Shown piece by piece: positions 1 to 64,000 of a DNA stretch of 64,000 bases (position 1 is its first letter; each line of letters starts with the position of its first letter). The DNA is from Gelidibacter mesophilus DSM 14095 (GTDB lineage Bacteria > Bacteroidota > Bacteroidia > Flavobacteriales > Flavobacteriaceae): positions 62,001 through 126,000 of the forward strand of contig NZ_AUHD01000005.1 in NCBI RefSeq assembly GCF_000423005.1, read 5' to 3'. Made by a program: the position numbers and the translations under genes. Under the pieces are notes generated by a model. It did not search any database, had not been told where the DNA came from, and saw nothing but the letters and a program-made list of their open reading frames with translations.

Positions 1-382
1 ATCAGAAATTAAACAGGCAGTGCAATTTATAGCGACTGCTTTAAAAAAGGATCATTCTAAAGTTTTATTGGGACTCGATTTTCATTCAACCTATGAAGAT
101 GTTTTCTATACCAATGATATTAGGAAATCAACGACACTTCCAAATTTCATTGATGATTGGTTTACTGCACTAGAAAGAAATATACCAGATTATAAAGTGA
201 ATGAAAAATCAAGTAACAGCACTAAGCCAGTATCAAAAGGTTGGTTTTTGTATGGGCATAATGCTGTAGGTATCACTTATGAAATTGGCGATGCTACCCC
301 AAAAGATAAAATTCAATTAATTGGCAAAGTCTCTGCGGAACAAATGATGAAAATTTTAAATCAAGCTGTAGTAATTAAATGA
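1..382 (+). CDS. M14-family zinc carboxypeptidase, C-terminal part (5' end outside window)
   Basis: The reading frame is open from the first bases of the window, so this is the 3' end of a longer gene. It keeps the last zinc-ligand motif of M14 metallopeptidases (DFHST, shortly after the start) and the late catalytic Glu segment (ITYEIGDATP). The same two motifs occur in the complete M14 lipoprotein at 6460-7629, so the two genes are probably paralogues on either side of the SusC/SusD pair. By family knowledge these enzymes trim C-terminal residues, or gamma-D-glutamyl-diaminopimelate bonds in some members. The zinc HxxE motif and any signal peptide lie upstream and cannot be seen. Family assignment is fairly sure; substrate is not. 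Confidence 0.8.
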   Translation, partial: SEIKQAVQFIATALKKDHSKVLLGLDFHSTYEDVFYTNDIRKSTTLPNFIDDWFTALERNIPDYKVNEKSSNSTKPVSKGWFLYGHNAVGITYEIGDATPKDKIQLIGKVSAEQMMKILNQAVVIK

Positions 383-507
383 ATCATTTTTCTCATTGCG
401 TTTTCAATATATTTTAAGAACAGTGGCCAAATGAGTTGTAGTCGTCGTAATCAAGGGTTGTTTCTTCAATAGGTAAGATATAATAATTAATCAACAATCA
501 AAATAAC

Positions 508-3500
508 ATGAGTAATAAAACAAGGCTTTTAGGTGTGATTTTTATGTGCTTAAGCACACTTTTGTATGCGCAAAATACAGTTACGGGTACCGTGGTTGAT
601 GATAATGGGATGACCCTGCCAGGCGTAAATGTTATAGTTAAAGGGACCTCAAATGGGACTTCTACGGACATTGATGGTAATTATTCTATTGATGCTGCAG
701 AAACCGATATTTTAGTGTTTAGCTATATCGGCTTTAAATCTCTAGAGGTCAAGATTGATCAGCGCTCAGTCATTAATATCACCTTATTGGAAGATTCACA
801 ATCTTTGGATGAAGTAGTGGTTACTGCCCAAGGTATCAAAAAATCCAAAAAAGCATTAGGATATGCCATTGCTAAATTGGATCCTGAAGATGTTGAAAAT
901 CGTCCTGAACCAAATTTAGCTAAAACATTACAAGGTAAAATTACCGGTGTTACGATTTCAGAATCAAATGGACAATCTGGGGCAACTACTAATATTAGAA
1001 TTAGAGGTTCAATATCGCTTACGCAGTCCAATTCTCCTTTAATAGTGGTCAATGACGTGCCGTTTGCTGGCGACATCAATGATATTGATGCTAACGATAT
1101 TTTAAGCATGAGCATATTAAAAGGTTTTAATGCGGCCGTTCTTTATGGTAGTGAAGGTAGGAATGGCGTCATATTAATTCAGACCAAAAGTGGAAATGCT
1201 GAATTAGGAATGTCTAAAACAACGGCTACGTTTTCCACCACCTCTTATATGAATATAGTTTCTCAATTGCCGGAATACCAGAATAAATACGGTCCTGGAC
1301 AAGAAGGTAGTTATATCCCGTCATTTTTATCCAATTATGGACCGGCTTACTCCTCTATTGACGAGGTAGCACATCCCTACGCAGATATGGGGGAAGTTTT
1401 TCCTCAATATAAAGATGTGATGGTGCCTTATGTTGCTAAAAAAGATCATGTTAAAAATATATTTAATAACGGTTACGGCAAAATATACGCCCTTGCCGTT
1501 TCAACAACAAAAGATAATTTAGGATTCAACATTTCGGCTGGGTATACTGATGAAGAGGGTATTATCGACAATAACAGTTTGAAGCGTTTCAATATTGGAC
1601 TTGGTGGTAATGCTAAATTAGGCGAAAAATTGCTTCTTTCGGCGACATTGAATTATTCTACAAGAAAAACCGACAGAGTTCAATCACAAGAAATTTTTAG
1701 ACGAATATTTTATCTTCCAACGAATATTGATTTAACAGAATTGCCCTACCAAAATCCTTTTACTGGGGAATCTGTTTATTATAGAAATGATACAAATCCG
1801 TTGTGGGTATTAAATAATTCCGGTATTACTGATGATGTGGTAAGAGTGTTTGGGACAGTCAACGCAAACTATCAACTTAATGATAATCTTAATGTCATCT
1901 ATAGGGTTGGATATGATAGTGAGCAGTTTGATACTTTCGATTATTCTAATAAGGGTGGGTATTTCAATGATGAATTCAGAACAGGTTATCTAAATATGGG
2001 TTATAATAAACAAGTTGTCGTGGATCAAACCATAATTGTTGGTTTCATCAAAGATTTGACTAATGAATTAGGTTTGGAAGCTCAGGTAGGCGGAAATTCT
2101 AAATTGTCAAAATCAAAGATTATGTCTTCTGATTCTCAGGGACAATTGACTTATGATTTTTTAAGGCCCTCTAACTACAGCACATCACAATCTTATTTTG
2201 AAACTGAAGATGAAAATTTGGCTGGTGTTTTCGGTCAGCTTCAATTCGACTATAAGAACTATTTATATGCCACCTTATCCGGTAGAAATGATTGGGGAAG
2301 TACGGTAGAATCCGGTAATCAGTCTTTATTTTATCCAGGTGCGTCCATTTCCTTCATCCCAACTTCAGCTTTCAATTTTGGCAGTGATGTCATAAATTAT
2401 TTAAAAATTAGAGGTGCATACGCTACGTCTTCGGGCTTTCCCGAAGCATATAGAACAAGAAATACATTGATCATTGATGCCAATAGGTTTGCCTCGGCTG
2501 ATGGTTCCCTGCCTGTAACCAATAGATTTAACAAAATATTTGCCAATCCCAATTTGCAACCTGAGTTGCATAAAGAGTTTGAAGTGGGTATTGAAACTAA
2601 ATTACTTAATAACCGTGTGACTTTGGAAACATCGCTATATAAGAGGGTGTCAGAAGATCAGATTGTTGCATCACCTTTGGCGCCTTCTTCAGGTTATGAT
2701 ATTCAGTTTATCAATTTGGGAAGGGTTGATAATAAGGGGATTGAAGTTGATTTAGGAATTGATATCATTAAAAATGAGAATTTTCAATGGAATATGAGAA
2801 ACCTATTTACTGCTGAAGAATCTTTAGTGGTTGAAACTACTGCTACTGGGGCTAATATTAATTTAATTGCTGATCGATGGGCAGTTGAAGGTCAACCTTT
2901 GAATGCTATTGTTGGAAGTTATGCACTAAGGGATAATAATGGTAATCTTTTAATAAGCGGGAATGGGGGCAGCACTAGAGTGGGTGAAGTTATTTCCAGT
3001 GATGATATTGGTTTGGATGATAGGGTTATTGGTGATCCCAACGCTGATTGGAGGTGGACAAATATCAATACATTTACTTATAAGAATTTTAGGTTGTCAG
3101 CACAAATAGAATATAGTCATGGTGGAGATATTTCTTCGCGTTCTGTAGAAGATATGCTTGAACGTGGTGTCACTAGAGATACAGAAAATCGAGAGGGATC
3201 TTTTGTGATACCTGGTATCTTAGCCGATGATGCAACCGGTGATGTTTTATTGGATCCCAATGGTAACTCTATTCCCAATACCGTTCAATTAAATGGATTA
3301 AGAACTGCTTTTTCAAATTATTATAATCCCAATGACTTGAGTATGTGGGATGCTTCTGTATTTCGTGTAAGAGAACTTTCTATTGGATATTCATTGATAA
3401 ATAAAAAAGGAAGTAATCTTCCATTCGATAAGTTAGACTTATCATTGGTAGGGAGAAACCTTTGGTTTAAGGCGCCAAATTTTCCCAAATATGTGAATTA

Positions 3501-3585
3501 TGATCCAGAAAATGACGGTGGCTTGGGAAGAAATAATTTGCCATCCACCAAAAGGATTGCACTAAGTTTATTATTGACATTTTAA
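508..3585 (+). CDS. SusC/RagA-family TonB-dependent outer membrane receptor
   Basis: A 1025-residue protein with a signal peptide ending near residue 22 (LLYAQ), a carboxypeptidase-D-like beta-sandwich at about 24-95, a DEVVVTAQG linker near 100-108 and a plug domain containing LQGKITGV and NIRIRG. It then has a long beta-barrel ending in an aromatic C-terminus (LLLTF). SusC proteins form the outer membrane channel that imports oligomers captured by a partner SusD. The SusD partner starts 20 bases downstream. The neighbours are peptidases and amidohydrolases rather than glycosidases, so the likely cargo is a peptide or amino-acid polymer; this is inference from context. There is no STN domain, so no direct FecR-type signalling is expected. 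Confidence 0.95.
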   Translation: MSNKTRLLGVIFMCLSTLLYAQNTVTGTVVDDNGMTLPGVNVIVKGTSNGTSTDIDGNYSIDAAETDILVFSYIGFKSLEVKIDQRSVINITLLEDSQSLDEVVVTAQGIKKSKKALGYAIAKLDPEDVENRPEPNLAKTLQGKITGVTISESNGQSGATTNIRIRGSISLTQSNSPLIVVNDVPFAGDINDIDANDILSMSILKGFNAAVLYGSEGRNGVILIQTKSGNAELGMSKTTATFSTTSYMNIVSQLPEYQNKYGPGQEGSYIPSFLSNYGPAYSSIDEVAHPYADMGEVFPQYKDVMVPYVAKKDHVKNIFNNGYGKIYALAVSTTKDNLGFNISAGYTDEEGIIDNNSLKRFNIGLGGNAKLGEKLLLSATLNYSTRKTDRVQSQEIFRRIFYLPTNIDLTELPYQNPFTGESVYYRNDTNPLWVLNNSGITDDVVRVFGTVNANYQLNDNLNVIYRVGYDSEQFDTFDYSNKGGYFNDEFRTGYLNMGYNKQVVVDQTIIVGFIKDLTNELGLEAQVGGNSKLSKSKIMSSDSQGQLTYDFLRPSNYSTSQSYFETEDENLAGVFGQLQFDYKNYLYATLSGRNDWGSTVESGNQSLFYPGASISFIPTSAFNFGSDVINYLKIRGAYATSSGFPEAYRTRNTLIIDANRFASADGSLPVTNRFNKIFANPNLQPELHKEFEVGIETKLLNNRVTLETSLYKRVSEDQIVASPLAPSSGYDIQFINLGRVDNKGIEVDLGIDIIKNENFQWNMRNLFTAEESLVVETTATGANINLIADRWAVEGQPLNAIVGSYALRDNNGNLLISGNGGSTRVGEVISSDDIGLDDRVIGDPNADWRWTNINTFTYKNFRLSAQIEYSHGGDISSRSVEDMLERGVTRDTENREGSFVIPGILADDATGDVLLDPNGNSIPNTVQLNGLRTAFSNYYNPNDLSMWDASVFRVRELSIGYSLINKKGSNLPFDKLDLSLVGRNLWFKAPNFPKYVNYDPENDGGLGRNNLPSTKRIALSLLLTF

Positions 3586-3605
3586 TCCATTAAAAAGCAC
3601 AATAA

Positions 3606-5207
3606 ATGAAAACAATATTTAGATACTTTGGCTTTACATTAGTTACATCACTTTGCCTATTGACTTGTGAAGTTAGTAATTTTGATCTTCAAGAAAATCC
3701 AAACCTACTAAACCCTAGTAGTGCCGATCCAGAATTTCTACTTAACGAGGTTCAGTATCTCTTTCAGGATATTATGGGTGATATGGTTATAAACACTGAT
3801 GATATTATGCGCTATGAGGCTATGACAGATGTATATTCAGATGTCGCAGGTGTAAATGTTTTAAATGGGGAGTGGAAAAGATATTATGAAGCTTTAACTA
3901 TTTCTAACACTTTGGAAGATTTAGCCGAGTCAGATTCAAATTTACTTTTCCACAACGCAATTAGTAAATTGCTGACTGGTTATCTTACCGTGACATTGGT
4001 TGATTATGTAGGGGATATCCCATATTCTGAAGGTGCGAATCCTACTGATTTTCCAAATCCTAATACAGATAATAGTGTTGAACTTTATAAAATGGTTCTT
4101 TCAGATATTGATGAGGCTATTGCAGATATAGAATTGGCCACTTTTAGTGTTTCTTCAGATTTGTTTTACAATAGCAATAAAGATAAATGGAAAGCATTTG
4201 CCAATTCTTTTAAGTTAAGATTGTTGATTCAAACAAGATTGGCTAGTAGCGATTTAGGAATTTCTGATTTACAAGGTCAAATAAATACATTATTGGCAAA
4301 AGACATTATTGATTCATCCTCCGACGATTTTGTATATTCTTATGCTTCTGTTCAAGAACCTGAAAGCAGGCATCCTTATTTTAGAAGAGGATATATCAAC
4401 GGTTTTGCTCAATATATGGGTAATTATTTTATGTATATGCTGAAGGATTCAAAAAGTATGAGAGATCCTAGGATACGTTATTATTTTTATCGTCAATCTG
4501 ATATTGACCCCTTTAGTGGTCCTCCATATTTAGCATGTCAAGGAGACCCTACAGTAGATTATTGTTATTTGGGCGATCAATATTGGGGATTAGATCATGG
4601 AGAGGCAAGGACGGGAAGAGGAGATAATTTATTAAGGACAGTATATGGGGTTTTTCCTGGAGGCGGCGCATTTGATCAAAACCAATTTGTTGGTTCTCCA
4701 CATACCAACAACTTAGGAGGGGCAGGCTTTTTACCAATTCTAACATCTTACAATGTAAAATTTTTAGCTGCCGAAGCTGCGCTGATGCTGGGTACCAATG
4801 GAGATCCAGAAACATTGCTCGAACAAGGTATTAGGGCATCGATGAGTAAAGTGATGAATTTTGGTAACATAACATCTACTTATGCTGCAACTGCGGCAGA
4901 CGTAGATGATTATGTGTTAGAAGTGTTAAATGATTACAGGGCTGCAAATACGGAAGAAGAAAGACTAGACGTTATTATTACTGAGTATTATTTAGCCACT
5001 TTTGGGAACTCGATTGAAGCTTATAATGCATACAGAAGAACAGGATATCCTTCAAATATTCAAACACCCATTGATAATGATAACCCTACTTTCCCTAGAA
5101 GTTTCCCTTATCCGAACGATGAGGTTTCGACAAATCTGTCAATAAGTCAAAAATCAATAACCGCAAAGATTTTTTGGGATAAAAATCCGGATGGTTTTAT
5201 AAAATAA
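3606..5207 (+). CDS. SusD/RagB-like outer membrane lipoprotein
   Basis: A 533-residue protein with a lipoprotein signal (Cys at about residue 21, context LLTC), then a helical SusD-like fold. Recognisable parts are the N-terminal segment with FLLNEVQ, the TPR-like helices around LTGYLTVTLVDYVGDIPYSEG, and the late segment KFLAAEAALMLG. It resembles the SusD-like group often annotated as nutrient-binding outer membrane lipoprotein. It should sit on the cell surface as the lid of the SusC channel encoded 20 bases upstream. The following lipoprotein gene starts 10 bases after its stop, so the three genes probably form one transcript. Confidence 0.93.
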   Translation: MKTIFRYFGFTLVTSLCLLTCEVSNFDLQENPNLLNPSSADPEFLLNEVQYLFQDIMGDMVINTDDIMRYEAMTDVYSDVAGVNVLNGEWKRYYEALTISNTLEDLAESDSNLLFHNAISKLLTGYLTVTLVDYVGDIPYSEGANPTDFPNPNTDNSVELYKMVLSDIDEAIADIELATFSVSSDLFYNSNKDKWKAFANSFKLRLLIQTRLASSDLGISDLQGQINTLLAKDIIDSSSDDFVYSYASVQEPESRHPYFRRGYINGFAQYMGNYFMYMLKDSKSMRDPRIRYYFYRQSDIDPFSGPPYLACQGDPTVDYCYLGDQYWGLDHGEARTGRGDNLLRTVYGVFPGGGAFDQNQFVGSPHTNNLGGAGFLPILTSYNVKFLAAEAALMLGTNGDPETLLEQGIRASMSKVMNFGNITSTYAATAADVDDYVLEVLNDYRAANTEEERLDVIITEYYLATFGNSIEAYNAYRRTGYPSNIQTPIDNDNPTFPRSFPYPNDEVSTNLSISQKSITAKIFWDKNPDGFIK

Positions 5208-5217
5208 ACGAAAAGTT

Positions 5218-5721
5218 ATGAAAAAATTATTAAAAATTTCAGTTTGTTTTCTGGTTCTTTTTGGTTGTTCTGATGACGCCAACTTGTTAGAAGATATTGC
5301 AATGAGAGGCGGTTATATTCAATTTGAAGAAACACCAACTTTAAAAGTAAATATAGCAAATGTTGATAACGCTGTTATATCTGAGAGATTAATTGATCCA
5401 AATAAAAATGCAACAAACTATTCTCTCAATTTATTTTATAAAGATAAAGTGGTCATAGATTTTTTGGTCATAAATTCTTTTCCAGCAACTATGAACATTC
5501 CAATTAGTGACATTACAAGTGCTTTAGGGATGACAAATGCCGATATAAAGTTGAATACAAAATTTAAGTTTGTCGCTCTTGTGACCACGCCGACAGGAAC
5601 ATTTTCCGGTGAAACTCCAAAGTTTAATGATGAAAATATCAACTTAGGAGGGGATACAACTGTGCGTTTAAAAGCAACTGCATTGAACGATGCCATAGAG
5701 TTTGATATCACCTTTTTCTAA
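5218..5721 (+). CDS. small companion lipoprotein of the SusC/SusD pair
   Basis: A 167-residue protein with a short lipoprotein signal (LFGC, Cys at about residue 17). Beyond that it is predicted mostly beta-strand and contains the segment VVIDFLVINSFPATMNIPISDI. Small beta-rich lipoproteins of this kind often follow SusC/SusD in flavobacterial loci and are thought to be surface binding proteins; I do not know a proven function. It begins 10 bases after the SusD stop and is probably co-transcribed. The assignment as a lipoprotein is firm. The role in ligand capture is inference from position. Confidence 0.85.
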   Translation: MKKLLKISVCFLVLFGCSDDANLLEDIAMRGGYIQFEETPTLKVNIANVDNAVISERLIDPNKNATNYSLNLFYKDKVVIDFLVINSFPATMNIPISDITSALGMTNADIKLNTKFKFVALVTTPTGTFSGETPKFNDENINLGGDTTVRLKATALNDAIEFDITFF

Positions 5722-5763
5722 CCTGCCAAACTAGAGCAATAAATTCTTTTTAAAAAAGGCCTT

Positions 5764-6045
5764 TTGTTTAGAGGACGGAGCTTAATTTATAACGGAAGCA
5801 AGAATAAATGTGGAGCTTTCATCAATGTTGCAAATTCAGGAGTTGTCAATTTCATTTCTTTTGGTGTTTGTATTGATGAAGAAATTGGTCTTAATAATAA
5901 ATTTATTACTATGGATGACAGGAGGGGTAGCCGGTTAGGGGTTTCTGACGAACATATTGATGGGTTATCTGCTTTAGAAGATCTTTTGTGCTATCCTGAC
6001 GGTTCACAAGATTTCCATATAGAAATGATAGTGATGAATTATTAA
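5764..6045 (+). CDS. unrecognised 93-codon reading frame, possible gene remnant
   Basis: The frame opens at a TTG and has no convincing start or ribosome binding site. Its composition is protein-like, with the segments GAFINVANSGVVNF, IDEEIGLNNKFITMDD and SDEHIDGLSALEDLLC. I do not recognise the family. It may be the surviving piece of a larger degraded gene, because the flanking sequence up to 6459 has no continuing frame. It could also be chance. Confidence 0.25.
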   Translation: MFRGRSLIYNGSKNKCGAFINVANSGVVNFISFGVCIDEEIGLNNKFITMDDRRGSRLGVSDEHIDGLSALEDLLCYPDGSQDFHIEMIVMNY

Positions 6046-6459
6046 GGATTTATTTAACAAGGCTAAAAGATCTCTCTATACAAAACAATTATGGAATTTT
6101 CTTCAAGCGTTTTAGGAAGACATCTCGAGGGATGAATTATATGGCTTAATGCTTGTGTATTAGGCTAGTCAAATAACAGATTAATGGATGTGGCTAAGCT
6201 TTTTAATGCTGAAAATGAATCTGTTTAAGAAATGAGATATACATTTGAATAGATGATTAAAGTAGTTTAAGAACTATATTTTGAAGTAGTACTGAATCTG
6301 TAAAAATTAATTTTTAAACATTTATGCTATTTAGACAATCTCATTTTTATTTGATTAGTAGTATAGATGTCAACTGAATCGTTAATTCGAAATTTGCCTG
6401 TTTCATAATCTATACAGAAAGCGACACATATTGAACCATAATTCTTTATATCAAATTCA
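6046..6459. other. intergenic stretch without a recognisable gene
   Basis: About 410 AT-rich bases between the unrecognised frame and the M14 gene. Stops occur in all frames and I see no RNA gene. A promoter for the M14/deacylase/racemase group would be expected here, but I could not place one with confidence. Confidence 0.5.
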
Positions 6460-7629
6460 ATGCTAAAACTAAAAAACATTGTTTCTATTGCTATTTTAAT
6501 ACTCGTAATATCTTCTTGTAATCAATCAAAATCTAAAAAAGATGTTGTTTTTGATGCATTATTTGAAGGGGCGAGATTAGATAGTGTTATTCCATTGGAT
6601 AATAATAGCTTTCTGCTTAAAATAAACCCGGCTTTTGAGCCTGTTAATGATAGTCCTTACTATGCTTTTTCTTTGACCTCAGAGACAGCTCAAACAATTG
6701 AAGTTTTGCTAGATTATGGAGCTTATAAACATCGCTATATACCGAAGTTGAGCTACGATAAACATGTATGGAAAAAGATCAGTAAAAATAATATACGTTT
6801 TGACACAGTGAACAATAAGACGGTTCTCAAGTTAGATGTCTCTTCTAAAAAATTATATGTTTCTGCTCAAGAAATTGAAACATCGCAAGATACTTATAGA
6901 TGGGTTGATAGTATTATAAATGATAAGCCAGAAATTAAAAAATCAATAGCTGGGACAACGGTTTTAAAACATAGCAATTATGTTATGCAATATGAAACTC
7001 CTGAGGTGAAAAAAGCGATTGTTCTAATTGCAAGACAGCATCCACCAGAAATTCCTGGAGGGTCTATAGGTTTTAAAGCATTTTATGAAGAACTAGTAGC
7101 TTCCAACGAGATTGCGCATCGATTTAGACAACACTATAATATTTATGCTTTTCCTTTATTAAATCCTGATGGTGCTGATTTAGGAAACTGGCGCCATAAC
7201 GCTAATGGTGTGGACCTTAATCGAGATTGGGTTGAGTTTGAACAGCCGGAGACGCAGATGGTGAAAACTTTTTTAGTGAACAAATATAATAATGGAAACT
7301 CCATTGAATTCGCTATCGATTTTCATACATCTTACTCTGGACCTTATCTGTTGGTTCTTGATTCAATTAATAATGTTAAAAGCAAAGGAATCATTGATAA
7401 ATGGATTGAGAACATTGAGACGAATTCCTCTTTTAAAGTAGAGGCAAGACCTAGAAGTCAAGAATTGCCTTACTGTTATAATTATTTTTATAACACTTAT
7501 GGCTGTGAAGCTGTAACCTATGAAGAGGGAGATGAAATTGATAGAGATATTATTAAACAGCGTGCAAGGTTATATGCGCAACAATTTATGGAAACAATGA
7601 TTTTAAAAATTAAAATCAATGAAATATAA
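6460..7629 (+). CDS. M14-family zinc carboxypeptidase, lipoprotein
   Basis: A 389-residue protein with a lipoprotein signal (ISSC, Cys at about 20). The M14 catalytic set is complete: HPPE supplies the first zinc His and Glu, NPDG and GVDLNRDW supply substrate-binding Asn/Arg, DFHTS gives the third zinc ligand, and TYEEGDE carries the catalytic Glu. The family cleaves C-terminal residues, and some members cut gamma-D-glutamyl bonds in peptidoglycan peptides. The N-terminal 130 residues form an extra beta domain before the peptidase. The stop overlaps the start of the deacylase gene by 11 bases, so the two are translationally coupled. It is anchored outside the cytoplasm. The exact substrate is unknown. 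Confidence 0.92.
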   Translation: MLKLKNIVSIAILILVISSCNQSKSKKDVVFDALFEGARLDSVIPLDNNSFLLKINPAFEPVNDSPYYAFSLTSETAQTIEVLLDYGAYKHRYIPKLSYDKHVWKKISKNNIRFDTVNNKTVLKLDVSSKKLYVSAQEIETSQDTYRWVDSIINDKPEIKKSIAGTTVLKHSNYVMQYETPEVKKAIVLIARQHPPEIPGGSIGFKAFYEELVASNEIAHRFRQHYNIYAFPLLNPDGADLGNWRHNANGVDLNRDWVEFEQPETQMVKTFLVNKYNNGNSIEFAIDFHTSYSGPYLLVLDSINNVKSKGIIDKWIENIETNSSFKVEARPRSQELPYCYNYFYNTYGCEAVTYEEGDEIDRDIIKQRARLYAQQFMETMILKIKINEI

Positions 7630-9172
7630 TTTGTTTCTTCTTTTGGCTATTATATCGTGCATCAGTTTGTCTTGTTTAGAGCCAGAAATTGAAGCTGATA
7701 TTTTAATTATAAATGGCACCGTTTATAATGGAGTTGATCAAAAGCCTACAACTGAATGTGTTGCCATCAAAGATGATCTTATCATCTATATTGGTGATGC
7801 TAATGCTATTTCGATAAACGCAAAAATGACGATTGATGCTGATGGTTTAATTGTGTCACCCGGTTTTATAGACCCTCATACCCATGCTGATCGAGATTTA
7901 ATCAATGAGGAAACCTCCCACAATCAACCCTTTTTGTTCCAAGGGATTACTACTGTTGTCGTAGGTAATGATGGAGATAGTTTTTATCCTACCTCCAAAT
8001 ACAGAGATTTATACGATAAGCAAGGTCTAGGCACCAATGCAGTATTGTTGTTTGGGCATGGGACAATAAGAGAGCAAGTCATGGGTAGAAGTGATAGAAA
8101 AGCTACCGATAATGAGATGTTTCAGATGCGGGAATTGGCCCATCAGGAAATGAATGCTGGAGCTTTTGGAATTTCTACAGGTTTATTTTACGCTCCAGGG
8201 AGTTATTCAAACAGCCAAGAAGTTATTGAGATTGCAAAAACAGTTTCAGAGCACAATGGCATCTATGATACGCATCTTAGAGATGAAAGCTCATATACAG
8301 TTGGTTTAATTCCAGCAATTGAGGAGGCAATAGAGATAGGCAGACAAGCTAAATTGCCTATACACATTTCGCATATCAAATGTTTGGGCGTAGATGTTTG
8401 GCACCAAAGTGCTGAGATAATAAATCGGATTGAAAGTGCACAACTTGAGGGGATAGAGGTTACGGCAAATCAATATCCTTATGATGCCTCTGCCACAGGT
8501 TTAAAATCTGCTGTGGTTCCGCGATGGGGTGAGAGTGGCGGTACAGACTCTCTCTTTATAAGATTTGAGAATAACAGATTAAGACCGAGAATATTACAGG
8601 AAACAAAAGTCAATATTGAGCGTAGAGGAGGTGCGGATAAATTGTTAATTGTAAAATGTGAAGACACTGCTTATGTTGGCAAAAATCTACTGGAAATTTC
8701 TGAGATTTTGAATATATCGCCAGAAGAAACTGTTTTCAATGTGTTGAAGACGGGATATGTGCGTGTGGCTTCTTTTAATATGAATTCAGATGATATCCAT
8801 GCATTTATGAAACGAGATTGGGTTTTTACAGGATCTGATGGAAATACTGGACATCCTCGAAAATATGGAACCTTCCCTCGAAAATATCATAAGTATGTGG
8901 TACAAGATGAGGTCATCGATATTGGTTTTTTTATTAATCAAAGTACATCAAAGACTGCGGATGCTATCAGGATAAAAAAACGAGGCAGGTTGGTTGAAGG
9001 GTATTATGCAGATATCATAATATTTAACCCGAAAACATTTAAGGATAAAGCTGATTATAAAAATGCATTTCAGTTAGCAGAAGGGTTGGAATATAGCATT
9101 ATCAACGGGAAACTGACAATTGATAAAAGAGAATACAATGGCAAATTAAACGGGAAAGTGCTAACGAAATAA
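7619..9172 (+). CDS. N-acyl-D-amino-acid deacylase family amidohydrolase, lipoprotein
   Basis: A 517-residue protein with a lipoprotein-type signal (Cys at 14 or 19) and the D-aminoacylase layout. It has an N-terminal beta sandwich, the metal motif HTHAD (His87, His89), THLRDES, ISHIKCLG, then GSDG followed by HPRKYGTFPR, and a C-terminal part of the sandwich. This family removes the acyl group from N-acyl-D-amino acids, including N-acyl-D-glutamate. One oddity is that the usual GNCG segment, whose Cys is a zinc ligand in characterised enzymes, reads GNDG here (Asp118). The gene overlaps the upstream M14 gene by 11 bases and precedes the racemase-like gene by 17 bases. A D-amino-acid role fits the neighbourhood. 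Confidence 0.88.
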   Translation: MKYNLFLLLAIISCISLSCLEPEIEADILIINGTVYNGVDQKPTTECVAIKDDLIIYIGDANAISINAKMTIDADGLIVSPGFIDPHTHADRDLINEETSHNQPFLFQGITTVVVGNDGDSFYPTSKYRDLYDKQGLGTNAVLLFGHGTIREQVMGRSDRKATDNEMFQMRELAHQEMNAGAFGISTGLFYAPGSYSNSQEVIEIAKTVSEHNGIYDTHLRDESSYTVGLIPAIEEAIEIGRQAKLPIHISHIKCLGVDVWHQSAEIINRIESAQLEGIEVTANQYPYDASATGLKSAVVPRWGESGGTDSLFIRFENNRLRPRILQETKVNIERRGGADKLLIVKCEDTAYVGKNLLEISEILNISPEETVFNVLKTGYVRVASFNMNSDDIHAFMKRDWVFTGSDGNTGHPRKYGTFPRKYHKYVVQDEVIDIGFFINQSTSKTADAIRIKKRGRLVEGYYADIIIFNPKTFKDKADYKNAFQLAEGLEYSIINGKLTIDKREYNGKLNGKVLTK

Positions 9173-9189
9173 ATAAAACTCAAAAAAAC

Positions 9190-10725
9190 ATGAATAAACT
9201 AAATCTGTATATTGGAATCTTTGTGTTACTTATTTTAGCAAGTTGCAAAACTAGTTCTGAAAAAGAGCATTCATCTGAAGTTGAAAAATCAAATATTGTT
9301 AGTACTATTATCGCAGATAGAGATAATTTTTATCACATAGACTTCAAAAACTATCCTGTCAAAGAAAAGAGACTTCCAATTGGTGTGTTTGATTCAGGAA
9401 TTGGAGGATTGACGGTTTTAAATGCTATTGTCAATTACGATGAAAACCAAAATGCAACCCTTTTAAAAGGCAGTGATGGGATAGTCGATTTTGACAAGGA
9501 ATCTTTTATTTATTTAGCAGATCAAGCTAATATGCCATATGGCAATTACTCAAAGGAAAACAAAGGGGAGCTTTTAAAGGAGCATATCATTAAAGATGCT
9601 CAATTTTTACTGAGTAATAAGTATTATGTCAATGCTACCGATAAAAATTATACTGATGATAAAGAGCCTGTAAAGGTATTAGTTATTGCGTGTAATACTG
9701 CCACAGCTTATGGCAAAGAATATATAGAGGAGTTTATTAGAAAGTCAAATACCTATATAAAAGTCATTGGGGTTATTGACGCCGGTGTTAGAGGTGCTTT
9801 AGAAAGGATTGAAAAAGACGAGGATGCGATAATCGGGGTTTTGGCTACTGCTGGAACTGTGGCGTCAAAAGGCTACAGTAATAGTATCATAAATTTAAAA
9901 GATAAGTTAAATTACAAAGGCAATATTGAGGTGTTTTCTCAAGGAGGAATAGGTATAGCAGAAGCAGTAGATGAAGATACTGACTATTATAATAAAAATT
10001 TAAAGCGGCCTCAAGATAATTATAAAGGACCGAGTCTAAATGGTGATGTTAAAATTGATAAAACACTATTTGATATTTACAACTTTGATTTTGATGATAA
10101 TAAAATGTTATGTGATTCAGAGAGAGCTGATGATTGCTCTATACTTCAAATTAATGATGCCGAGAATTATGTACGTTATCACTTAGTTACGTTGATGGAA
10201 AATATACGTAAGTCAAAAACCAATAATAAATTGAAATCTATTATTTTGGGATGTACCCATTATCCATATTTGAAGGATGAGATTTCAGGTGTCTTAAAAG
10301 AATTATATAATTATAAAGGGGTAGATGGTGTCTACTTTTATAGAGCTTTGATGGCAGCGAATGTTGAATTGATTGATCCAGCAGTTAACACGGCAAAAGA
10401 GCTTTATGACTACTTAAAGCAAGAGCAACTATTCAATCCTGATGGAGATATTAAAAGTAGTGAATTTTATATTAGTGTTGCCAATGCCGATAATGACAAT
10501 ATAGTAATAGATGCTGAAGGCAACTTTCCGTATGATTACAAATACGGTAGGAAGGAAGGGGAAATTCAAGAGTATGTCAAGATGGTTCCATTTAGCAGGA
10601 CTAATATTTCTGATGATAAATTAGCCAGAGTTCAGGAGCAGATTCCTTATGTCTATCAGTTGATACAGACTTTTAATAAGAGCAATAGTAAAGTTAAAAA
10701 AATGACTGAAGATGAAAAAATATAG
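9190..10725 (+). CDS. lipoprotein form of glutamate (Asp/Glu) racemase
   Basis: A 511-residue protein with an evident lipoprotein signal (LASC, Cys19). The rest carries the full MurI signature: FDSGIGG (Asp68, Ser69), ACNTATA (catalytic Cys168), GVLATAGTV and GCTHYP (second catalytic Cys355, then His), plus ELIDPA. Ordinary glutamate racemase is a cytoplasmic enzyme of about 260-280 residues supplying D-Glu for peptidoglycan. This one is nearly twice as long, with an insertion before the ADQANMPYG segment, a long insertion between about residues 255 and 320, and a C-terminal extension. The signal implies it acts outside the cytoplasm. With a D-aminoacylase just upstream it may convert released D-Glu to L-Glu for uptake. 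Racemase family is near certain; direction and substrate are inference. Confidence 0.9.
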   Translation: MNKLNLYIGIFVLLILASCKTSSEKEHSSEVEKSNIVSTIIADRDNFYHIDFKNYPVKEKRLPIGVFDSGIGGLTVLNAIVNYDENQNATLLKGSDGIVDFDKESFIYLADQANMPYGNYSKENKGELLKEHIIKDAQFLLSNKYYVNATDKNYTDDKEPVKVLVIACNTATAYGKEYIEEFIRKSNTYIKVIGVIDAGVRGALERIEKDEDAIIGVLATAGTVASKGYSNSIINLKDKLNYKGNIEVFSQGGIGIAEAVDEDTDYYNKNLKRPQDNYKGPSLNGDVKIDKTLFDIYNFDFDDNKMLCDSERADDCSILQINDAENYVRYHLVTLMENIRKSKTNNKLKSIILGCTHYPYLKDEISGVLKELYNYKGVDGVYFYRALMAANVELIDPAVNTAKELYDYLKQEQLFNPDGDIKSSEFYISVANADNDNIVIDAEGNFPYDYKYGRKEGEIQEYVKMVPFSRTNISDDKLARVQEQIPYVYQLIQTFNKSNSKVKKMTEDEKI

Positions 10726-10779
10726 TCCGATGAATATCTTACTAGGGAATGATTCTGTGTATAGCAAAATTCTAAGTAT

Positions 10780-10802
10780 TACCACGCTTAAAAAAAGTGG
10801 TA
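10780..10802 (+). terminator. weak hairpin after the racemase-like gene
   Basis: A 6-bp perfect stem (TACCAC / GTGGTA) around an A-rich 11-base loop, 55 bases after the racemase stop. There is no T tract, so termination is doubtful. It may be a processing or partial termination signal before the separate GGT-like gene. Confidence 0.3.
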
Positions 10803-10882
10803 GATTGGTAGTTGTATTACCCTGTTTTTAAAGTTCTCTTTAATATTGTTATTTTAATAATTTAGTCTCAAAAACAAAGAAT

Positions 10883-12577
10883 ATGATTAGTAAGAAAATC
10901 CTTGTTATTTTATTCATTATAGTTTTATTCAGCTGTGGGCCGAATAGAACTACAACCTTACAATCTCCTCTACCTCCAGATATCGGTCAGGATTTACAGG
11001 CAAAAAACGGAATGGTTACTTCCGCTAATAAATTAGCAAGTCAAATAGGAGTCGATATTCTTAAAATTGGGGGAAATGCGGTTGATGCTGCGGTTGCCAC
11101 AGCATTTGCGGTAAGTGTAACAGAACCTGAAATGTCTGGTTTAGGTGGTGGTGGAGCCATGATAATATGGTTAGAGAAAGAGAAAAAAACGATTTATCTG
11201 GACTTCTATTCCGCTAAACGTATGGTAACCTATACCAATTTACCGAATAAAGGTGACGATCAACCTCTTTGGGAAATAGCGATTCCAGGTGAAGTTGCGG
11301 GACTGCTTTATGCTTTGGAAAATCATGGTAACCTTTCAAGGAAACAGGTTATGCAACCAGCAATCGATCTCGCTGAAGATGGTTTTCCCATGTACCGAAC
11401 ATTGGCTGAATTTATAGATTCCAGTGCTGAGAGACTAAAAAAATATGAAGGATCAAAACTTTTCCTTCCAGATGATAACCCATTCCCAGTGGGAAAAATA
11501 TTTAAGCAACCAGAACTTGCAGAAACTTTACGAGAAATTGCCGAAAAAGGCGCCGATGCTTTTTATAATGGTCCGATAACACAGGACATTATAGACGTCA
11601 TGAATGAAGGAGGAAATCCAGTTACCTTACAGGATTTTAGAGATTATAAGGTAAGCACAAATAGAGGATTTTTAAAGACGTCATATAAGAATTGGACCAT
11701 CTTGACGGCACCATCACCACAAGGAGGTTTAGAAATTATTTCAGATTTAAATCTATTAGAACCATTTAATTTGAAAGAAATGGGACTCCCCACACAATCC
11801 GACACAACTTTTCATGTATTAGCTGCCGCTATGCGCGCAGGCATTGCAGATCGACAATTTATTGCGGACCCTAATTGGGTGGATGCTCCCATCTCAGTAT
11901 TAAGTTCTAAAGAGTTTGCCTTTAGACGAGCTAAAGAAGTTTTTAAAACACCTATTCCGGATACTATTTCTATTCAGACATTGAAAGACCTTAGCAAGAC
12001 GCCTAAATTGGAAAACGTAAATGATGGAGAAACTACATCTTTATCGGTTATTGACAAGGACGGGAATGCTGTTAATTTAACACATACACTTAGTTCTGTT
12101 TTTGGCAAAAATGCCGTATGGGTTCGAGGTTTTTTCCTTAATAATTCAGGTATGAAATTCTCAAGTGTCGAAAATGTAGATGTATTAGATAAACCTAAAT
12201 CCGATTATTGGACTAGATATTCTACTATTGCTCCAACAATTATTTTAAATCCTAACAATACAGTTAAAATGGTTTTAGGAGCCCCTGGAGGAGGACGAAT
12301 TGACCCAGCAATAGTTCAAAGCATTATTTACATTCTCGACTATGGGATGGATCCTGCCACAGCAGCTAGAATGCCTCGAATCTACCCGAATTATGACACT
12401 TCAATTAATATTGGAAAAGGTTTTAAGGGAGAAGTTATAAGTAAAGCATATAATAGAGGTTATAGATTTCATGTGGGTTTAGGCGGATATGCGCGAATCT
12501 ATGTGATTGAAAATGATAATGGAATATTAAAAGGTGCTGCCGATCCAAACCATGAAGGAGGGGTATCTGGTTATTAA
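10883..12577 (+). CDS. gamma-glutamyltransferase-like Ntn hydrolase, lipoprotein
   Basis: A 564-residue protein with a lipoprotein signal (LFSC, Cys at about 18). It has the gamma-glutamyltranspeptidase fold order: GGNAVDAAVA, SGLGGGGAMI, then the autocleavage and catalytic Thr384 in GETTSLSVID, and the late APGGGRI loop. It should mature into a large and a small subunit, with Thr384 as the new N-terminus. By eye, the Arg and Asp that hold the free gamma-glutamyl end in E. coli GGT are not conserved: DFRE becomes DFYS, and the MDDF segment becomes GMKF. The PLSSMSPT loop is also changed to RYSTIAPT. It may therefore cut a different acyl or internal gamma-glutamyl bond. The lipid anchor places it outside the cytoplasm. 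Confidence 0.9.
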   Translation: MISKKILVILFIIVLFSCGPNRTTTLQSPLPPDIGQDLQAKNGMVTSANKLASQIGVDILKIGGNAVDAAVATAFAVSVTEPEMSGLGGGGAMIIWLEKEKKTIYLDFYSAKRMVTYTNLPNKGDDQPLWEIAIPGEVAGLLYALENHGNLSRKQVMQPAIDLAEDGFPMYRTLAEFIDSSAERLKKYEGSKLFLPDDNPFPVGKIFKQPELAETLREIAEKGADAFYNGPITQDIIDVMNEGGNPVTLQDFRDYKVSTNRGFLKTSYKNWTILTAPSPQGGLEIISDLNLLEPFNLKEMGLPTQSDTTFHVLAAAMRAGIADRQFIADPNWVDAPISVLSSKEFAFRRAKEVFKTPIPDTISIQTLKDLSKTPKLENVNDGETTSLSVIDKDGNAVNLTHTLSSVFGKNAVWVRGFFLNNSGMKFSSVENVDVLDKPKSDYWTRYSTIAPTIILNPNNTVKMVLGAPGGGRIDPAIVQSIIYILDYGMDPATAARMPRIYPNYDTSINIGKGFKGEVISKAYNRGYRFHVGLGGYARIYVIENDNGILKGAADPNHEGGVSGY

Positions 12578-12754
12578 ATTAACTTAGCTGTTCAAATATA
12601 TTCTATCGCAATAATTGGACAATTTAGGAAGTATAAAAGTCAAACTAATTTATTGAATGAATTATTATGTTCTTGAAAAGATACGAAGTATTCCCATAAA
12701 GGAATTTGTTCATTTTATAGCCAATTCGAATTAATAATAAAATCATTTGCAATC

Positions 12755-14107
12755 ATGAAAAACAATTTATATTTCATCTTCTTCCTTATAACATTTAGTG
12801 TTATCACTCAAAAAAAAGATTCACAAATCATCTTAATAAAAAATGTAGAAATATTCGATGGTATTAACCAACAAACTATTATTGGAAATATTCTTATTGA
12901 AGGAAATAAGATTTCTAAAATTTCCAAGAGTAATATCTCTTCCACCTCTAAAGATGTTTTGGTTATCGATGGAGAGGGAAAGTTTGTAATGCCAGGAATG
13001 ATTGATGCTCACACTCATATTGGTATGGAAGGGATCCCAATGGGTTCCGCGACGGTAGATTGGGGAACGGCCAATATTATTTCTACTCAAGCTGCAAAGC
13101 ATCGTCTATTACATGGATTTACCACTTTAAGAAATATGGGCGGAAATGCTATACCTTTAGCCAAACAGATTGATAAAGGAACAGTACCTGGTCCGAGAAT
13201 TTATCCAAGTGGAGCTTTTATATCTCAATCTGGTGGTCATGGCGATTTTGATAATATAACGGCGGTACCTCGAACTTCAGATAATTTGTCCTATTCAGAA
13301 AGACAGGGGATCGCAGCAATAGCCGATGGAACTGATCAAGTATTAAAACGTACACGCGAACAATTAAGGCAAGGTGCAACTCAAATAAAACTTATGGCGG
13401 GTGGTGGAATTGGCTCTTCTTATGATCCTATTGATGTTACCCAATATTCTTTGGAAGAATTCAAAGCCGCAGTTTTAGCAACTGATAATTTTGGAACTTA
13501 CGTAGCCGTTCATGCCTACACACCACGAGCTATACAAATAGCAATTGAAGCTGGTGTCAAAACAATTGAACATGGACATTTAATGGATGAAGAGACTGCT
13601 AAAATTATGGCTGAAAAAGGAGTTTGGTTGAGTATTCAGCCATTTATGATTGAAGAGCAGAATGATTATCTTATAGGCTCACCAAGCAGAGAAAAACGAG
13701 ATTATGTTTATGGGCATACGGATGAAGTTTATAAAATAGCGAAAACATATAAAGTAAAAACAGCATGGGGTACCGATCTTACCGGAAAACAGAAAATTGA
13801 TAGACGTAATGATCTATCTCGATTAATTGGATTAAAAAAATGGTTTTCTCCATATGAAGCACTTAAAATGGTGACTTCTACAAATGCTGAAATGTTGCGT
13901 TTGAGTGGGCCACGTAATCCATATCAAGAAGGTAATTTAGGAGAGTTAACAGAAGGATCTTATGCTGATTTAATTATAATTAACGGCAATCCTATGAAAG
14001 AATTTGATTTACTAAATAATCCAGAAGAGAATTTTCTACTGATTATGAAAGATGGCAAAGTATATAAAAACTCACTAAATGATATGAAGTTCGATACCAC
14101 GCTATAG
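12755..14107 (+). CDS. secreted metal-dependent amidohydrolase (imidazolonepropionase / Xaa-Pro dipeptidase-like)
   Basis: A 450-residue protein of the amidohydrolase superfamily. It shows DAHTHIG near residue 88, the Lys that is usually carbamylated (QIKLMAGGG), VAVHAYT, EHGHL and WGTDL, which together supply the binuclear metal site. A hydrophobic N-terminus (residues 4-18) suggests export. Relatives hydrolyse dipeptides or cyclic amides, including Xaa-Pro and Xaa-Arg/Lys dipeptides. It closes the run of peptide-processing genes and is separated from the GGT-like gene by 177 bases. No terminator was recognised after it. The specific substrate cannot be told from sequence. Confidence 0.85.
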   Translation: MKNNLYFIFFLITFSVITQKKDSQIILIKNVEIFDGINQQTIIGNILIEGNKISKISKSNISSTSKDVLVIDGEGKFVMPGMIDAHTHIGMEGIPMGSATVDWGTANIISTQAAKHRLLHGFTTLRNMGGNAIPLAKQIDKGTVPGPRIYPSGAFISQSGGHGDFDNITAVPRTSDNLSYSERQGIAAIADGTDQVLKRTREQLRQGATQIKLMAGGGIGSSYDPIDVTQYSLEEFKAAVLATDNFGTYVAVHAYTPRAIQIAIEAGVKTIEHGHLMDEETAKIMAEKGVWLSIQPFMIEEQNDYLIGSPSREKRDYVYGHTDEVYKIAKTYKVKTAWGTDLTGKQKIDRRNDLSRLIGLKKWFSPYEALKMVTSTNAEMLRLSGPRNPYQEGNLGELTEGSYADLIIINGNPMKEFDLLNNPEENFLLIMKDGKVYKNSLNDMKFDTTL

Positions 14108-14495
14108 ATTCTATTGAAAAATACAAGAAGCTTTAAAATGGATACTTAGTCTGTTAATTGAATTTTGCAAATAATCAGACAGTTCGCATAAACTACGTAA
14201 GTCTTACTAATCTCAGATTAAATATTAGTCTAAGATTTTCAATTACTCAAGTTTTACATCCTGATCGAGCTGTTCAATCACTGTTATTTACAAGAGGATC
14301 CCTAATGTGGGCATTATAGATTTGACACAATAAAATTTTTGGATTGGCAATAATGTTCATAAATGGATAACAACGTTTAGGCAAAAAACAAATACTAAAA
14401 TCAGGACTCTATTGTTGTATCGTGCAGAAAAGAATTTTCCGAAATAAAAGACGCATTCTGTTACACAGTTTACGGGTGAACTTTTAACATCAATA
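14108..14495. other. intergenic stretch without a recognisable gene
   Basis: Nearly 390 AT-rich bases with stops in all frames. No tRNA or terminator was recognised. The upstream part of the recombinase whose tail follows is absent, so this may be the scar of a deletion. Confidence 0.5.
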
Positions 14496-14884
14496 ATATA
14501 TGAGAAAGCCAACCTCTATCTGAAAGCGATAACCAAGGACGTTGAAATTGAAAAAAACTCAACTTTCACATGGCAAGACATACGTTTGCTACAACAGTGG
14601 CATTGAGCAACGGAATGCCAATCGAAACCGTTTCTAAAATATTGGGACATTCAAAAATCACGACTACTCAAATTTATGCTCGTGTCATGGATCACAAGAT
14701 AAAATCAAATATGGACGCTGTGCAAAGAAGGCTCGACAAAAAAGCGAGGCAACTTGAAAAAGAACACGAGCTGAAACTGCTAAGAAAAAAAAATGCAGAT
14801 GCTGAAAAGGACAAATATGCTGAGATGTCAAAGGATCAACTCCTTAAGAAGCTGAACAAAATAATGAACGAAAAATCAGATTAG
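14496..14884 (+). pseudogene. tyrosine recombinase/integrase remnant, C-terminal part, frameshifted
   Basis: The 3' part reads HMARHTFATTV, ILGHSKITTTQIYARV, which is the His-x-x-Arg / Tyr end of the phage-integrase catalytic domain in Bacteroidota transposon integrases. Immediately upstream, another frame reads LYLKAITKDVEIEKNSTF, which matches the segment that normally precedes it. The two frames meet in an A-rich run at about 14550-14566, so a frameshift splits the gene. Everything further N-terminal (DNA-binding domain and first catalytic Arg) is missing. It marks an old mobile element insertion now decayed. Confidence 0.85.
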
Positions 14885-15091
14885 AGATGATGTGAGATTT
14901 TTAGTTGTTTCTGTTTTCTTGATGGGCAATTAACAATAGGGTATTTAATTCGGCGTTAGCATTTTAATTTGATGAGGTTAAAATAGAATACCTTGATCAT
15001 AGTTTAGTGAATATGGTGCATCAGGAAATATTTGCTGATTGCCTGTGGGATCGATGCTTCGATGGTCCATAGATGGCAATAGGAATTACCA
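14885..15091. other. short intergenic stretch, nothing recognised
   Basis: Spacer between two pseudogenes. No convincing frame, RNA or repeat was seen. Confidence 0.4.
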
Positions 15092-15580
15092 TTAGTTTTT
15101 CTCTTTCGTACACTCAATACCATTGAATGCGGCCATCTTTGCTTGGTCGATATCCTCAAATTGTTTTGTACCTAAAACGTCGCCAATATTGACTTTGAAC
15201 TTTTTAGTGTATCTGTCTTGATAAATGACAATTAAATGATCCGTAATTTTTAAGTATGAGATGCCTTTCTTGCTAATCTTCCATTCTTTTTTTAGCCAGT
15301 TGATGCGTCTGTGGGACTTATTTCTTAATTATTTTTCATGCTTTTTGGGATTTACATAATCATTGGTCATTTTCTCAGCACAGACACATCCAACTTTAAA
15401 TTCCTCTCCAAAATCCCTGTGGCTTACACCGTGTACATATCGTATGCGCTCGTTATTTCACATCATGCACGTTTCATACTGGGTTTCATCCGAAGATTGT
15501 CCCTCAGCTCTGATGTCATAAACCTCTTCTAAAATCCATCCCTTATGAGGAACACCCGATATATTCCAATAATTACTCAT
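15092..15580 (-). pseudogene. small Cys-containing conserved protein interrupted by two in-frame stops
   Basis: On the - strand a 163-codon frame runs from ATG at 15580 to TAA at 15092. It is broken by TGA at codon 41 (15458-15460) and TAA at codon 84 (15329-15331). Between stops the sequence is clearly coding: MSNYWNISGVPHKGWILEE at the start, GCVCAEKMTNDYVNPKKHEK in the middle, then RRINWLKKEWKISKKG and a C-terminal QAKMAAFNGIE. The first stop falls where the context (CMM, stop, NNE) suggests a lost Cys of a CxxC-like metal site. It resembles a conserved hypothetical family of Bacteroidota that I know only by pattern. The frame is otherwise intact, so decay is recent or the stops are read through. 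Confidence 0.75.
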
Positions 15581-16095
15581 TTTGATATGTATCCATTTTT
15601 AAATGTACGAAATGTTGGATGATAAATTGTTGAGCAGTTACAACATGGGTGCGACATTTTACTATTTTAAAGCCAGCGTTTCTTTGATGTCATAATCATT
15701 TTAATTCTCAATTTTATATAGGAGATAGAAATTAAGATACTAGATTATGCCAATCACAAGCATTTTTTCATTGGAATGGATTTTAATTGTCATACTATAT
15801 ACACGCAAGTCAAATTTGTATAACTCGTCTATCAAATTATTATGGCATTAATCCTATCACTGGTCTCATATTCTCATTTACTTTTAAGTTGAAAATCATT
15901 TCATTTTAATTCTGGTGGAAAATTGGTAATTGGTTTGTTTTTATAATTATCTTGGTCGCTTATCCTTAATCTAACTGAACTGGTATTAATTTAACATCTT
16001 GTTTTTTAATATGGATAGGACACTAATAATAATTTTATAAATTTACGAGCTTCTAAAAGTTGTTCAGTTCAACAAAAATTTGTTTCAGTTTTAAA
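15581..16095. other. intergenic stretch before the sigma factor gene
   Basis: About 515 AT-rich bases with no sustained frame. It probably contains the promoter of the sigma factor operon, but I could not pick a single candidate with confidence. Confidence 0.5.
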
Positions 16096-16632
16096 ATGTT
16101 CACCGAAAGTTATTTAAAAACAATATTTGATACATATTATGCGTCTCTTGTAGCCTATGCCAACCGTTTTTTGTCTTCACACGATGAATGTGAAGATGTG
16201 GTGCAAGATATTTTTGCGGATTTGTGGCAAAAAGAAAACAACTTTCCAGATGAGATTTCACTGAAATCATATCTTTATAAGACCTCAAGAAATAAGTGTC
16301 TTAATATAATTAAGCATAATAAAGTAAAAGATAAATATGCAACAACTTCTTTTGGGCAGTTAAATGATGACAATCTATTTATGCAGCACGTACTTGAAGA
16401 AGATATTTCGAGACAGTTGTATGAGGCCATTAACACACTGCCAACTCGTAAGAGGCAGGTCATAATACTTAGCTTAAAAGGACTTAAGAATAAAGAAGTT
16501 GCTGAAAATCTTAACATCAAACTACAAACAGTTAAAACCTTAAAGTCTCAAGCTTATAAACTGCTAAGACAGAAATTTCAAGATTTAAGTGTTCTTATTT
16601 CATTCTTAATAGCTCCAATAATGAAGTTATAG
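16096..16632 (+). CDS. RNA polymerase ECF-type sigma-70 factor (FecI-like)
   Basis: A 178-residue protein. Region 2 lies at residues 5-70 (YANRFLSSHDECEDVVQDIFADLW), and region 4 at about 110-165 (LPTRKRQVIILSLKG, then NKEVAENLNIKLQTVKTLKSQA). I chose the ATG at 16096 rather than an upstream TTG at 16060 because the family begins at this point. The anti-sigma FecR gene follows 177 bases later, then a SusC with an STN signalling domain. That is the standard three-part outer-membrane-to-cytoplasm signalling chain. It most likely switches on the SusC/SusD genes downstream when substrate binds. Confidence 0.93.
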   Translation: MFTESYLKTIFDTYYASLVAYANRFLSSHDECEDVVQDIFADLWQKENNFPDEISLKSYLYKTSRNKCLNIIKHNKVKDKYATTSFGQLNDDNLFMQHVLEEDISRQLYEAINTLPTRKRQVIILSLKGLKNKEVAENLNIKLQTVKTLKSQAYKLLRQKFQDLSVLISFLIAPIMKL

Positions 16633-16809
16633 ATGTCGATGAACGAGCCGTACTGGTTTGGCTGTCCTTCTTGGATTGATGCAATATCGAATAAAGGCAT
16701 TTAATGATGACCGTTATAATTTATCTTCTTAGCAAATTTATTTTTTTTAACACTTCTCAGTAGTACCTTTTTAGTTTTTAGTTGTTCTATTTATAAATAC
16801 AATAATAGA

Positions 16810-17964
16810 ATGAACACTATTTTTCATATTGCGAGACTGATTATCAAGAAAAAACTGGAGGTCTTGACACCTGCTGAAAAATTGCAATTAAAAGAATTTA
16901 AAAAAGAACATCCTTTTCTATCTAAGACTAATTTTTCTAAGATTTCTGATACTCTTAGAAGCTACGAGACCATAGATAAAGATAAGGCATGGGAAACTAT
17001 TTTACTAAAGACAGAACAATCCAAAACGAAACAAAAAAATCCATTCTCCATTAGGTCTTGGATTAAATATGCTGCAGTTGCTATACTATTCTTGGGTATT
17101 GGATTTTTATATCAGCAAGGTTATTTAGGTGATACATCATCACTCGATATACCAAACGAATTCATTACGCTGGAACTCGGAAATGGTAGTACCAAAATTA
17201 TAAATGAAGACGGCGCGTCTGAATTAATCGATAATGATGGGAATATAATAGGTAACCAAAAAGGAAAAACCTTAGTGTATGGCGCTACCGTATCAAATGA
17301 AACGTTAGTCTATAATACCTTAACCGTGCCTTATGGCAAACGCTTTGAGGTGCTCCTATCTGATGGTACTAGAGTACATTTAAACGCCGGAACTTCTTTA
17401 AAATATCCTGTTAAATTCATCGAAGGCCACAACAGACAAGTGTTCTTAAAGGGCGAAGCATTTTTTGAAGTTTCCAAAGATGAGAAGCATCCGTTTATTG
17501 TCAATGCTGAGGAAATTAATGTTAGAGTACTAGGCACCCAATTCAATATGTCTTCCTATTTGGAAGATGCAAAGATTACCACTGTGCTTCTTGAAGGTTC
17601 TGTAGTTGTCTATAGAAGTAACGAAACTTATAATCAGGACACGGCTACGCTTTTAAATTCAGGCTTTAAAGCTGAATGGAACTCGAATAATCATGTCATT
17701 AAAATTGATAAAGCTGATACTGAAATACACACAGCTTGGATGGATGGACGGTTAATCTTGAATGGGGTACCTTTTAATGACATTCTTAAGAAACTGGAAA
17801 GACAATATAACGTTGTCTTCATAAATAATGATAAGACATTAGAAAACAGGAGGTTTACTGCGCGTTTTGATGTGGAAAGCATTCATCAAGTCATACAAAG
17901 CCTGAGCTACTCGGCATCCTTTAACTATGAATTTGAATCTAATAAAATTATAATTAACCCATAA
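16810..17964 (+). CDS. FecR-family anti-sigma factor
   Basis: A 384-residue protein with a cytoplasmic N-terminal domain (1-83), one transmembrane helix at about 86-104 (AAVAILFLGIGFLYQ), then a periplasmic FecR domain. That domain carries the typical segments TVPYGKRFEVLLSDGTRVHL, FLKGEAFFEVSKDEKHPF and VLGTQFNM. A C-terminal DUF4974-like part (about 310-384) normally touches the STN domain of the partner receptor. It should hold the upstream sigma factor inactive until the SusC signals. Its position between sigma factor and SusC supports this. Confidence 0.93.
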   Translation: MNTIFHIARLIIKKKLEVLTPAEKLQLKEFKKEHPFLSKTNFSKISDTLRSYETIDKDKAWETILLKTEQSKTKQKNPFSIRSWIKYAAVAILFLGIGFLYQQGYLGDTSSLDIPNEFITLELGNGSTKIINEDGASELIDNDGNIIGNQKGKTLVYGATVSNETLVYNTLTVPYGKRFEVLLSDGTRVHLNAGTSLKYPVKFIEGHNRQVFLKGEAFFEVSKDEKHPFIVNAEEINVRVLGTQFNMSSYLEDAKITTVLLEGSVVVYRSNETYNQDTATLLNSGFKAEWNSNNHVIKIDKADTEIHTAWMDGRLILNGVPFNDILKKLERQYNVVFINNDKTLENRRFTARFDVESIHQVIQSLSYSASFNYEFESNKIIINP

Positions 17965-18062
17965 AAACTATAAAACATGTCTCTTTAAAACTAACAGAAA
18001 CAATCAAAATAAAACATCATCTTTTTAATCTTTTGTAGGTATAGAATGAAAGAATAAAAAAC

Positions 18063-18086
18063 CGGAAAATGTTAGAGCATTTTCCG
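18063..18086 (+). promoter_or_regulatory. perfect 9-bp hairpin between fecR and susC
   Basis: Arms CGGAAAATG (18063-18071) and CATTTTCCG (18078-18086) pair perfectly around a 6-base loop, 23 bases before the SusC start. The following bases are A/T-rich but give no strong U tract in the sense direction. It may weaken read-through from fecR, cap or stabilise the susC message, or act as an operator. This is seen directly; the role is inference. Confidence 0.5.
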
Positions 18087-18109
18087 ATTTTAAAAAAAAT
18101 GATCTAAAA

Positions 18110-21100
18110 ATGTTCAACTCTTTAAATCAAATCAAAAGTATGAAAAAATTCATTATCAGGGTTTACAGCTTGCTATATATCCCTAAAATAAGTTTAAGAA
18201 TGAAGCTCACCTACATGCTGCTTTTTTTAGCATTATTTCAAATTCAGGCCAACAGCACCTATTCTCAAAATACGAAAGTGACTTTAGACTGTAAAGCCAT
18301 GACAATAACTGATGTCTTAAATGAGATCGAACGTAAAACCGAATTCAAATTTTTATATGAGGATGATATCCTAAAGAAGTATGAGATTGTCAGTATTTCT
18401 GCTACTAAAGAAAAGCTGTCAGAAGTGCTGAACAAACTTTTTATAAATACAAATATTGGCTATAAGGTGGTTAATAAGCAAATTGTTTTAACGCCTAAAG
18501 CTGTGTTTTATTCTAAAAAGGAACCCTCATTTTTGAATTCCTTGAAATTGAATTTATCAGATCTTTTAAACCAACAAAGTGTCAGTGGAATAGTGACCGA
18601 TGAGAATGATGAGCCTTTAGCAGGTGCAACAATTGTTGTTAAAGGCTCAAAAAACGGAGTGAGTTCAGATATTAATGGTAACTATAATCTTTCGATTTCT
18701 GCAGATTCAGAGACTCTCATTGTATCCTACATTGGCTACGAAACTGTTGAGATTGTTATTAATAATCGAAGTCTTATTAATATTCAATTAAAAACATCCG
18801 TAACAAGTTTAGATGAATTTGTTATAATTGGTTATGGTCGCGCAAAGAAAAAAGATCTTACAGGGTCTGTTGGAACTGTTGATGTTGCAAACATTACCAA
18901 TCAATCACCTACTATTAATTTAGATAATGCATTGCAAGGACAAGTAGCTGGTGTCTATGTATCAAGTTCTTCAGGACAACCAGGTGCAGCAGCTAAAGTA
19001 CGGATTAGAGGTGCCACATCATTATTGGGTTCCAATCAACCTTTATATGTCATAGATGGTATTCCTGTGGTTCCAAATAGTAACATTCCATTAGGAGGTT
19101 CGGAAGGAGGTCGTTTAGGAGATGAGCTTGCGAAGGAGGGCATCAGTACTCCGATTGGAAATATTAGTACTGCTGACATAGAGTCTATAAGCGTCTTAAA
19201 GGATGCTTCTGCGGCTGCTATATATGGTTCCCGTGCTGCAAACGGGGTGATAATTATCAATACTAAACAAGGCATATACTCGGGCAAAACAAAATTTGAA
19301 GCTAGTGCATCAACAAGTGTCCAATTTGCTCAAACTTTGGACGTTCTCAATGCAGCGCAGTTTAAAGATGTATGGACAAAAGCCGTCGAGAATGGTACTC
19401 GAAATGATGCCTTCGCAGCTAGTGTTTTGGATGGCTCGTATTTTGGAAATGCGGATACTAATTGGGAAAAGGAAATAGGGCCAGGTAATCCTGTAACTTC
19501 TACCTATAATCTTAACGTTTATGGAGGATCCGAAAAGACCAGGTATAGCACGTCTTTAGGTGTTAACACTCAAGAAGGTGTCTATAAGAATACAGGATTT
19601 GACAGGTATAATTTTAATTTGAATCTTGACAATAAATTAAGTGAAAATTGGACTTTTGGTACCAAAGTCAACCTTTCTACAACAGATCAAGAGGCAATTG
19701 ATGGTGGTATTACGCAACTCTCATATAATTTCAGGCCAGATTTACCAGTATTTGATGAAGACGGTAATTATTCGTTTTCACCTCAATTTAATAGCGAAAA
19801 TCCAGTAGCAAGATCCCAAGGAACGAATAGCAATAATACACTTTTGATATTAGGATCAATTTATACAGAACTTGAAATTTTTAAGAACTTAAAGTTTAAG
19901 ACCTTGTTCTCTATTAATTATAATTCTGGTAACCAGAAAAGCTTTTATCCGTTATATACTGCTATCGGTGGTTGGAGTCGATTAACTGGCAATGGAGATG
20001 GTTACGCACAAGAAAGCAGAAGTAGATTTACAAATACACTCTTGCAAAATACTTTAACTTATGATAAACTGATCGGCAATCATGATGTCAATGCGATAGT
20101 TGGGGCTTCTTTTGAAAAATCGAAAAACTCTTACCTCAAGGCATGGGGTGAAGGATTCTTTAATGATGTCTTAACTAATGTTTCAAGTGCTACAATATAT
20201 AATGATTCTTCTTCTTATGAATCTGGATCTGGCTTAGCCTCATATTTTGGACGTGTCAACTATGGTTATGACAGTAGATATCTGTTAACGCTTTCCGCAA
20301 GAGTTGATGGTTCTTCTAAATTTGCAAAAGACAACCAGTATGCCTTTTTTCCAGCGGCAGCGCTTGCTTGGAGAATATCCAACGAATCATTCTTAGAAGA
20401 TAGCAGAATTATAGACGATCTTAAGTTTCGTGCAAGTTTGGGAACAACAGGGCAGCAGGATTTTGGCGATTATGCATGGCGAACCTTATTTGAAACCGAT
20501 AATTATGGTCCTGACCCGTCAGTTATCATATCTCAATTGGGAAATGATAAACTAAAATGGGAAACTACAGATCAGTTTGATCTCGGTATTGATTTCTCAT
20601 TATTTGACAGTCGTTTTAGCGGCGGAGTTGGATATTATACCAAAACAACAAAGGACGCCTTATTTACAGCCATTACACCAGGTAGCACAGGGTATAACAG
20701 AATCATCGCAAATATAGGAAACACTGAAAATAAAGGTGTTGAATTAGAATTGAAAGGTGACATTATCCGCTCAAGTGGTTTCAATTGGAGCTTGTCTTTA
20801 AATGTGAGTAAAAATAAAAATAAATTGATCAAAATTTCTGACGATTTCAGGGATGAAGATGGCTTCTTAACTGGTTTTCCTGGTGGCGGACGATTGAAGG
20901 AAGGTAGTCCAATTGGCTTGATCTATGGCTATGTTTCTGAAGGTATTATCCAGACAACTGAAGAAATCGGGGCACTAAATGATGGGTCAAGTACTGGTGT
21001 TTATCAAAATAGTGCAACTGCTCCAGGAGATTTGAAATTTAAAGATTTAACGGGGCCGGACGGTGTGCCAGACGGTAAAATAACCAATCTAGATCAACAA

Positions 21101-21631
21101 GTTATTGGTGATACGCAACCAGATTTTTTTGGCGGTATTAATAATACTTTAAGGTACAAAGGATTTACGCTCTCAGCTTTCTTTACATTCTCGGCAGGGA
21201 ATGACGTGCACGCATTTGGTTTGGGAAGAGATACTAACTTTGCAAGCACTTTTATTGGTGAAAACAAAGTGACCAGTGTTTTGAATGCTTGGACAAAAGA
21301 AAATACCGATACCGATATTCCGAGGATAGTATACTTTGACCCAAATGACAACGATAGAGTTTCATCGCATTATGTATATGATGCATCATATATAAGATTG
21401 AAAACTCTAAATCTTAATTATACATTCTCTCAAAAAGTAATTGATCAAATGAGGTTTTTCGATAGTTTATCACTTTATATGACTGCTCAAAATCTTTTTA
21501 CCGTTACAAATTATCCAGGAGCAGACCCCGAGGCTTCTAACTTATACAATAATGATATAAGTGCAGGAAGAGATAATAACAGATTTCCTATTTCAAAGGT
21601 GTTTTCCGCAGGTGTGAAATTAGGATTTTAA
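18110..21631 (+). CDS. SusC/RagA-family TonB-dependent receptor with N-terminal STN signalling domain
   Basis: A 1173-residue protein. After a long N-terminus and signal (MKLTYMLLFLALF region) comes an STN domain at about 60-112 (KAMTITDVLNEIERKTEFKF), then a carboxypeptidase-D-like sandwich near 158-235. The plug follows (LQGQVAGVYVSSSSGQPG, VRIRGATSLLG, VLKDASAAAIYGSRAANG) and then the barrel, ending KLGF. The STN domain is the part that contacts FecR, so this receptor both imports and signals. An ATG at 18140 is an equally plausible start. The SusD partner follows 12 bases later. The downstream M16 peptidase makes a peptide ligand likely, but that is inference. Confidence 0.95.
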   Translation: MFNSLNQIKSMKKFIIRVYSLLYIPKISLRMKLTYMLLFLALFQIQANSTYSQNTKVTLDCKAMTITDVLNEIERKTEFKFLYEDDILKKYEIVSISATKEKLSEVLNKLFINTNIGYKVVNKQIVLTPKAVFYSKKEPSFLNSLKLNLSDLLNQQSVSGIVTDENDEPLAGATIVVKGSKNGVSSDINGNYNLSISADSETLIVSYIGYETVEIVINNRSLINIQLKTSVTSLDEFVIIGYGRAKKKDLTGSVGTVDVANITNQSPTINLDNALQGQVAGVYVSSSSGQPGAAAKVRIRGATSLLGSNQPLYVIDGIPVVPNSNIPLGGSEGGRLGDELAKEGISTPIGNISTADIESISVLKDASAAAIYGSRAANGVIIINTKQGIYSGKTKFEASASTSVQFAQTLDVLNAAQFKDVWTKAVENGTRNDAFAASVLDGSYFGNADTNWEKEIGPGNPVTSTYNLNVYGGSEKTRYSTSLGVNTQEGVYKNTGFDRYNFNLNLDNKLSENWTFGTKVNLSTTDQEAIDGGITQLSYNFRPDLPVFDEDGNYSFSPQFNSENPVARSQGTNSNNTLLILGSIYTELEIFKNLKFKTLFSINYNSGNQKSFYPLYTAIGGWSRLTGNGDGYAQESRSRFTNTLLQNTLTYDKLIGNHDVNAIVGASFEKSKNSYLKAWGEGFFNDVLTNVSSATIYNDSSSYESGSGLASYFGRVNYGYDSRYLLTLSARVDGSSKFAKDNQYAFFPAAALAWRISNESFLEDSRIIDDLKFRASLGTTGQQDFGDYAWRTLFETDNYGPDPSVIISQLGNDKLKWETTDQFDLGIDFSLFDSRFSGGVGYYTKTTKDALFTAITPGSTGYNRIIANIGNTENKGVELELKGDIIRSSGFNWSLSLNVSKNKNKLIKISDDFRDEDGFLTGFPGGGRLKEGSPIGLIYGYVSEGIIQTTEEIGALNDGSSTGVYQNSATAPGDLKFKDLTGPDGVPDGKITNLDQQVIGDTQPDFFGGINNTLRYKGFTLSAFFTFSAGNDVHAFGLGRDTNFASTFIGENKVTSVLNAWTKENTDTDIPRIVYFDPNDNDRVSSHYVYDASYIRLKTLNLNYTFSQKVIDQMRFFDSLSLYMTAQNLFTVTNYPGADPEASNLYNNDISAGRDNNRFPISKVFSAGVKLGF

Positions 21632-21643
21632 AAACTAAAAATT

Positions 21644-22987
21644 ATGAAAAAAATAGCAATTTATATATCAGCCTTCTTTTGTATGTTATCATGTGAATTA
21701 ACGGATGTATTAGAAAATGACCCACCTAATAATTTAGTGGCTGAAAACGTGGTTAAGAATGAAGCTGACGCAAGAGCTTTGCTTAATGGGGCATATACTA
21801 CCATAACATCATATACCAGCGCATATTATTATATGTACACTGAACTTATTCCTAGTGCTCTTGCAGGTTCCATGAGTCAAACTGGAGGTGGAAGTGTCAA
21901 CGGTGAGTTTTCTATAAATGATGTTCGTTTTGATAACCCTTTTGTAAGAGACTATTGGTTGATTTTTTACAAGGTGATGGATATTGCGAATAATGCCATC
22001 ATCCAAACTGCGGAACTCTCTGATGAAAATATTTCTCCTATCAGTAAAAAAGAGATCATAGGTGAAGCCCACTTTCTTAGAGCGATGGCAACTTTTGATG
22101 CCCTCAGATATTATGGTCAATTTTTTGATGAAGACAGTAAATATGGCATTGTTTTAAGAACAGAACCTTCAAATTTCGTAACTAGAGATAAAGCCAGAAG
22201 TACTGTTTCAGAAAGTTACACACAGATTTTGGCAGATTTGAACATCGCCATAGCTGATGCTCCTGAATACACGGTATCTTATAGAGCTTCCAAAACAGCT
22301 GCGAAAGCATTAAAGGCTAAAGTATTACTTTATCAAGGTAAATACGCAGAGGCGGCAGCTTTGGCTGACGAAGTGATTATGAGTGGTTCTACATCTTTAG
22401 AAAGTTCATTTGAGAATGTATTCAGTAAAGGATTGAAGTCTTCTGAAATGATCTTGATGACTTATAGAGACGAAAATTCCGATAATATTGATAATAATAG
22501 AAAGCGTTTTTATCCTGGCCGTGTTGGTGCCTCTTGGCTGACAACTTTAATGACGTCAGATCCACGGAAACCATTTAGTTATAGTGGTGACAGCGTTTTA
22601 AAAACAAACAATGCAGAAGTTTTTAGACCTACCTATTTTATTCGATTGGCAGAAATGTACTTGATTAAGGCAGAAGGGTTGGCCTTTAGTAATGGGAGCT
22701 TAGAAAATGCTAGTGCACCCCTGAATGTCATCAGAAATCGCGCAGGTATTGGAAATTCAACTGCAAAGAATTTGGATGAGCTAAAGGATGATATTTTTAA
22801 TGAAATTGCTAGGGAATTAGCATTCGAAAACGGTAGCGAGTGGTTTGCAGCCATCCGATTCAATAAAATAATGAGCTTAAAGCCTACAGTTACAAGCTCA
22901 AACCAGTATATTCTTCCTATTCCGGAAGAGGAAATTAACGGAAATGGCTCAATTACACTCGCTGACCAAAATCCTGGTTACGAATAA
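21644..22987 (+). CDS. SusD/RagB-family lipoprotein
   Basis: A 447-residue protein with a lipoprotein signal (MLSC, Cys at about 17) and SusD landmarks. These are the N-terminal ARALLNGAYTTI, the helical region EIIGEAHFLRAMATFDALRYYG, RLAEMYLIKAEGLAFSNG, and the C-terminal ELAFENGSEWFAAIRF with PIPEEEINGN. It should be the surface lid of the SusC encoded 12 bases upstream. It is shorter than many glycan SusDs. A hairpin at 23028-23060 closes the transcript. Confidence 0.95.
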   Translation: MKKIAIYISAFFCMLSCELTDVLENDPPNNLVAENVVKNEADARALLNGAYTTITSYTSAYYYMYTELIPSALAGSMSQTGGGSVNGEFSINDVRFDNPFVRDYWLIFYKVMDIANNAIIQTAELSDENISPISKKEIIGEAHFLRAMATFDALRYYGQFFDEDSKYGIVLRTEPSNFVTRDKARSTVSESYTQILADLNIAIADAPEYTVSYRASKTAAKALKAKVLLYQGKYAEAAALADEVIMSGSTSLESSFENVFSKGLKSSEMILMTYRDENSDNIDNNRKRFYPGRVGASWLTTLMTSDPRKPFSYSGDSVLKTNNAEVFRPTYFIRLAEMYLIKAEGLAFSNGSLENASAPLNVIRNRAGIGNSTAKNLDELKDDIFNEIARELAFENGSEWFAAIRFNKIMSLKPTVTSSNQYILPIPEEEINGNGSITLADQNPGYE

Positions 22988-23027
22988 AGAAGCCAATTAA
23001 AAATTTGAGTTAGTCCTTTTGATTTTT

Positions 23028-23060
23028 GGGCTGTAGCAATAATTAAAGTTATAGCCCTTC
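23028..23060 (+). terminator. probable terminator after susD
   Basis: GGGCTGTA pairs with TATAGCCC (one G-U) around a roughly 15-base AT-rich loop, 40 bases after the SusD stop. A pyrimidine stretch (TTCTTTC) follows. It likely separates the SusC/SusD unit from the M16 gene. Confidence 0.55.
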
Positions 23061-23214
23061 TTTCAAATAAATCCAGCTCAATTGTATTCCATTTCTTGAA
23101 GTATATCCATACTTCGTAGCTTCTTATTGGATCCTTTAACAGAATTGCTTTTTTGTTTTAGAAGATTCTAAAGTGGCGAAACCATAAATTACCCTAAACA
23201 TTTAAAACAAAAGT

Positions 23215-26049
23215 ATGAAAATTTTCAGAATACTATTAGTCTTCGTTTTTCTCCTAAGCTCCTATGGACTTTCGGCCCAAACAGATGTGGTCAACATAAA
23301 AAACCTTAATTCTAAAATTCCTATTGATCCTACAGTAAAAATAGGCAAACTAGGCAATGGTCTTACCTATTATATAAAACACAATCCTAAGCCTTCAGAC
23401 AAAGCAGAGTTACGGCTTGTTTTAAATGTGGGCTCGATTTTAGAGGATGAGGATCAACAAGGCCTTGCACACTTTATCGAGCACATGGCTTTCAATGGTA
23501 CCAAAAGTTTTGAAAAAAATAAGCTCATTGATTATTTACAAAGTCTTGGTGTTGAGTTTGGAGCCGACTTAAATGCTCATACCAGTTTTGATGAAACTGT
23601 ATACAAACTTTCGATTCCAACTGATGACCCAGAGATTTTTAACACTAGTCTAAGTGTATTAAGAGATTGGGCAGACGGTATTACATTTTCCCATCAAGAA
23701 ATTGATAACGAACGTGGTATTGTTGCTGAAGAATTGCGTGCAAGAAGTGGTGCAAGTACACGTATGTATTATCAATCTATACCAATGCTCACGAATAACT
23801 CAAGATATGCAAAAAGACTTCCTATTGGAACATTGGACGTGATAATGAATTCTGAATATGATGCTCTTAAAAGATTTTATAAAGATTGGTATCGTCCAGA
23901 TTTAATGGCACTAGTGGTAGTAGGGGATTTTGATGTTGCCGAAACAGAAGAAAAAGTCAAAAAAATGTTTGGGGGTTTAAAAGTTGTTAAAAATCCTAGA
24001 GAACGTGTTTATTATGATATTAATGATAATGAAGCCCCTTCCGTTAGCATTATTACAGATAAGGAGGCACAAGGTGTTAGCATTTCTATTTACCATAAGA
24101 AGCGAGGTACTGAAGTTGAAACCTTGAAAGATTATAAAGAACAACTCCTACAAATGCTTTATTCAGGCATGTTAAAACAACGTCTTGCCGAGGTAGAGAA
24201 ATCCTCAGAAGCACCATTTTTATCTGCAAATGCAGGTATGGGAAAGTTTTTGGGGCCTTTAGATAGTTATTATTTACGAGCCATCTTAAAAGAAGACAAG
24301 GTTAATGAGGGTATTGAAGCTTTATTGACAGAAAGTGAGCGGGCTAGACGCTTTGGTTTTAAAACTTCTGAATTAGAGCGTTATAAAGCAGAGTTACTCA
24401 ATAGCGCAGATCTATATAGGAAAGAAACTGGAAAAATTCCAACGCGCAATTACGTAGAACGTTATATCGATAACTATACGGATAATAAACCTATTCCGAG
24501 TGATGCCTTTAGATACAATTTCTACAATGAAATATTGCCAACCATAACAGTGGAAGATGTCAATAACCTTACAAAAAAATGGATTAGCGATAAAAACATT
24601 GCAGTTGTCATAAATGCAATAGAAAAAGACGATTTGAAGTTGCCAACCGTAAGCGAGATATTGGAACTTCTAAATAGAAATTCAAAGAAGAAAGTGGAGC
24701 CTTATGTGGATACTCTTGAGAATCTTAAGTTAATGACTGAGATACCAAAAGAAGGTGAAATTATTAGCAGTACATATAACGACAAGGTTGATATGACGAT
24801 GTGGAAATTTGCAAATGGCGTTACTGTAATTGCAAAACCAACAAGCTTTCAAAACGACATGATTTCAATGAATGGATTTAGACCTGGAGGAAGCTCTGTT
24901 GCGCCAGATTCAATATACGTTTCTGCAAGAAGCGCAGGTAATATCATTGGCGCTAGTGGCATTAATAATGTATCTAATATTGATTTAGATAAATTGAACA
25001 TGGGTAAGAGTGTCAAAGTAACGCCGTACATTAACTTCTATGACGAACTGTTATCAGGAAGTAGTTCCGCTGCAGATTTAGAACGAATGCTACAAATGAC
25101 TTATTTGTATTTTACAGCACCTAACAAAGATCGAAATGTATTTGACGCATATAAGGCAAATTCTTTATCACTATATAAAGATCAAGACAAAAGCCCTGAT
25201 GCAGTGCTTAGGAAAAAAATCAGTGAAGTCATGACACAAAATCATTTAAGAGGAATCCCGCTTACAGAAAAACAAGTTGAGAAAGAGATGGATTTAGACA
25301 TCGCTTTTGATTTTTACAAGGAAAGGTTCGCATCTGCCAATGGCTTCACCTTCGTTTTTGTGGGCAATTTTGATATTGAAAAACTTAAAACTTTTACTAC
25401 GCAATATTTGGGAAGTCTTCCTTCGAATATTAATAAAACAAGCACTTGGAGTGATATCGGATTAAGACGTCCTGAAGGCATCATTAAAAACACAGTAGTA
25501 AAGGGTATTGATGATAAAAGTCAAGTGGTCATGAATTTTTCGGGCAGCTTAGATTTTACACTTGAAAAAAAGGAGCAATTAACCTTATTGGGCAAATTGC
25601 TCAAAATTAAGCTCACGGAAGAACTTCGCGAGAAAATGTCTGGGGTTTATGGTGTAAGAGTTTCTGGTTTTGCAGCCAATAGACCTAATGATTGGTACCG
25701 TATGAACATCGAATTTACTTGTGCACCGGAGAATATAGATAGGTTGAAAAATAAAGTTTTTGAAGAAATTGAAAAAATAAAGCGTGATGGCGCATCTCAA
25801 AAGGATTTGAACAAACTTAAGGAAGCCGAATTGTCACGTACAAAAGAATGGCTGACCAATAATAGTTATTGGATTGCAAAACTAAAGGAGGCTTATGAAT
25901 TTGATTTAAAGTATCGCGATATTTTAAATTACGAAACTCAAATAAATGAGTTGAGCACCAAAGATTTTAAAGATGCAGCCAACACCTATTTTGATGAGAA
26001 CAATTATGCTGAATTTATTTTGCTGCCTGAATCGATAGTTAAACATTAA
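23215..26049 (+). CDS. secreted M16-family zinc peptidase (pitrilysin/PqqL-like)
   Basis: A 944-residue protein with a signal peptide ending near residue 22 (GLSAQ) and two tandem M16 halves. The N-terminal half has the inverted zinc motif HFIEH (86-90) and the third ligand segment NERGIVAEE (about 165-173). The C-terminal half (about 510-930) lacks HxxEH and is the usual inactive half that closes the chamber. Such periplasmic enzymes degrade peptides imported through an outer membrane receptor. It lies 227 bases after a SusC/SusD pair, which supports a peptide-uptake locus. A strong hairpin follows at 26084-26116. Confidence 0.93.
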   Translation: MKIFRILLVFVFLLSSYGLSAQTDVVNIKNLNSKIPIDPTVKIGKLGNGLTYYIKHNPKPSDKAELRLVLNVGSILEDEDQQGLAHFIEHMAFNGTKSFEKNKLIDYLQSLGVEFGADLNAHTSFDETVYKLSIPTDDPEIFNTSLSVLRDWADGITFSHQEIDNERGIVAEELRARSGASTRMYYQSIPMLTNNSRYAKRLPIGTLDVIMNSEYDALKRFYKDWYRPDLMALVVVGDFDVAETEEKVKKMFGGLKVVKNPRERVYYDINDNEAPSVSIITDKEAQGVSISIYHKKRGTEVETLKDYKEQLLQMLYSGMLKQRLAEVEKSSEAPFLSANAGMGKFLGPLDSYYLRAILKEDKVNEGIEALLTESERARRFGFKTSELERYKAELLNSADLYRKETGKIPTRNYVERYIDNYTDNKPIPSDAFRYNFYNEILPTITVEDVNNLTKKWISDKNIAVVINAIEKDDLKLPTVSEILELLNRNSKKKVEPYVDTLENLKLMTEIPKEGEIISSTYNDKVDMTMWKFANGVTVIAKPTSFQNDMISMNGFRPGGSSVAPDSIYVSARSAGNIIGASGINNVSNIDLDKLNMGKSVKVTPYINFYDELLSGSSSAADLERMLQMTYLYFTAPNKDRNVFDAYKANSLSLYKDQDKSPDAVLRKKISEVMTQNHLRGIPLTEKQVEKEMDLDIAFDFYKERFASANGFTFVFVGNFDIEKLKTFTTQYLGSLPSNINKTSTWSDIGLRRPEGIIKNTVVKGIDDKSQVVMNFSGSLDFTLEKKEQLTLLGKLLKIKLTEELREKMSGVYGVRVSGFAANRPNDWYRMNIEFTCAPENIDRLKNKVFEEIEKIKRDGASQKDLNKLKEAELSRTKEWLTNNSYWIAKLKEAYEFDLKYRDILNYETQINELSTKDFKDAANTYFDENNYAEFILLPESIVKH

Positions 26050-26083
26050 AAACCTCCTTTAAGGATCAGTGAATTTAGTGTTC

Positions 26084-26116
26084 AAAAAGCTTGGATAAAT
26101 TTTATTCAAGCTTTTT
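26084..26116 (+). terminator. terminator after the M16 peptidase gene
   Basis: AAAAAGCTTGGA and TTCAAGCTTTTT form a stem of about 11 pairs with an AT-rich loop. The 3' arm itself ends in a T run. It is A-rich upstream and T-rich downstream, so it may work in both directions. Confidence 0.7.
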
Positions 26117-26223
26117 ATATTTAATAGTATTGGCCTTAGATGAAAATCTAAAGTAGTGAAAGATAATATTGTTTTTATATCTTAATAAAGTGAGTTCCAA
26201 TTTACAAAACCGCACTCCTTGTT

Positions 26224-26253
26224 GATGGATGGATGGATGGATGGATGGATGGA
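26224..26253. repeat. GGAT tetranucleotide tandem repeat, about 7.5 units
   Basis: Thirty bases of uninterrupted GATG/GGAT units. Such tracts can vary in length by slippage. No credible gene spans it, so a phase-variation role is not supported here. Confidence 0.9.
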
Positions 26254-27127
26254 ACAAAATTGACCTGTGCTTTTTGTGTTAACATATTTTCATCACTCGC
26301 TCAGCCCATTGCAACTCCATTTCGCGAAAAGCTCCATTTCGTGCAAAGCGCTTCCCTAAAAATCTTGGACCCAATTCCAAAGTTTACAGATTTACCGTGT
26401 AAATATGTCTTAATAAAATGTGCGTTATTTCTCGAGATTACCCTTTGGTTAACTTTGGAATAGCGTCCGCTTAACCAAGTAATCACTATTCCATTTTCTT
26501 CACAAAGTTTAAAATTTAGCTCGAGACGGACTGCATAACCGGTCGTGCCTCTCTTTTATAAGTCCTTACTCGATCTAAATTTTGGTTTCGGTATTCGAAA
26601 AAGGTAACAGCGATAGGCACTATGGGAAGTAAATGATTGAGAAGATGGTGATGGCTAATTGTATTCATACTGTTTAGACAAAAATTGTTGGCTATTATGA
26701 AGCTTTGATCCGACAACTCAAATTAAAAGGAAAACGCTCAAGATATAATAAGTAAATGGTTTTATATCATTATGGCAAGAAATACACAGCATTAAAAACC
26801 AAATATCGGGGCTTAAAAATTGGTCTATTTCATTAGAAATAAAAAAATTAAAAAGACTGGGCTTACAGTTTTATAAAATATAATTAAAAAACTTAATCTT
26901 GGAACTGTTAAAAGATAAGTTGTTACCGATCATTTGGAATCGGCTCTTTAGTTTTTGCAAGAAAGTATGAAAGCACCGAAATGGAATGGAGGGATGGAAT
27001 AGCAAGAGGGTAACGGGCAGAGCCACGTTACGAATTCTTTTTAGCGCATAAGTTGTTGAATTTCAATTAATTAAAAACCGGTAAATTTTATAAATTTCAT
27101 GAATTTGCGACAAACGCCCACAAACCG

Positions 27128-27139
27128 CCTGTAAACAGG
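27128..27139. repeat. short palindrome upstream of the mobilization gene
   Basis: CCTGT and ACAGG arms separated by two bases, 39 bases before the BfmA/BtgA-like start. It is embedded in a stretch with repeated GCGACAAACGC / GCGTCAAACCC-like words. It could be part of an origin of transfer or a binding site for the mobilization protein; that is inference. Confidence 0.35.
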
Positions 27140-27177
27140 GAAGAATTTGCGTCAAACCCACAAAAAAGCAAAAGATT

Positions 27178-27539
27178 ATGGATTCATTCATCACCATCAG
27201 ATTCAGAAGGAAAACCGCCAAACGTTTTCAAGAATTTTCAAAGACACACTTCAAGACTCATACAGAAACGATGGAAGCCATTCTTGACTTTTTCTTTTAC
27301 AATGAGATCTCGCCAAAGGAAAAACTGGGGCCAACCGGAAGAACCATTGAAGCCAATTTAAAGAAACGGATGAATGCGATTATAGCGATAATTAAAGCCA
27401 TCGAAAAGATCAGACCAAGCCAACCGTTGCTATGCTTCATTCCTTGTTTACAGAAATCCAACCAGTTAAAAAGCCGCGATTGATAGAGAAAAGTCCTGAA
27501 GAATTTAGAGCACAATTTGAAGGTAAAAAAACTGAATAA
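27178..27539 (+). pseudogene. BfmA/BtgA-family mobilization protein, frameshifted
   Basis: The first 80 residues match the family pattern: MDSFITIRFRRKTAKRFQEF, then a ribbon-helix-helix-like part and FFFYNEISPKEKLGP, then LKKRMNAIIAIIKAIEK. After that the frame ends in an unrelated tail at 27483. Shifting by one base at about 27405-27412 (a run of four A) restores the expected end TKPTVAMLHSLF, KSPEEFRAQFEGKKTE, stopping at 27539. One lost A explains it. The protein normally binds DNA near oriT and helps a relaxase mobilise a plasmid or transposon. No relaxase gene follows, so the element looks dead. Confidence 0.75.
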
Positions 27540-27743
27540 AATATTACCGTGCATTATCAATCGAGAAGTTGAACTATGTCATTTGAAAGATAATTATACT
27601 TATAGATTATATCTGTCTAATCCCTGAAATGAAAACATAAATAGATTTATTTCATGTTAAAATAGATTATCTCAAAACATATAGAATCTTGTTGGGTTTG
27701 AAATAGGAAAGAAGAGGCACCACATGCTTTTGTAGGGTTTTAG

Positions 27744-28412
27744 TTATAATGGGTCGCTATAGTCCTTAATCTTTGTGGTATGAAGATAGTCCCGTTGGGT
27801 TTTAAATGAGTGGTTCTTTTTTATTTCATCAGCTTTTAATATCCATTTTTTTGCACAGGCAACCCAATTGACAATTGGATTACCGTTCATTTTCCAACCT
27901 ATGGCCTCATAAAAATTATAGAACATCTGGGCTTCTAAGTAACTCCGCTTTTCCTTTTTAAAAAAATCTAAAACTATGTGTTCATTTTCAGGTCTTGTTT
28001 GTTTAATAGAGTTTTTAAATGTTTTTATTTTTTGTTTATTAAAAGGAACCATATTTTGGACAGAGGTCGCATCAAAAATTGAACAAGAGTTGTTCGTTTT
28101 TTGATCAGGGTCAGTATCATATCTGAACAGCTCTATGATCGAGCCAATTTGTGGATTGCTAGAAGGATAGTATTTTAAATATCCTAATTTATTTAGATCT
28201 TGAAGTAATTTTAAGTAAGTAGTTCTCGAACGGATTTTTGCAATAGACATAATCAATTGACTATTGATCATTAATTTTTGTGGAAAACGCTTTTTATTCC
28301 ACAATTGAAAGAAAGCCAGATACAAGTTTCGATGACCTGGGCCGATTCCTGGATCTTTGTGAAATTTGCGCATTACGCCATTGAGATGAGTGATGTAATT
28401 GACAGTTGACAT
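27744..28412 (-). CDS. DnaD-like / winged-helix protein typical of Bacteroidota mobile elements
   Basis: A 222-residue protein. The N-terminal half reads as a winged-helix domain (YITHLNGVMRKF, NLYLAFFQLWNKKRFPQKL, SRTTYLKLLQDLNKLGYLKY). The C-terminal half ends in the familiar EAQMFYNFYEAIGWKMNGNP, NWVACAKKWIL segment. Proteins of this layout occur in integrative and mobilizable elements of Bacteroidota and are usually called transcriptional regulators or replication-associated proteins. It is encoded opposite to the mobilization gene, 200 bases away. The family pattern is clear; whether it regulates or replicates is not known to me. Confidence 0.75.
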   Translation of the reverse strand: MSTVNYITHLNGVMRKFHKDPGIGPGHRNLYLAFFQLWNKKRFPQKLMINSQLIMSIAKIRSRTTYLKLLQDLNKLGYLKYYPSSNPQIGSIIELFRYDTDPDQKTNNSCSIFDATSVQNMVPFNKQKIKTFKNSIKQTRPENEHIVLDFFKKEKRSYLEAQMFYNFYEAIGWKMNGNPIVNWVACAKKWILKADEIKKNHSFKTQRDYLHTTKIKDYSDPL

Positions 28413-28827
28413 AACATAAAGATTTTAAACATTATTTTGATAATTAGAAAATTAATCAATTTAAATAGTTTATTATCAGATATTTGTGATTTTATTTTCG
28501 AATAAAATTTGCTATTGTTTAGTCTCTTTTGATAGCATAATGCATGTCTGGTCATTTCGTTTAATGGAATCTGATATCTATTGATAGAAGCCAAATTTTT
28601 TAACAGAATAGGAGTTTTCAGATTTAATACGATCGAAACGCTTATTTCAGAAGAATTTTGAGAATTTGTTTAACTAAGTGCTCTATTCCCATAGGAAATT
28701 AGGATCTTCAAATTATCCTTTTTCGACAACAATAAGTGATGAGACCAGACGATATATATAACCATAAAACATTCATAGGTAATTTGAAAGACTCAAAATA
28801 CTTCTGTATATTTTGAGACAATCAATT
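28413..28827. other. intergenic stretch between divergent island genes
   Basis: About 415 bases upstream of both the - strand DnaD-like gene and the + strand DUF6577 gene. A 73-codon - strand frame (28373-28594) overlaps the DnaD-like start and looks fortuitous. Promoters for both genes are expected here, but none is clear. Confidence 0.4.
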
Positions 28828-28867
28828 CAAAGATTTGGCAATAATTGCTTATATTGCCAAATCTTTG
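28828..28867. promoter_or_regulatory. perfect 15-bp inverted repeat, probable operator
   Basis: CAAAGATTTGGCAAT (28828-28842) and its exact complement (28853-28867) are separated by 10 bases. The site lies directly at the 5' end of the AbiEi-like gene and covers the only in-frame TTG starts. AbiEi antitoxins are known to bind inverted repeats in their own promoter. An autoregulatory operator is the best reading, though an RNA hairpin is also possible. Confidence 0.7.
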
Positions 28868-29636
28868 TGTAATAGAATTTAAAAAAAACATAGCAACTAT
28901 CGCTTCCGAAACGCTACATATCGATAACCTTATTAAGGAATTTTCAGCTAAGGAGAATTTCAAAGTCATTGATATTATGGCCTATTATCAAAAATTTGGT
29001 AATGATGTTAAACGCGCTACCGTATATTGGAGAATATATGATCTTGTAAATAGGGGAATACTTCACAGAGTAAGCAGAGGATTGTATTCTTTATCAGAAA
29101 GTGAAGGCAAAGAATATATTCCAGAAATTAATAAATCTTTAATATACCTATCTGGCAAAATTTATAAGCAATTTCCATTTATTGATTTCTGTATATGGTC
29201 AACAAAATGGTTAAATGAGTTTATGTTACATCAACCATTTCGATTTTATAACATAGTAGAGGTAGAAAAGGAAGTGATGGAATCGGTTTTTTATGCACTA
29301 AAAGAACAAGGAAAAGAAGTGTTTCTGGACCCATCAGAAGACATAATCAATAATTACGTTGTAAATGCTTCTGAACCCATTATCATTACACGATTGACAA
29401 CAGAAGCGCCTACCCAAAAAGTAAATAAAGTAGTCACCCAAACCATAGAGAAATTACTGGTAGATATTTATTGTGACCCAATAATTTTCGCAGCACAACA
29501 GGGAGCGGAATTAAAATGGATATACAAAGCAGTACTTGACAAATATAATGTAAATAAGCCTAAAATGCTTCGCTACGCGAGTAGAAGAAATAAGCGAGAT
29601 GAAATAGAGAGTTTTAGAGAATTGATTAACAGATGA
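28845..29636 (+). CDS. AbiEi-like / DUF6577-type putative antitoxin, partner toxin not seen
   Basis: Up to 263 residues. The N-terminal part looks like a winged helix (FKVIDIMAYYQKFGNDVKRATVYWRIYDLVNRGILHRVSRGLYSL), as in AbiEi antitoxins. The C-terminal part has the LLVDIYCDPIIFAAQQGAEL and MLRYASRRNKRDEI segments that I associate with DUF6577. The start is uncertain: only TTG codons (28845, 28854) lie near the expected N-terminus, inside the inverted repeat, and the first ATG is at codon 45. The usual downstream AbiEii-type nucleotidyltransferase toxin gene is absent. It may be an orphan antitoxin or a solitary regulator, and could be inactive if the true start codon was lost. Confidence 0.6.
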   Translation: MLILPNLCVIEFKKNIATIASETLHIDNLIKEFSAKENFKVIDIMAYYQKFGNDVKRATVYWRIYDLVNRGILHRVSRGLYSLSESEGKEYIPEINKSLIYLSGKIYKQFPFIDFCIWSTKWLNEFMLHQPFRFYNIVEVEKEVMESVFYALKEQGKEVFLDPSEDIINNYVVNASEPIIITRLTTEAPTQKVNKVVTQTIEKLLVDIYCDPIIFAAQQGAELKWIYKAVLDKYNVNKPKMLRYASRRNKRDEIESFRELINR

Positions 29637-29759
29637 TAAAATTAAACTTAATATCGAATTTGAAATTATTGAATCTATTATTTCTATACGATATAAGAGA
29701 AATTTTATTTTAATTTGACCATTCTTGGAAGTTCCCATTTGTCAGCTTAATTTACTACT

Positions 29760-30593
29760 ATGAAAATTAATGAAAATCAAGAGAGTATATATAGCGGCTT
29801 TAAAAGTATTGGAGAAGAAATATCTGGATTTTATTTAGGTGTTTTGAAAATAATTAATGATGATACAATTCCTTCGAGATCTTATCTTATTGCTCATTCT
29901 GCAAGAGAAATTGATGGAGGTATCAGAGATATTTTAGCACCAAAGGAAGAAAAAGAGAAAAAACAGAAAGAATTATCATTAGAAGGGGAATTAAAAAATA
30001 CTAAAGGCCATGTTGCTTCTATTTTGGTAGCATTAGATTTGCCTATTGATGATTCTTTTGCCTTATAATACATAGATGTTGCTACAAAATTCGTTAAGAA
30101 TACGCATAGAAGCGGTGCTTTCAAGCCATCAAGAGCATCAAGTGATATAATTCTACTTTGGGAAAGGTATGAAATTATTTTGCTCAAATTATTAGGTAAT
30201 TTTATAAATCAATTAAAGCAGATAGAGAGAATTTTAAAGTTTGATAAACCAACTGATGAAATTCTACACACGATAAAGAACATTTTTAGTGATAAGCAGA
30301 AAGAGCATTATTTTTACAACAATTTAAAGAATATTAATTGGCTTGAACCATTACACCAAAATGGTTTTTTTTCTCCTGAATATCTACTTGATGATTCTTA
30401 TTGGAATCAATCCGAATATTTGGAATACCTATCGGTGCAAATAAAAGAGGGTGAAATTGACGAAGCCTACAGCGGAGCGAATCCTTTTTTAGAGGTTGAG
30501 GCATTTAAGCCAAGTTCACTTGAGCGTTTTTTCGTTTATAATAGTTTCAAAGCTCCGAGAAATTTTAATTCTACTGCAAGGCTTGTTGGCTGA
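29760..30593 (+). pseudogene. unrecognised large-protein N-terminal piece, split by an in-frame TAA
   Basis: Two open stretches, 29760-30065 and 30069-30593, are in the same frame and separated only by TAA at 30066-30068. The sequence reads smoothly through it (DDSFAL, stop, YIDVATKFVKNTHRSGAF). Other segments include PSRSYLIAHSAREIDGGIRDI and INWLEPLHQNGFFSPEY, which look like the start of a large flavobacterial protein of unknown function. After about 30470 the composition changes and the frame ends at 30593, so the 3' part also seems lost. It lies in the accessory island. A defence-type role would be a guess. Confidence 0.6.
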
Positions 30594-30905
30594 TTTTAAT
30601 CAGCCGCTTTTTAATATCATGATAAATATTCTATTTAAAGACAGGATTAAGGGTAGGGTTCAAGCATTTTCGTCCTCATAAACCATTGGACCTATGATAC
30701 ACAAATAATTTTGTATACTTTACTTCTTCTCTATCAGTAAAATCTTAATTTATTCATTTGTCTGGACTTAGAATTTACCACGCGCCAATCTTGGTTGAAC
30801 AGAAATTATTTTATAGGTCCCTTACAAATAGTTTCAAGAAATTTTAATTATTTAATGCTAGTATATTTAATAAGAAGGTCTAGTTTTGCAAATTAGTATT
30901 TTTAG
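30594..30905. other. intergenic stretch before the B12 riboswitch
   Basis: About 310 bases without a credible gene. It should carry the promoter of the B12 operon. The words TTTAATAAGAAGG and TCTAGTTTTG near 30866-30886 are AT-rich candidates, but I cannot settle on one. Confidence 0.45.
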
Positions 30906-31060
30906 AAAAGGTTGCCTGCTCTTGTAGGCATTAAAAGGGAATCTGGTGAAAATCCAGAACTGTCCCGCAGCTGTAAGCTTTTTGTTGAAGCCCAATTATG
31001 GTCACTGTCTATTGAGATGGGAAGGCCGGGTGGATGAAGCAAGTCAGAATACCTGCCATT
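30906..31060 (+). ncRNA. cobalamin (vitamin B12) riboswitch
   Basis: All the usual cobalamin riboswitch blocks are present in order: TTAAAAGGGAATCTGGTGAA, ATCCAGAACTGTCCCGCAGC (with the preceding block forming a stem), GTCACTG, GGGAAGGC, and the distal AGTCAGAATACCTGCC at 31043-31057. The switch binds adenosyl- or methylcobalamin-type ligands and shuts down expression when B12 is plentiful. It sits about 110 bases before a BtuB-like receptor gene, so it controls the B12 uptake operon. Boundaries are approximate. Confidence 0.95.
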
Positions 31061-31166
31061 TCTTATAATTCTTTAAGGCTTTCGGGGATTGGAGCTTGGA
31101 TTTGTAATACAAGCGCTGTGTTAAACAGTTGTTTTTGTCTTCCTTATTCTTCCTCGTGTGCAAAAA

Positions 31167-33176
31167 ATGATCATGAGGAACTGCATACATTTCATTTATA
31201 TTTTATTTTTCGGATTGGTATCCTTTCCTACCGTTCTTTTTGCCCAAGTGCGGGATACCTTGGTTCCTATTGAATTAAGCGAAGTGCTCTTAAGTCACGA
31301 CAAAAGCCGTTACGAAGCCCACCATTCGCCTGCTCCAGTCCAATCCATTTCAGGAGAAACACTCAAAAAACTCAGCAGTTTATCAGTTGCCGATGCGCTG
31401 AGGTATTTTAGTGGCATTCAGCTCAAGGATTACGGCGGGATCGGTGGTATAAAAACGGTTAATGTCCGAAGTATGGGCTCGCAACATACCGGCGTTTTTT
31501 ATGATGGCATTCAATTGGGCAATGCGCAAAACGGCCAAGTGGACCTTGGTAAATTCTCTCTCGAAAACATGGAGCAAGTCAGCCTTTATCAAGGCCAGCG
31601 CACAGAAATGGATCAGTCTGCAAAATCCTATGCTTCCGCCAATACCATTTATCTCAAAACCAAAACGCCAAAATTTAATGAGGATCAAAAGTATCAGTTG
31701 GCAGTTGGCGTCCGCACAGGATCTTTCGGACTGTTCAATCCCTCATTGAGCCTCAATTACAAAATTAGTGAATCGATTTCAGCTCGTGTGAGTACCGAAT
31801 TGGTAAACGCACATGGCAAATATCGATTTCAATACTCTAATGGGGTATATGATACCATTGCACAGAGAAAGAATGCTGACATCACCTCCTATCGTCTAGA
31901 AGCCTCGTTGCATGGCCAACATGATAAAGACACATGGAATCTGAAATATTACCATTATGATTCCGAAAGAGGATTGCCGGGAGCAATAGTGGCCAATCGG
32001 TTTAAGCGTCCGCAACGCTTGTGGGACAGAACTAATTTTTTGCAGGCCGATTACAAACATCAATTTTCACAGAAGTATTCGCTTACCGTTCGAGGGAAAT
32101 ACGCTGATAATTATTCGAGATATTTAGACCCAGAAATTATCACCACAACAGGATTTCTTGACAACACTTACGAACAGCAGGAGTATTACCTCTCTCTAGT
32201 GAATACATATAGGATCAAGCCATTTTGGACCTTGAGTTTGGCTACAGACTTTCAGTACAATGTAATGCAAGCCGATTTATACCGTTTTGCCTATCCAAAA
32301 AGAAGTTCACTTCTAAATGCTTTGGCGACGAATTTGAATTTTGAAAGATTTAATCTCCAGGCCAGTCTTTTAAGTACCAGTGTTTTTGAATCTGTGAAGT
32401 ATTACGAAGCAGCAGATGATTTGCAAGAGTATTCGCCGTCTCTCCTAATTAATTTTCAACCGTTTGCGTCGCCTGATTTCAGGATGCGCACATTTTATAA
32501 AACCATATTTAGGATGCCCACCTTTAATGATCTGTATTACACCTTTGTGGGCAATACATTTTTGGATCCTGAATATTCTGAACAGATTAATTTAGGTTTT
32601 TCCTGGCAAAAGGAGGTTGGAACTACGGTTTTCAATTTGAGCAGTGACCTCTATAAAATTTGGATTACCGATAAAATTGTGGCCGTTCCAGGCACGAATC
32701 TGTTTAGATGGACCATGTTCAATCTTGGGGAGGTAGAAACATTGGGCATAGAAACGAAACTTACCAACTCCGGAAAGCTCGGGTCTAGGATTAATTATTC
32801 GGCTGTCCTTAACTATACGTTTCAGGAATCTTTAGATGTCACCCCCGGAGGCAGTAGCTACGGGCAACAAATCCCTTATACACCCAAGCATAGCGGCGGT
32901 TTAAGTGTAATGATCGATTATAAGGAATTCGGTTTTAACTATAGTTTTATTTATACAGGCGAACGCTATAGCCAAAAAGCAAACATTGCATCAAACTATT
33001 TGCAACCTTGGTATACGCACGACTTATCTCTGAGTTATGATTTCCCATTCTTGATGAAAAACCCTTTAAAATTGGGATTGGAAGTCAATAATGTTTTAGA
33101 CCAGCAATATGCAGTCATTAAAAATTTCCCAATGCCCGGAAGGTCCTTTCGGTTAAGTCTTAATTACGAATTTTAA
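31167..33176 (+). CDS. btuB: BtuB-like TonB-dependent vitamin B12 receptor
   Basis: About 669 residues. A signal peptide (IYILFFGLVSFPTVLFAQ) is followed by the plug (SLSVADALRYFSGIQLKDYGGIGGIKTVNVRSMG, GVFYDGIQLGN) and a beta-barrel ending SLNYEF. I took the ATG at 31167; ATG at 31173 or GTG at 31158 are also possible. The cobalamin riboswitch just upstream makes B12 or a corrinoid the cargo. The next genes encode BtuG-like surface lipoproteins, 12 and more bases downstream, as in Bacteroides B12 loci. Confidence 0.92.
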   Translation: MIMRNCIHFIYILFFGLVSFPTVLFAQVRDTLVPIELSEVLLSHDKSRYEAHHSPAPVQSISGETLKKLSSLSVADALRYFSGIQLKDYGGIGGIKTVNVRSMGSQHTGVFYDGIQLGNAQNGQVDLGKFSLENMEQVSLYQGQRTEMDQSAKSYASANTIYLKTKTPKFNEDQKYQLAVGVRTGSFGLFNPSLSLNYKISESISARVSTELVNAHGKYRFQYSNGVYDTIAQRKNADITSYRLEASLHGQHDKDTWNLKYYHYDSERGLPGAIVANRFKRPQRLWDRTNFLQADYKHQFSQKYSLTVRGKYADNYSRYLDPEIITTTGFLDNTYEQQEYYLSLVNTYRIKPFWTLSLATDFQYNVMQADLYRFAYPKRSSLLNALATNLNFERFNLQASLLSTSVFESVKYYEAADDLQEYSPSLLINFQPFASPDFRMRTFYKTIFRMPTFNDLYYTFVGNTFLDPEYSEQINLGFSWQKEVGTTVFNLSSDLYKIWITDKIVAVPGTNLFRWTMFNLGEVETLGIETKLTNSGKLGSRINYSAVLNYTFQESLDVTPGGSSYGQQIPYTPKHSGGLSVMIDYKEFGFNYSFIYTGERYSQKANIASNYLQPWYTHDLSLSYDFPFLMKNPLKLGLEVNNVLDQQYAVIKNFPMPGRSFRLSLNYEF

Positions 33177-33188
33177 TCTCAAAAAACG

Positions 33189-34325
33189 ATGAAAAAACTA
33201 TGTGTATTAGTGATGATTTTTTTTAATGTGTATGCTTGCCAAACTGATGATCCCGTAGCGGATGACATCATCCAAAACCCTGGAGACGGTGGCATTGAAC
33301 AACCCGGCGGTATTGTTGAAGGCTTCTTTTTATTGAACGAAGGCAATATGTCCATGAACAAAGCGTCCCTTGATTATATGGATTATGAGACTGGAACTTA
33401 CAGGAGAAATGTATTCAGTCAGGCCAATCCTAACTTAGTTGGAGGGCTAGGAGATGTAGGAAATACCATAGGTATCTATGGCTCAAAATTGTATGTTGTC
33501 GTGAATGCTTCCAATAAAATTGAAGTGCTCAATGCTGATACTGGCATACGCATCAAACAAATAGACCTTGCGAATGGTCGCTACGTCACGTTTTACAAAG
33601 GAAAAGTTTATGTGAGCAGTTATTTGGGCAGCATTGGAGACCCTAACGCTCCTAAAGGCATCGTGGCGGAGATTGACACCACGAGCTTGAATATTACTCG
33701 CCGAGTAGAGGTAGGGAGGCAGCCTGAAGAACTGGTGGCTTACAATGATAAAATTTATGTAGCCAACTCGGGTGGCTATAGTCCGCCAGATTATGAATCT
33801 ACCATTTCTGTGATTGACATTCCTAGCTTTACAGAAAACAAACGTATTGAGGTGGCGGTCAACCTTCACCGTTTAAAAATTGATAGGGAAGGCGACCTAT
33901 ACGTGACCTCAAGAGGTGATTATTACGAGATTCCGTCAAAGTTGTTCGTAATCGACACCAAAACCGAAACGATTAAAAAGAGTTTTGATATCGGGGTGAC
34001 TGATTTTACCATACATAATGATGTGGCTTATATGTACAGCACAGAGTTCAGTTATATTTCTGGCGATTATGATATTTCTTACCGAATGCTGGACACGCAA
34101 ACAGAAATATTTCTGGAAACTACATTTATTTCTGACACCCACAAGGCGCTTATCGAAATGCCTTATGGCATCGCCGTTCATCCTGAATCAGGTGATGTCT
34201 TGATTACGGATGCCAAAGATTACGTAACGCCGGGTACGCTCTATTGCTTTACTCCGGAAGGCGCATTGAAATGGTCCGTTGAAACGGGTGATATTCCCGC
34301 ACATATAGCTTTTAAATACAAATAA
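33189..34325 (+). CDS. BtuG-like surface lipoprotein, YncE-type beta-propeller
   Basis: A 378-residue protein with a lipoprotein signal (VYAC, Cys at about 17) and repeated blades of the YncE type (GSKLYVVVNASNKIEVLNADTG, NDKIYVANSGGY, ISVIDIPSF, GIAVHPESGDVLITDA). Bacteroides BtuG proteins are surface beta-propellers that capture B12 very tightly and pass it to BtuB. The same gene order under a B12 riboswitch suggests this protein does the same. It starts 12 bases after the receptor stop. Fold is certain; B12 binding is inference. Confidence 0.85.
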   Translation: MKKLCVLVMIFFNVYACQTDDPVADDIIQNPGDGGIEQPGGIVEGFFLLNEGNMSMNKASLDYMDYETGTYRRNVFSQANPNLVGGLGDVGNTIGIYGSKLYVVVNASNKIEVLNADTGIRIKQIDLANGRYVTFYKGKVYVSSYLGSIGDPNAPKGIVAEIDTTSLNITRRVEVGRQPEELVAYNDKIYVANSGGYSPPDYESTISVIDIPSFTENKRIEVAVNLHRLKIDREGDLYVTSRGDYYEIPSKLFVIDTKTETIKKSFDIGVTDFTIHNDVAYMYSTEFSYISGDYDISYRMLDTQTEIFLETTFISDTHKALIEMPYGIAVHPESGDVLITDAKDYVTPGTLYCFTPEGALKWSVETGDIPAHIAFKYK

Positions 34326-34348
34326 TCTAAATCTTAAATAACAAAAAA

Positions 34349-35467
34349 ATGAAAACAAATTACAACAAACTACTCGTGGCTATTTTTAGTATTGCCCTTT
34401 TTCTGACCGCGTGTTCTAACGATGATGATCATGGAATTTTAGCGCCAGAAGTGACAATGGACATCCAAGATCAAGCACTTCAACTGAGCGTTGGAGACAA
34501 TTCTACCTTCTCGGCTAGTAATCAAAATAATTCAGTATATACGGAGACCTGGTCTTTGGGAGATAGCATTGTGTCTAATGCTGATACCTATATTTTTGAA
34601 CCGAAAAACTCGGGGACTTATAATCTTTCTTATGCTGCTGTTAATGAAGCAGGGACGTTTGCCTATGAATACACCATAACGGTACTTCCTAAGTTAAGAC
34701 CAATAACCGACGACAGCAAAGCGTTCGTAACGGCTCTTTTAGACTTTTGGCCAGCTCCGGGTCAGTTTATCAATAAAAAGCCTGGAAACCTAGAAAGTGC
34801 AGAAGGTATTATTGGAGGCCGTGGCTTAGTAAGTTTAGGAGGCTGGGGAGGTTCAGTAACCTATACTTTTGATCATACGGTACTTAATCATGCTGATAAA
34901 AACGACTTAATTATATATGGCAACGCCATGCCAACATTCTCTGAGCCGGGTGTTATTTATGTGATGCAAGATGATAATGCTAACGGATTGCCAGATGATA
35001 AATGGTACGAAATCAAAGGAAGTGGTCACGATTTAGAAGGTACTGACCGCGCTTATAAGGTTACTTATTACAGGCCTGCAACTGCTGATGGCGATGTGCC
35101 GTGGGAAGATAACAACGGCAATACTGGTGTTATCGCCAAAAACGCATTTCATAAACAAGCCTACTATCCAGAATGGATTACTGAAGATTCCTATACCATT
35201 TCTGGCACCTTGTTATCCGATAGTAATATTGATATGAGCAATCCTTCCTACATCACCAGTAAACCTTTTGAATACGGTTATGCTGACAACACGAGTGGTG
35301 GAGATCAAATTGATTTAGCTGATGCCATTGATGCAGACGGCAATCCCGTTAATTTAAGTGGGATTGACTTTATCAAGATTCAAACCGGAGTACAAGCCAA
35401 TATGGGGTGGCTGGGTGAATTATCGACTGAAGTCACTGGTATTGCTGATTTAAATCTGATTGACTAA
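34349..35467 (+). CDS. PKD-like surface lipoprotein of the B12 operon
   Basis: A 372-residue protein with a lipoprotein signal (FLTAC, Cys at about 22). A PKD/Ig-like domain at roughly 35-115 (WSLGDSIVSNADTYIFEP, YNLSYAAVNEAGTFAY) is followed by a larger domain with GGWGGSVTYTFDHTV, DLIIYGNAM and DDNANGLPDDKWYEIKGSG. Proteins of this type accompany BtuB/BtuG in Bacteroidota and are commonly annotated only as cell surface protein. Being in the riboswitch operon it probably helps corrinoid capture or handling. I see no enzyme motif. Confidence 0.8.
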   Translation: MKTNYNKLLVAIFSIALFLTACSNDDDHGILAPEVTMDIQDQALQLSVGDNSTFSASNQNNSVYTETWSLGDSIVSNADTYIFEPKNSGTYNLSYAAVNEAGTFAYEYTITVLPKLRPITDDSKAFVTALLDFWPAPGQFINKKPGNLESAEGIIGGRGLVSLGGWGGSVTYTFDHTVLNHADKNDLIIYGNAMPTFSEPGVIYVMQDDNANGLPDDKWYEIKGSGHDLEGTDRAYKVTYYRPATADGDVPWEDNNGNTGVIAKNAFHKQAYYPEWITEDSYTISGTLLSDSNIDMSNPSYITSKPFEYGYADNTSGGDQIDLADAIDADGNPVNLSGIDFIKIQTGVQANMGWLGELSTEVTGIADLNLID

Positions 35468-35488
35468 TCATTATATAACTAAAACAAC

Positions 35489-36811
35489 ATGAAACTTAAA
35501 TTCTCTTTTTTTAAAAAATTATGCATTCTCGCTTTTGCAGTGAGCATCGTAGGTTGTAGTAGTGATGACGATGTTTTTGTCAATCCACCATCCGTAGAGG
35601 GCGCCCAACAATTGCAAGATACCATCACCATGGGACAATCTCTTTTGCTGCGTCCGAAATTCAGCAATACCAAAAATTCAATTTATGAATGGAAGGTTGA
35701 TGGCGAGTTGGTAGGCAATGATTCAACCTTCGTATTCATCCCGCAAGTCCGCGGAACGCATCAAGTAAGCGTCTTGGCGAAAAATGAAGGAGGAGAAGCG
35801 TCTCTGACTTACGACATCCACACATGGGGCGCTTTTGAAAATGGTTTTTACTTGATCAACGAAGGTTGGTTTGGACGAGGTACCGGAACGGTGGGGTTCT
35901 ACCGCTATGATAGCCAAACTCTGGAAGATAGTGTGTTTGTGAAGACCAACCCAACTAAGGACCTCTTCCCTTTAAATTCTACTTTAGGATTTGGAACCAT
36001 TCATAATGAAAAATTATATTTAGTGAGCAAGGTAGGAGGGCCAGTTGTGGTTTCTGATGCTTATTCGTTGGTAGAAGAACAACGGATTCCATCCAATTCT
36101 GGCAACGATTGGCGCGCATTTGTTGGGGTTTCAGATACGCAAGGTTTGTTGAGTTCCAGCAATGGTATTCATAAGGTGAATCTTGAAACGCTCCAAGTTG
36201 AAGATGCTCTAACTGGAATTTCAGGACAGATTGGAGACATGCTAAAGGTAGGAGAATATATCTTTATATTATCTCAACGCGAAGGTGTTCTTATATTAAA
36301 TGCTGCCACTTATGAAGTTGAGAAACGTATCCCGGATATGGCTTTAGGTTTTGTAAAAACTGAAGACAATAGGGTTTGGGCAGCAGGTGGCACCACCTTG
36401 GTCAAAATTAATTCGAGTACTTTAGAAACTGAAGACATAGAGCTCGGCTTTAAAGCAAATAGTAGTTGGGGAGCTTGGCATCCTAGTTCAATAACTGCCC
36501 ATGAGAATACGGTATTTATTGCTAAAAACGGATCTTTCGGAGGTGGAAATGAAATTTATCGCTATACAAATGACAGCGCTTCATTGCAAAATCCATTTAT
36601 CAAACTTCCGGAAACAGAGGTGCTTTATGGTGCTGGATTGGCATTTAATCCAGATTCAGGTCAATTGGTTGTGCGTACCGTTCGTGATGGCTGGGGCGAA
36701 AACTTCAGTTATAATAAACTTCATTTTTATAATTCCGATTCCGGTAATTTAGAAAAAACCATAGCCTATGATGGTTATTATTTCCCAAGTACTATGGTGT
36801 TTCATGAATAG
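35489..36811 (+). CDS. DUF5074-type BtuG-like surface lipoprotein with N-terminal PKD-like domain
   Basis: A 440-residue protein with a lipoprotein signal (SIVGC, Cys at about 23). A PKD-like domain at 40-110 (YEWKVDGELVGNDSTFVFIP) is followed by a beta-propeller (NGFYLINEGWFGRG, TIHNEKLYLVSKVGG, YIFILSQREGVLIL, GAGLAFNPDSGQLVVRT). It is the second propeller lipoprotein of this operon and a domain-fused relative of the one at 33189. It may bind a different corrinoid or act at another step. A strong terminator follows at 36857. Confidence 0.83.
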   Translation: MKLKFSFFKKLCILAFAVSIVGCSSDDDVFVNPPSVEGAQQLQDTITMGQSLLLRPKFSNTKNSIYEWKVDGELVGNDSTFVFIPQVRGTHQVSVLAKNEGGEASLTYDIHTWGAFENGFYLINEGWFGRGTGTVGFYRYDSQTLEDSVFVKTNPTKDLFPLNSTLGFGTIHNEKLYLVSKVGGPVVVSDAYSLVEEQRIPSNSGNDWRAFVGVSDTQGLLSSSNGIHKVNLETLQVEDALTGISGQIGDMLKVGEYIFILSQREGVLILNAATYEVEKRIPDMALGFVKTEDNRVWAAGGTTLVKINSSTLETEDIELGFKANSSWGAWHPSSITAHENTVFIAKNGSFGGGNEIYRYTNDSASLQNPFIKLPETEVLYGAGLAFNPDSGQLVVRTVRDGWGENFSYNKLHFYNSDSGNLEKTIAYDGYYFPSTMVFHE

Positions 36812-36856
36812 CTATGATGAATTTAGGAAATCCGCTCTTAATCTTTAATTATAAAT

Positions 36857-36886
36857 GCTCCAGTATAACATTGGAGCTTTTTTTTT
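36857..36886 (+). terminator. rho-independent terminator of the B12 operon
   Basis: GCTCCA and TGGAGC form a perfect 6-bp stem (loop GTATAACAT), followed by nine T. It lies 45 bases after the last lipoprotein gene. Confidence 0.9.
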
Positions 36887-37083
36887 GCTCAACCTAGGTT
36901 AGTTGAAACCGATGATTGCTCTTAATGACCTGATATTTCCTGAGAATTTTATCGAAGAGTTTGTATTGCCCCTGGACATCAGTTGTGCCTTAGGTAGGAT
37001 GTTCAAAAGCATTGTATCTTGAGAGATTTTGATTCAAATCAGTAAATCTCCATCAGACAATTCATTCAGTTTTTGATATGCGA

Positions 37084-37476
37084 TTAATCGTTATCAGTCT
37101 TAGCTTGCCGAACTTCGCGAAATGTTGGATTGTTCTCGGTAATTCGTCCCGCTCCCTTTTTGTTGATTTTGAAAGTGACGTCTTTAGTTGTGGTAAATAA
37201 AAGTACCGATGAAAATGACGTTTGAAGATGTGATTTTAAAAATGCATAAGTGTCTTCTAAGCTGAGTTCTTGTTCCTCATCTTCTGTTTCTTTGGATCTG
37301 TAGTGTGATTTCACTAAAATCTTAAAGTCATCTTCTGTTTGAAGAGGTCGGACAAATATATTCTTCAGATTAGGTTTGCCAATAGTTTTTGCCATAGTCA
37401 ATTTAGCAAAGGTACCGTCCTGAATACTTGCTTTTACTTGATTCCAGAAGAGGTCGAAAACGATTTGATAAGACAT
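37084..37476 (-). CDS. conserved flavobacterial protein of unknown function
   Basis: A 130-residue protein without signal or membrane segment. It has conserved-looking blocks: FAKLTMAKTIGKPNLKNIFVRP, then LVKSHYRSKETEDEE, and SSVLLFTTTKDVTFKINKKG near the C-terminus. I recognise this pattern from flavobacterial genomes but know no function. It stands alone on the - strand between the B12 operon and marC. Composition and codon pattern look like a real gene. Confidence 0.75.
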   Translation of the reverse strand: MSYQIVFDLFWNQVKASIQDGTFAKLTMAKTIGKPNLKNIFVRPLQTEDDFKILVKSHYRSKETEDEEQELSLEDTYAFLKSHLQTSFSSVLLFTTTKDVTFKINKKGAGRITENNPTFREVRQAKTDND

Positions 37477-37847
37477 AAACTAAAGATTGAGGATAGAGTG
37501 TTTGTTGGTCCAAAAGTAATATAAATAAGTTGATTATCGACGAAGTCTAAATTCTTACCGTAGTCGTTTGTTGGAAATTCTCCTAATGATTGGCAATTCA
37601 CAAACCGAAAACCTCATTAAAATAAACCTCTAAAAGATGATTTTTCATTGAAAAAAATCAAGGTTCCTAGGGTTTAGATGAAGAACGCTAATTTGGAATC
37701 CTGTGTATTTTTTAGATATAGTCCCATTTGTCAATTTTTGGAGCATAGAGATTGGCAAAAATCTCCCCTATTATTTAAATTAAATCAAAATTACCTAGGA
37801 AGTAAAGAAGTGATTCAAGTACTTTGAAAATTGAAATTTTTTAGCCA
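37477..37847. other. divergent intergenic region between the hypothetical gene and marC
   Basis: About 370 bases with no sustained frame and no RNA gene recognised. It should contain promoters for both flanking genes. Confidence 0.45.
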
Positions 37848-38468
37848 ATGGATAACTTAATTACATTTTCAATTACGGTGTTTACCGGGTTTTTTGCCAT
37901 TACCAATCCGATATCAAATATGACTGTTTTTTTATCTTTAACTCAAGGTGCGGATGAGGAAACAAAAAGAGATATCAATAAAAGAGCAAATATTATTGCC
38001 TTTGTAATTGTGACGGTTTTTGTGCTTTTGGGAAAATATATTTTCGAATTGTTTAATATTAGTATTCCTGCATTTAAAATTACAGGAGGAATACTAATAT
38101 TTTATATTGGTTTTGATATGTTGCAATCAAAACAATCAAACATCAAATCGCTTAAAAAAGTGCAGATTGATGAAAACATTGCGGTTTCACCATTGGCCAT
38201 TCCAATTTTGGCCGGACCAGGAACTATTGTAACCGCCATGAATTTTGTGTCTAATGTAAAGCCCATTCACGTGTTTTTGGTCATTGCTATATTTGGATGC
38301 ATGAGTCTATTAACCTATCTAACTTTTAGGTTGAGTAGATATATTGTTAAATTGGTAGGCTACAATGTCATTGCTGTAATTGGAAAAATAATGGGTTTAA
38401 TCATTGCCATTATTGGAACAGGTATGATCATAGAAGGAATTAAACTTTCCTTTAATTTAATGAACTAA
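37848..38468 (+). CDS. MarC-family integral membrane protein
   Basis: A 206-residue protein with six hydrophobic segments, at about 5-25, 45-65, 70-90, 115-135, 143-162 and 180-200. It has the MarC signature at the start (FFAITNPISNMTVFLSLT) and AIPILAGPGTIVTAM in the second half. MarC proteins were once linked to multiple antibiotic resistance, but this was not upheld; their role is unknown. It is a single-gene unit. Family is certain. Confidence 0.92.
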   Translation: MDNLITFSITVFTGFFAITNPISNMTVFLSLTQGADEETKRDINKRANIIAFVIVTVFVLLGKYIFELFNISIPAFKITGGILIFYIGFDMLQSKQSNIKSLKKVQIDENIAVSPLAIPILAGPGTIVTAMNFVSNVKPIHVFLVIAIFGCMSLLTYLTFRLSRYIVKLVGYNVIAVIGKIMGLIIAIIGTGMIIEGIKLSFNLMN

Positions 38469-38747
38469 TCCATTTAGCCTTTTAAACTCGCTGAGTAAGC
38501 ATAGCTTTTAGCTCAAATAATTCAGCTTTAAATCAACTTATTTTATCAAAATATACTTTTGATTTCTTCGGGCTTCTCTTTCGAAGCTCAGCATATTTGT
38601 TTTAAGTTTTCTTCCCGTTTTAATTATTGATAAATGCTTCTCTTTTTATAGACTAGTCTTCATGTTTATCATTTGGTATAATCAGAATATATGATTATAA
38701 TGTTGGCTACTGATGTTTCTGAATGTGAATCATCTAAAAACTGCATA

Positions 38748-39044
38748 ATGAAAAAAGTATCCCATCCCAGTGTGAAATTATTGGCTAAAGGCCAGAAGTT
38801 TAATGCCAAACAGATGGAGGCCAAATCTGGCGCGCTCTTGCCAAAACATACGGCATCCATCGAGTCTGTATTAATAGTATTGGAAGGAACATGTATTCTG
38901 GAATTGGAGGATAGTGATCATATCCTAAATAAGGGAGACAGTTTTGTGGTGCCACCAGGAATAAAGCATCAAATTAGGGTTATCAATGATTTTAAGGCGG
39001 TTCATGTGATGACCAACGATATCCAGTTCAAGTTTTTCGATTAA
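38748..39044 (+). CDS. cupin-domain protein
   Basis: About 98 residues from the ATG at 38748; a longer frame from 38691 exists but its extra residues look unlike the family. It has the two cupin motifs in short form: GALLPKHTASIESVLIVLEG and GDSFVVPPGIKHQIRV. It contains the His and Glu positions expected for a metal site, although the first motif is sparse. It is a small single-domain cupin of unknown substrate. The CMD-family gene 150 bases downstream may be a partner. Confidence 0.85.
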   Translation: MKKVSHPSVKLLAKGQKFNAKQMEAKSGALLPKHTASIESVLIVLEGTCILELEDSDHILNKGDSFVVPPGIKHQIRVINDFKAVHVMTNDIQFKFFD

Positions 39045-39196
39045 TAAAGAAATAAAGAATGGTAAGTGCGTTTTGCTAATGAGCTAAGAGTTTCTTTTAG
39101 TGAATTGAAAGCTTTACTTTCACCTAGATTTACCGTATTGCGAGGGCATAAGAATTGAATTATTGAAATTATAATCTTAACTATTAAAATATAAAA

Positions 39197-39598
39197 ATGG
39201 AAAAATCAAAACGCTATCAGGAAGGGAAAGACATCATAAAAAAATATGAAGATCCCTCAGGTGCTCCGGCATACTCCATAACTTTTGACAGCTTAATGGA
39301 TTTAGATCCTGAACTTGAAAATTATATAGTTGAATTTGCTTTTGGGGACATTTATTCTAGAGAAGGGCTGTGCGATGAAAAAAAGACGCTGATTACAATT
39401 TCGTCTTTAGTAACCCAAGGATTGGAACCGCAATTAAAATTGCACGTCAATATAGGGCTCACCATAGGATTAACTCCAACTGAAATAGTGGACGCCATTA
39501 TTCACTTGTTGCCATACACCGGTTTCCCACGGGTACTCAATGCCTTGAAAGTGGCCAAAGAGGTCTTTGTTGAAAGAAATCTTAAAGTAAGGGATTAA
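39197..39598 (+). CDS. carboxymuconolactone decarboxylase (CMD)-family protein
   Basis: A 133-residue helical protein with the CMD pattern: FAFGDIYSREGLCDEKKTLITISSL, then LKLHVNIGLTIGLTPTEIVDAIIHLLPYTGFPRVLNAL. It lacks the CxxC of AhpD-type thiol peroxidase partners, so it belongs to the gamma-carboxymuconolactone-decarboxylase-like side. Small CMD proteins next to a cupin gene are common; the reaction is usually unknown. Confidence 0.88.
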   Translation: MEKSKRYQEGKDIIKKYEDPSGAPAYSITFDSLMDLDPELENYIVEFAFGDIYSREGLCDEKKTLITISSLVTQGLEPQLKLHVNIGLTIGLTPTEIVDAIIHLLPYTGFPRVLNALKVAKEVFVERNLKVRD

Positions 39599-39984
39599 TG
39601 AAGATGGTTTCAATTTTAGATTATCATCAAAATGCCTCTAAACACTTTTGTTAGTCTTCTCTAGATTGATTTCTTTGGATGCCTCAAAAATGTAATGCAG
39701 ATCGTTAAACCGCTAAGGGAAAGGTCATGCATCTCGGATTTTTTAAATTGATGAATTGCAAACGCATTGCAATCAAGGCAAGAGCAGCGATCTTTCCTGC
39801 TTTCGTTTTATTGTTCTCGCTAAGTTCTTTTTCAAATAAACATTTATAACATTGTGGGCGATGGCGCCTGAGCAGATGACAATTAATCTGACAATGGTGC
39901 CTAAAGCAGTGGCAAATATAACGGCGGAAATTACAGAAATGCCAGTCCAAAAGCTCGTGTCAACAACAGTGCAGCTATAATTAA
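39599..39984. other. intergenic stretch, possible decayed sequence
   Basis: Nearly 390 bases. A - strand piece near 39720-39850 reads NNKTKAGKIAALALIAMRLQFINLKN, which looks protein-like but has no start and no recognisable family. It may be a remnant. Confidence 0.35.
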
Positions 39985-40019
39985 AAAAGGGTTGTCATTT
40001 TTTTAATGACAGCCCTTTT
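39985..40019. terminator. bidirectional terminator
   Basis: AAAAGGGTTGTCATT pairs with AATGACAGCCCTTTT (one G-U) around a 5-base T loop. It has A runs on one side and T runs on the other. It serves the - strand SusD gene ending at 40047. Confidence 0.85.
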
Positions 40020-40046
40020 CGACTAATTCAAATAAATAAAAATTTT

Positions 40047-41591
40047 CTAATCAATAGCAGAGTTGGATTGAATCTCTGATAACGGTATTGGTAAGTAAGC
40101 GTGAGCTGCAGCGCTAAAATTAGTTCTTCCTGCGGCTTGCATGGCTTGGTCTAGCATTCCCCATCTACGTAGATCAAAAAATCGTACGGATTCTAGGGTC
40201 AATTCCATGGTGCGTTCATGGATGATCTGTTTCTTGACATCAGCTTGCGAAGTAGCCGAAATTGCCGGCATATTACCATGTACGGCTCTCACTTTATTGA
40301 TGAGAGGAATGGCTTGAGCTGTAGCTCCCGTCTCGTTCAACGCTTCGGCATACATTAATAAGACATCAGCATAGCGCATTAACACCACATTGACCCCAAC
40401 ATAACTGTTGTTCCATACATAATTGGGCAACCACTTTCTGAAATAAGCAGCATTGTCATTGGTGTCTCCATAAGTTTCCATCATTAAGGCGTCCCATGTG
40501 CTGCCTTGCATTTGATTGGTGGTCGTATTATTAAAAAATGGATCTTTGAAGTAGAGTGAGCCATACAATCTATTGTCGTATAGACCATTATTGGCAATTC
40601 TACCTTCACTTTTCATTTCGTTTACCACGTTCATGGTTGCTGCAATGCCGCCCCATCCGCCCACGGACCAGTCTCCTACAAAGGCATGTAATCGTGTGGA
40701 ATTATCTGATGTGGCATCTGAAGTTTTAAACTGGAGTTCAAATATCGATTCTTGATTGTTTTCATTTTCACCGTTAAAAAGACTTAAGAAATCAGTTTCT
40801 AAGGCGTATGAACCCGTCGTACCATCAACAATTGGCTTAAGGGCTACAACCGCATTTTCAAAATCCGAAGCTTCTGATGACGTTGCGTCTCCAGCTTTAT
40901 ATAAATATGCTTTTCCTAAATAGGCGAGGGCCGCTCCTTTAGTTGCTCTTCCTGGCTCCGTGTTATCGACGGTTTGAAGCATGGAGGCTGCATCCGTAAA
41001 ATCCTTAATAATAACCTCCCACGATTCTGGTCGTGAAGCTAGGGGCTTATCTAAAGTTTCGTTTGAAATTAATTCAGTTCTTAAGATAATTTGTTCATAA
41101 AGCGTCAGTAATTTAAAATGATAGTATCCTCTTAAAAAAGTAGCTTCTCCAATAATCTGCTTTTTTTCTGCGTCAGAAATTTGATCTGATGTCATTTCTC
41201 CAACCTTAGAAATGACCTGATTTGAGAAATTCAACCCTTTGTAATTTGTGGTCCATATCACATCTAAAAATGTATGGCCATTGGTGTAATTGAAATTATA
41301 TATAGACATCCAATGCGAATAGTTACTAGCATCTGGCCCGGGTAAGGCATAATCAGATCTAAAATATTCTACCACTGGTCTTCCTTCTTGCCAGCCATCC
41401 CAAAAATTACTTCTTGATTCCAATTCTGAATAGGCTGCCACCAAACCAGATTGTGCATCTTCAGCATTTCTCCAAAAGTTCTCGGTGGTGAGTTGATCAG
41501 GTGATGTTTGCTCTAAAAACTCATCATCACTGCAGGATGTTGTGAGAGTCAGTATAAAAGCAACGATAATTGATTTATATAAATTTTTCAT
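40047..41591 (-). CDS. SusD/RagB-family lipoprotein of the glycan locus
   Basis: A 514-residue protein with a lipoprotein signal (TTSC, Cys at about 20) and then the typical SusD start DDEFLEQTSPDQLTTENFWRN. Further landmarks are EATFLRGYYHFKLLTLYE, VLMRYADVLLMYAEALNETG and ERTMELTLESVRFFDLRRWG. It captures oligosaccharide at the surface for the SusC encoded 20 bases upstream on the same strand. The locus contains GH63-like and GH2 enzymes, so the ligand is probably a galactose- and glucose-containing oligosaccharide; that is inference. Confidence 0.96.
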   Translation of the reverse strand: MKNLYKSIIVAFILTLTTSCSDDEFLEQTSPDQLTTENFWRNAEDAQSGLVAAYSELESRSNFWDGWQEGRPVVEYFRSDYALPGPDASNYSHWMSIYNFNYTNGHTFLDVIWTTNYKGLNFSNQVISKVGEMTSDQISDAEKKQIIGEATFLRGYYHFKLLTLYEQIILRTELISNETLDKPLASRPESWEVIIKDFTDAASMLQTVDNTEPGRATKGAALAYLGKAYLYKAGDATSSEASDFENAVVALKPIVDGTTGSYALETDFLSLFNGENENNQESIFELQFKTSDATSDNSTRLHAFVGDWSVGGWGGIAATMNVVNEMKSEGRIANNGLYDNRLYGSLYFKDPFFNNTTTNQMQGSTWDALMMETYGDTNDNAAYFRKWLPNYVWNNSYVGVNVVLMRYADVLLMYAEALNETGATAQAIPLINKVRAVHGNMPAISATSQADVKKQIIHERTMELTLESVRFFDLRRWGMLDQAMQAAGRTNFSAAAHAYLPIPLSEIQSNSAID

Positions 41592-41611
41592 TTTGTTTTG
41601 TTTAGTGATTC

Positions 41612-44600
41612 TTAAAATGCTAATTGTACTCCAAAAATTATAGATTTATATTTTGGATATAAACTATTATCAATACCTCTTGATAATACACTGCCACCAA
41701 CTTCTGGGTCCAGGCCACTGTAATTTGTGAATGTAAATAGGTCTTGTCCTGTGAGGTAAATTCTGAATTTATCTAAGGCCATAGCCTCTAGAGCACTGGT
41801 TGGTAAGGAGTAGCCAAGCTGAATGGTTTTGATTCTCAAATAATCGCCATCCTCTAAAAACCGGGTTGAGGCCCTACTGTTTCTGTTGGGATCGCCCAAG
41901 ACAGCCCTCGGAATGTTGGTGTTGGTATTGGAAGGTGTCCAAGCATTGGTCGCTTCAACTCTGTAATTCCTTCCCGTATCTAAGCTTAATAATCTAAAAT
42001 CATTACCGTTATATATTTTGTTGCCACCAACACCTTGGAAAAATATATTAAAATCAAAATTTTTGTAATCGGCAGTCAAACTCAAGCTATACTCGTATTT
42101 GGGAATAGCCGTTCCCTGATAGGTTTCATCTTTAGAATCAATCTGTCCATCACCGTTCTGATCAACAAACCTGATGTCGCCAGGAGAAGCGTCTGGTTGT
42201 GCACCGTGGGCATCAATTTCAGCCTGTGTTTGGAATATCCCATTTGCCACAGGTAAGAAATATGCTCCAGGCTCATACCCAACTTGCGTTTGGTTCACAA
42301 AATGATCCGACCCAAACAATAACCCTATACCATATAATTTTTGATTGGCATTACTAAGTTTTGTAACTTCACTATTAACAGTTGTAAAGGTCCCAAAGGC
42401 AGAGTAGTTAAGTTCACCGTCGTTGTTAACATACCCCAACTCAAACTCTAAGCCACTATTTTCAAATTCACCTACGTTTACAACTGGATTATTGACACCA
42501 CTTGATGGTGAAACCTCTTTTGTAATCAGTAAATCTTCAGTGGTGGTTTTATAATAGTTGATAGCACCTTTGAGTTTATTGCCTAATGAGGCAAAGTCGA
42601 GTCCAAAATTTGACGAGGTGTTGGTTTCCCATTGTAAATCGTCATTCTGTAAATCCCTGGCGATACTTCCTAAATAGGAGTTTTGTGGATTTCCAAAAAC
42701 GTAACCGCCATTGCTTCCGTCTTTACCTTGGGAGATAAGAGCGATATAATCGTAGTAGCCCAAAGCACTATCGTTACCGGCCTGACCCCAGCTATACCTC
42801 AGTTTTAAGAAGTTGAAAACTTTTTGGTTTTTCATAAAATCCTCGTCGGTGATCTTCCAACCGGCAGCTACCGAAGGAAAAACGCCATATTGATTGTTCT
42901 TACCAAATTTTGAACTGCCATCCCTACGGACACTAGCTTGGAATAGATAGCGGTCATTGTAGGCATAATTGATTCTTCCAAACTGAGAAACCAATGCATA
43001 TTCTGCGTGGGTTCCTTCTGCCGAATACGTGCCGTCGCTAAATGCATTTATGGTATTAAAACTAGGATCTAATATCGTTGCTGGTACCTTGTTGCCGTCT
43101 TCATCAAATTTATAGCCTTCAGCTTGCACATAGGTTTCTTTGAAAGGCTCGGAGATCCTTTGGTATCCCGCCAATAAATTGACCGAATGTTTATTAATGT
43201 CAAACTTGTAATTAATGGTGTATTCTTGATTTAACCTTCTGAATTCACTGTTGTACTCAGAAACAAAGGCATATTGATTTTGAGGATTGTCGTCTATGTC
43301 CCTAACTTGAAAAGGAGGATGATAGGCATAAGTATAATTATCTCTGTTTGAAAGGGAAAAATTTGCGTTGGCATTTAATCCCTTAATTATTTCGTAGTTA
43401 AAACTTACATTCCCCAAGAAGTATTTCATCTTTGTGTACCCGTCGATGATGGCATCTTCACCCACTGGATTTCTATGATCAGGTAAATCGCCAGTTCTAT
43501 AGCCATATCCAGATGGTTTTGACGGATCTAAAACAGGTATTAAAGGCGAGATGAAATAGGTTTCTCTCAATGAAAATTTATAATCTTCTTGATTGGTTTC
43601 ACTATAGTTCAAGCTCGTATTAATTTTTAATTTTCCCTTCGTACTTCCAATATTGGCATTGATGCCTTTTTTTGAAAATCCAGAACCTATTAAAATTCCT
43701 TTTTCATCGGCATAGCTCCCTGCCACGCTATAATTGATATTGTCCGATGCGCCACTAACGCGGACATTCAATAAATTTAATTGACCAGTTCTATGGGTTT
43801 CATCAACCCAATTCGTGTTTACACTGGGAGGGTTTTGAACATATTGTGGTAGACTCGCACTAGCATTCTCATACATTTGTCGGTGTACGGACACGTAGCC
43901 ATCAGCATCCAACAAGTTCATTTTCTCTCTGGCGGTGTTAGAGCTCAAGGAGGTTTCTATCTCAATTTTTGTTTTACCTACTTTTCCTTTTTTTGTGGTA
44001 ATGATAATCACCCCGTTGGCAGCTCTCGTTCCATAGATTGCCCCAGAAGCGGCATCTTTTAAAATTTCAATAGAGTCAATGTCATTCGCATTTAAGAAAT
44101 ATGGATCAGCTTGTACGCCGTCAACAATATATAAAGGTTGGTTGTTTCCAAAACTTCCAATACCCCTAATGGTAATATCTGATGTAGAGCCAGGGCTGCC
44201 AGAAGAAGATGTTACCGTAACGCCTGCAACCCTACCTTGTAATGCGTCCACGGGATTAGTGGTTACAACTTTGGTAAGATCTTCGCTTTTAACAGAACTA
44301 ATGGCTCCGGTCACATCACTTTTCTTTTGCGTTCCATAGCCCACAATAACCACCTCGTCCAAATCTTCGGCACTTTCTTGTAATGAAACATTAATGGTTG
44401 TGTCATTACCTACCGTAACTTCTTGAGTTGAAAATCCTAAGTAGCTAAATACTAAGGTCGTTTGGGTGTTTGGAACTGTTATGGTGTAATTGCCGTCAAA
44501 GTCTGACTGTGTTCCTACCGATGGATTAGATTTGAGATTAACGGTCGCTCCCGGGACTGGTATTCCGGCATTGTCTGTAATAGTCCCTTTTATCAAAATG

Positions 44601-44707
44601 CCTTGAGCATAGGAGCTGGTCATAAATCCAAAAGACACAAATACAAAAAGTAGTAAAAACAGACCTTTAGAAGAGTGAATTTGATTTTTTGATTGTTTTT
44701 TTTTCAT
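41612..44707 (-). CDS. SusC/RagA-family TonB-dependent receptor of the glycan locus
   Basis: A 1031-residue protein with a signal peptide ending near SSYAQ (about residue 35), a carboxypeptidase-D-like sandwich (37-110), DEVVIVGYGTQKKSDVTGAI, a plug (LQGRVAGVTVTSSSGSPG, ITIRGIGSFG, ILKDAASGAIYGTRAANG) and a barrel ending GVQLAF. It has no STN domain, which agrees with control by the nearby TPR-HTH regulator rather than a sigma/anti-sigma pair. Upstream lie a TAnnTTTG-like element and a 16-bp motif shared with the opposite arm of the locus. Confidence 0.96.
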   Translation of the reverse strand: MKKKQSKNQIHSSKGLFLLLFVFVSFGFMTSSYAQGILIKGTITDNAGIPVPGATVNLKSNPSVGTQSDFDGNYTITVPNTQTTLVFSYLGFSTQEVTVGNDTTINVSLQESAEDLDEVVIVGYGTQKKSDVTGAISSVKSEDLTKVVTTNPVDALQGRVAGVTVTSSSGSPGSTSDITIRGIGSFGNNQPLYIVDGVQADPYFLNANDIDSIEILKDAASGAIYGTRAANGVIIITTKKGKVGKTKIEIETSLSSNTAREKMNLLDADGYVSVHRQMYENASASLPQYVQNPPSVNTNWVDETHRTGQLNLLNVRVSGASDNINYSVAGSYADEKGILIGSGFSKKGINANIGSTKGKLKINTSLNYSETNQEDYKFSLRETYFISPLIPVLDPSKPSGYGYRTGDLPDHRNPVGEDAIIDGYTKMKYFLGNVSFNYEIIKGLNANANFSLSNRDNYTYAYHPPFQVRDIDDNPQNQYAFVSEYNSEFRRLNQEYTINYKFDINKHSVNLLAGYQRISEPFKETYVQAEGYKFDEDGNKVPATILDPSFNTINAFSDGTYSAEGTHAEYALVSQFGRINYAYNDRYLFQASVRRDGSSKFGKNNQYGVFPSVAAGWKITDEDFMKNQKVFNFLKLRYSWGQAGNDSALGYYDYIALISQGKDGSNGGYVFGNPQNSYLGSIARDLQNDDLQWETNTSSNFGLDFASLGNKLKGAINYYKTTTEDLLITKEVSPSSGVNNPVVNVGEFENSGLEFELGYVNNDGELNYSAFGTFTTVNSEVTKLSNANQKLYGIGLLFGSDHFVNQTQVGYEPGAYFLPVANGIFQTQAEIDAHGAQPDASPGDIRFVDQNGDGQIDSKDETYQGTAIPKYEYSLSLTADYKNFDFNIFFQGVGGNKIYNGNDFRLLSLDTGRNYRVEATNAWTPSNTNTNIPRAVLGDPNRNSRASTRFLEDGDYLRIKTIQLGYSLPTSALEAMALDKFRIYLTGQDLFTFTNYSGLDPEVGGSVLSRGIDNSLYPKYKSIIFGVQLAF

Positions 44708-44765
44708 CTTAATAATTTGTTTATTAGTTAGCTGAAACTTCGTTTTAACTTAAGTTTAAGAATAC

Positions 44766-44773
44766 CAAATATG
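44766..44773 (-). promoter_or_regulatory. putative -7 element of the susC promoter
   Basis: On the - strand this reads CATATTTG, one base from the Bacteroidota TAnnTTTG pattern. It lies 30 bases downstream of the shared 16-bp motif and about 58 bases before the SusC start. The matching element before the GH63 gene sits 29 bases from its motif. Confidence 0.45.
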
Positions 44774-44803
44774 AAATTATTTTAGGTTAAAACATTGGAA
44801 ATC

Positions 44804-44819
44804 ACCTTTACTTGACCTT
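44804..44819 (-). promoter_or_regulatory. 16-bp motif shared by both arms of the glycan locus (copy 1)
   Basis: On the - strand it reads AAGGTCAAGTAAAGGT, identical to 46772-46787 on the + strand. It contains a direct repeat AAGGT spaced by 11 bases, about one helix turn. It lies 96 bases before the SusC start. It is a likely activator site for the TPR-HTH regulator encoded next door. Confidence 0.65.
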
Positions 44820-44967
44820 TACAGCTGTGATAAAATTTAATTTTATTGAGATTTTTTGAAGATGAATAGGATTCGGTAAGTGCTTGGTTTTGTGAGTTTT
44901 GTTGTGTAATCAGTATGTTTTGTTGGATGGGATGTGGACAAAATAGTGTTAGAGATAACCTTATAAC

Positions 44968-46662
44968 TTAAATGTTTTCTAAAAAAGTCACAAGATTGTC
45001 TTTTGACTCCAAGCCGAGCTTTTTTCTTAAGCGATGCCTTCCGATTTCTACAGAATTTAATGAGATATTGTTAATATTGGCAATTTCCTTGGAGCTCAAT
45101 TTGAGTTTGACTTGTACCGCTAGCTGAACATCTTTATCCGTTAAGTGCGGGAATTCTTCCTTGATTTTAAATAGGAAGTCACTTTGTAAATTCTCTATAT
45201 TGGCATGAAAACGTTGTATATCTTCATTGAAATCAAATTTAAACGTGTATTCTTTAATAAGACTATCAATGTTTTTTTTGAGCTCTTTTAAATCGGTGAA
45301 TTTTAGATTCTTTAAAGACTTTGTGAAGTCTTTATATATGGAAGTGCGTTGTGAGATAAACAAGGCCAAGTTTGTGAGTTCCTTCTGGCGAAATTCTAAT
45401 TTGTGCTCCAAATTCTCTCGTTCTAAATGTTGAGTTTTTAACTTCTCTTTTGATAGCTTATGGCTTTGCAAGTAAATCGCCTTCTTCTTTTTTATGTTAT
45501 TCCAGAGGCTTCCAATAATTAGAATGGCAATAATGACCAATAATAGCGCACCAATCAGTAAGAAGTTTCTTTTCTGAGCTTCTAAATTTCGTTCTTGCTC
45601 TAAGAGTTTAATTTCGTTTTCACGTCGTTCGGCCTCGAACAAAACTCTCATTTCGGCTAAATTCTCACTTTTATTACTACTAAACATTTCTGACATCCCT
45701 TCGACATATTTCTTATAGTAGTTTAAAGCTTCTTTGTAATTGTTATTGCTTAAATAATAATCAGACATAATTCGATTATTCTCTATTATCAATTCCTTAT
45801 TATTAGTTAAGCTTTCAGAAATTATTCTTGATTCTTTTAACAATTCATAAGATTTGTCGAAGTTGTTCAAGAGAATGTTTACTGTTGAAAGCTCATTTAA
45901 AATCTCAACTTTATTTCTTTCATAATGAATTTCATTTATAATGTTCAGAGAAGATTCTAAAAATACCATGGCGGAATCTAGTTCATTGATTTTACGATAG
46001 CACACCCCCATGTTCTTCATGGTAGCAGCAATTCTGTCCTTATTACTAGTATCTTTTATGAGATTTAAAGATCTCTTAAAAAATGATAAAGCTAAATCAC
46101 AATCATCTTTGGCCTCATGTATTAATCCAATACTGTTGTAGCTGTAGGCAATGCGCTGTTTGTCACCTATTTTTTCATGAATTCTTAATGTTTCCGTGTG
46201 ATATTGGAGCGCATTGTCAAGATATCCAATATCATAATAAAGCCACCCAAGAGTCCGTAGTGTAAACGCTAGATCATAATCATTTCCAATTTCTTTTCGT
46301 ATTTCTAGAGATTGTAATCCATATTGAAGTGCTTTATCATAAATATCATTGAACAAATAACCTTGACAAAGATTGATAAGGGCTAAGCCTTCTTCCTCTT
46401 TTTGTTTGAATTCCTTTGATAATTGCAATGCCTCAGAGCCATATTCTATAGTTTTATCTGGATTGATTGCCCAATATATTTCCGCAATCCTATTTAATAT
46501 GGCCGTTTTATTTGCACGTTTAGTTGTGGGTAATACTGTTAATAAGCTGTCCAATTCACTTTGCGACTCCGTTGGGTTTTCATCCCATAGATTTTTTTGA
46601 GCGTGCGTTGTGAAACAGATGCAGATAAAGGTAAATAGGATAAGATGTGAAAATTTATTCAT
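44968..46662 (-). CDS. membrane-bound TPR sensor with C-terminal LuxR-type HTH (SusR-like regulator)
   Basis: A 564-residue protein. A signal peptide (1-21) is followed by about seven TPR units (45-330, for example ALQYGLQSLEIRKEIG and ALQYHTETLRIHEKIG). A transmembrane helix lies at about 367-387, then a cytoplasmic coiled coil (395-440) and a C-terminal helix-turn-helix at about 503-562 (LTDKDVQLAVQVKLKLSSKEIANINNISLNSVEIGRHRLRKKLG). The layout lets a periplasmic ligand control DNA binding inside the cell, much as proposed for SusR-like proteins. It lies between the susC gene and the divergent enzyme genes, both of which carry the same 16-bp motif, so it is the probable activator of the locus. 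Confidence 0.88.
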   Translation of the reverse strand: MNKFSHLILFTFICICFTTHAQKNLWDENPTESQSELDSLLTVLPTTKRANKTAILNRIAEIYWAINPDKTIEYGSEALQLSKEFKQKEEEGLALINLCQGYLFNDIYDKALQYGLQSLEIRKEIGNDYDLAFTLRTLGWLYYDIGYLDNALQYHTETLRIHEKIGDKQRIAYSYNSIGLIHEAKDDCDLALSFFKRSLNLIKDTSNKDRIAATMKNMGVCYRKINELDSAMVFLESSLNIINEIHYERNKVEILNELSTVNILLNNFDKSYELLKESRIISESLTNNKELIIENNRIMSDYYLSNNNYKEALNYYKKYVEGMSEMFSSNKSENLAEMRVLFEAERRENEIKLLEQERNLEAQKRNFLLIGALLLVIIAILIIGSLWNNIKKKKAIYLQSHKLSKEKLKTQHLERENLEHKLEFRQKELTNLALFISQRTSIYKDFTKSLKNLKFTDLKELKKNIDSLIKEYTFKFDFNEDIQRFHANIENLQSDFLFKIKEEFPHLTDKDVQLAVQVKLKLSSKEIANINNISLNSVEIGRHRLRKKLGLESKDNLVTFLENI

Positions 46663-46771
46663 TCGTCAGAATTTGTATGTAAAAGAGTTATACTCTTGTC
46701 GTTTGAAAGATTTATGTGTTCTCAAATATCGACAATATAATTTTATTTATTTTTCTCAAACATCACTTTGT

Positions 46772-46787
46772 AAGGTCAAGTAAAGGT
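46772..46787 (+). promoter_or_regulatory. 16-bp motif shared by both arms of the glycan locus (copy 2)
   Basis: Reads AAGGTCAAGTAAAGGT, the same as copy 1 on the other strand. It sits in the divergent region between the regulator gene and the GH63-like gene, 5 bases before a putative -33 TTG. An activator bound here would touch RNA polymerase. Confidence 0.65.
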
Positions 46788-46792
46788 CTATT

Positions 46793-46824
46793 TTGTGTTA
46801 TTATCAATATAAATTCGAAATTTG
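46793..46824 (+). promoter_or_regulatory. putative promoter of the GH63-like operon
   Basis: TTG at 46793-46795 and GAAATTTG at 46817-46824, 21 bases apart, fit the Bacteroidota -33/-7 arrangement with one mismatch in TAnnTTTG. The ATG follows 28 bases later. Confidence 0.5.
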
Positions 46825-46852
46825 TTATCTAATAATACTAACTGGTTATAAA

Positions 46853-48871
46853 ATGTATCTAAAAAAAACAATTAAGTATTTAATGGTCTTTGGGCTGTTG
46901 TTTCACTTGAGTTGTAATACTTCAAAAGAATCTCCAAAAGATGAGAATACTACTGATTTCTTAAATTTCAGTAAAGATATTTTAGATTACCATATCACTC
47001 CAAAAGATGCTAAAGACAGATCGGGTCTCATGTTTTCTGATCAAGGCGCTTGGTTTGCCTATGGTCATCACAAAGAATCAAATGAGTCTATTGGCTTTTC
47101 AGGACCTTTTTTAATGACGCAACAAAATGGCGTTTGGTTGACTACTTCTTTTATAAGTGCCATGATTAATGTTGACAATAATTATGAATCATTAAGCTTT
47201 AAATCCTCTCATAGTTATGCCAGTCATCTTGAAAATCGCTATTCAAGTGAAAGATTATCTGTTATTGAAACATTGTTTTTTAAAAACGGTCATACCGCGT
47301 TATTTCAGACCAAAATTAAGAATACTGGTACCGAAACTATCGATGTAGAAATGCTTTGGGGAAATGCTCCAATTTTGATTGAAGGCATTTCATTGTCAGA
47401 AAATGATCACACCATCACTATTAATTCCACAAAAACCGATGCTATAGGCTACCTTACTTTCTCTAAAAACACCCAAGTTGAATTGGTCGACAGCTTACAA
47501 TACAAAGCGAAAGAGGTTCTAACTTTAAAACCCAACGAAACCAAAGAAATTGTGGTGGCTCAAACCTTTATTTTCCCTGAATATTCATGGGAAGAAGAGA
47601 AACAAAGCATTGCTAACGTGAATTTTGATTCAGTTTTTGAAGTTCGAAAAAGCGAAAAGAACAATCAGTTAAAAGCCATTATTGAAAATAGGAAACTAGA
47701 ATTTAAAGATGATAAATATGTTGGGGTTTTGGCTAAGTCACATTTAACCTTACAAAATAACTGGCGTATTCCTGCTGGGGAATTGACTAATGAAGGCTTA
47801 TTTCCAAGTTATCATTATACCGGATTCCACGGGTTTTGGGCCTGGGATTCTTGGAAACATGCTGTGGGACTAGCCTATTATGATATTGACTTGGCGAAAA
47901 ATCAAATGCGCGCCATGTTCGATTTTCAAAGTGACGATGGATTTATAGTCGATTGTATCTTTCGAGATACCACCATTGAAGCTCATAACTATCGCGACAC
48001 CAAACCACCACTATCGGCATGGGCAGTTTCTAAAATTTATGAAAAAGATAAGGATGCCGAGTTTGTAAAAGAAATGTACCCAAAAATCAAAAAATACCAT
48101 GAGTGGTGGTACGCCAAACGCGACCACGATCAAGATGGATTATGCGAATATGGTTCTACCGACGGGACCGTAATTGCCGCAAAATGGGAAAGTGGAATGG
48201 ATAATGCCATTCGTTTTGACGATTCCAAAATCCTCAAAAATGGAGAAGGTGCGTATTCTTTAGATCAGGAAAGTGTCGATTTAAACGCTTATTTGTATGC
48301 TGAAAAACTTTATTTAAGTGAATTGGCAGAGATAATCAATAAATTAGAGGAGGCAAAATCCTATAAAGACGAAGCGGCACTATTGAAAGATAAAATCCAA
48401 GAACAATTCTATGACCCCGAAGACGGTTGGTTTTACGATACTACTCTTGACGGTAAAACTTTTATTAAAGGTGAAGGAAGTGAAGGCTGGACGGCACTTT
48501 GGGCAAATGCAGCAACACAGGAGCAAGCTAATGCTATAACACTTAATATGATGGATCCTGAAAAGTTCTATACGAAAGTCCCTTTTCAAACGATGAGTGC
48601 AGATCATGAAAAGTTCAATCCACTAAGAGGTTATTGGAGAGGCCCGAACTGGTTGGATCAGGCTTATTTTGGAGTGCAAGGCTTACGTAATTACGGATTT
48701 AATACAGAGGCAGATCAAGCGACCATTCAAATTATTGAAGGAGCCAATGGCGTTTTAGGAAAAGGAAAAGCCATTCGTGAAAATTACCATCCCATAACAG
48801 GAGAAGGATTAAACGCTCAAAATTTCAGTTGGAGTGCAGGACATCTTATAATGCTTTTACAAAATGACTAA
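46853..48871 (+). CDS. GH63-like alpha-glycosidase, lipoprotein (trehalase-like (alpha/alpha)6 barrel)
   Basis: About 672 residues from the ATG at 46853; a longer frame from 46793 would overlap the promoter and lacks a signal. It has a lipoprotein signal (HLSC, Cys21), an N-terminal beta-sandwich, then the catalytic helical barrel with GFHGFWAWDSWKHAVGLAYYD (Asp332 the likely acid) and RGYWRGPNWLDQAYFGVQGL. GH63 and related enzymes release glucose from alpha-linked glycans. The lipid anchor places it in the envelope, working on sugars imported by the SusC/SusD pair. It opens a three-gene unit: the next start codon immediately follows its stop codon. Confidence 0.85.
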   Translation: MYLKKTIKYLMVFGLLFHLSCNTSKESPKDENTTDFLNFSKDILDYHITPKDAKDRSGLMFSDQGAWFAYGHHKESNESIGFSGPFLMTQQNGVWLTTSFISAMINVDNNYESLSFKSSHSYASHLENRYSSERLSVIETLFFKNGHTALFQTKIKNTGTETIDVEMLWGNAPILIEGISLSENDHTITINSTKTDAIGYLTFSKNTQVELVDSLQYKAKEVLTLKPNETKEIVVAQTFIFPEYSWEEEKQSIANVNFDSVFEVRKSEKNNQLKAIIENRKLEFKDDKYVGVLAKSHLTLQNNWRIPAGELTNEGLFPSYHYTGFHGFWAWDSWKHAVGLAYYDIDLAKNQMRAMFDFQSDDGFIVDCIFRDTTIEAHNYRDTKPPLSAWAVSKIYEKDKDAEFVKEMYPKIKKYHEWWYAKRDHDQDGLCEYGSTDGTVIAAKWESGMDNAIRFDDSKILKNGEGAYSLDQESVDLNAYLYAEKLYLSELAEIINKLEEAKSYKDEAALLKDKIQEQFYDPEDGWFYDTTLDGKTFIKGEGSEGWTALWANAATQEQANAITLNMMDPEKFYTKVPFQTMSADHEKFNPLRGYWRGPNWLDQAYFGVQGLRNYGFNTEADQATIQIIEGANGVLGKGKAIRENYHPITGEGLNAQNFSWSAGHLIMLLQND

Positions 48872-55043
<6,172 letters not shown>

Positions 55044-55162
55044 ATTTAAACATTTGGAATAGAACCTTTTTAGATGGCCTTAGGGTATTTCATTTCTAAC
55101 TGAAAAGCTTAGGTATGAAAAAGAAAATTTAAGCTAGGGCTTTTGTCTCAAGGACAGAATCT

Positions 55163-55187
55163 TACATGCAATCCTGAAATGCATGTA
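55163..55187. repeat. 8-bp inverted repeat upstream of the aminopeptidase gene
   Basis: TACATGCA and TGCATGTA arms with a 9-base spacer, 120 bases after the GH2 gene. No T tract follows, so an operator or a weak terminator are both possible. Confidence 0.35.
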
Positions 55188-55266
55188 TTAAAATGATGTT
55201 AAACAGTTGTAATTTTTTTCAGTACAGCAGACTTTCTGTAACTTTCCAATTCAAAATAAAACACTT

Positions 55267-57036
55267 ATGACAGCCAAAGAAAAACTAGCTTCTCTGAGAA
55301 CAGAAATGAAGAGAAACAACATAGATGCCTTCATCATTTATTCAGCCGATCCGCATCTGGGAGAATACCTTCCGGCAGAATGGAAAGAACGAACTTGGCT
55401 TTCTGGATTTACGGGTTCCGCTGGTTTTGTGGTCGTGACTGCTGATAAAGCTGGACTTTGGACTGATGGGCGTTATTTTTCGCAAGCTCCAAAAGAATTG
55501 AAAGGTTCGGGTATTGACTTGTTTAAAGACGGGATGGAAGGCACCCCCAATTATATTGATTGGATCATATCTGAAACTTCCGAAGGGTCGACTATTGCTG
55601 TTAATGCATTGGTCACTGCTCATGCCAATTGGGTTGATTTGGATAAAAAATTAACCAAGTCTAAACGTCATCTTAAAGACTCACCTTTGCTTAATAATGT
55701 GTGGACGGACCGTCCTGCACCGAGTAAAAACACTGTGTTTATACAACCAATAGAGCGAGCTGGCCAATCCGTAGCCGATAAAATTTCAGCCATTCGTGAA
55801 AAGATGAGCTCAGAAGGCGCTACAACACACGTTATCTCTAGTTTGGACGATGTGGCCTGGACCCTAAATCTACGAGGAAGTGATGTCAAATGCAACCCTG
55901 TATTTTTAGGCTACGTATTATTGACCCTGCAGGAATGCTTTCTTTTCGTGGATGTAGAAAAAGTGAGTGAAGAAACCGAAAACCAAATCAAAAAAGCAGG
56001 TGTGGCTATAAAGCCCTATCATGAGTTTTTTGATCACCTCTCAACATTAAAAGAGGAGTCGATCTTGATTGCACCTAATAGTAATCAATCTGTTTTTGAC
56101 GCCGTTAAAAATGCGAACACTATTATTGAGAAGCCCGTGCCTGGAAATTTAATGAAGGCCATCAAAAATGAAGCAGAGCAGAAAGGTTTTAAAACAGTAA
56201 TGCTAAGAGATGGCGTTGCTCTGGTGAAATTTCTTCATTGGTTGACCCATAACGCTGGAAAAGAAGAAATGGATGAATATAGCATCGGTGAGAAATTACA
56301 CGAATTCCGCGCAGAAGGCAAGAATTATATCGGCAATAGTTTTGATAGTATTGTTGGTTATGAAGGAAATGGTGCCATTATGCATTATTCAGCAAAACCT
56401 GAGGGAAGTAAAAAAGTGACGAATCACGGGAGTATTTTAGTGGATTCTGGAGGGCAATATTTAGAGGGCACTACCGATATTACCAGGACATTTCCGTTAG
56501 GCGACGTTTCGGAAGAATTTAAAAAAGATGCCACAAGAGCTCTGAAAGGTTTGATTCAATTGTCGATAGCTAAGTTTCCTAAGGGCACAAAAGGTGTTCA
56601 ACTCGATGCTTTAGCAAGAATGCCTTTATGGAAAGAAGGGAAGGATTACAATCACGGTACTGGACATGGGGTAGGCAGTTTTTTGAATGTACACGAAGGA
56701 CCTCAAAGTATCCGAAAGGAAATCAATCCTGTGGAATTGCAAGCAGGGATGGTGATGTCTAATGAACCTGGTTATTATTTCGAAGATAACTATGGCATCC
56801 GACATGAGAATTTAATCCTGATCAAAACCTGGAAAAAAACCGAATGGAATACCTTTTATGAATTCGAAACCTTGACCTTATGTCCGTTTTTTAAGAGTAT
56901 TATGGTAAAAGATATGCTTTCTCAAGAGGAAATAGATTGGATTAATACCTATCACAAAATGGTTCAAGAAAAACTGGGGCCATTGTTAGAGGGAGAAGTC
57001 AAAGCGTGGTTTGAAGAAATGGTGTCGCCTTTGTAA
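55267..57036 (+). CDS. aminopeptidase P family (M24) Xaa-Pro aminopeptidase
   Basis: A 589-residue cytoplasmic protein with two creatinase-like N-terminal domains (1-300) and a C-terminal M24 metallopeptidase domain. The binuclear metal site is complete: VDSGGQYLEGTTDITRTF (two Asp), GTGHGVGSFLNVHEGP (His), MSNEPGYY (Glu) and IRHENL (Glu). It removes an N-terminal residue before proline and helps recycle imported peptides. The three-domain length matches the long eukaryote-like aminopeptidase P form. It is transcribed alone and ends at the hairpin at 57063. Confidence 0.94.
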   Translation: MTAKEKLASLRTEMKRNNIDAFIIYSADPHLGEYLPAEWKERTWLSGFTGSAGFVVVTADKAGLWTDGRYFSQAPKELKGSGIDLFKDGMEGTPNYIDWIISETSEGSTIAVNALVTAHANWVDLDKKLTKSKRHLKDSPLLNNVWTDRPAPSKNTVFIQPIERAGQSVADKISAIREKMSSEGATTHVISSLDDVAWTLNLRGSDVKCNPVFLGYVLLTLQECFLFVDVEKVSEETENQIKKAGVAIKPYHEFFDHLSTLKEESILIAPNSNQSVFDAVKNANTIIEKPVPGNLMKAIKNEAEQKGFKTVMLRDGVALVKFLHWLTHNAGKEEMDEYSIGEKLHEFRAEGKNYIGNSFDSIVGYEGNGAIMHYSAKPEGSKKVTNHGSILVDSGGQYLEGTTDITRTFPLGDVSEEFKKDATRALKGLIQLSIAKFPKGTKGVQLDALARMPLWKEGKDYNHGTGHGVGSFLNVHEGPQSIRKEINPVELQAGMVMSNEPGYYFEDNYGIRHENLILIKTWKKTEWNTFYEFETLTLCPFFKSIMVKDMLSQEEIDWINTYHKMVQEKLGPLLEGEVKAWFEEMVSPL

Positions 57037-57062
57037 ATAATAGTTTTGAATTATAAAATTTT

Positions 57063-57088
57063 CCTGGACTTTGTTCCGGGTTTTTTTT
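57063..57088 (+). terminator. rho-independent terminator after the M24 gene
   Basis: CCTGGA and TCCGGG pair (one G-U) around a 6-base loop and are followed by eight T. It separates this gene from the convergent receptor gene. Confidence 0.85.
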
Positions 57089-57153
57089 GAGAGATTAGTT
57101 CGATTTGATAAAAATGGGCAAGGAATGAATTTAGATTCTGCAGTTAGTTTTTA

Positions 57154-58971
57154 TCAATCAAACTTATAGCTCACACCAAACATAAAATTCCCTTTAGGCA
57201 TCGGTACTAAATTGGTCTCAGTGTATTCGGCATTGAAAATATTATTTGCCGATATTGAAATTTCAAATTTCTCTTTCTGGTAATCTACAGAGAGATCCAT
57301 TACGCCATACTCATCTCCAGCGGTGCGAACTGCGTATTTATAGAGAATTGTTTGTGAGAAATTCTTAATCAATTGCGATCTGAAATTTGCGATAAACTGA
57401 TGTTTCAAAGAGTTGATGGCATATCTGGAATATGGAAGATCAAGTTCCTTTATTTTATCTTCTATAAACGTGTAACCAAAATTGATTTTCTGGTCAAAGT
57501 TCAACATGGAAAAGCCATAATCAACAGATGCTTCTAAACCTTTGGTATTAAGACTTCTTATATTAGTGGCCTTAAAAGGCTCGTCCTCGGTAATTTTTAT
57601 GAAATCGATTAGATTTTTAGAATCCCTATTAAAGAGAGCAAACGAGAAATTGAATGTCGATTTTTGAAATTTTAACCCAAGCTCTTCAGCAATAGCTTCT
57701 TCAGGTTTTAACTGATCATTGCCCAAAGTAGTAGGGTCGCTATAATATAAATCGGTATAGGTCGGGATTCTATATGTATAGCCCACGTTGGCAAAGGCAC
57801 GCAGATTTTTGGTTATGTCTACCCCAGCATCTAAGCCCGGAAAAGCATGAAATTTAAAATCTGAATAATAAGACAGTGCCACTCCTGGAGTTAAATCGAC
57901 ACGATCATTCAAAATCTTAAAGCGTTGCTCCAAAAACAAGGTAGTTACAGTTCGGGAGTGACTGCCTAAATTATTACTTGATAAGAAAACCTTCTCAAAA
58001 TTGACTCCAAAACCTGTAATACCAATGTTAGAACCGTAAGAACCATTCACTTGTGCGCCTATTTTATTGGAAATATGTAGATTTCTATAGCCGCTAGGGT
58101 TTTGACGGTCATACAAATATAAATCCTGATTTCGTCTCCAATAAACTTGAGGTGTAATGGTCAGATTCTCCTTTTTAAATCGTGTGGAAACCCCTACCAG
58201 ACTGGTTTGAGTTTCTTCGTATTGATCTATTGCTGCTGGGGTCGCATAAAAGCCATTCGCTCCAAACTTTCTATCTGTAAACGTCGCTAAAACTTCAATG
58301 GGTGTTTTTTGAGTGTTGAATTGACTCTTGATAAAATAGTTTTGGGTGTCATAATCCGTGTTAGAACGATAGCCTTCAGAAACATTCTTCGAAAAATGCA
58401 CCAATTGATTAGAATTTTCAAAATTACTACTGGCGGTCACTGCTGCTCCTAGCTGTTCATAAGAACCACCATTAAGGGCGATGGATACTTGATCAGTGCT
58501 TTTTTTCTTGGTGATGATATTTACCGCACCTGTAAAGGCATTTTGTCCATAAACCCTTGCTGCTGGCCCTTTTATGATTTCTATGCGTTCAATGATGTCC
58601 AAAGGCAGGGCTGCGTTTAACAGGTGGTGCCCTGTTTGGGGATCGTCCATCTTGATGCCATCAATCAGCAGTAGAGTTTGATCAAATCCGCCACCTCTAA
58701 TATATAGGTCGGCTTGCATGCCATCTGTGCCGCGTTGTCTAATATCCAAACCTGCAACTTCCTGTAATAGTTTTGCCAAAGACGTAGCGGGACTTGTCTT
58801 AATGTCTTCGGAAGTAATAATCATTATGGAGCGTGACTCTTTTGAAAAAGGAATTTCAATACGTTGCGCTGAAATGATTATCTCGTCAAGATCTTGAGGT
58901 GTTTTTTGATTTTCTTGAGCGATAAAATAGACTGGAGTGACTAGAAATAAAAGTAGAAATCTAAAGTTCAT
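57154..58971 (-). CDS. BtuB-like TonB-dependent receptor
   Basis: A 605-residue outer membrane protein with a signal peptide ending near YFIAQ (residue 19), a TonB-box-like DEIIISAQR, a plug (SLAKLLQEVAGLDIRQRG, LYIRGGGFDQTLLLIDGI, GPAARVYGQNAFTGAVNII) and a beta-barrel ending VSYKF. It lacks the carboxypeptidase-D-like domain of SusC proteins and is in the size range of BtuB or siderophore receptors. No riboswitch is seen upstream, so B12 is not assured. It stands alone on the - strand; the ligand is unknown. Confidence 0.9.
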   Translation of the reverse strand: MNFRFLLLFLVTPVYFIAQENQKTPQDLDEIIISAQRIEIPFSKESRSIMIITSEDIKTSPATSLAKLLQEVAGLDIRQRGTDGMQADLYIRGGGFDQTLLLIDGIKMDDPQTGHHLLNAALPLDIIERIEIIKGPAARVYGQNAFTGAVNIITKKKSTDQVSIALNGGSYEQLGAAVTASSNFENSNQLVHFSKNVSEGYRSNTDYDTQNYFIKSQFNTQKTPIEVLATFTDRKFGANGFYATPAAIDQYEETQTSLVGVSTRFKKENLTITPQVYWRRNQDLYLYDRQNPSGYRNLHISNKIGAQVNGSYGSNIGITGFGVNFEKVFLSSNNLGSHSRTVTTLFLEQRFKILNDRVDLTPGVALSYYSDFKFHAFPGLDAGVDITKNLRAFANVGYTYRIPTYTDLYYSDPTTLGNDQLKPEEAIAEELGLKFQKSTFNFSFALFNRDSKNLIDFIKITEDEPFKATNIRSLNTKGLEASVDYGFSMLNFDQKINFGYTFIEDKIKELDLPYSRYAINSLKHQFIANFRSQLIKNFSQTILYKYAVRTAGDEYGVMDLSVDYQKEKFEISISANNIFNAEYTETNLVPMPKGNFMFGVSYKFD

Positions 58972-59362
58972 TGTGGGTTTTAATAAGGGATCAAAGTTAA
59001 ATAAACGGCTTGCGAAAATCCTAACAAAAAGTTGCTAATTCTAGATGCTTATCATTTCATGTTAGGATTCACTGGGCATCAGACACATAGTAAAGCTCTT
59101 GAAGGTCGAAACAAATGATTTATTTGAGATTCAATTTTTAGTTTGTTGAATGGAGGTGCATTTATTGATATGGTTTGCAAAAAAGATGTTATTTATTCTG
59201 CTAAACCCCAAAAGCTATCCTTTATATGGGGTTTAATATTAAAATTTGAATTTAAACTTTCTTAAAATTTGTTAAAAAAACCTAAGTATCTACACTTCTA
59301 AAATTAAAAAATTAGATTTGTGAAACCATGAACTATCCTTAAATTATATAACCCATCTTTTA
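58972..59362. other. divergent intergenic region before the efflux operon
   Basis: About 390 bases between the - strand receptor and the + strand efflux operon. TTG at 59269-59271 and TACACTTC about 19 bases later resemble a weak Bacteroidota promoter, and TAGATTTG near 59313 matches TAnnTTTG. No gene or RNA was recognised. Confidence 0.4.
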
Positions 59363-60430
59363 ATGAAAAAAGGATATATTGTTATCACGCTTATCATCTG
59401 TGGAATAGTTGCGCTTATATTTTATAGGATCAATGCGAATTCCAAAATCAACCGTCCAAAAAATGCACCAAGAACAGCTAATGTCATGGGGGTTGAAGGA
59501 AGGATCCTCAAAGCCGAGAAATTTGCTGAGAACCTAACTCTATCGGGTACTTTGGAAGCCAATGAAGAAATTGAGTTACGAAGTGAGGTTTCCGGAATTG
59601 TGGAAAGCATCAATTTTGAAGAAGGTAAGAAAGTGTCAAAAGGACAAGTTCTTTTTCGAGTGAATGATATTGAACTTCGGGCACAACTGTCAAAAGTGAA
59701 AACGGCACAGCAATTGGCTTCTGAAAATCAAAGAAGAGCGAAGCTGCTATTGGATAAACAGGCTATAAGCCAAGAGGAATTTGATGTGTCTAACGCCGAT
59801 TTTGAATCGGCACGTGCCGAATCTGATCTTATCGCGGCCCAATTATCAAAAACAACGGTTCGGGCGCCTTTTTCGGGAACCATCGGTTTGCGTTCCATCT
59901 CAGAAGGCACTTACGTGACGCCTTTAACGCCAATTGCAAGATTGGTCAATACAAATCAACTAAAACTGACCTTTGCCATTCCTGACAAATATGTGTCTCG
60001 GATGAAAGTGGGCACCATTTTAACCTTTACCACCTCCAATTCCAAAGAAGAACATACAGCGACAATTTATGCCATAGAGCCCCAGGTGGATATTGCCACA
60101 AGGACCTTGAAGATGAGAGCCATTGCCGAAAACAAGGAAGGTAAACTATACCCAGGAACCTTTGCCAATGTGACCTTGCCGCTTGAAACGGTGGACGATG
60201 CCTTGCTGGTACCTACGGAGGCATTGATCCCTATTCAAAATGGAAAGAAAATATTCGTCGTAGAAAATGGCCAAGCCAAAGACGTTGAGGTTGAAACTGG
60301 CGCAAGAACAGACAGTTCTGTCCGGGTGCTTTCGGGAATTAAAGCTGGAGATACCATTTTGACTACCGGTGTGATGTCACTTAGAAATGGCACGCCGGTT
60401 AAAGTGAATTTAATGAATCAAGCCAACTGA
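59363..60430 (+). CDS. RND efflux periplasmic adaptor (HlyD/MFP family)
   Basis: A 355-residue protein with an N-terminal membrane anchor (YIVITLIICGIVALIFY), a biotinyl-lipoyl-like half (VSGIVESINFEEGKKVSKGQVLFRVND), a coiled-coil hairpin (about 110-160), the second lipoyl half (TTVRAPFSGTIGLRSISEGTYV) and beta-barrel and membrane-proximal domains (about 195-350). It links the inner-membrane pump to the outer channel. Its stop codon overlaps the pump start by one base. Confidence 0.95.
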   Translation: MKKGYIVITLIICGIVALIFYRINANSKINRPKNAPRTANVMGVEGRILKAEKFAENLTLSGTLEANEEIELRSEVSGIVESINFEEGKKVSKGQVLFRVNDIELRAQLSKVKTAQQLASENQRRAKLLLDKQAISQEEFDVSNADFESARAESDLIAAQLSKTTVRAPFSGTIGLRSISEGTYVTPLTPIARLVNTNQLKLTFAIPDKYVSRMKVGTILTFTTSNSKEEHTATIYAIEPQVDIATRTLKMRAIAENKEGKLYPGTFANVTLPLETVDDALLVPTEALIPIQNGKKIFVVENGQAKDVEVETGARTDSSVRVLSGIKAGDTILTTGVMSLRNGTPVKVNLMNQAN

Positions 60431-63400
60431 TGAGTTTATCCACCTTAAGTATCAAGCGTCCTGTACTCGCCATCGTGATGAATTTGGTCATCATGCTCTT
60501 CGGTATTATTGGTTTTACCTATCTCGGGGTCAGGGAATTTCCATCAATTGATCCCGCACAGATATCCGTAAGCACAAGTTATTCTGGTGCCAATGCTGAT
60601 ATTATTGAATCGCAGATCACTGAACCGCTCGAAAAATCCATCAACGGCATTGATGGGATCAGAAATATAACCTCTTCAAGTAACCAAGGATCCAGCAGGA
60701 TCAGTATCGAATTTAATCTTGACAAAGACCTGGAGGAAGCTGCCAATGATGTGCGTGATAAAGTCTCACAAGCCATCAGAAGTTTGCCTCAGGATATCGA
60801 TGCTGCGCCGGTGGTATCAAAAGCAGATGCCGATTCCCAAGCCATTATTTCCATGACCGTTCAAAGTGATAATAAGAACATCTTGGAACTCACGGATTAT
60901 GCCGATAATGTCCTTGCCCAACGTTTGCAAACCATTCCGGGAGTGAGTAGTGTGCAAATTTGGGGACAGCGCCGTTATGCGATGCGGATGTGGATTGATC
61001 CTATAAAATTGGCATCCTATGGGGTTACGGTTTCTGAAGTGAGGCAAGCCCTATTGTCCCAAAATGTCGAACTGCCATCTGGAAAACTCACCGGGGCAAA
61101 TACTGAATTGACGGTCAAAACCATTGGCAACCTTTCTACGGAAGAGGAGTTTAATGACATTATCATTTCCTCGGAAGGTGGAAAAGTGGTCCGCTTTAGT
61201 GATGTGGGAAAGGCCACTTTGGAAGCGGAAAACATGGAAACCAAGTTGAGCGATTCGGGCCAGCCCATGGTTGCCTTGGCCATCGTTCCACAACCGGGAG
61301 CAAATTATGTGGCCATTGCCGATGATTTTTACGAAGAATTCGAGAAACTCAAGGAAGATCTTCCTGCCGATTTCAAACTCAACGTCGTTATTGATAACAC
61401 GTTATTTGTAAAACGCGCCATCACCGAGGTGGTTGAAACTTTGGCGATTTCCATTGTACTCGTTATTTTGGTCATTTATGTCTTTTTCAGAAACTGGTCC
61501 ATGGCGCTGCGCCCGCTTATTGATATTCCAGTATCTTTGATTTCCACGTTCTTTATCATGTGGATGTTTGGTTTTTCCATCAATGTTTTGACGCTGCTTG
61601 CCATTGTGCTTGCCACTGGCTTGGTGGTGGATGATGGGATTGTGGTTACCGAAAATATCTACAAAAAGATAGAAGAAGGGATGTCGCCCATTGAAGCCGC
61701 CATAAAGGGCTCCAATGAAATATTCATGGCGGTCATTTCTATCTCCGTGACCTTGGCTGCAGTATTTTTACCGGTTATATTCTTGGAAGGTTTCGTCGGT
61801 CGTTTATTTAGGGAGTTCGGTGTGGTCATTGGCGCGGCGGTAATGATCTCGGCATTTGTGTCCTTGTCCTTAACCCCAATGCTGAATGCCTATATGATAA
61901 AACCGGGGAAACAGAAACGCTCTCGGTTCTACAATTTCACGGAACGCTATTTTGTAAGGATGAATGCAGCTTATGCCAGTTCATTGGGAAAATTCATGAA
62001 AAACAAATGGTGGAGTTTTCCAATTTTGGTCATTTGTATTGTGATGATTGGGGTGTTCTATAGCTTGCTTCAAAAAGAAACCGCACCTTACGATGATAGA
62101 AGTTACTTAAGGGTAAGTGTAACGGCGCCCGAGGGAGCGTCCTATGATTATATGGACCGTTTTATGAATGAAATGACCGATCTGATCAATGATTCCATTC
62201 CTGAAAAAAAGGTAAGTTTAATTATTACTTCCCCTGGTTTTGGTTCGTCTTCAGTAAATAGTGGTCGTGCCATTATTTCGTTGGTGGATCCGAGTGAGCG
62301 TGACCGATCACAAAAAGAGATCGCCGAAGATTTGACCAGATGGACCAAAAACTTTGAAAACGCACGCTCCAGTGTGTCAGAAACACCAACTATCGCCGTA
62401 AATAGAAGAGGGGGAATGCCTATCCAATATATCATTCAAGCGCCTAATTTTGAAAAACTGAAGGAGAAAATTCCGGAGTTTATGGAAGAGGCTGAAAACA
62501 ATCCTGTTTTTGCCAATACCGATGTGGATTTAAAGTTCAACAAACCGGAAATCTACGTAAGTATTGATCGTGATAAAGCCAAAAGTTTAGGGGTTTCTGT
62601 GTTGGATGTGGCGCAAACCTTGCAATTGTCGTTAAGCGGACAACGCTTTGGATATTTTATGATGAATGGCAAGCAGTACCAGGTAATTGGCCAGTTTGAT
62701 AAGAAGGACCGTAACAAACCGATGGATCTCAAGTCAATGTTTGTTAAAAACGATAAAGGCCAATTGATCCAAATGGATAATTTGGTAACCACAGAAGAGC
62801 AAAGCAGTCCGCCCCAGCTCTATCACAACAACCGATACATGTCGGCCACTGTTTCGGCAAGTTTGGCTCCAGGAATGAGTATCGGTGATGGTATTGAAGC
62901 CATGGAAAGCATCAAAGCAAAGGTGTTGGATGATTCCTTTACGACCGACTTAGGTGGTGAATCCCGTGATTTCGTTGAAAGTAGCTCCAACACCATCTTC
63001 GCCTTCGGACTGGCATTGTTGCTTATATTTTTGATTTTAGCCGCCCAATTTGAAAGTTTCATTGACCCGTTTGTCATTATCCTGACCGTGCCTATGGCGG
63101 TTGCCGGAGCGTTGTTTTCGCTTTGGCTATTTGGTCAAACATGGAATATCTTTAGCCAAATAGGCACCATTATGTTAATCGGGTTGGTTACCAAAAATGG
63201 TATTTTGATTGTGGAATTTGCCAACCAACTTCGAGAAGAGGGGATGGAAAAACACCAAGCCATCACGAAAGCCGCAGAATCCAGATTACGGCCAATTTTA
63301 ATGACCAGTTTAACCATTGCATTGGGGGCCTTGCCAATTGCATTGTCACTTGGGGCGGCTTCTACAAGCCGTATAGGTATGGGGGTGGTCATTATTGGAG

Positions 63401-63519
63401 GAACTATGTTCTCATTGGTATTGACCCTGTTTGTTATCCCGTCCATTTATATGATGTGGTCCCGTGAGAAAAAACACCATCCAGAATTTGATAAAATTGA
63501 TAGTTATGAAAGCGTTTAA
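60430..63519 (+). CDS. RND efflux pump, inner membrane transporter (HAE1/AcrB-like)
   Basis: A 1029-residue protein with the typical 12-helix RND layout: first helix with IKRPVLAIVMNLVIMLFG, the large periplasmic loop, TM4 with LATGLVVDDGIVVTEN (the paired Asp of the proton relay), the second loop, and the C-terminal TM helices with GLVTKNGILIVEFAN and MTSLTIALGALPIAL. It exports hydrophobic compounds by proton exchange. It overlaps the adaptor by one base and the TolC-like gene by 14 bases. Whether the substrates are drugs, fatty acids or other compounds cannot be told. Confidence 0.96.
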   Translation: MSLSTLSIKRPVLAIVMNLVIMLFGIIGFTYLGVREFPSIDPAQISVSTSYSGANADIIESQITEPLEKSINGIDGIRNITSSSNQGSSRISIEFNLDKDLEEAANDVRDKVSQAIRSLPQDIDAAPVVSKADADSQAIISMTVQSDNKNILELTDYADNVLAQRLQTIPGVSSVQIWGQRRYAMRMWIDPIKLASYGVTVSEVRQALLSQNVELPSGKLTGANTELTVKTIGNLSTEEEFNDIIISSEGGKVVRFSDVGKATLEAENMETKLSDSGQPMVALAIVPQPGANYVAIADDFYEEFEKLKEDLPADFKLNVVIDNTLFVKRAITEVVETLAISIVLVILVIYVFFRNWSMALRPLIDIPVSLISTFFIMWMFGFSINVLTLLAIVLATGLVVDDGIVVTENIYKKIEEGMSPIEAAIKGSNEIFMAVISISVTLAAVFLPVIFLEGFVGRLFREFGVVIGAAVMISAFVSLSLTPMLNAYMIKPGKQKRSRFYNFTERYFVRMNAAYASSLGKFMKNKWWSFPILVICIVMIGVFYSLLQKETAPYDDRSYLRVSVTAPEGASYDYMDRFMNEMTDLINDSIPEKKVSLIITSPGFGSSSVNSGRAIISLVDPSERDRSQKEIAEDLTRWTKNFENARSSVSETPTIAVNRRGGMPIQYIIQAPNFEKLKEKIPEFMEEAENNPVFANTDVDLKFNKPEIYVSIDRDKAKSLGVSVLDVAQTLQLSLSGQRFGYFMMNGKQYQVIGQFDKKDRNKPMDLKSMFVKNDKGQLIQMDNLVTTEEQSSPPQLYHNNRYMSATVSASLAPGMSIGDGIEAMESIKAKVLDDSFTTDLGGESRDFVESSSNTIFAFGLALLLIFLILAAQFESFIDPFVIILTVPMAVAGALFSLWLFGQTWNIFSQIGTIMLIGLVTKNGILIVEFANQLREEGMEKHQAITKAAESRLRPILMTSLTIALGALPIALSLGAASTSRIGMGVVIIGGTMFSLVLTLFVIPSIYMMWSREKKHHPEFDKIDSYESV

Positions 63520-64000
63520 AATCTGGTCAATATATCTGGGTGTATGTTTGGGATTGGTTTCCATACAAACACAAGCTCAAGAGGTATTGACCCTTGAAGA
63601 AGCGGTAGCAATTGCCTTGAAAAACAACTATGACATTCGTTTGGCAAAAAACGATTTAAAAACGGACTCTATTGGGGTAAGCCCGGGTTTCGCAGGAATG
63701 CTTCCAAGAATATTTGCACAGGCCAACACCAATAACAGCACACAAAATATCTCACAAACACGTTCGAACGGTGAGGTTATAGACTTGGATAATGCCAAAA
63801 ACAATAGTCTTAATTATGGCGTTGGTCTGGACTGGACAATTTTTGATGGCTTAGGGATGTTTGCCCGCTACGACCAATTGAAAGAACTTGAAAAATTAGG
63901 TAAAGCAGAATTGCAAAGTGTGCTCTTGGATCGGGTGAGTGAGGTGATGATCACTTATTATGATTTGGTGCAACAACAGCAACAAAGGATTGCTTTAGAT
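63506..64000 (+). CDS. TolC-family outer membrane efflux channel, N-terminal part (runs off the window)
   Basis: At least 165 codons starting with ATG at 63506, overlapping the pump gene by 14 bases. It has a signal peptide (IWSIYLGVCLGLVSIQTQAQ) and the outer-membrane-efflux-protein pattern LTLEEAVAIALKNNYDIRLAKND, then GVGLDWTIFDGLGMFARYDQL and the start of a long helix. It would complete the tripartite pump. The frame is still open at the window end. Confidence 0.93.
   Translation, partial: MKAFKIWSIYLGVCLGLVSIQTQAQEVLTLEEAVAIALKNNYDIRLAKNDLKTDSIGVSPGFAGMLPRIFAQANTNNSTQNISQTRSNGEVIDLDNAKNNSLNYGVGLDWTIFDGLGMFARYDQLKELEKLGKAELQSVLLDRVSEVMITYYDLVQQQQQRIALD

Follow-up and report, generated by a model that had tools for sequence, protein, structure and literature searches.

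Glutamate racemase (MurI) is commonly regarded as a cytoplasmic enzyme of wall building and as a drug target. The exported amino-acid racemases BsrV/BsrF and the Alr of Pseudomonas putida are of the PLP-dependent alanine-racemase type. In murein-peptide recycling by E. coli (MpaA, L-Ala-D/L-Glu epimerase) an unrelated cytoplasmic enzyme inverts the dipeptide. For the periplasmic racemase of P. putida the available text describes a catabolic role (PMC6034422). RacX of a Flavobacteriales strain has broad specificity and belongs among the aspartate/glutamate racemases of EcL-DER type; the term 'signal peptide' does not occur in the part of that source available (PMC12838360). Glutamate racemase genes are scored as D-amino-acid synthesis in surveys (PMC12363236, available text). 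Among the papers listed in searches of open-licence literature none describes an exported racemase of MurI type; the one paper matched on an exported racemase concerns P. putida.

The window analysed here is a stretch of 64,000 nucleotides from Gelidibacter mesophilus DSM 14095. It encodes a MurI homologue with an export signal, the features of which are as follows.

9190..10725, + strand: exported glutamate-racemase homologue, a lipoprotein (ATG to stop, 511 aa)
9190..9243, + strand: predicted lipoprotein-type signal peptide, residues 1–18 (from the sequence; helix 4–17 in the model)
9244..9246, + strand: lipobox cysteine, Cys19 (14/14 rows of the close-relative alignment)
9391..9393, + strand: Asp68 of DSGIGG (67/67 rows)
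9691..9693, + strand: first catalytic cysteine, Cys168 of ACNTAT (67/67 rows)
9979..10146, + strand: largest insert, residues 264–319, with Cys308/Cys316 (against 18 ordinary MurI rows)
10252..10254, + strand: second catalytic cysteine, Cys355 of GCTHYP (67/67 rows)

Like BsrV/BsrF and P. putida Alr this is a putative exported amino-acid racemase, but unlike them it would be cofactor-independent, being of the MurI type with two cysteines. From MurI/RacE (TIGR00067) it differs in its length (511 aa, compared with 254–291 aa for the MurI chains in the PDB), and in having about six inserts, an extra pair of cysteines, a probable operon with hydrolases, a clade of its own and a score below the cut-off. 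Structural comparison reveals the MurI fold, and in the structural search glutamate racemases score about 10 Z units higher than aspartate racemases. The PLP alanine-racemase fold is absent from the structural matches, a listing filled by the MurI fold, and gave no sequence match at the thresholds used. The DSG, PYG (residues 116–118), CNT and CTH motifs and both catalytic cysteines are identical in all 67 exported rows. The sequence-only reading had taken Asp68, Cys168 and Cys355 to be the intact catalytic residues, and these positions are right. The protein scores 108.9 bits with TIGR00067 (curated cut-off 146.65) and 30.5 with PF01177 Asp_Glu_race (gathering cut-off 31), reaching neither; the relative P0003 scores 36.6 bits with PF01177. 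The family profiles match piecewise and below their cut-offs because of the inserts. The exported racemase is a divergent branch of the MurI fold family, lying outside the TIGR00067 equivalog.

When aligned with the 18 ordinary MurI rows, inserts of at least 13 residues are located at 84–100, 142–157, 264–319, 369–387, 442–454 and 470–489, with borders as placed by MAFFT. There is also a long N-terminus and a 17-residue tail (495–511). The earlier count of two insertions was thus too low. The C-terminal extension that had been described is real as regards the tail, but part of it consists of inserts that precede the final segment of MurI itself; the structural alignment reaches residue 493. 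Cys308 and Cys316 in the largest insert are each present in 66 of the 67 rows, both being missing from the same row (L108). They probably form a disulfide, and the pair is a further hint of export.

The signal sequence ends in the lipobox L16-A17-S18-C19, with Cys19 invariant in 14 rows, which bears out the lipoprotein signal that had been read from this 511-residue frame. A cell-wall MurI is cytoplasmic and has no export signal; the lipobox at 16–19 sets this protein apart. Among the best 80 of the 513 related loci an export signal is present on about 77, and a cytoplasmic location, which the sequence-only reading had held would tell against it, is not what these signals predict. By a rule-based reading of the N-termini of these 80, 41 have the lipobox only, 15 both patterns, 19 only a cleavable-type signal before Gln, two neither pattern, and three have no readable N-terminus. 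The available text of PMC5837995 gives Gln after the cleavage site as a rule for Bacteroidetes. Read by eye, the same best 80 of 513 comprise 56 lipobox, 21 cleavable and three unreadable N-termini; in this reading L038, L099 and the 13 other double cases count as lipobox, and L093, L095 and L102 count as cleavable. Among these more distant relatives a cleavable signal thus takes the place of the lipobox cysteine in about 21 of the 80, and at least six changes between the two signal types are needed on the tree. Repeated swaps of signal type, with no loss among the readable N-termini, are as expected under selection for export.

The lipid-bearing cysteine is followed by K-T-S-S-E, and this segment is lysine-rich across the relatives. 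Of the positions +2 to +6, at least two are acidic in 3 of 55 lipobox relatives but in 18 of 25 linked SusD proteins. Acidic side chains directly behind the lipid-bearing cysteine are a surface-export signal (PMC5080379, available text), and the racemase lacks this mark of the Bacteroidota surface lipoproteins (LES). Because the residues after the cysteine are basic, without the acidic signal of the neighbouring SusD proteins, a lipid anchor that faces the periplasm appears more likely than surface exposure. Of the membrane-anchored periplasmic or surface enzyme originally suggested, the export and the anchor are retained and the surface side becomes the less likely one.

An ordinary MurI of 259 residues is encoded on another contig of the same genome and scores 208 bits with TIGR00067, over the cut-off, so that the exported protein is not the genome's only MurI, as the sequence-only reading had allowed it might be. 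The genome also encodes an aspartate-racemase-type protein. An ordinary murI that passes the cut-off is present in 21 of the 22 genomes examined; the remaining one, G655, carries the exported gene alone. Of 60 genomes from the G655 family, 43 possess such a murI and 17 do not; 11 of the 60 have no glutamate-racemase match of any kind, so another source of D-Glu must exist there. The lack of murI in this family is thus not tied to the exported gene, and the idea that the exported copy stands in for murI in G655 was set aside on these grounds.

The exported racemase gene is widespread yet patchy. Among 397 genomes drawn from the same family there are 15 matches including its own, of which 14 are full-length and one is a remnant (G006). 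The three other genomes of its own genus in that draw have no exported racemase. Eight of 395 genomes have the gene in the draw from the phylum (own included), and in the order draw it is present in the own genome alone (1/296). Scanning the GTDB contigs yielded 513 related stretches. Examination covered the best 80, a selection biased to close relatives; these belong to Flavobacteriaceae, Saprospiraceae, Sphingobacterium and other lineages, all within Bacteroidota. Several of their genomes also occur in the 397-genome draw, and the counts from these two sets should therefore not be read as independent. In G006 (locus L031) the decayed remnant, with two in-frame stops, lies beside a shortened deacylase, and the symporter is retained.

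A chance open reading frame or a mis-assembly is ruled out by the full-length copies in 14 of the 397 same-family genomes (own included) and in other families of the phylum. The frame is more than chance because its full-length relatives are 50–73% identical and dN/dS is low: of eight close pairs, six have values of 0.048–0.094. In one further pair dS is saturated. The pair L063/L064, two exported copies within one Salegentibacter genome, is relaxed, with dN/dS of 0.30. The tree, calculated by a quick method without bootstrap, contains 67 exported rows, 18 ordinary ones and 3 from a paralogue; the ordinary rows are the 20 ordinary loci minus L162 and L170, which gave no frame under the motif filter. 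The exported rows lie on one side of a branch with SH-aLRT 97, while the ordinary rows group with a value of only 78. By this sequence tree the exported racemases are a clade separate from ordinary MurI, the point for which the sequence-only reading had proposed a phylogeny. The paralogue, a MurI-like protein of ~305–310 aa with DSGLGG and CCTH motifs, occurs in three other genomes (L143–L145); its branches are long and belong to neither group.

In the window the racemase gene is the sixth of a series of genes on the same strand.

508..3585, + strand: SusC-type outer-membrane importer (TIGR04056 559 bits, over cut-off)
3606..5207, + strand: SusD-like lipoprotein (PF12771 E 1.1e-46)
5218..5721, + strand: small Sus-cluster lipoprotein, 167 aa (383–386 aa in relatives)
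6460..7629, + strand: M14 zinc-carboxypeptidase-type lipoprotein (PF00246 E 1.7e-15)
7619..9172, + strand: D-aminoacylase / N-acyl-D-amino-acid deacylase-type lipoprotein (PDB D-aminoacylase E 3.5e-60)
10883..12577, + strand: gamma-glutamyltransferase-type (GGT) lipoprotein (PF01019 E 5.4e-110)
12755..14107, + strand: amidohydrolase, probably a cluster member (PF01979 E 1.2e-36)

Along the strand the genes thus encode SusC, SusD, small lipoprotein, M14, D-aminoacylase type, racemase, GGT and amidohydrolase. The M14 frame runs 11 bases into the deacylase gene, which in turn ends 17 bases before the racemase gene, a spacing that makes one transcript for these three likely. A promoter and terminator scan and a repeat search of the racemase region gave nothing usable. 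The M14 protein matches the MpaA model weakly (E 1.5e-4, far under the cut-off). The deacylase matches the N-acyl-D-glutamate deacylase 3gip with E 4.8e-41, and the closest NCBIfam model for the amidohydrolase is a Xaa-Pro dipeptidase, below its cut-off. The small Sus lipoprotein may be broken in the window: its counterparts in L021, L023 and L028 have 383–386 aa, and a second short frame lies at 5764–6045, the two together covering 5218–6045. Just downstream of the cluster, 14570–14884 encodes a 104-aa phage-integrase-type fragment, which together with the patchy distribution hints at a mobile origin.

Neighbours were counted up to four same-strand genes from the racemase at the best 80 of the 513 loci. 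A D-aminoacylase-type gene is found in 47 of these 80 and adjoins the racemase in 43. The other hydrolases are M14 (22/80), PF00144 (19), GGT (16) and M20 (3), with a penicillin-amidase type in six and an N-formylglutamate-amidohydrolase-like protein, by a weak Pfam match, in another count of six. Sus genes are near the racemase in 36, an SDF symporter in 14, a diaminopentanoate-dehydrogenase type in eight and a NagB type in five. Some amide or peptide hydrolase is present at 58 of the best 80 of 513 loci, and none of those sought at the remaining 22, to which most of the Sphingobacterium loci belong. As a control, 20 ordinary murI loci of 7.8–18 kb, with all frames on both strands, contain a single PF00144 match only; compared with the first reference set they gave none. 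L085 and L091 encode fusions of the racemase with a PF00144 domain (E 5.1e-61 and 5.4e-65). The nearest matches of the SDF protein are aspartate and glutamate transporters from bacteria and archaea (best E 1.2e-95), with the GltP model below cut-off. In the window no SDF symporter is linked to the racemase, the genome's two SDF genes being on other contigs. Upstream of the racemase L057 has MurQ over the cut-off, a GH18 protein, an oxidase, and a GH3 protein nearest to beta-N-acetylhexosaminidase, below cut-off; L055 has a NagX-type gene together with MurQ, the latter truncated at the edge of the locus. An fn3-domain lipoprotein of ~436 aa lies directly or closely downstream of the racemase at 14 of the best 80 of 513 loci (L018, L032 and others). 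The two catalytic thiols would have to stay reduced; a DsbD-type gene is three genes downstream in L035 and L042, which may be chance.

The gene neighbours suggest a specific role in the catabolism of D-Glu peptides. On balance we consider it probable that the protein is a lipid-anchored glutamate racemase on the periplasmic side of the outer membrane that performs the inversion step in scavenging D-Glu peptides, of murein or gamma-glutamyl type. This supposes enzymatic activity, the D-to-L direction, a peptide substrate and an order of steps. The Sus pair would import D-Glu-containing peptides, most likely murein stem peptides, and the M14, PF00144 and GGT-type enzymes would trim them. The D-aminoacylase-type lipoprotein would then strip the N-acyl or N-peptidyl group from D-Glu, which the two-cysteine racemase would convert into L-Glu outside the cytoplasm, and the L-Glu would be taken up by an SDF-type symporter. 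Since the linked symporter is of a class for acidic amino acids, inversion before uptake would have a purpose. As in E. coli recycling, D-Glu of the stem peptide would be routed to L-Glu metabolism, here apparently as free Glu and outside the cytoplasm. Tannerella forsythia likewise scavenges murein fragments as a member of Bacteroidota, but its uptake is via AmpG, and a racemase goes unmentioned in the available text (PMC5388701).

A number of observations weigh against scavenging. The 22 of the best 80 of 513 loci lack the hydrolases sought, and the symporter is linked at only 14 of the 80. The D-aminoacylase family is broad, PF00144 is very broad in scope, and the resemblance of the M14 genes to MpaA is weak. 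Two catalytic thiols are chemically awkward in an oxidising compartment, G655 has the exported gene without an ordinary murI, and the racemase profile scores are under the curated cut-offs. Racemases work in both directions, which bears against a fixed D-to-L course. The fuller proposal, that Bacteroidota possess a complete extracytoplasmic salvage of D-Glu from murein peptides, with a cofactor-independent two-thiol racemase, repeatedly reinvented export signals and only L-Glu crossing the inner membrane, is more tentative, and we place it a little short of an even chance.

The main rival substrate to murein peptides is gamma-polyglutamate or another gamma-glutamyl polymer, from which GGT and M14 would free D- and L-Glu for the racemase to even out. 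The GGT-type gene adjoins the racemase in the window, where the cluster has no MurQ or other amino-sugar gene, and GGT and M14 genes recur at 16 and 22 of the best 80 of 513 loci. The MurQ and NagB-type genes at some loci point instead to amino sugars, and MurQ to MurNAc, while the PF00144 and D-aminoacylase types fit D-peptides in general; the polymer is overall an unlikely substrate, although the window's own cluster favours neither of the two. It is still less probable that the enzyme is a periplasmic L-to-D racemase making D-Glu for release, cell-wall editing or signalling, in the manner of the periplasmic broad-spectrum racemases of Vibrio, which act on other amino acids. Racemases are reversible, but the neighbours of this one are hydrolases and importers. 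A periplasmic BsrF is discussed for Vibrio fischeri (PMC12502697, available text), whereas the periplasmic racemase of P. putida is catabolic and leaves peptidoglycan unaltered (PMC6034422, available text).

The same low probability attaches to a different substrate, D-Asp or a broader set, handled by a retained MurI fold. The large inserts could alter the mouth of the pocket, and the score is under the glutamate racemase cut-off; against this, all the substrate-pocket motifs tested are identical in the 67 rows, and the structural search ranks glutamate racemases above aspartate racemases by the margin of Z units given above. That the protein is an inactive or moonlighting relative seems very improbable, given the retained catalytic residues and dN/dS of 0.05–0.09 in six of eight pairs.

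If extracytoplasmic salvage of D-Glu is correct, this D-Glu would be handled apart from the wall-building pool of ordinary MurI. Dead cell walls are a large pool of D-amino acids in sea and soil, and if the exported branch is widespread, part of the genes annotated as glutamate racemase would do the opposite of synthesis, consuming the D-Glu of dead walls. The protein also offers a direct test case for how a two-thiol racemase could stay active outside the cytoplasm.

Elsewhere in the window, 48872–51898 is a single frame that combines an APH kinase domain, an M23 peptidase domain and a class III aminotransferase, and at 33189–36811 three DUF5074 / PKD_3 genes lie behind a TonB-dependent receptor. 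At locus L001 of the same genome (the other end of contig C4) and at L071 an aspartate/cysteate-racemase-type gene adjoins a peptidase, which we take to be DmpA-like. At L071 this pair is located beside the exported MurI and a GGT.
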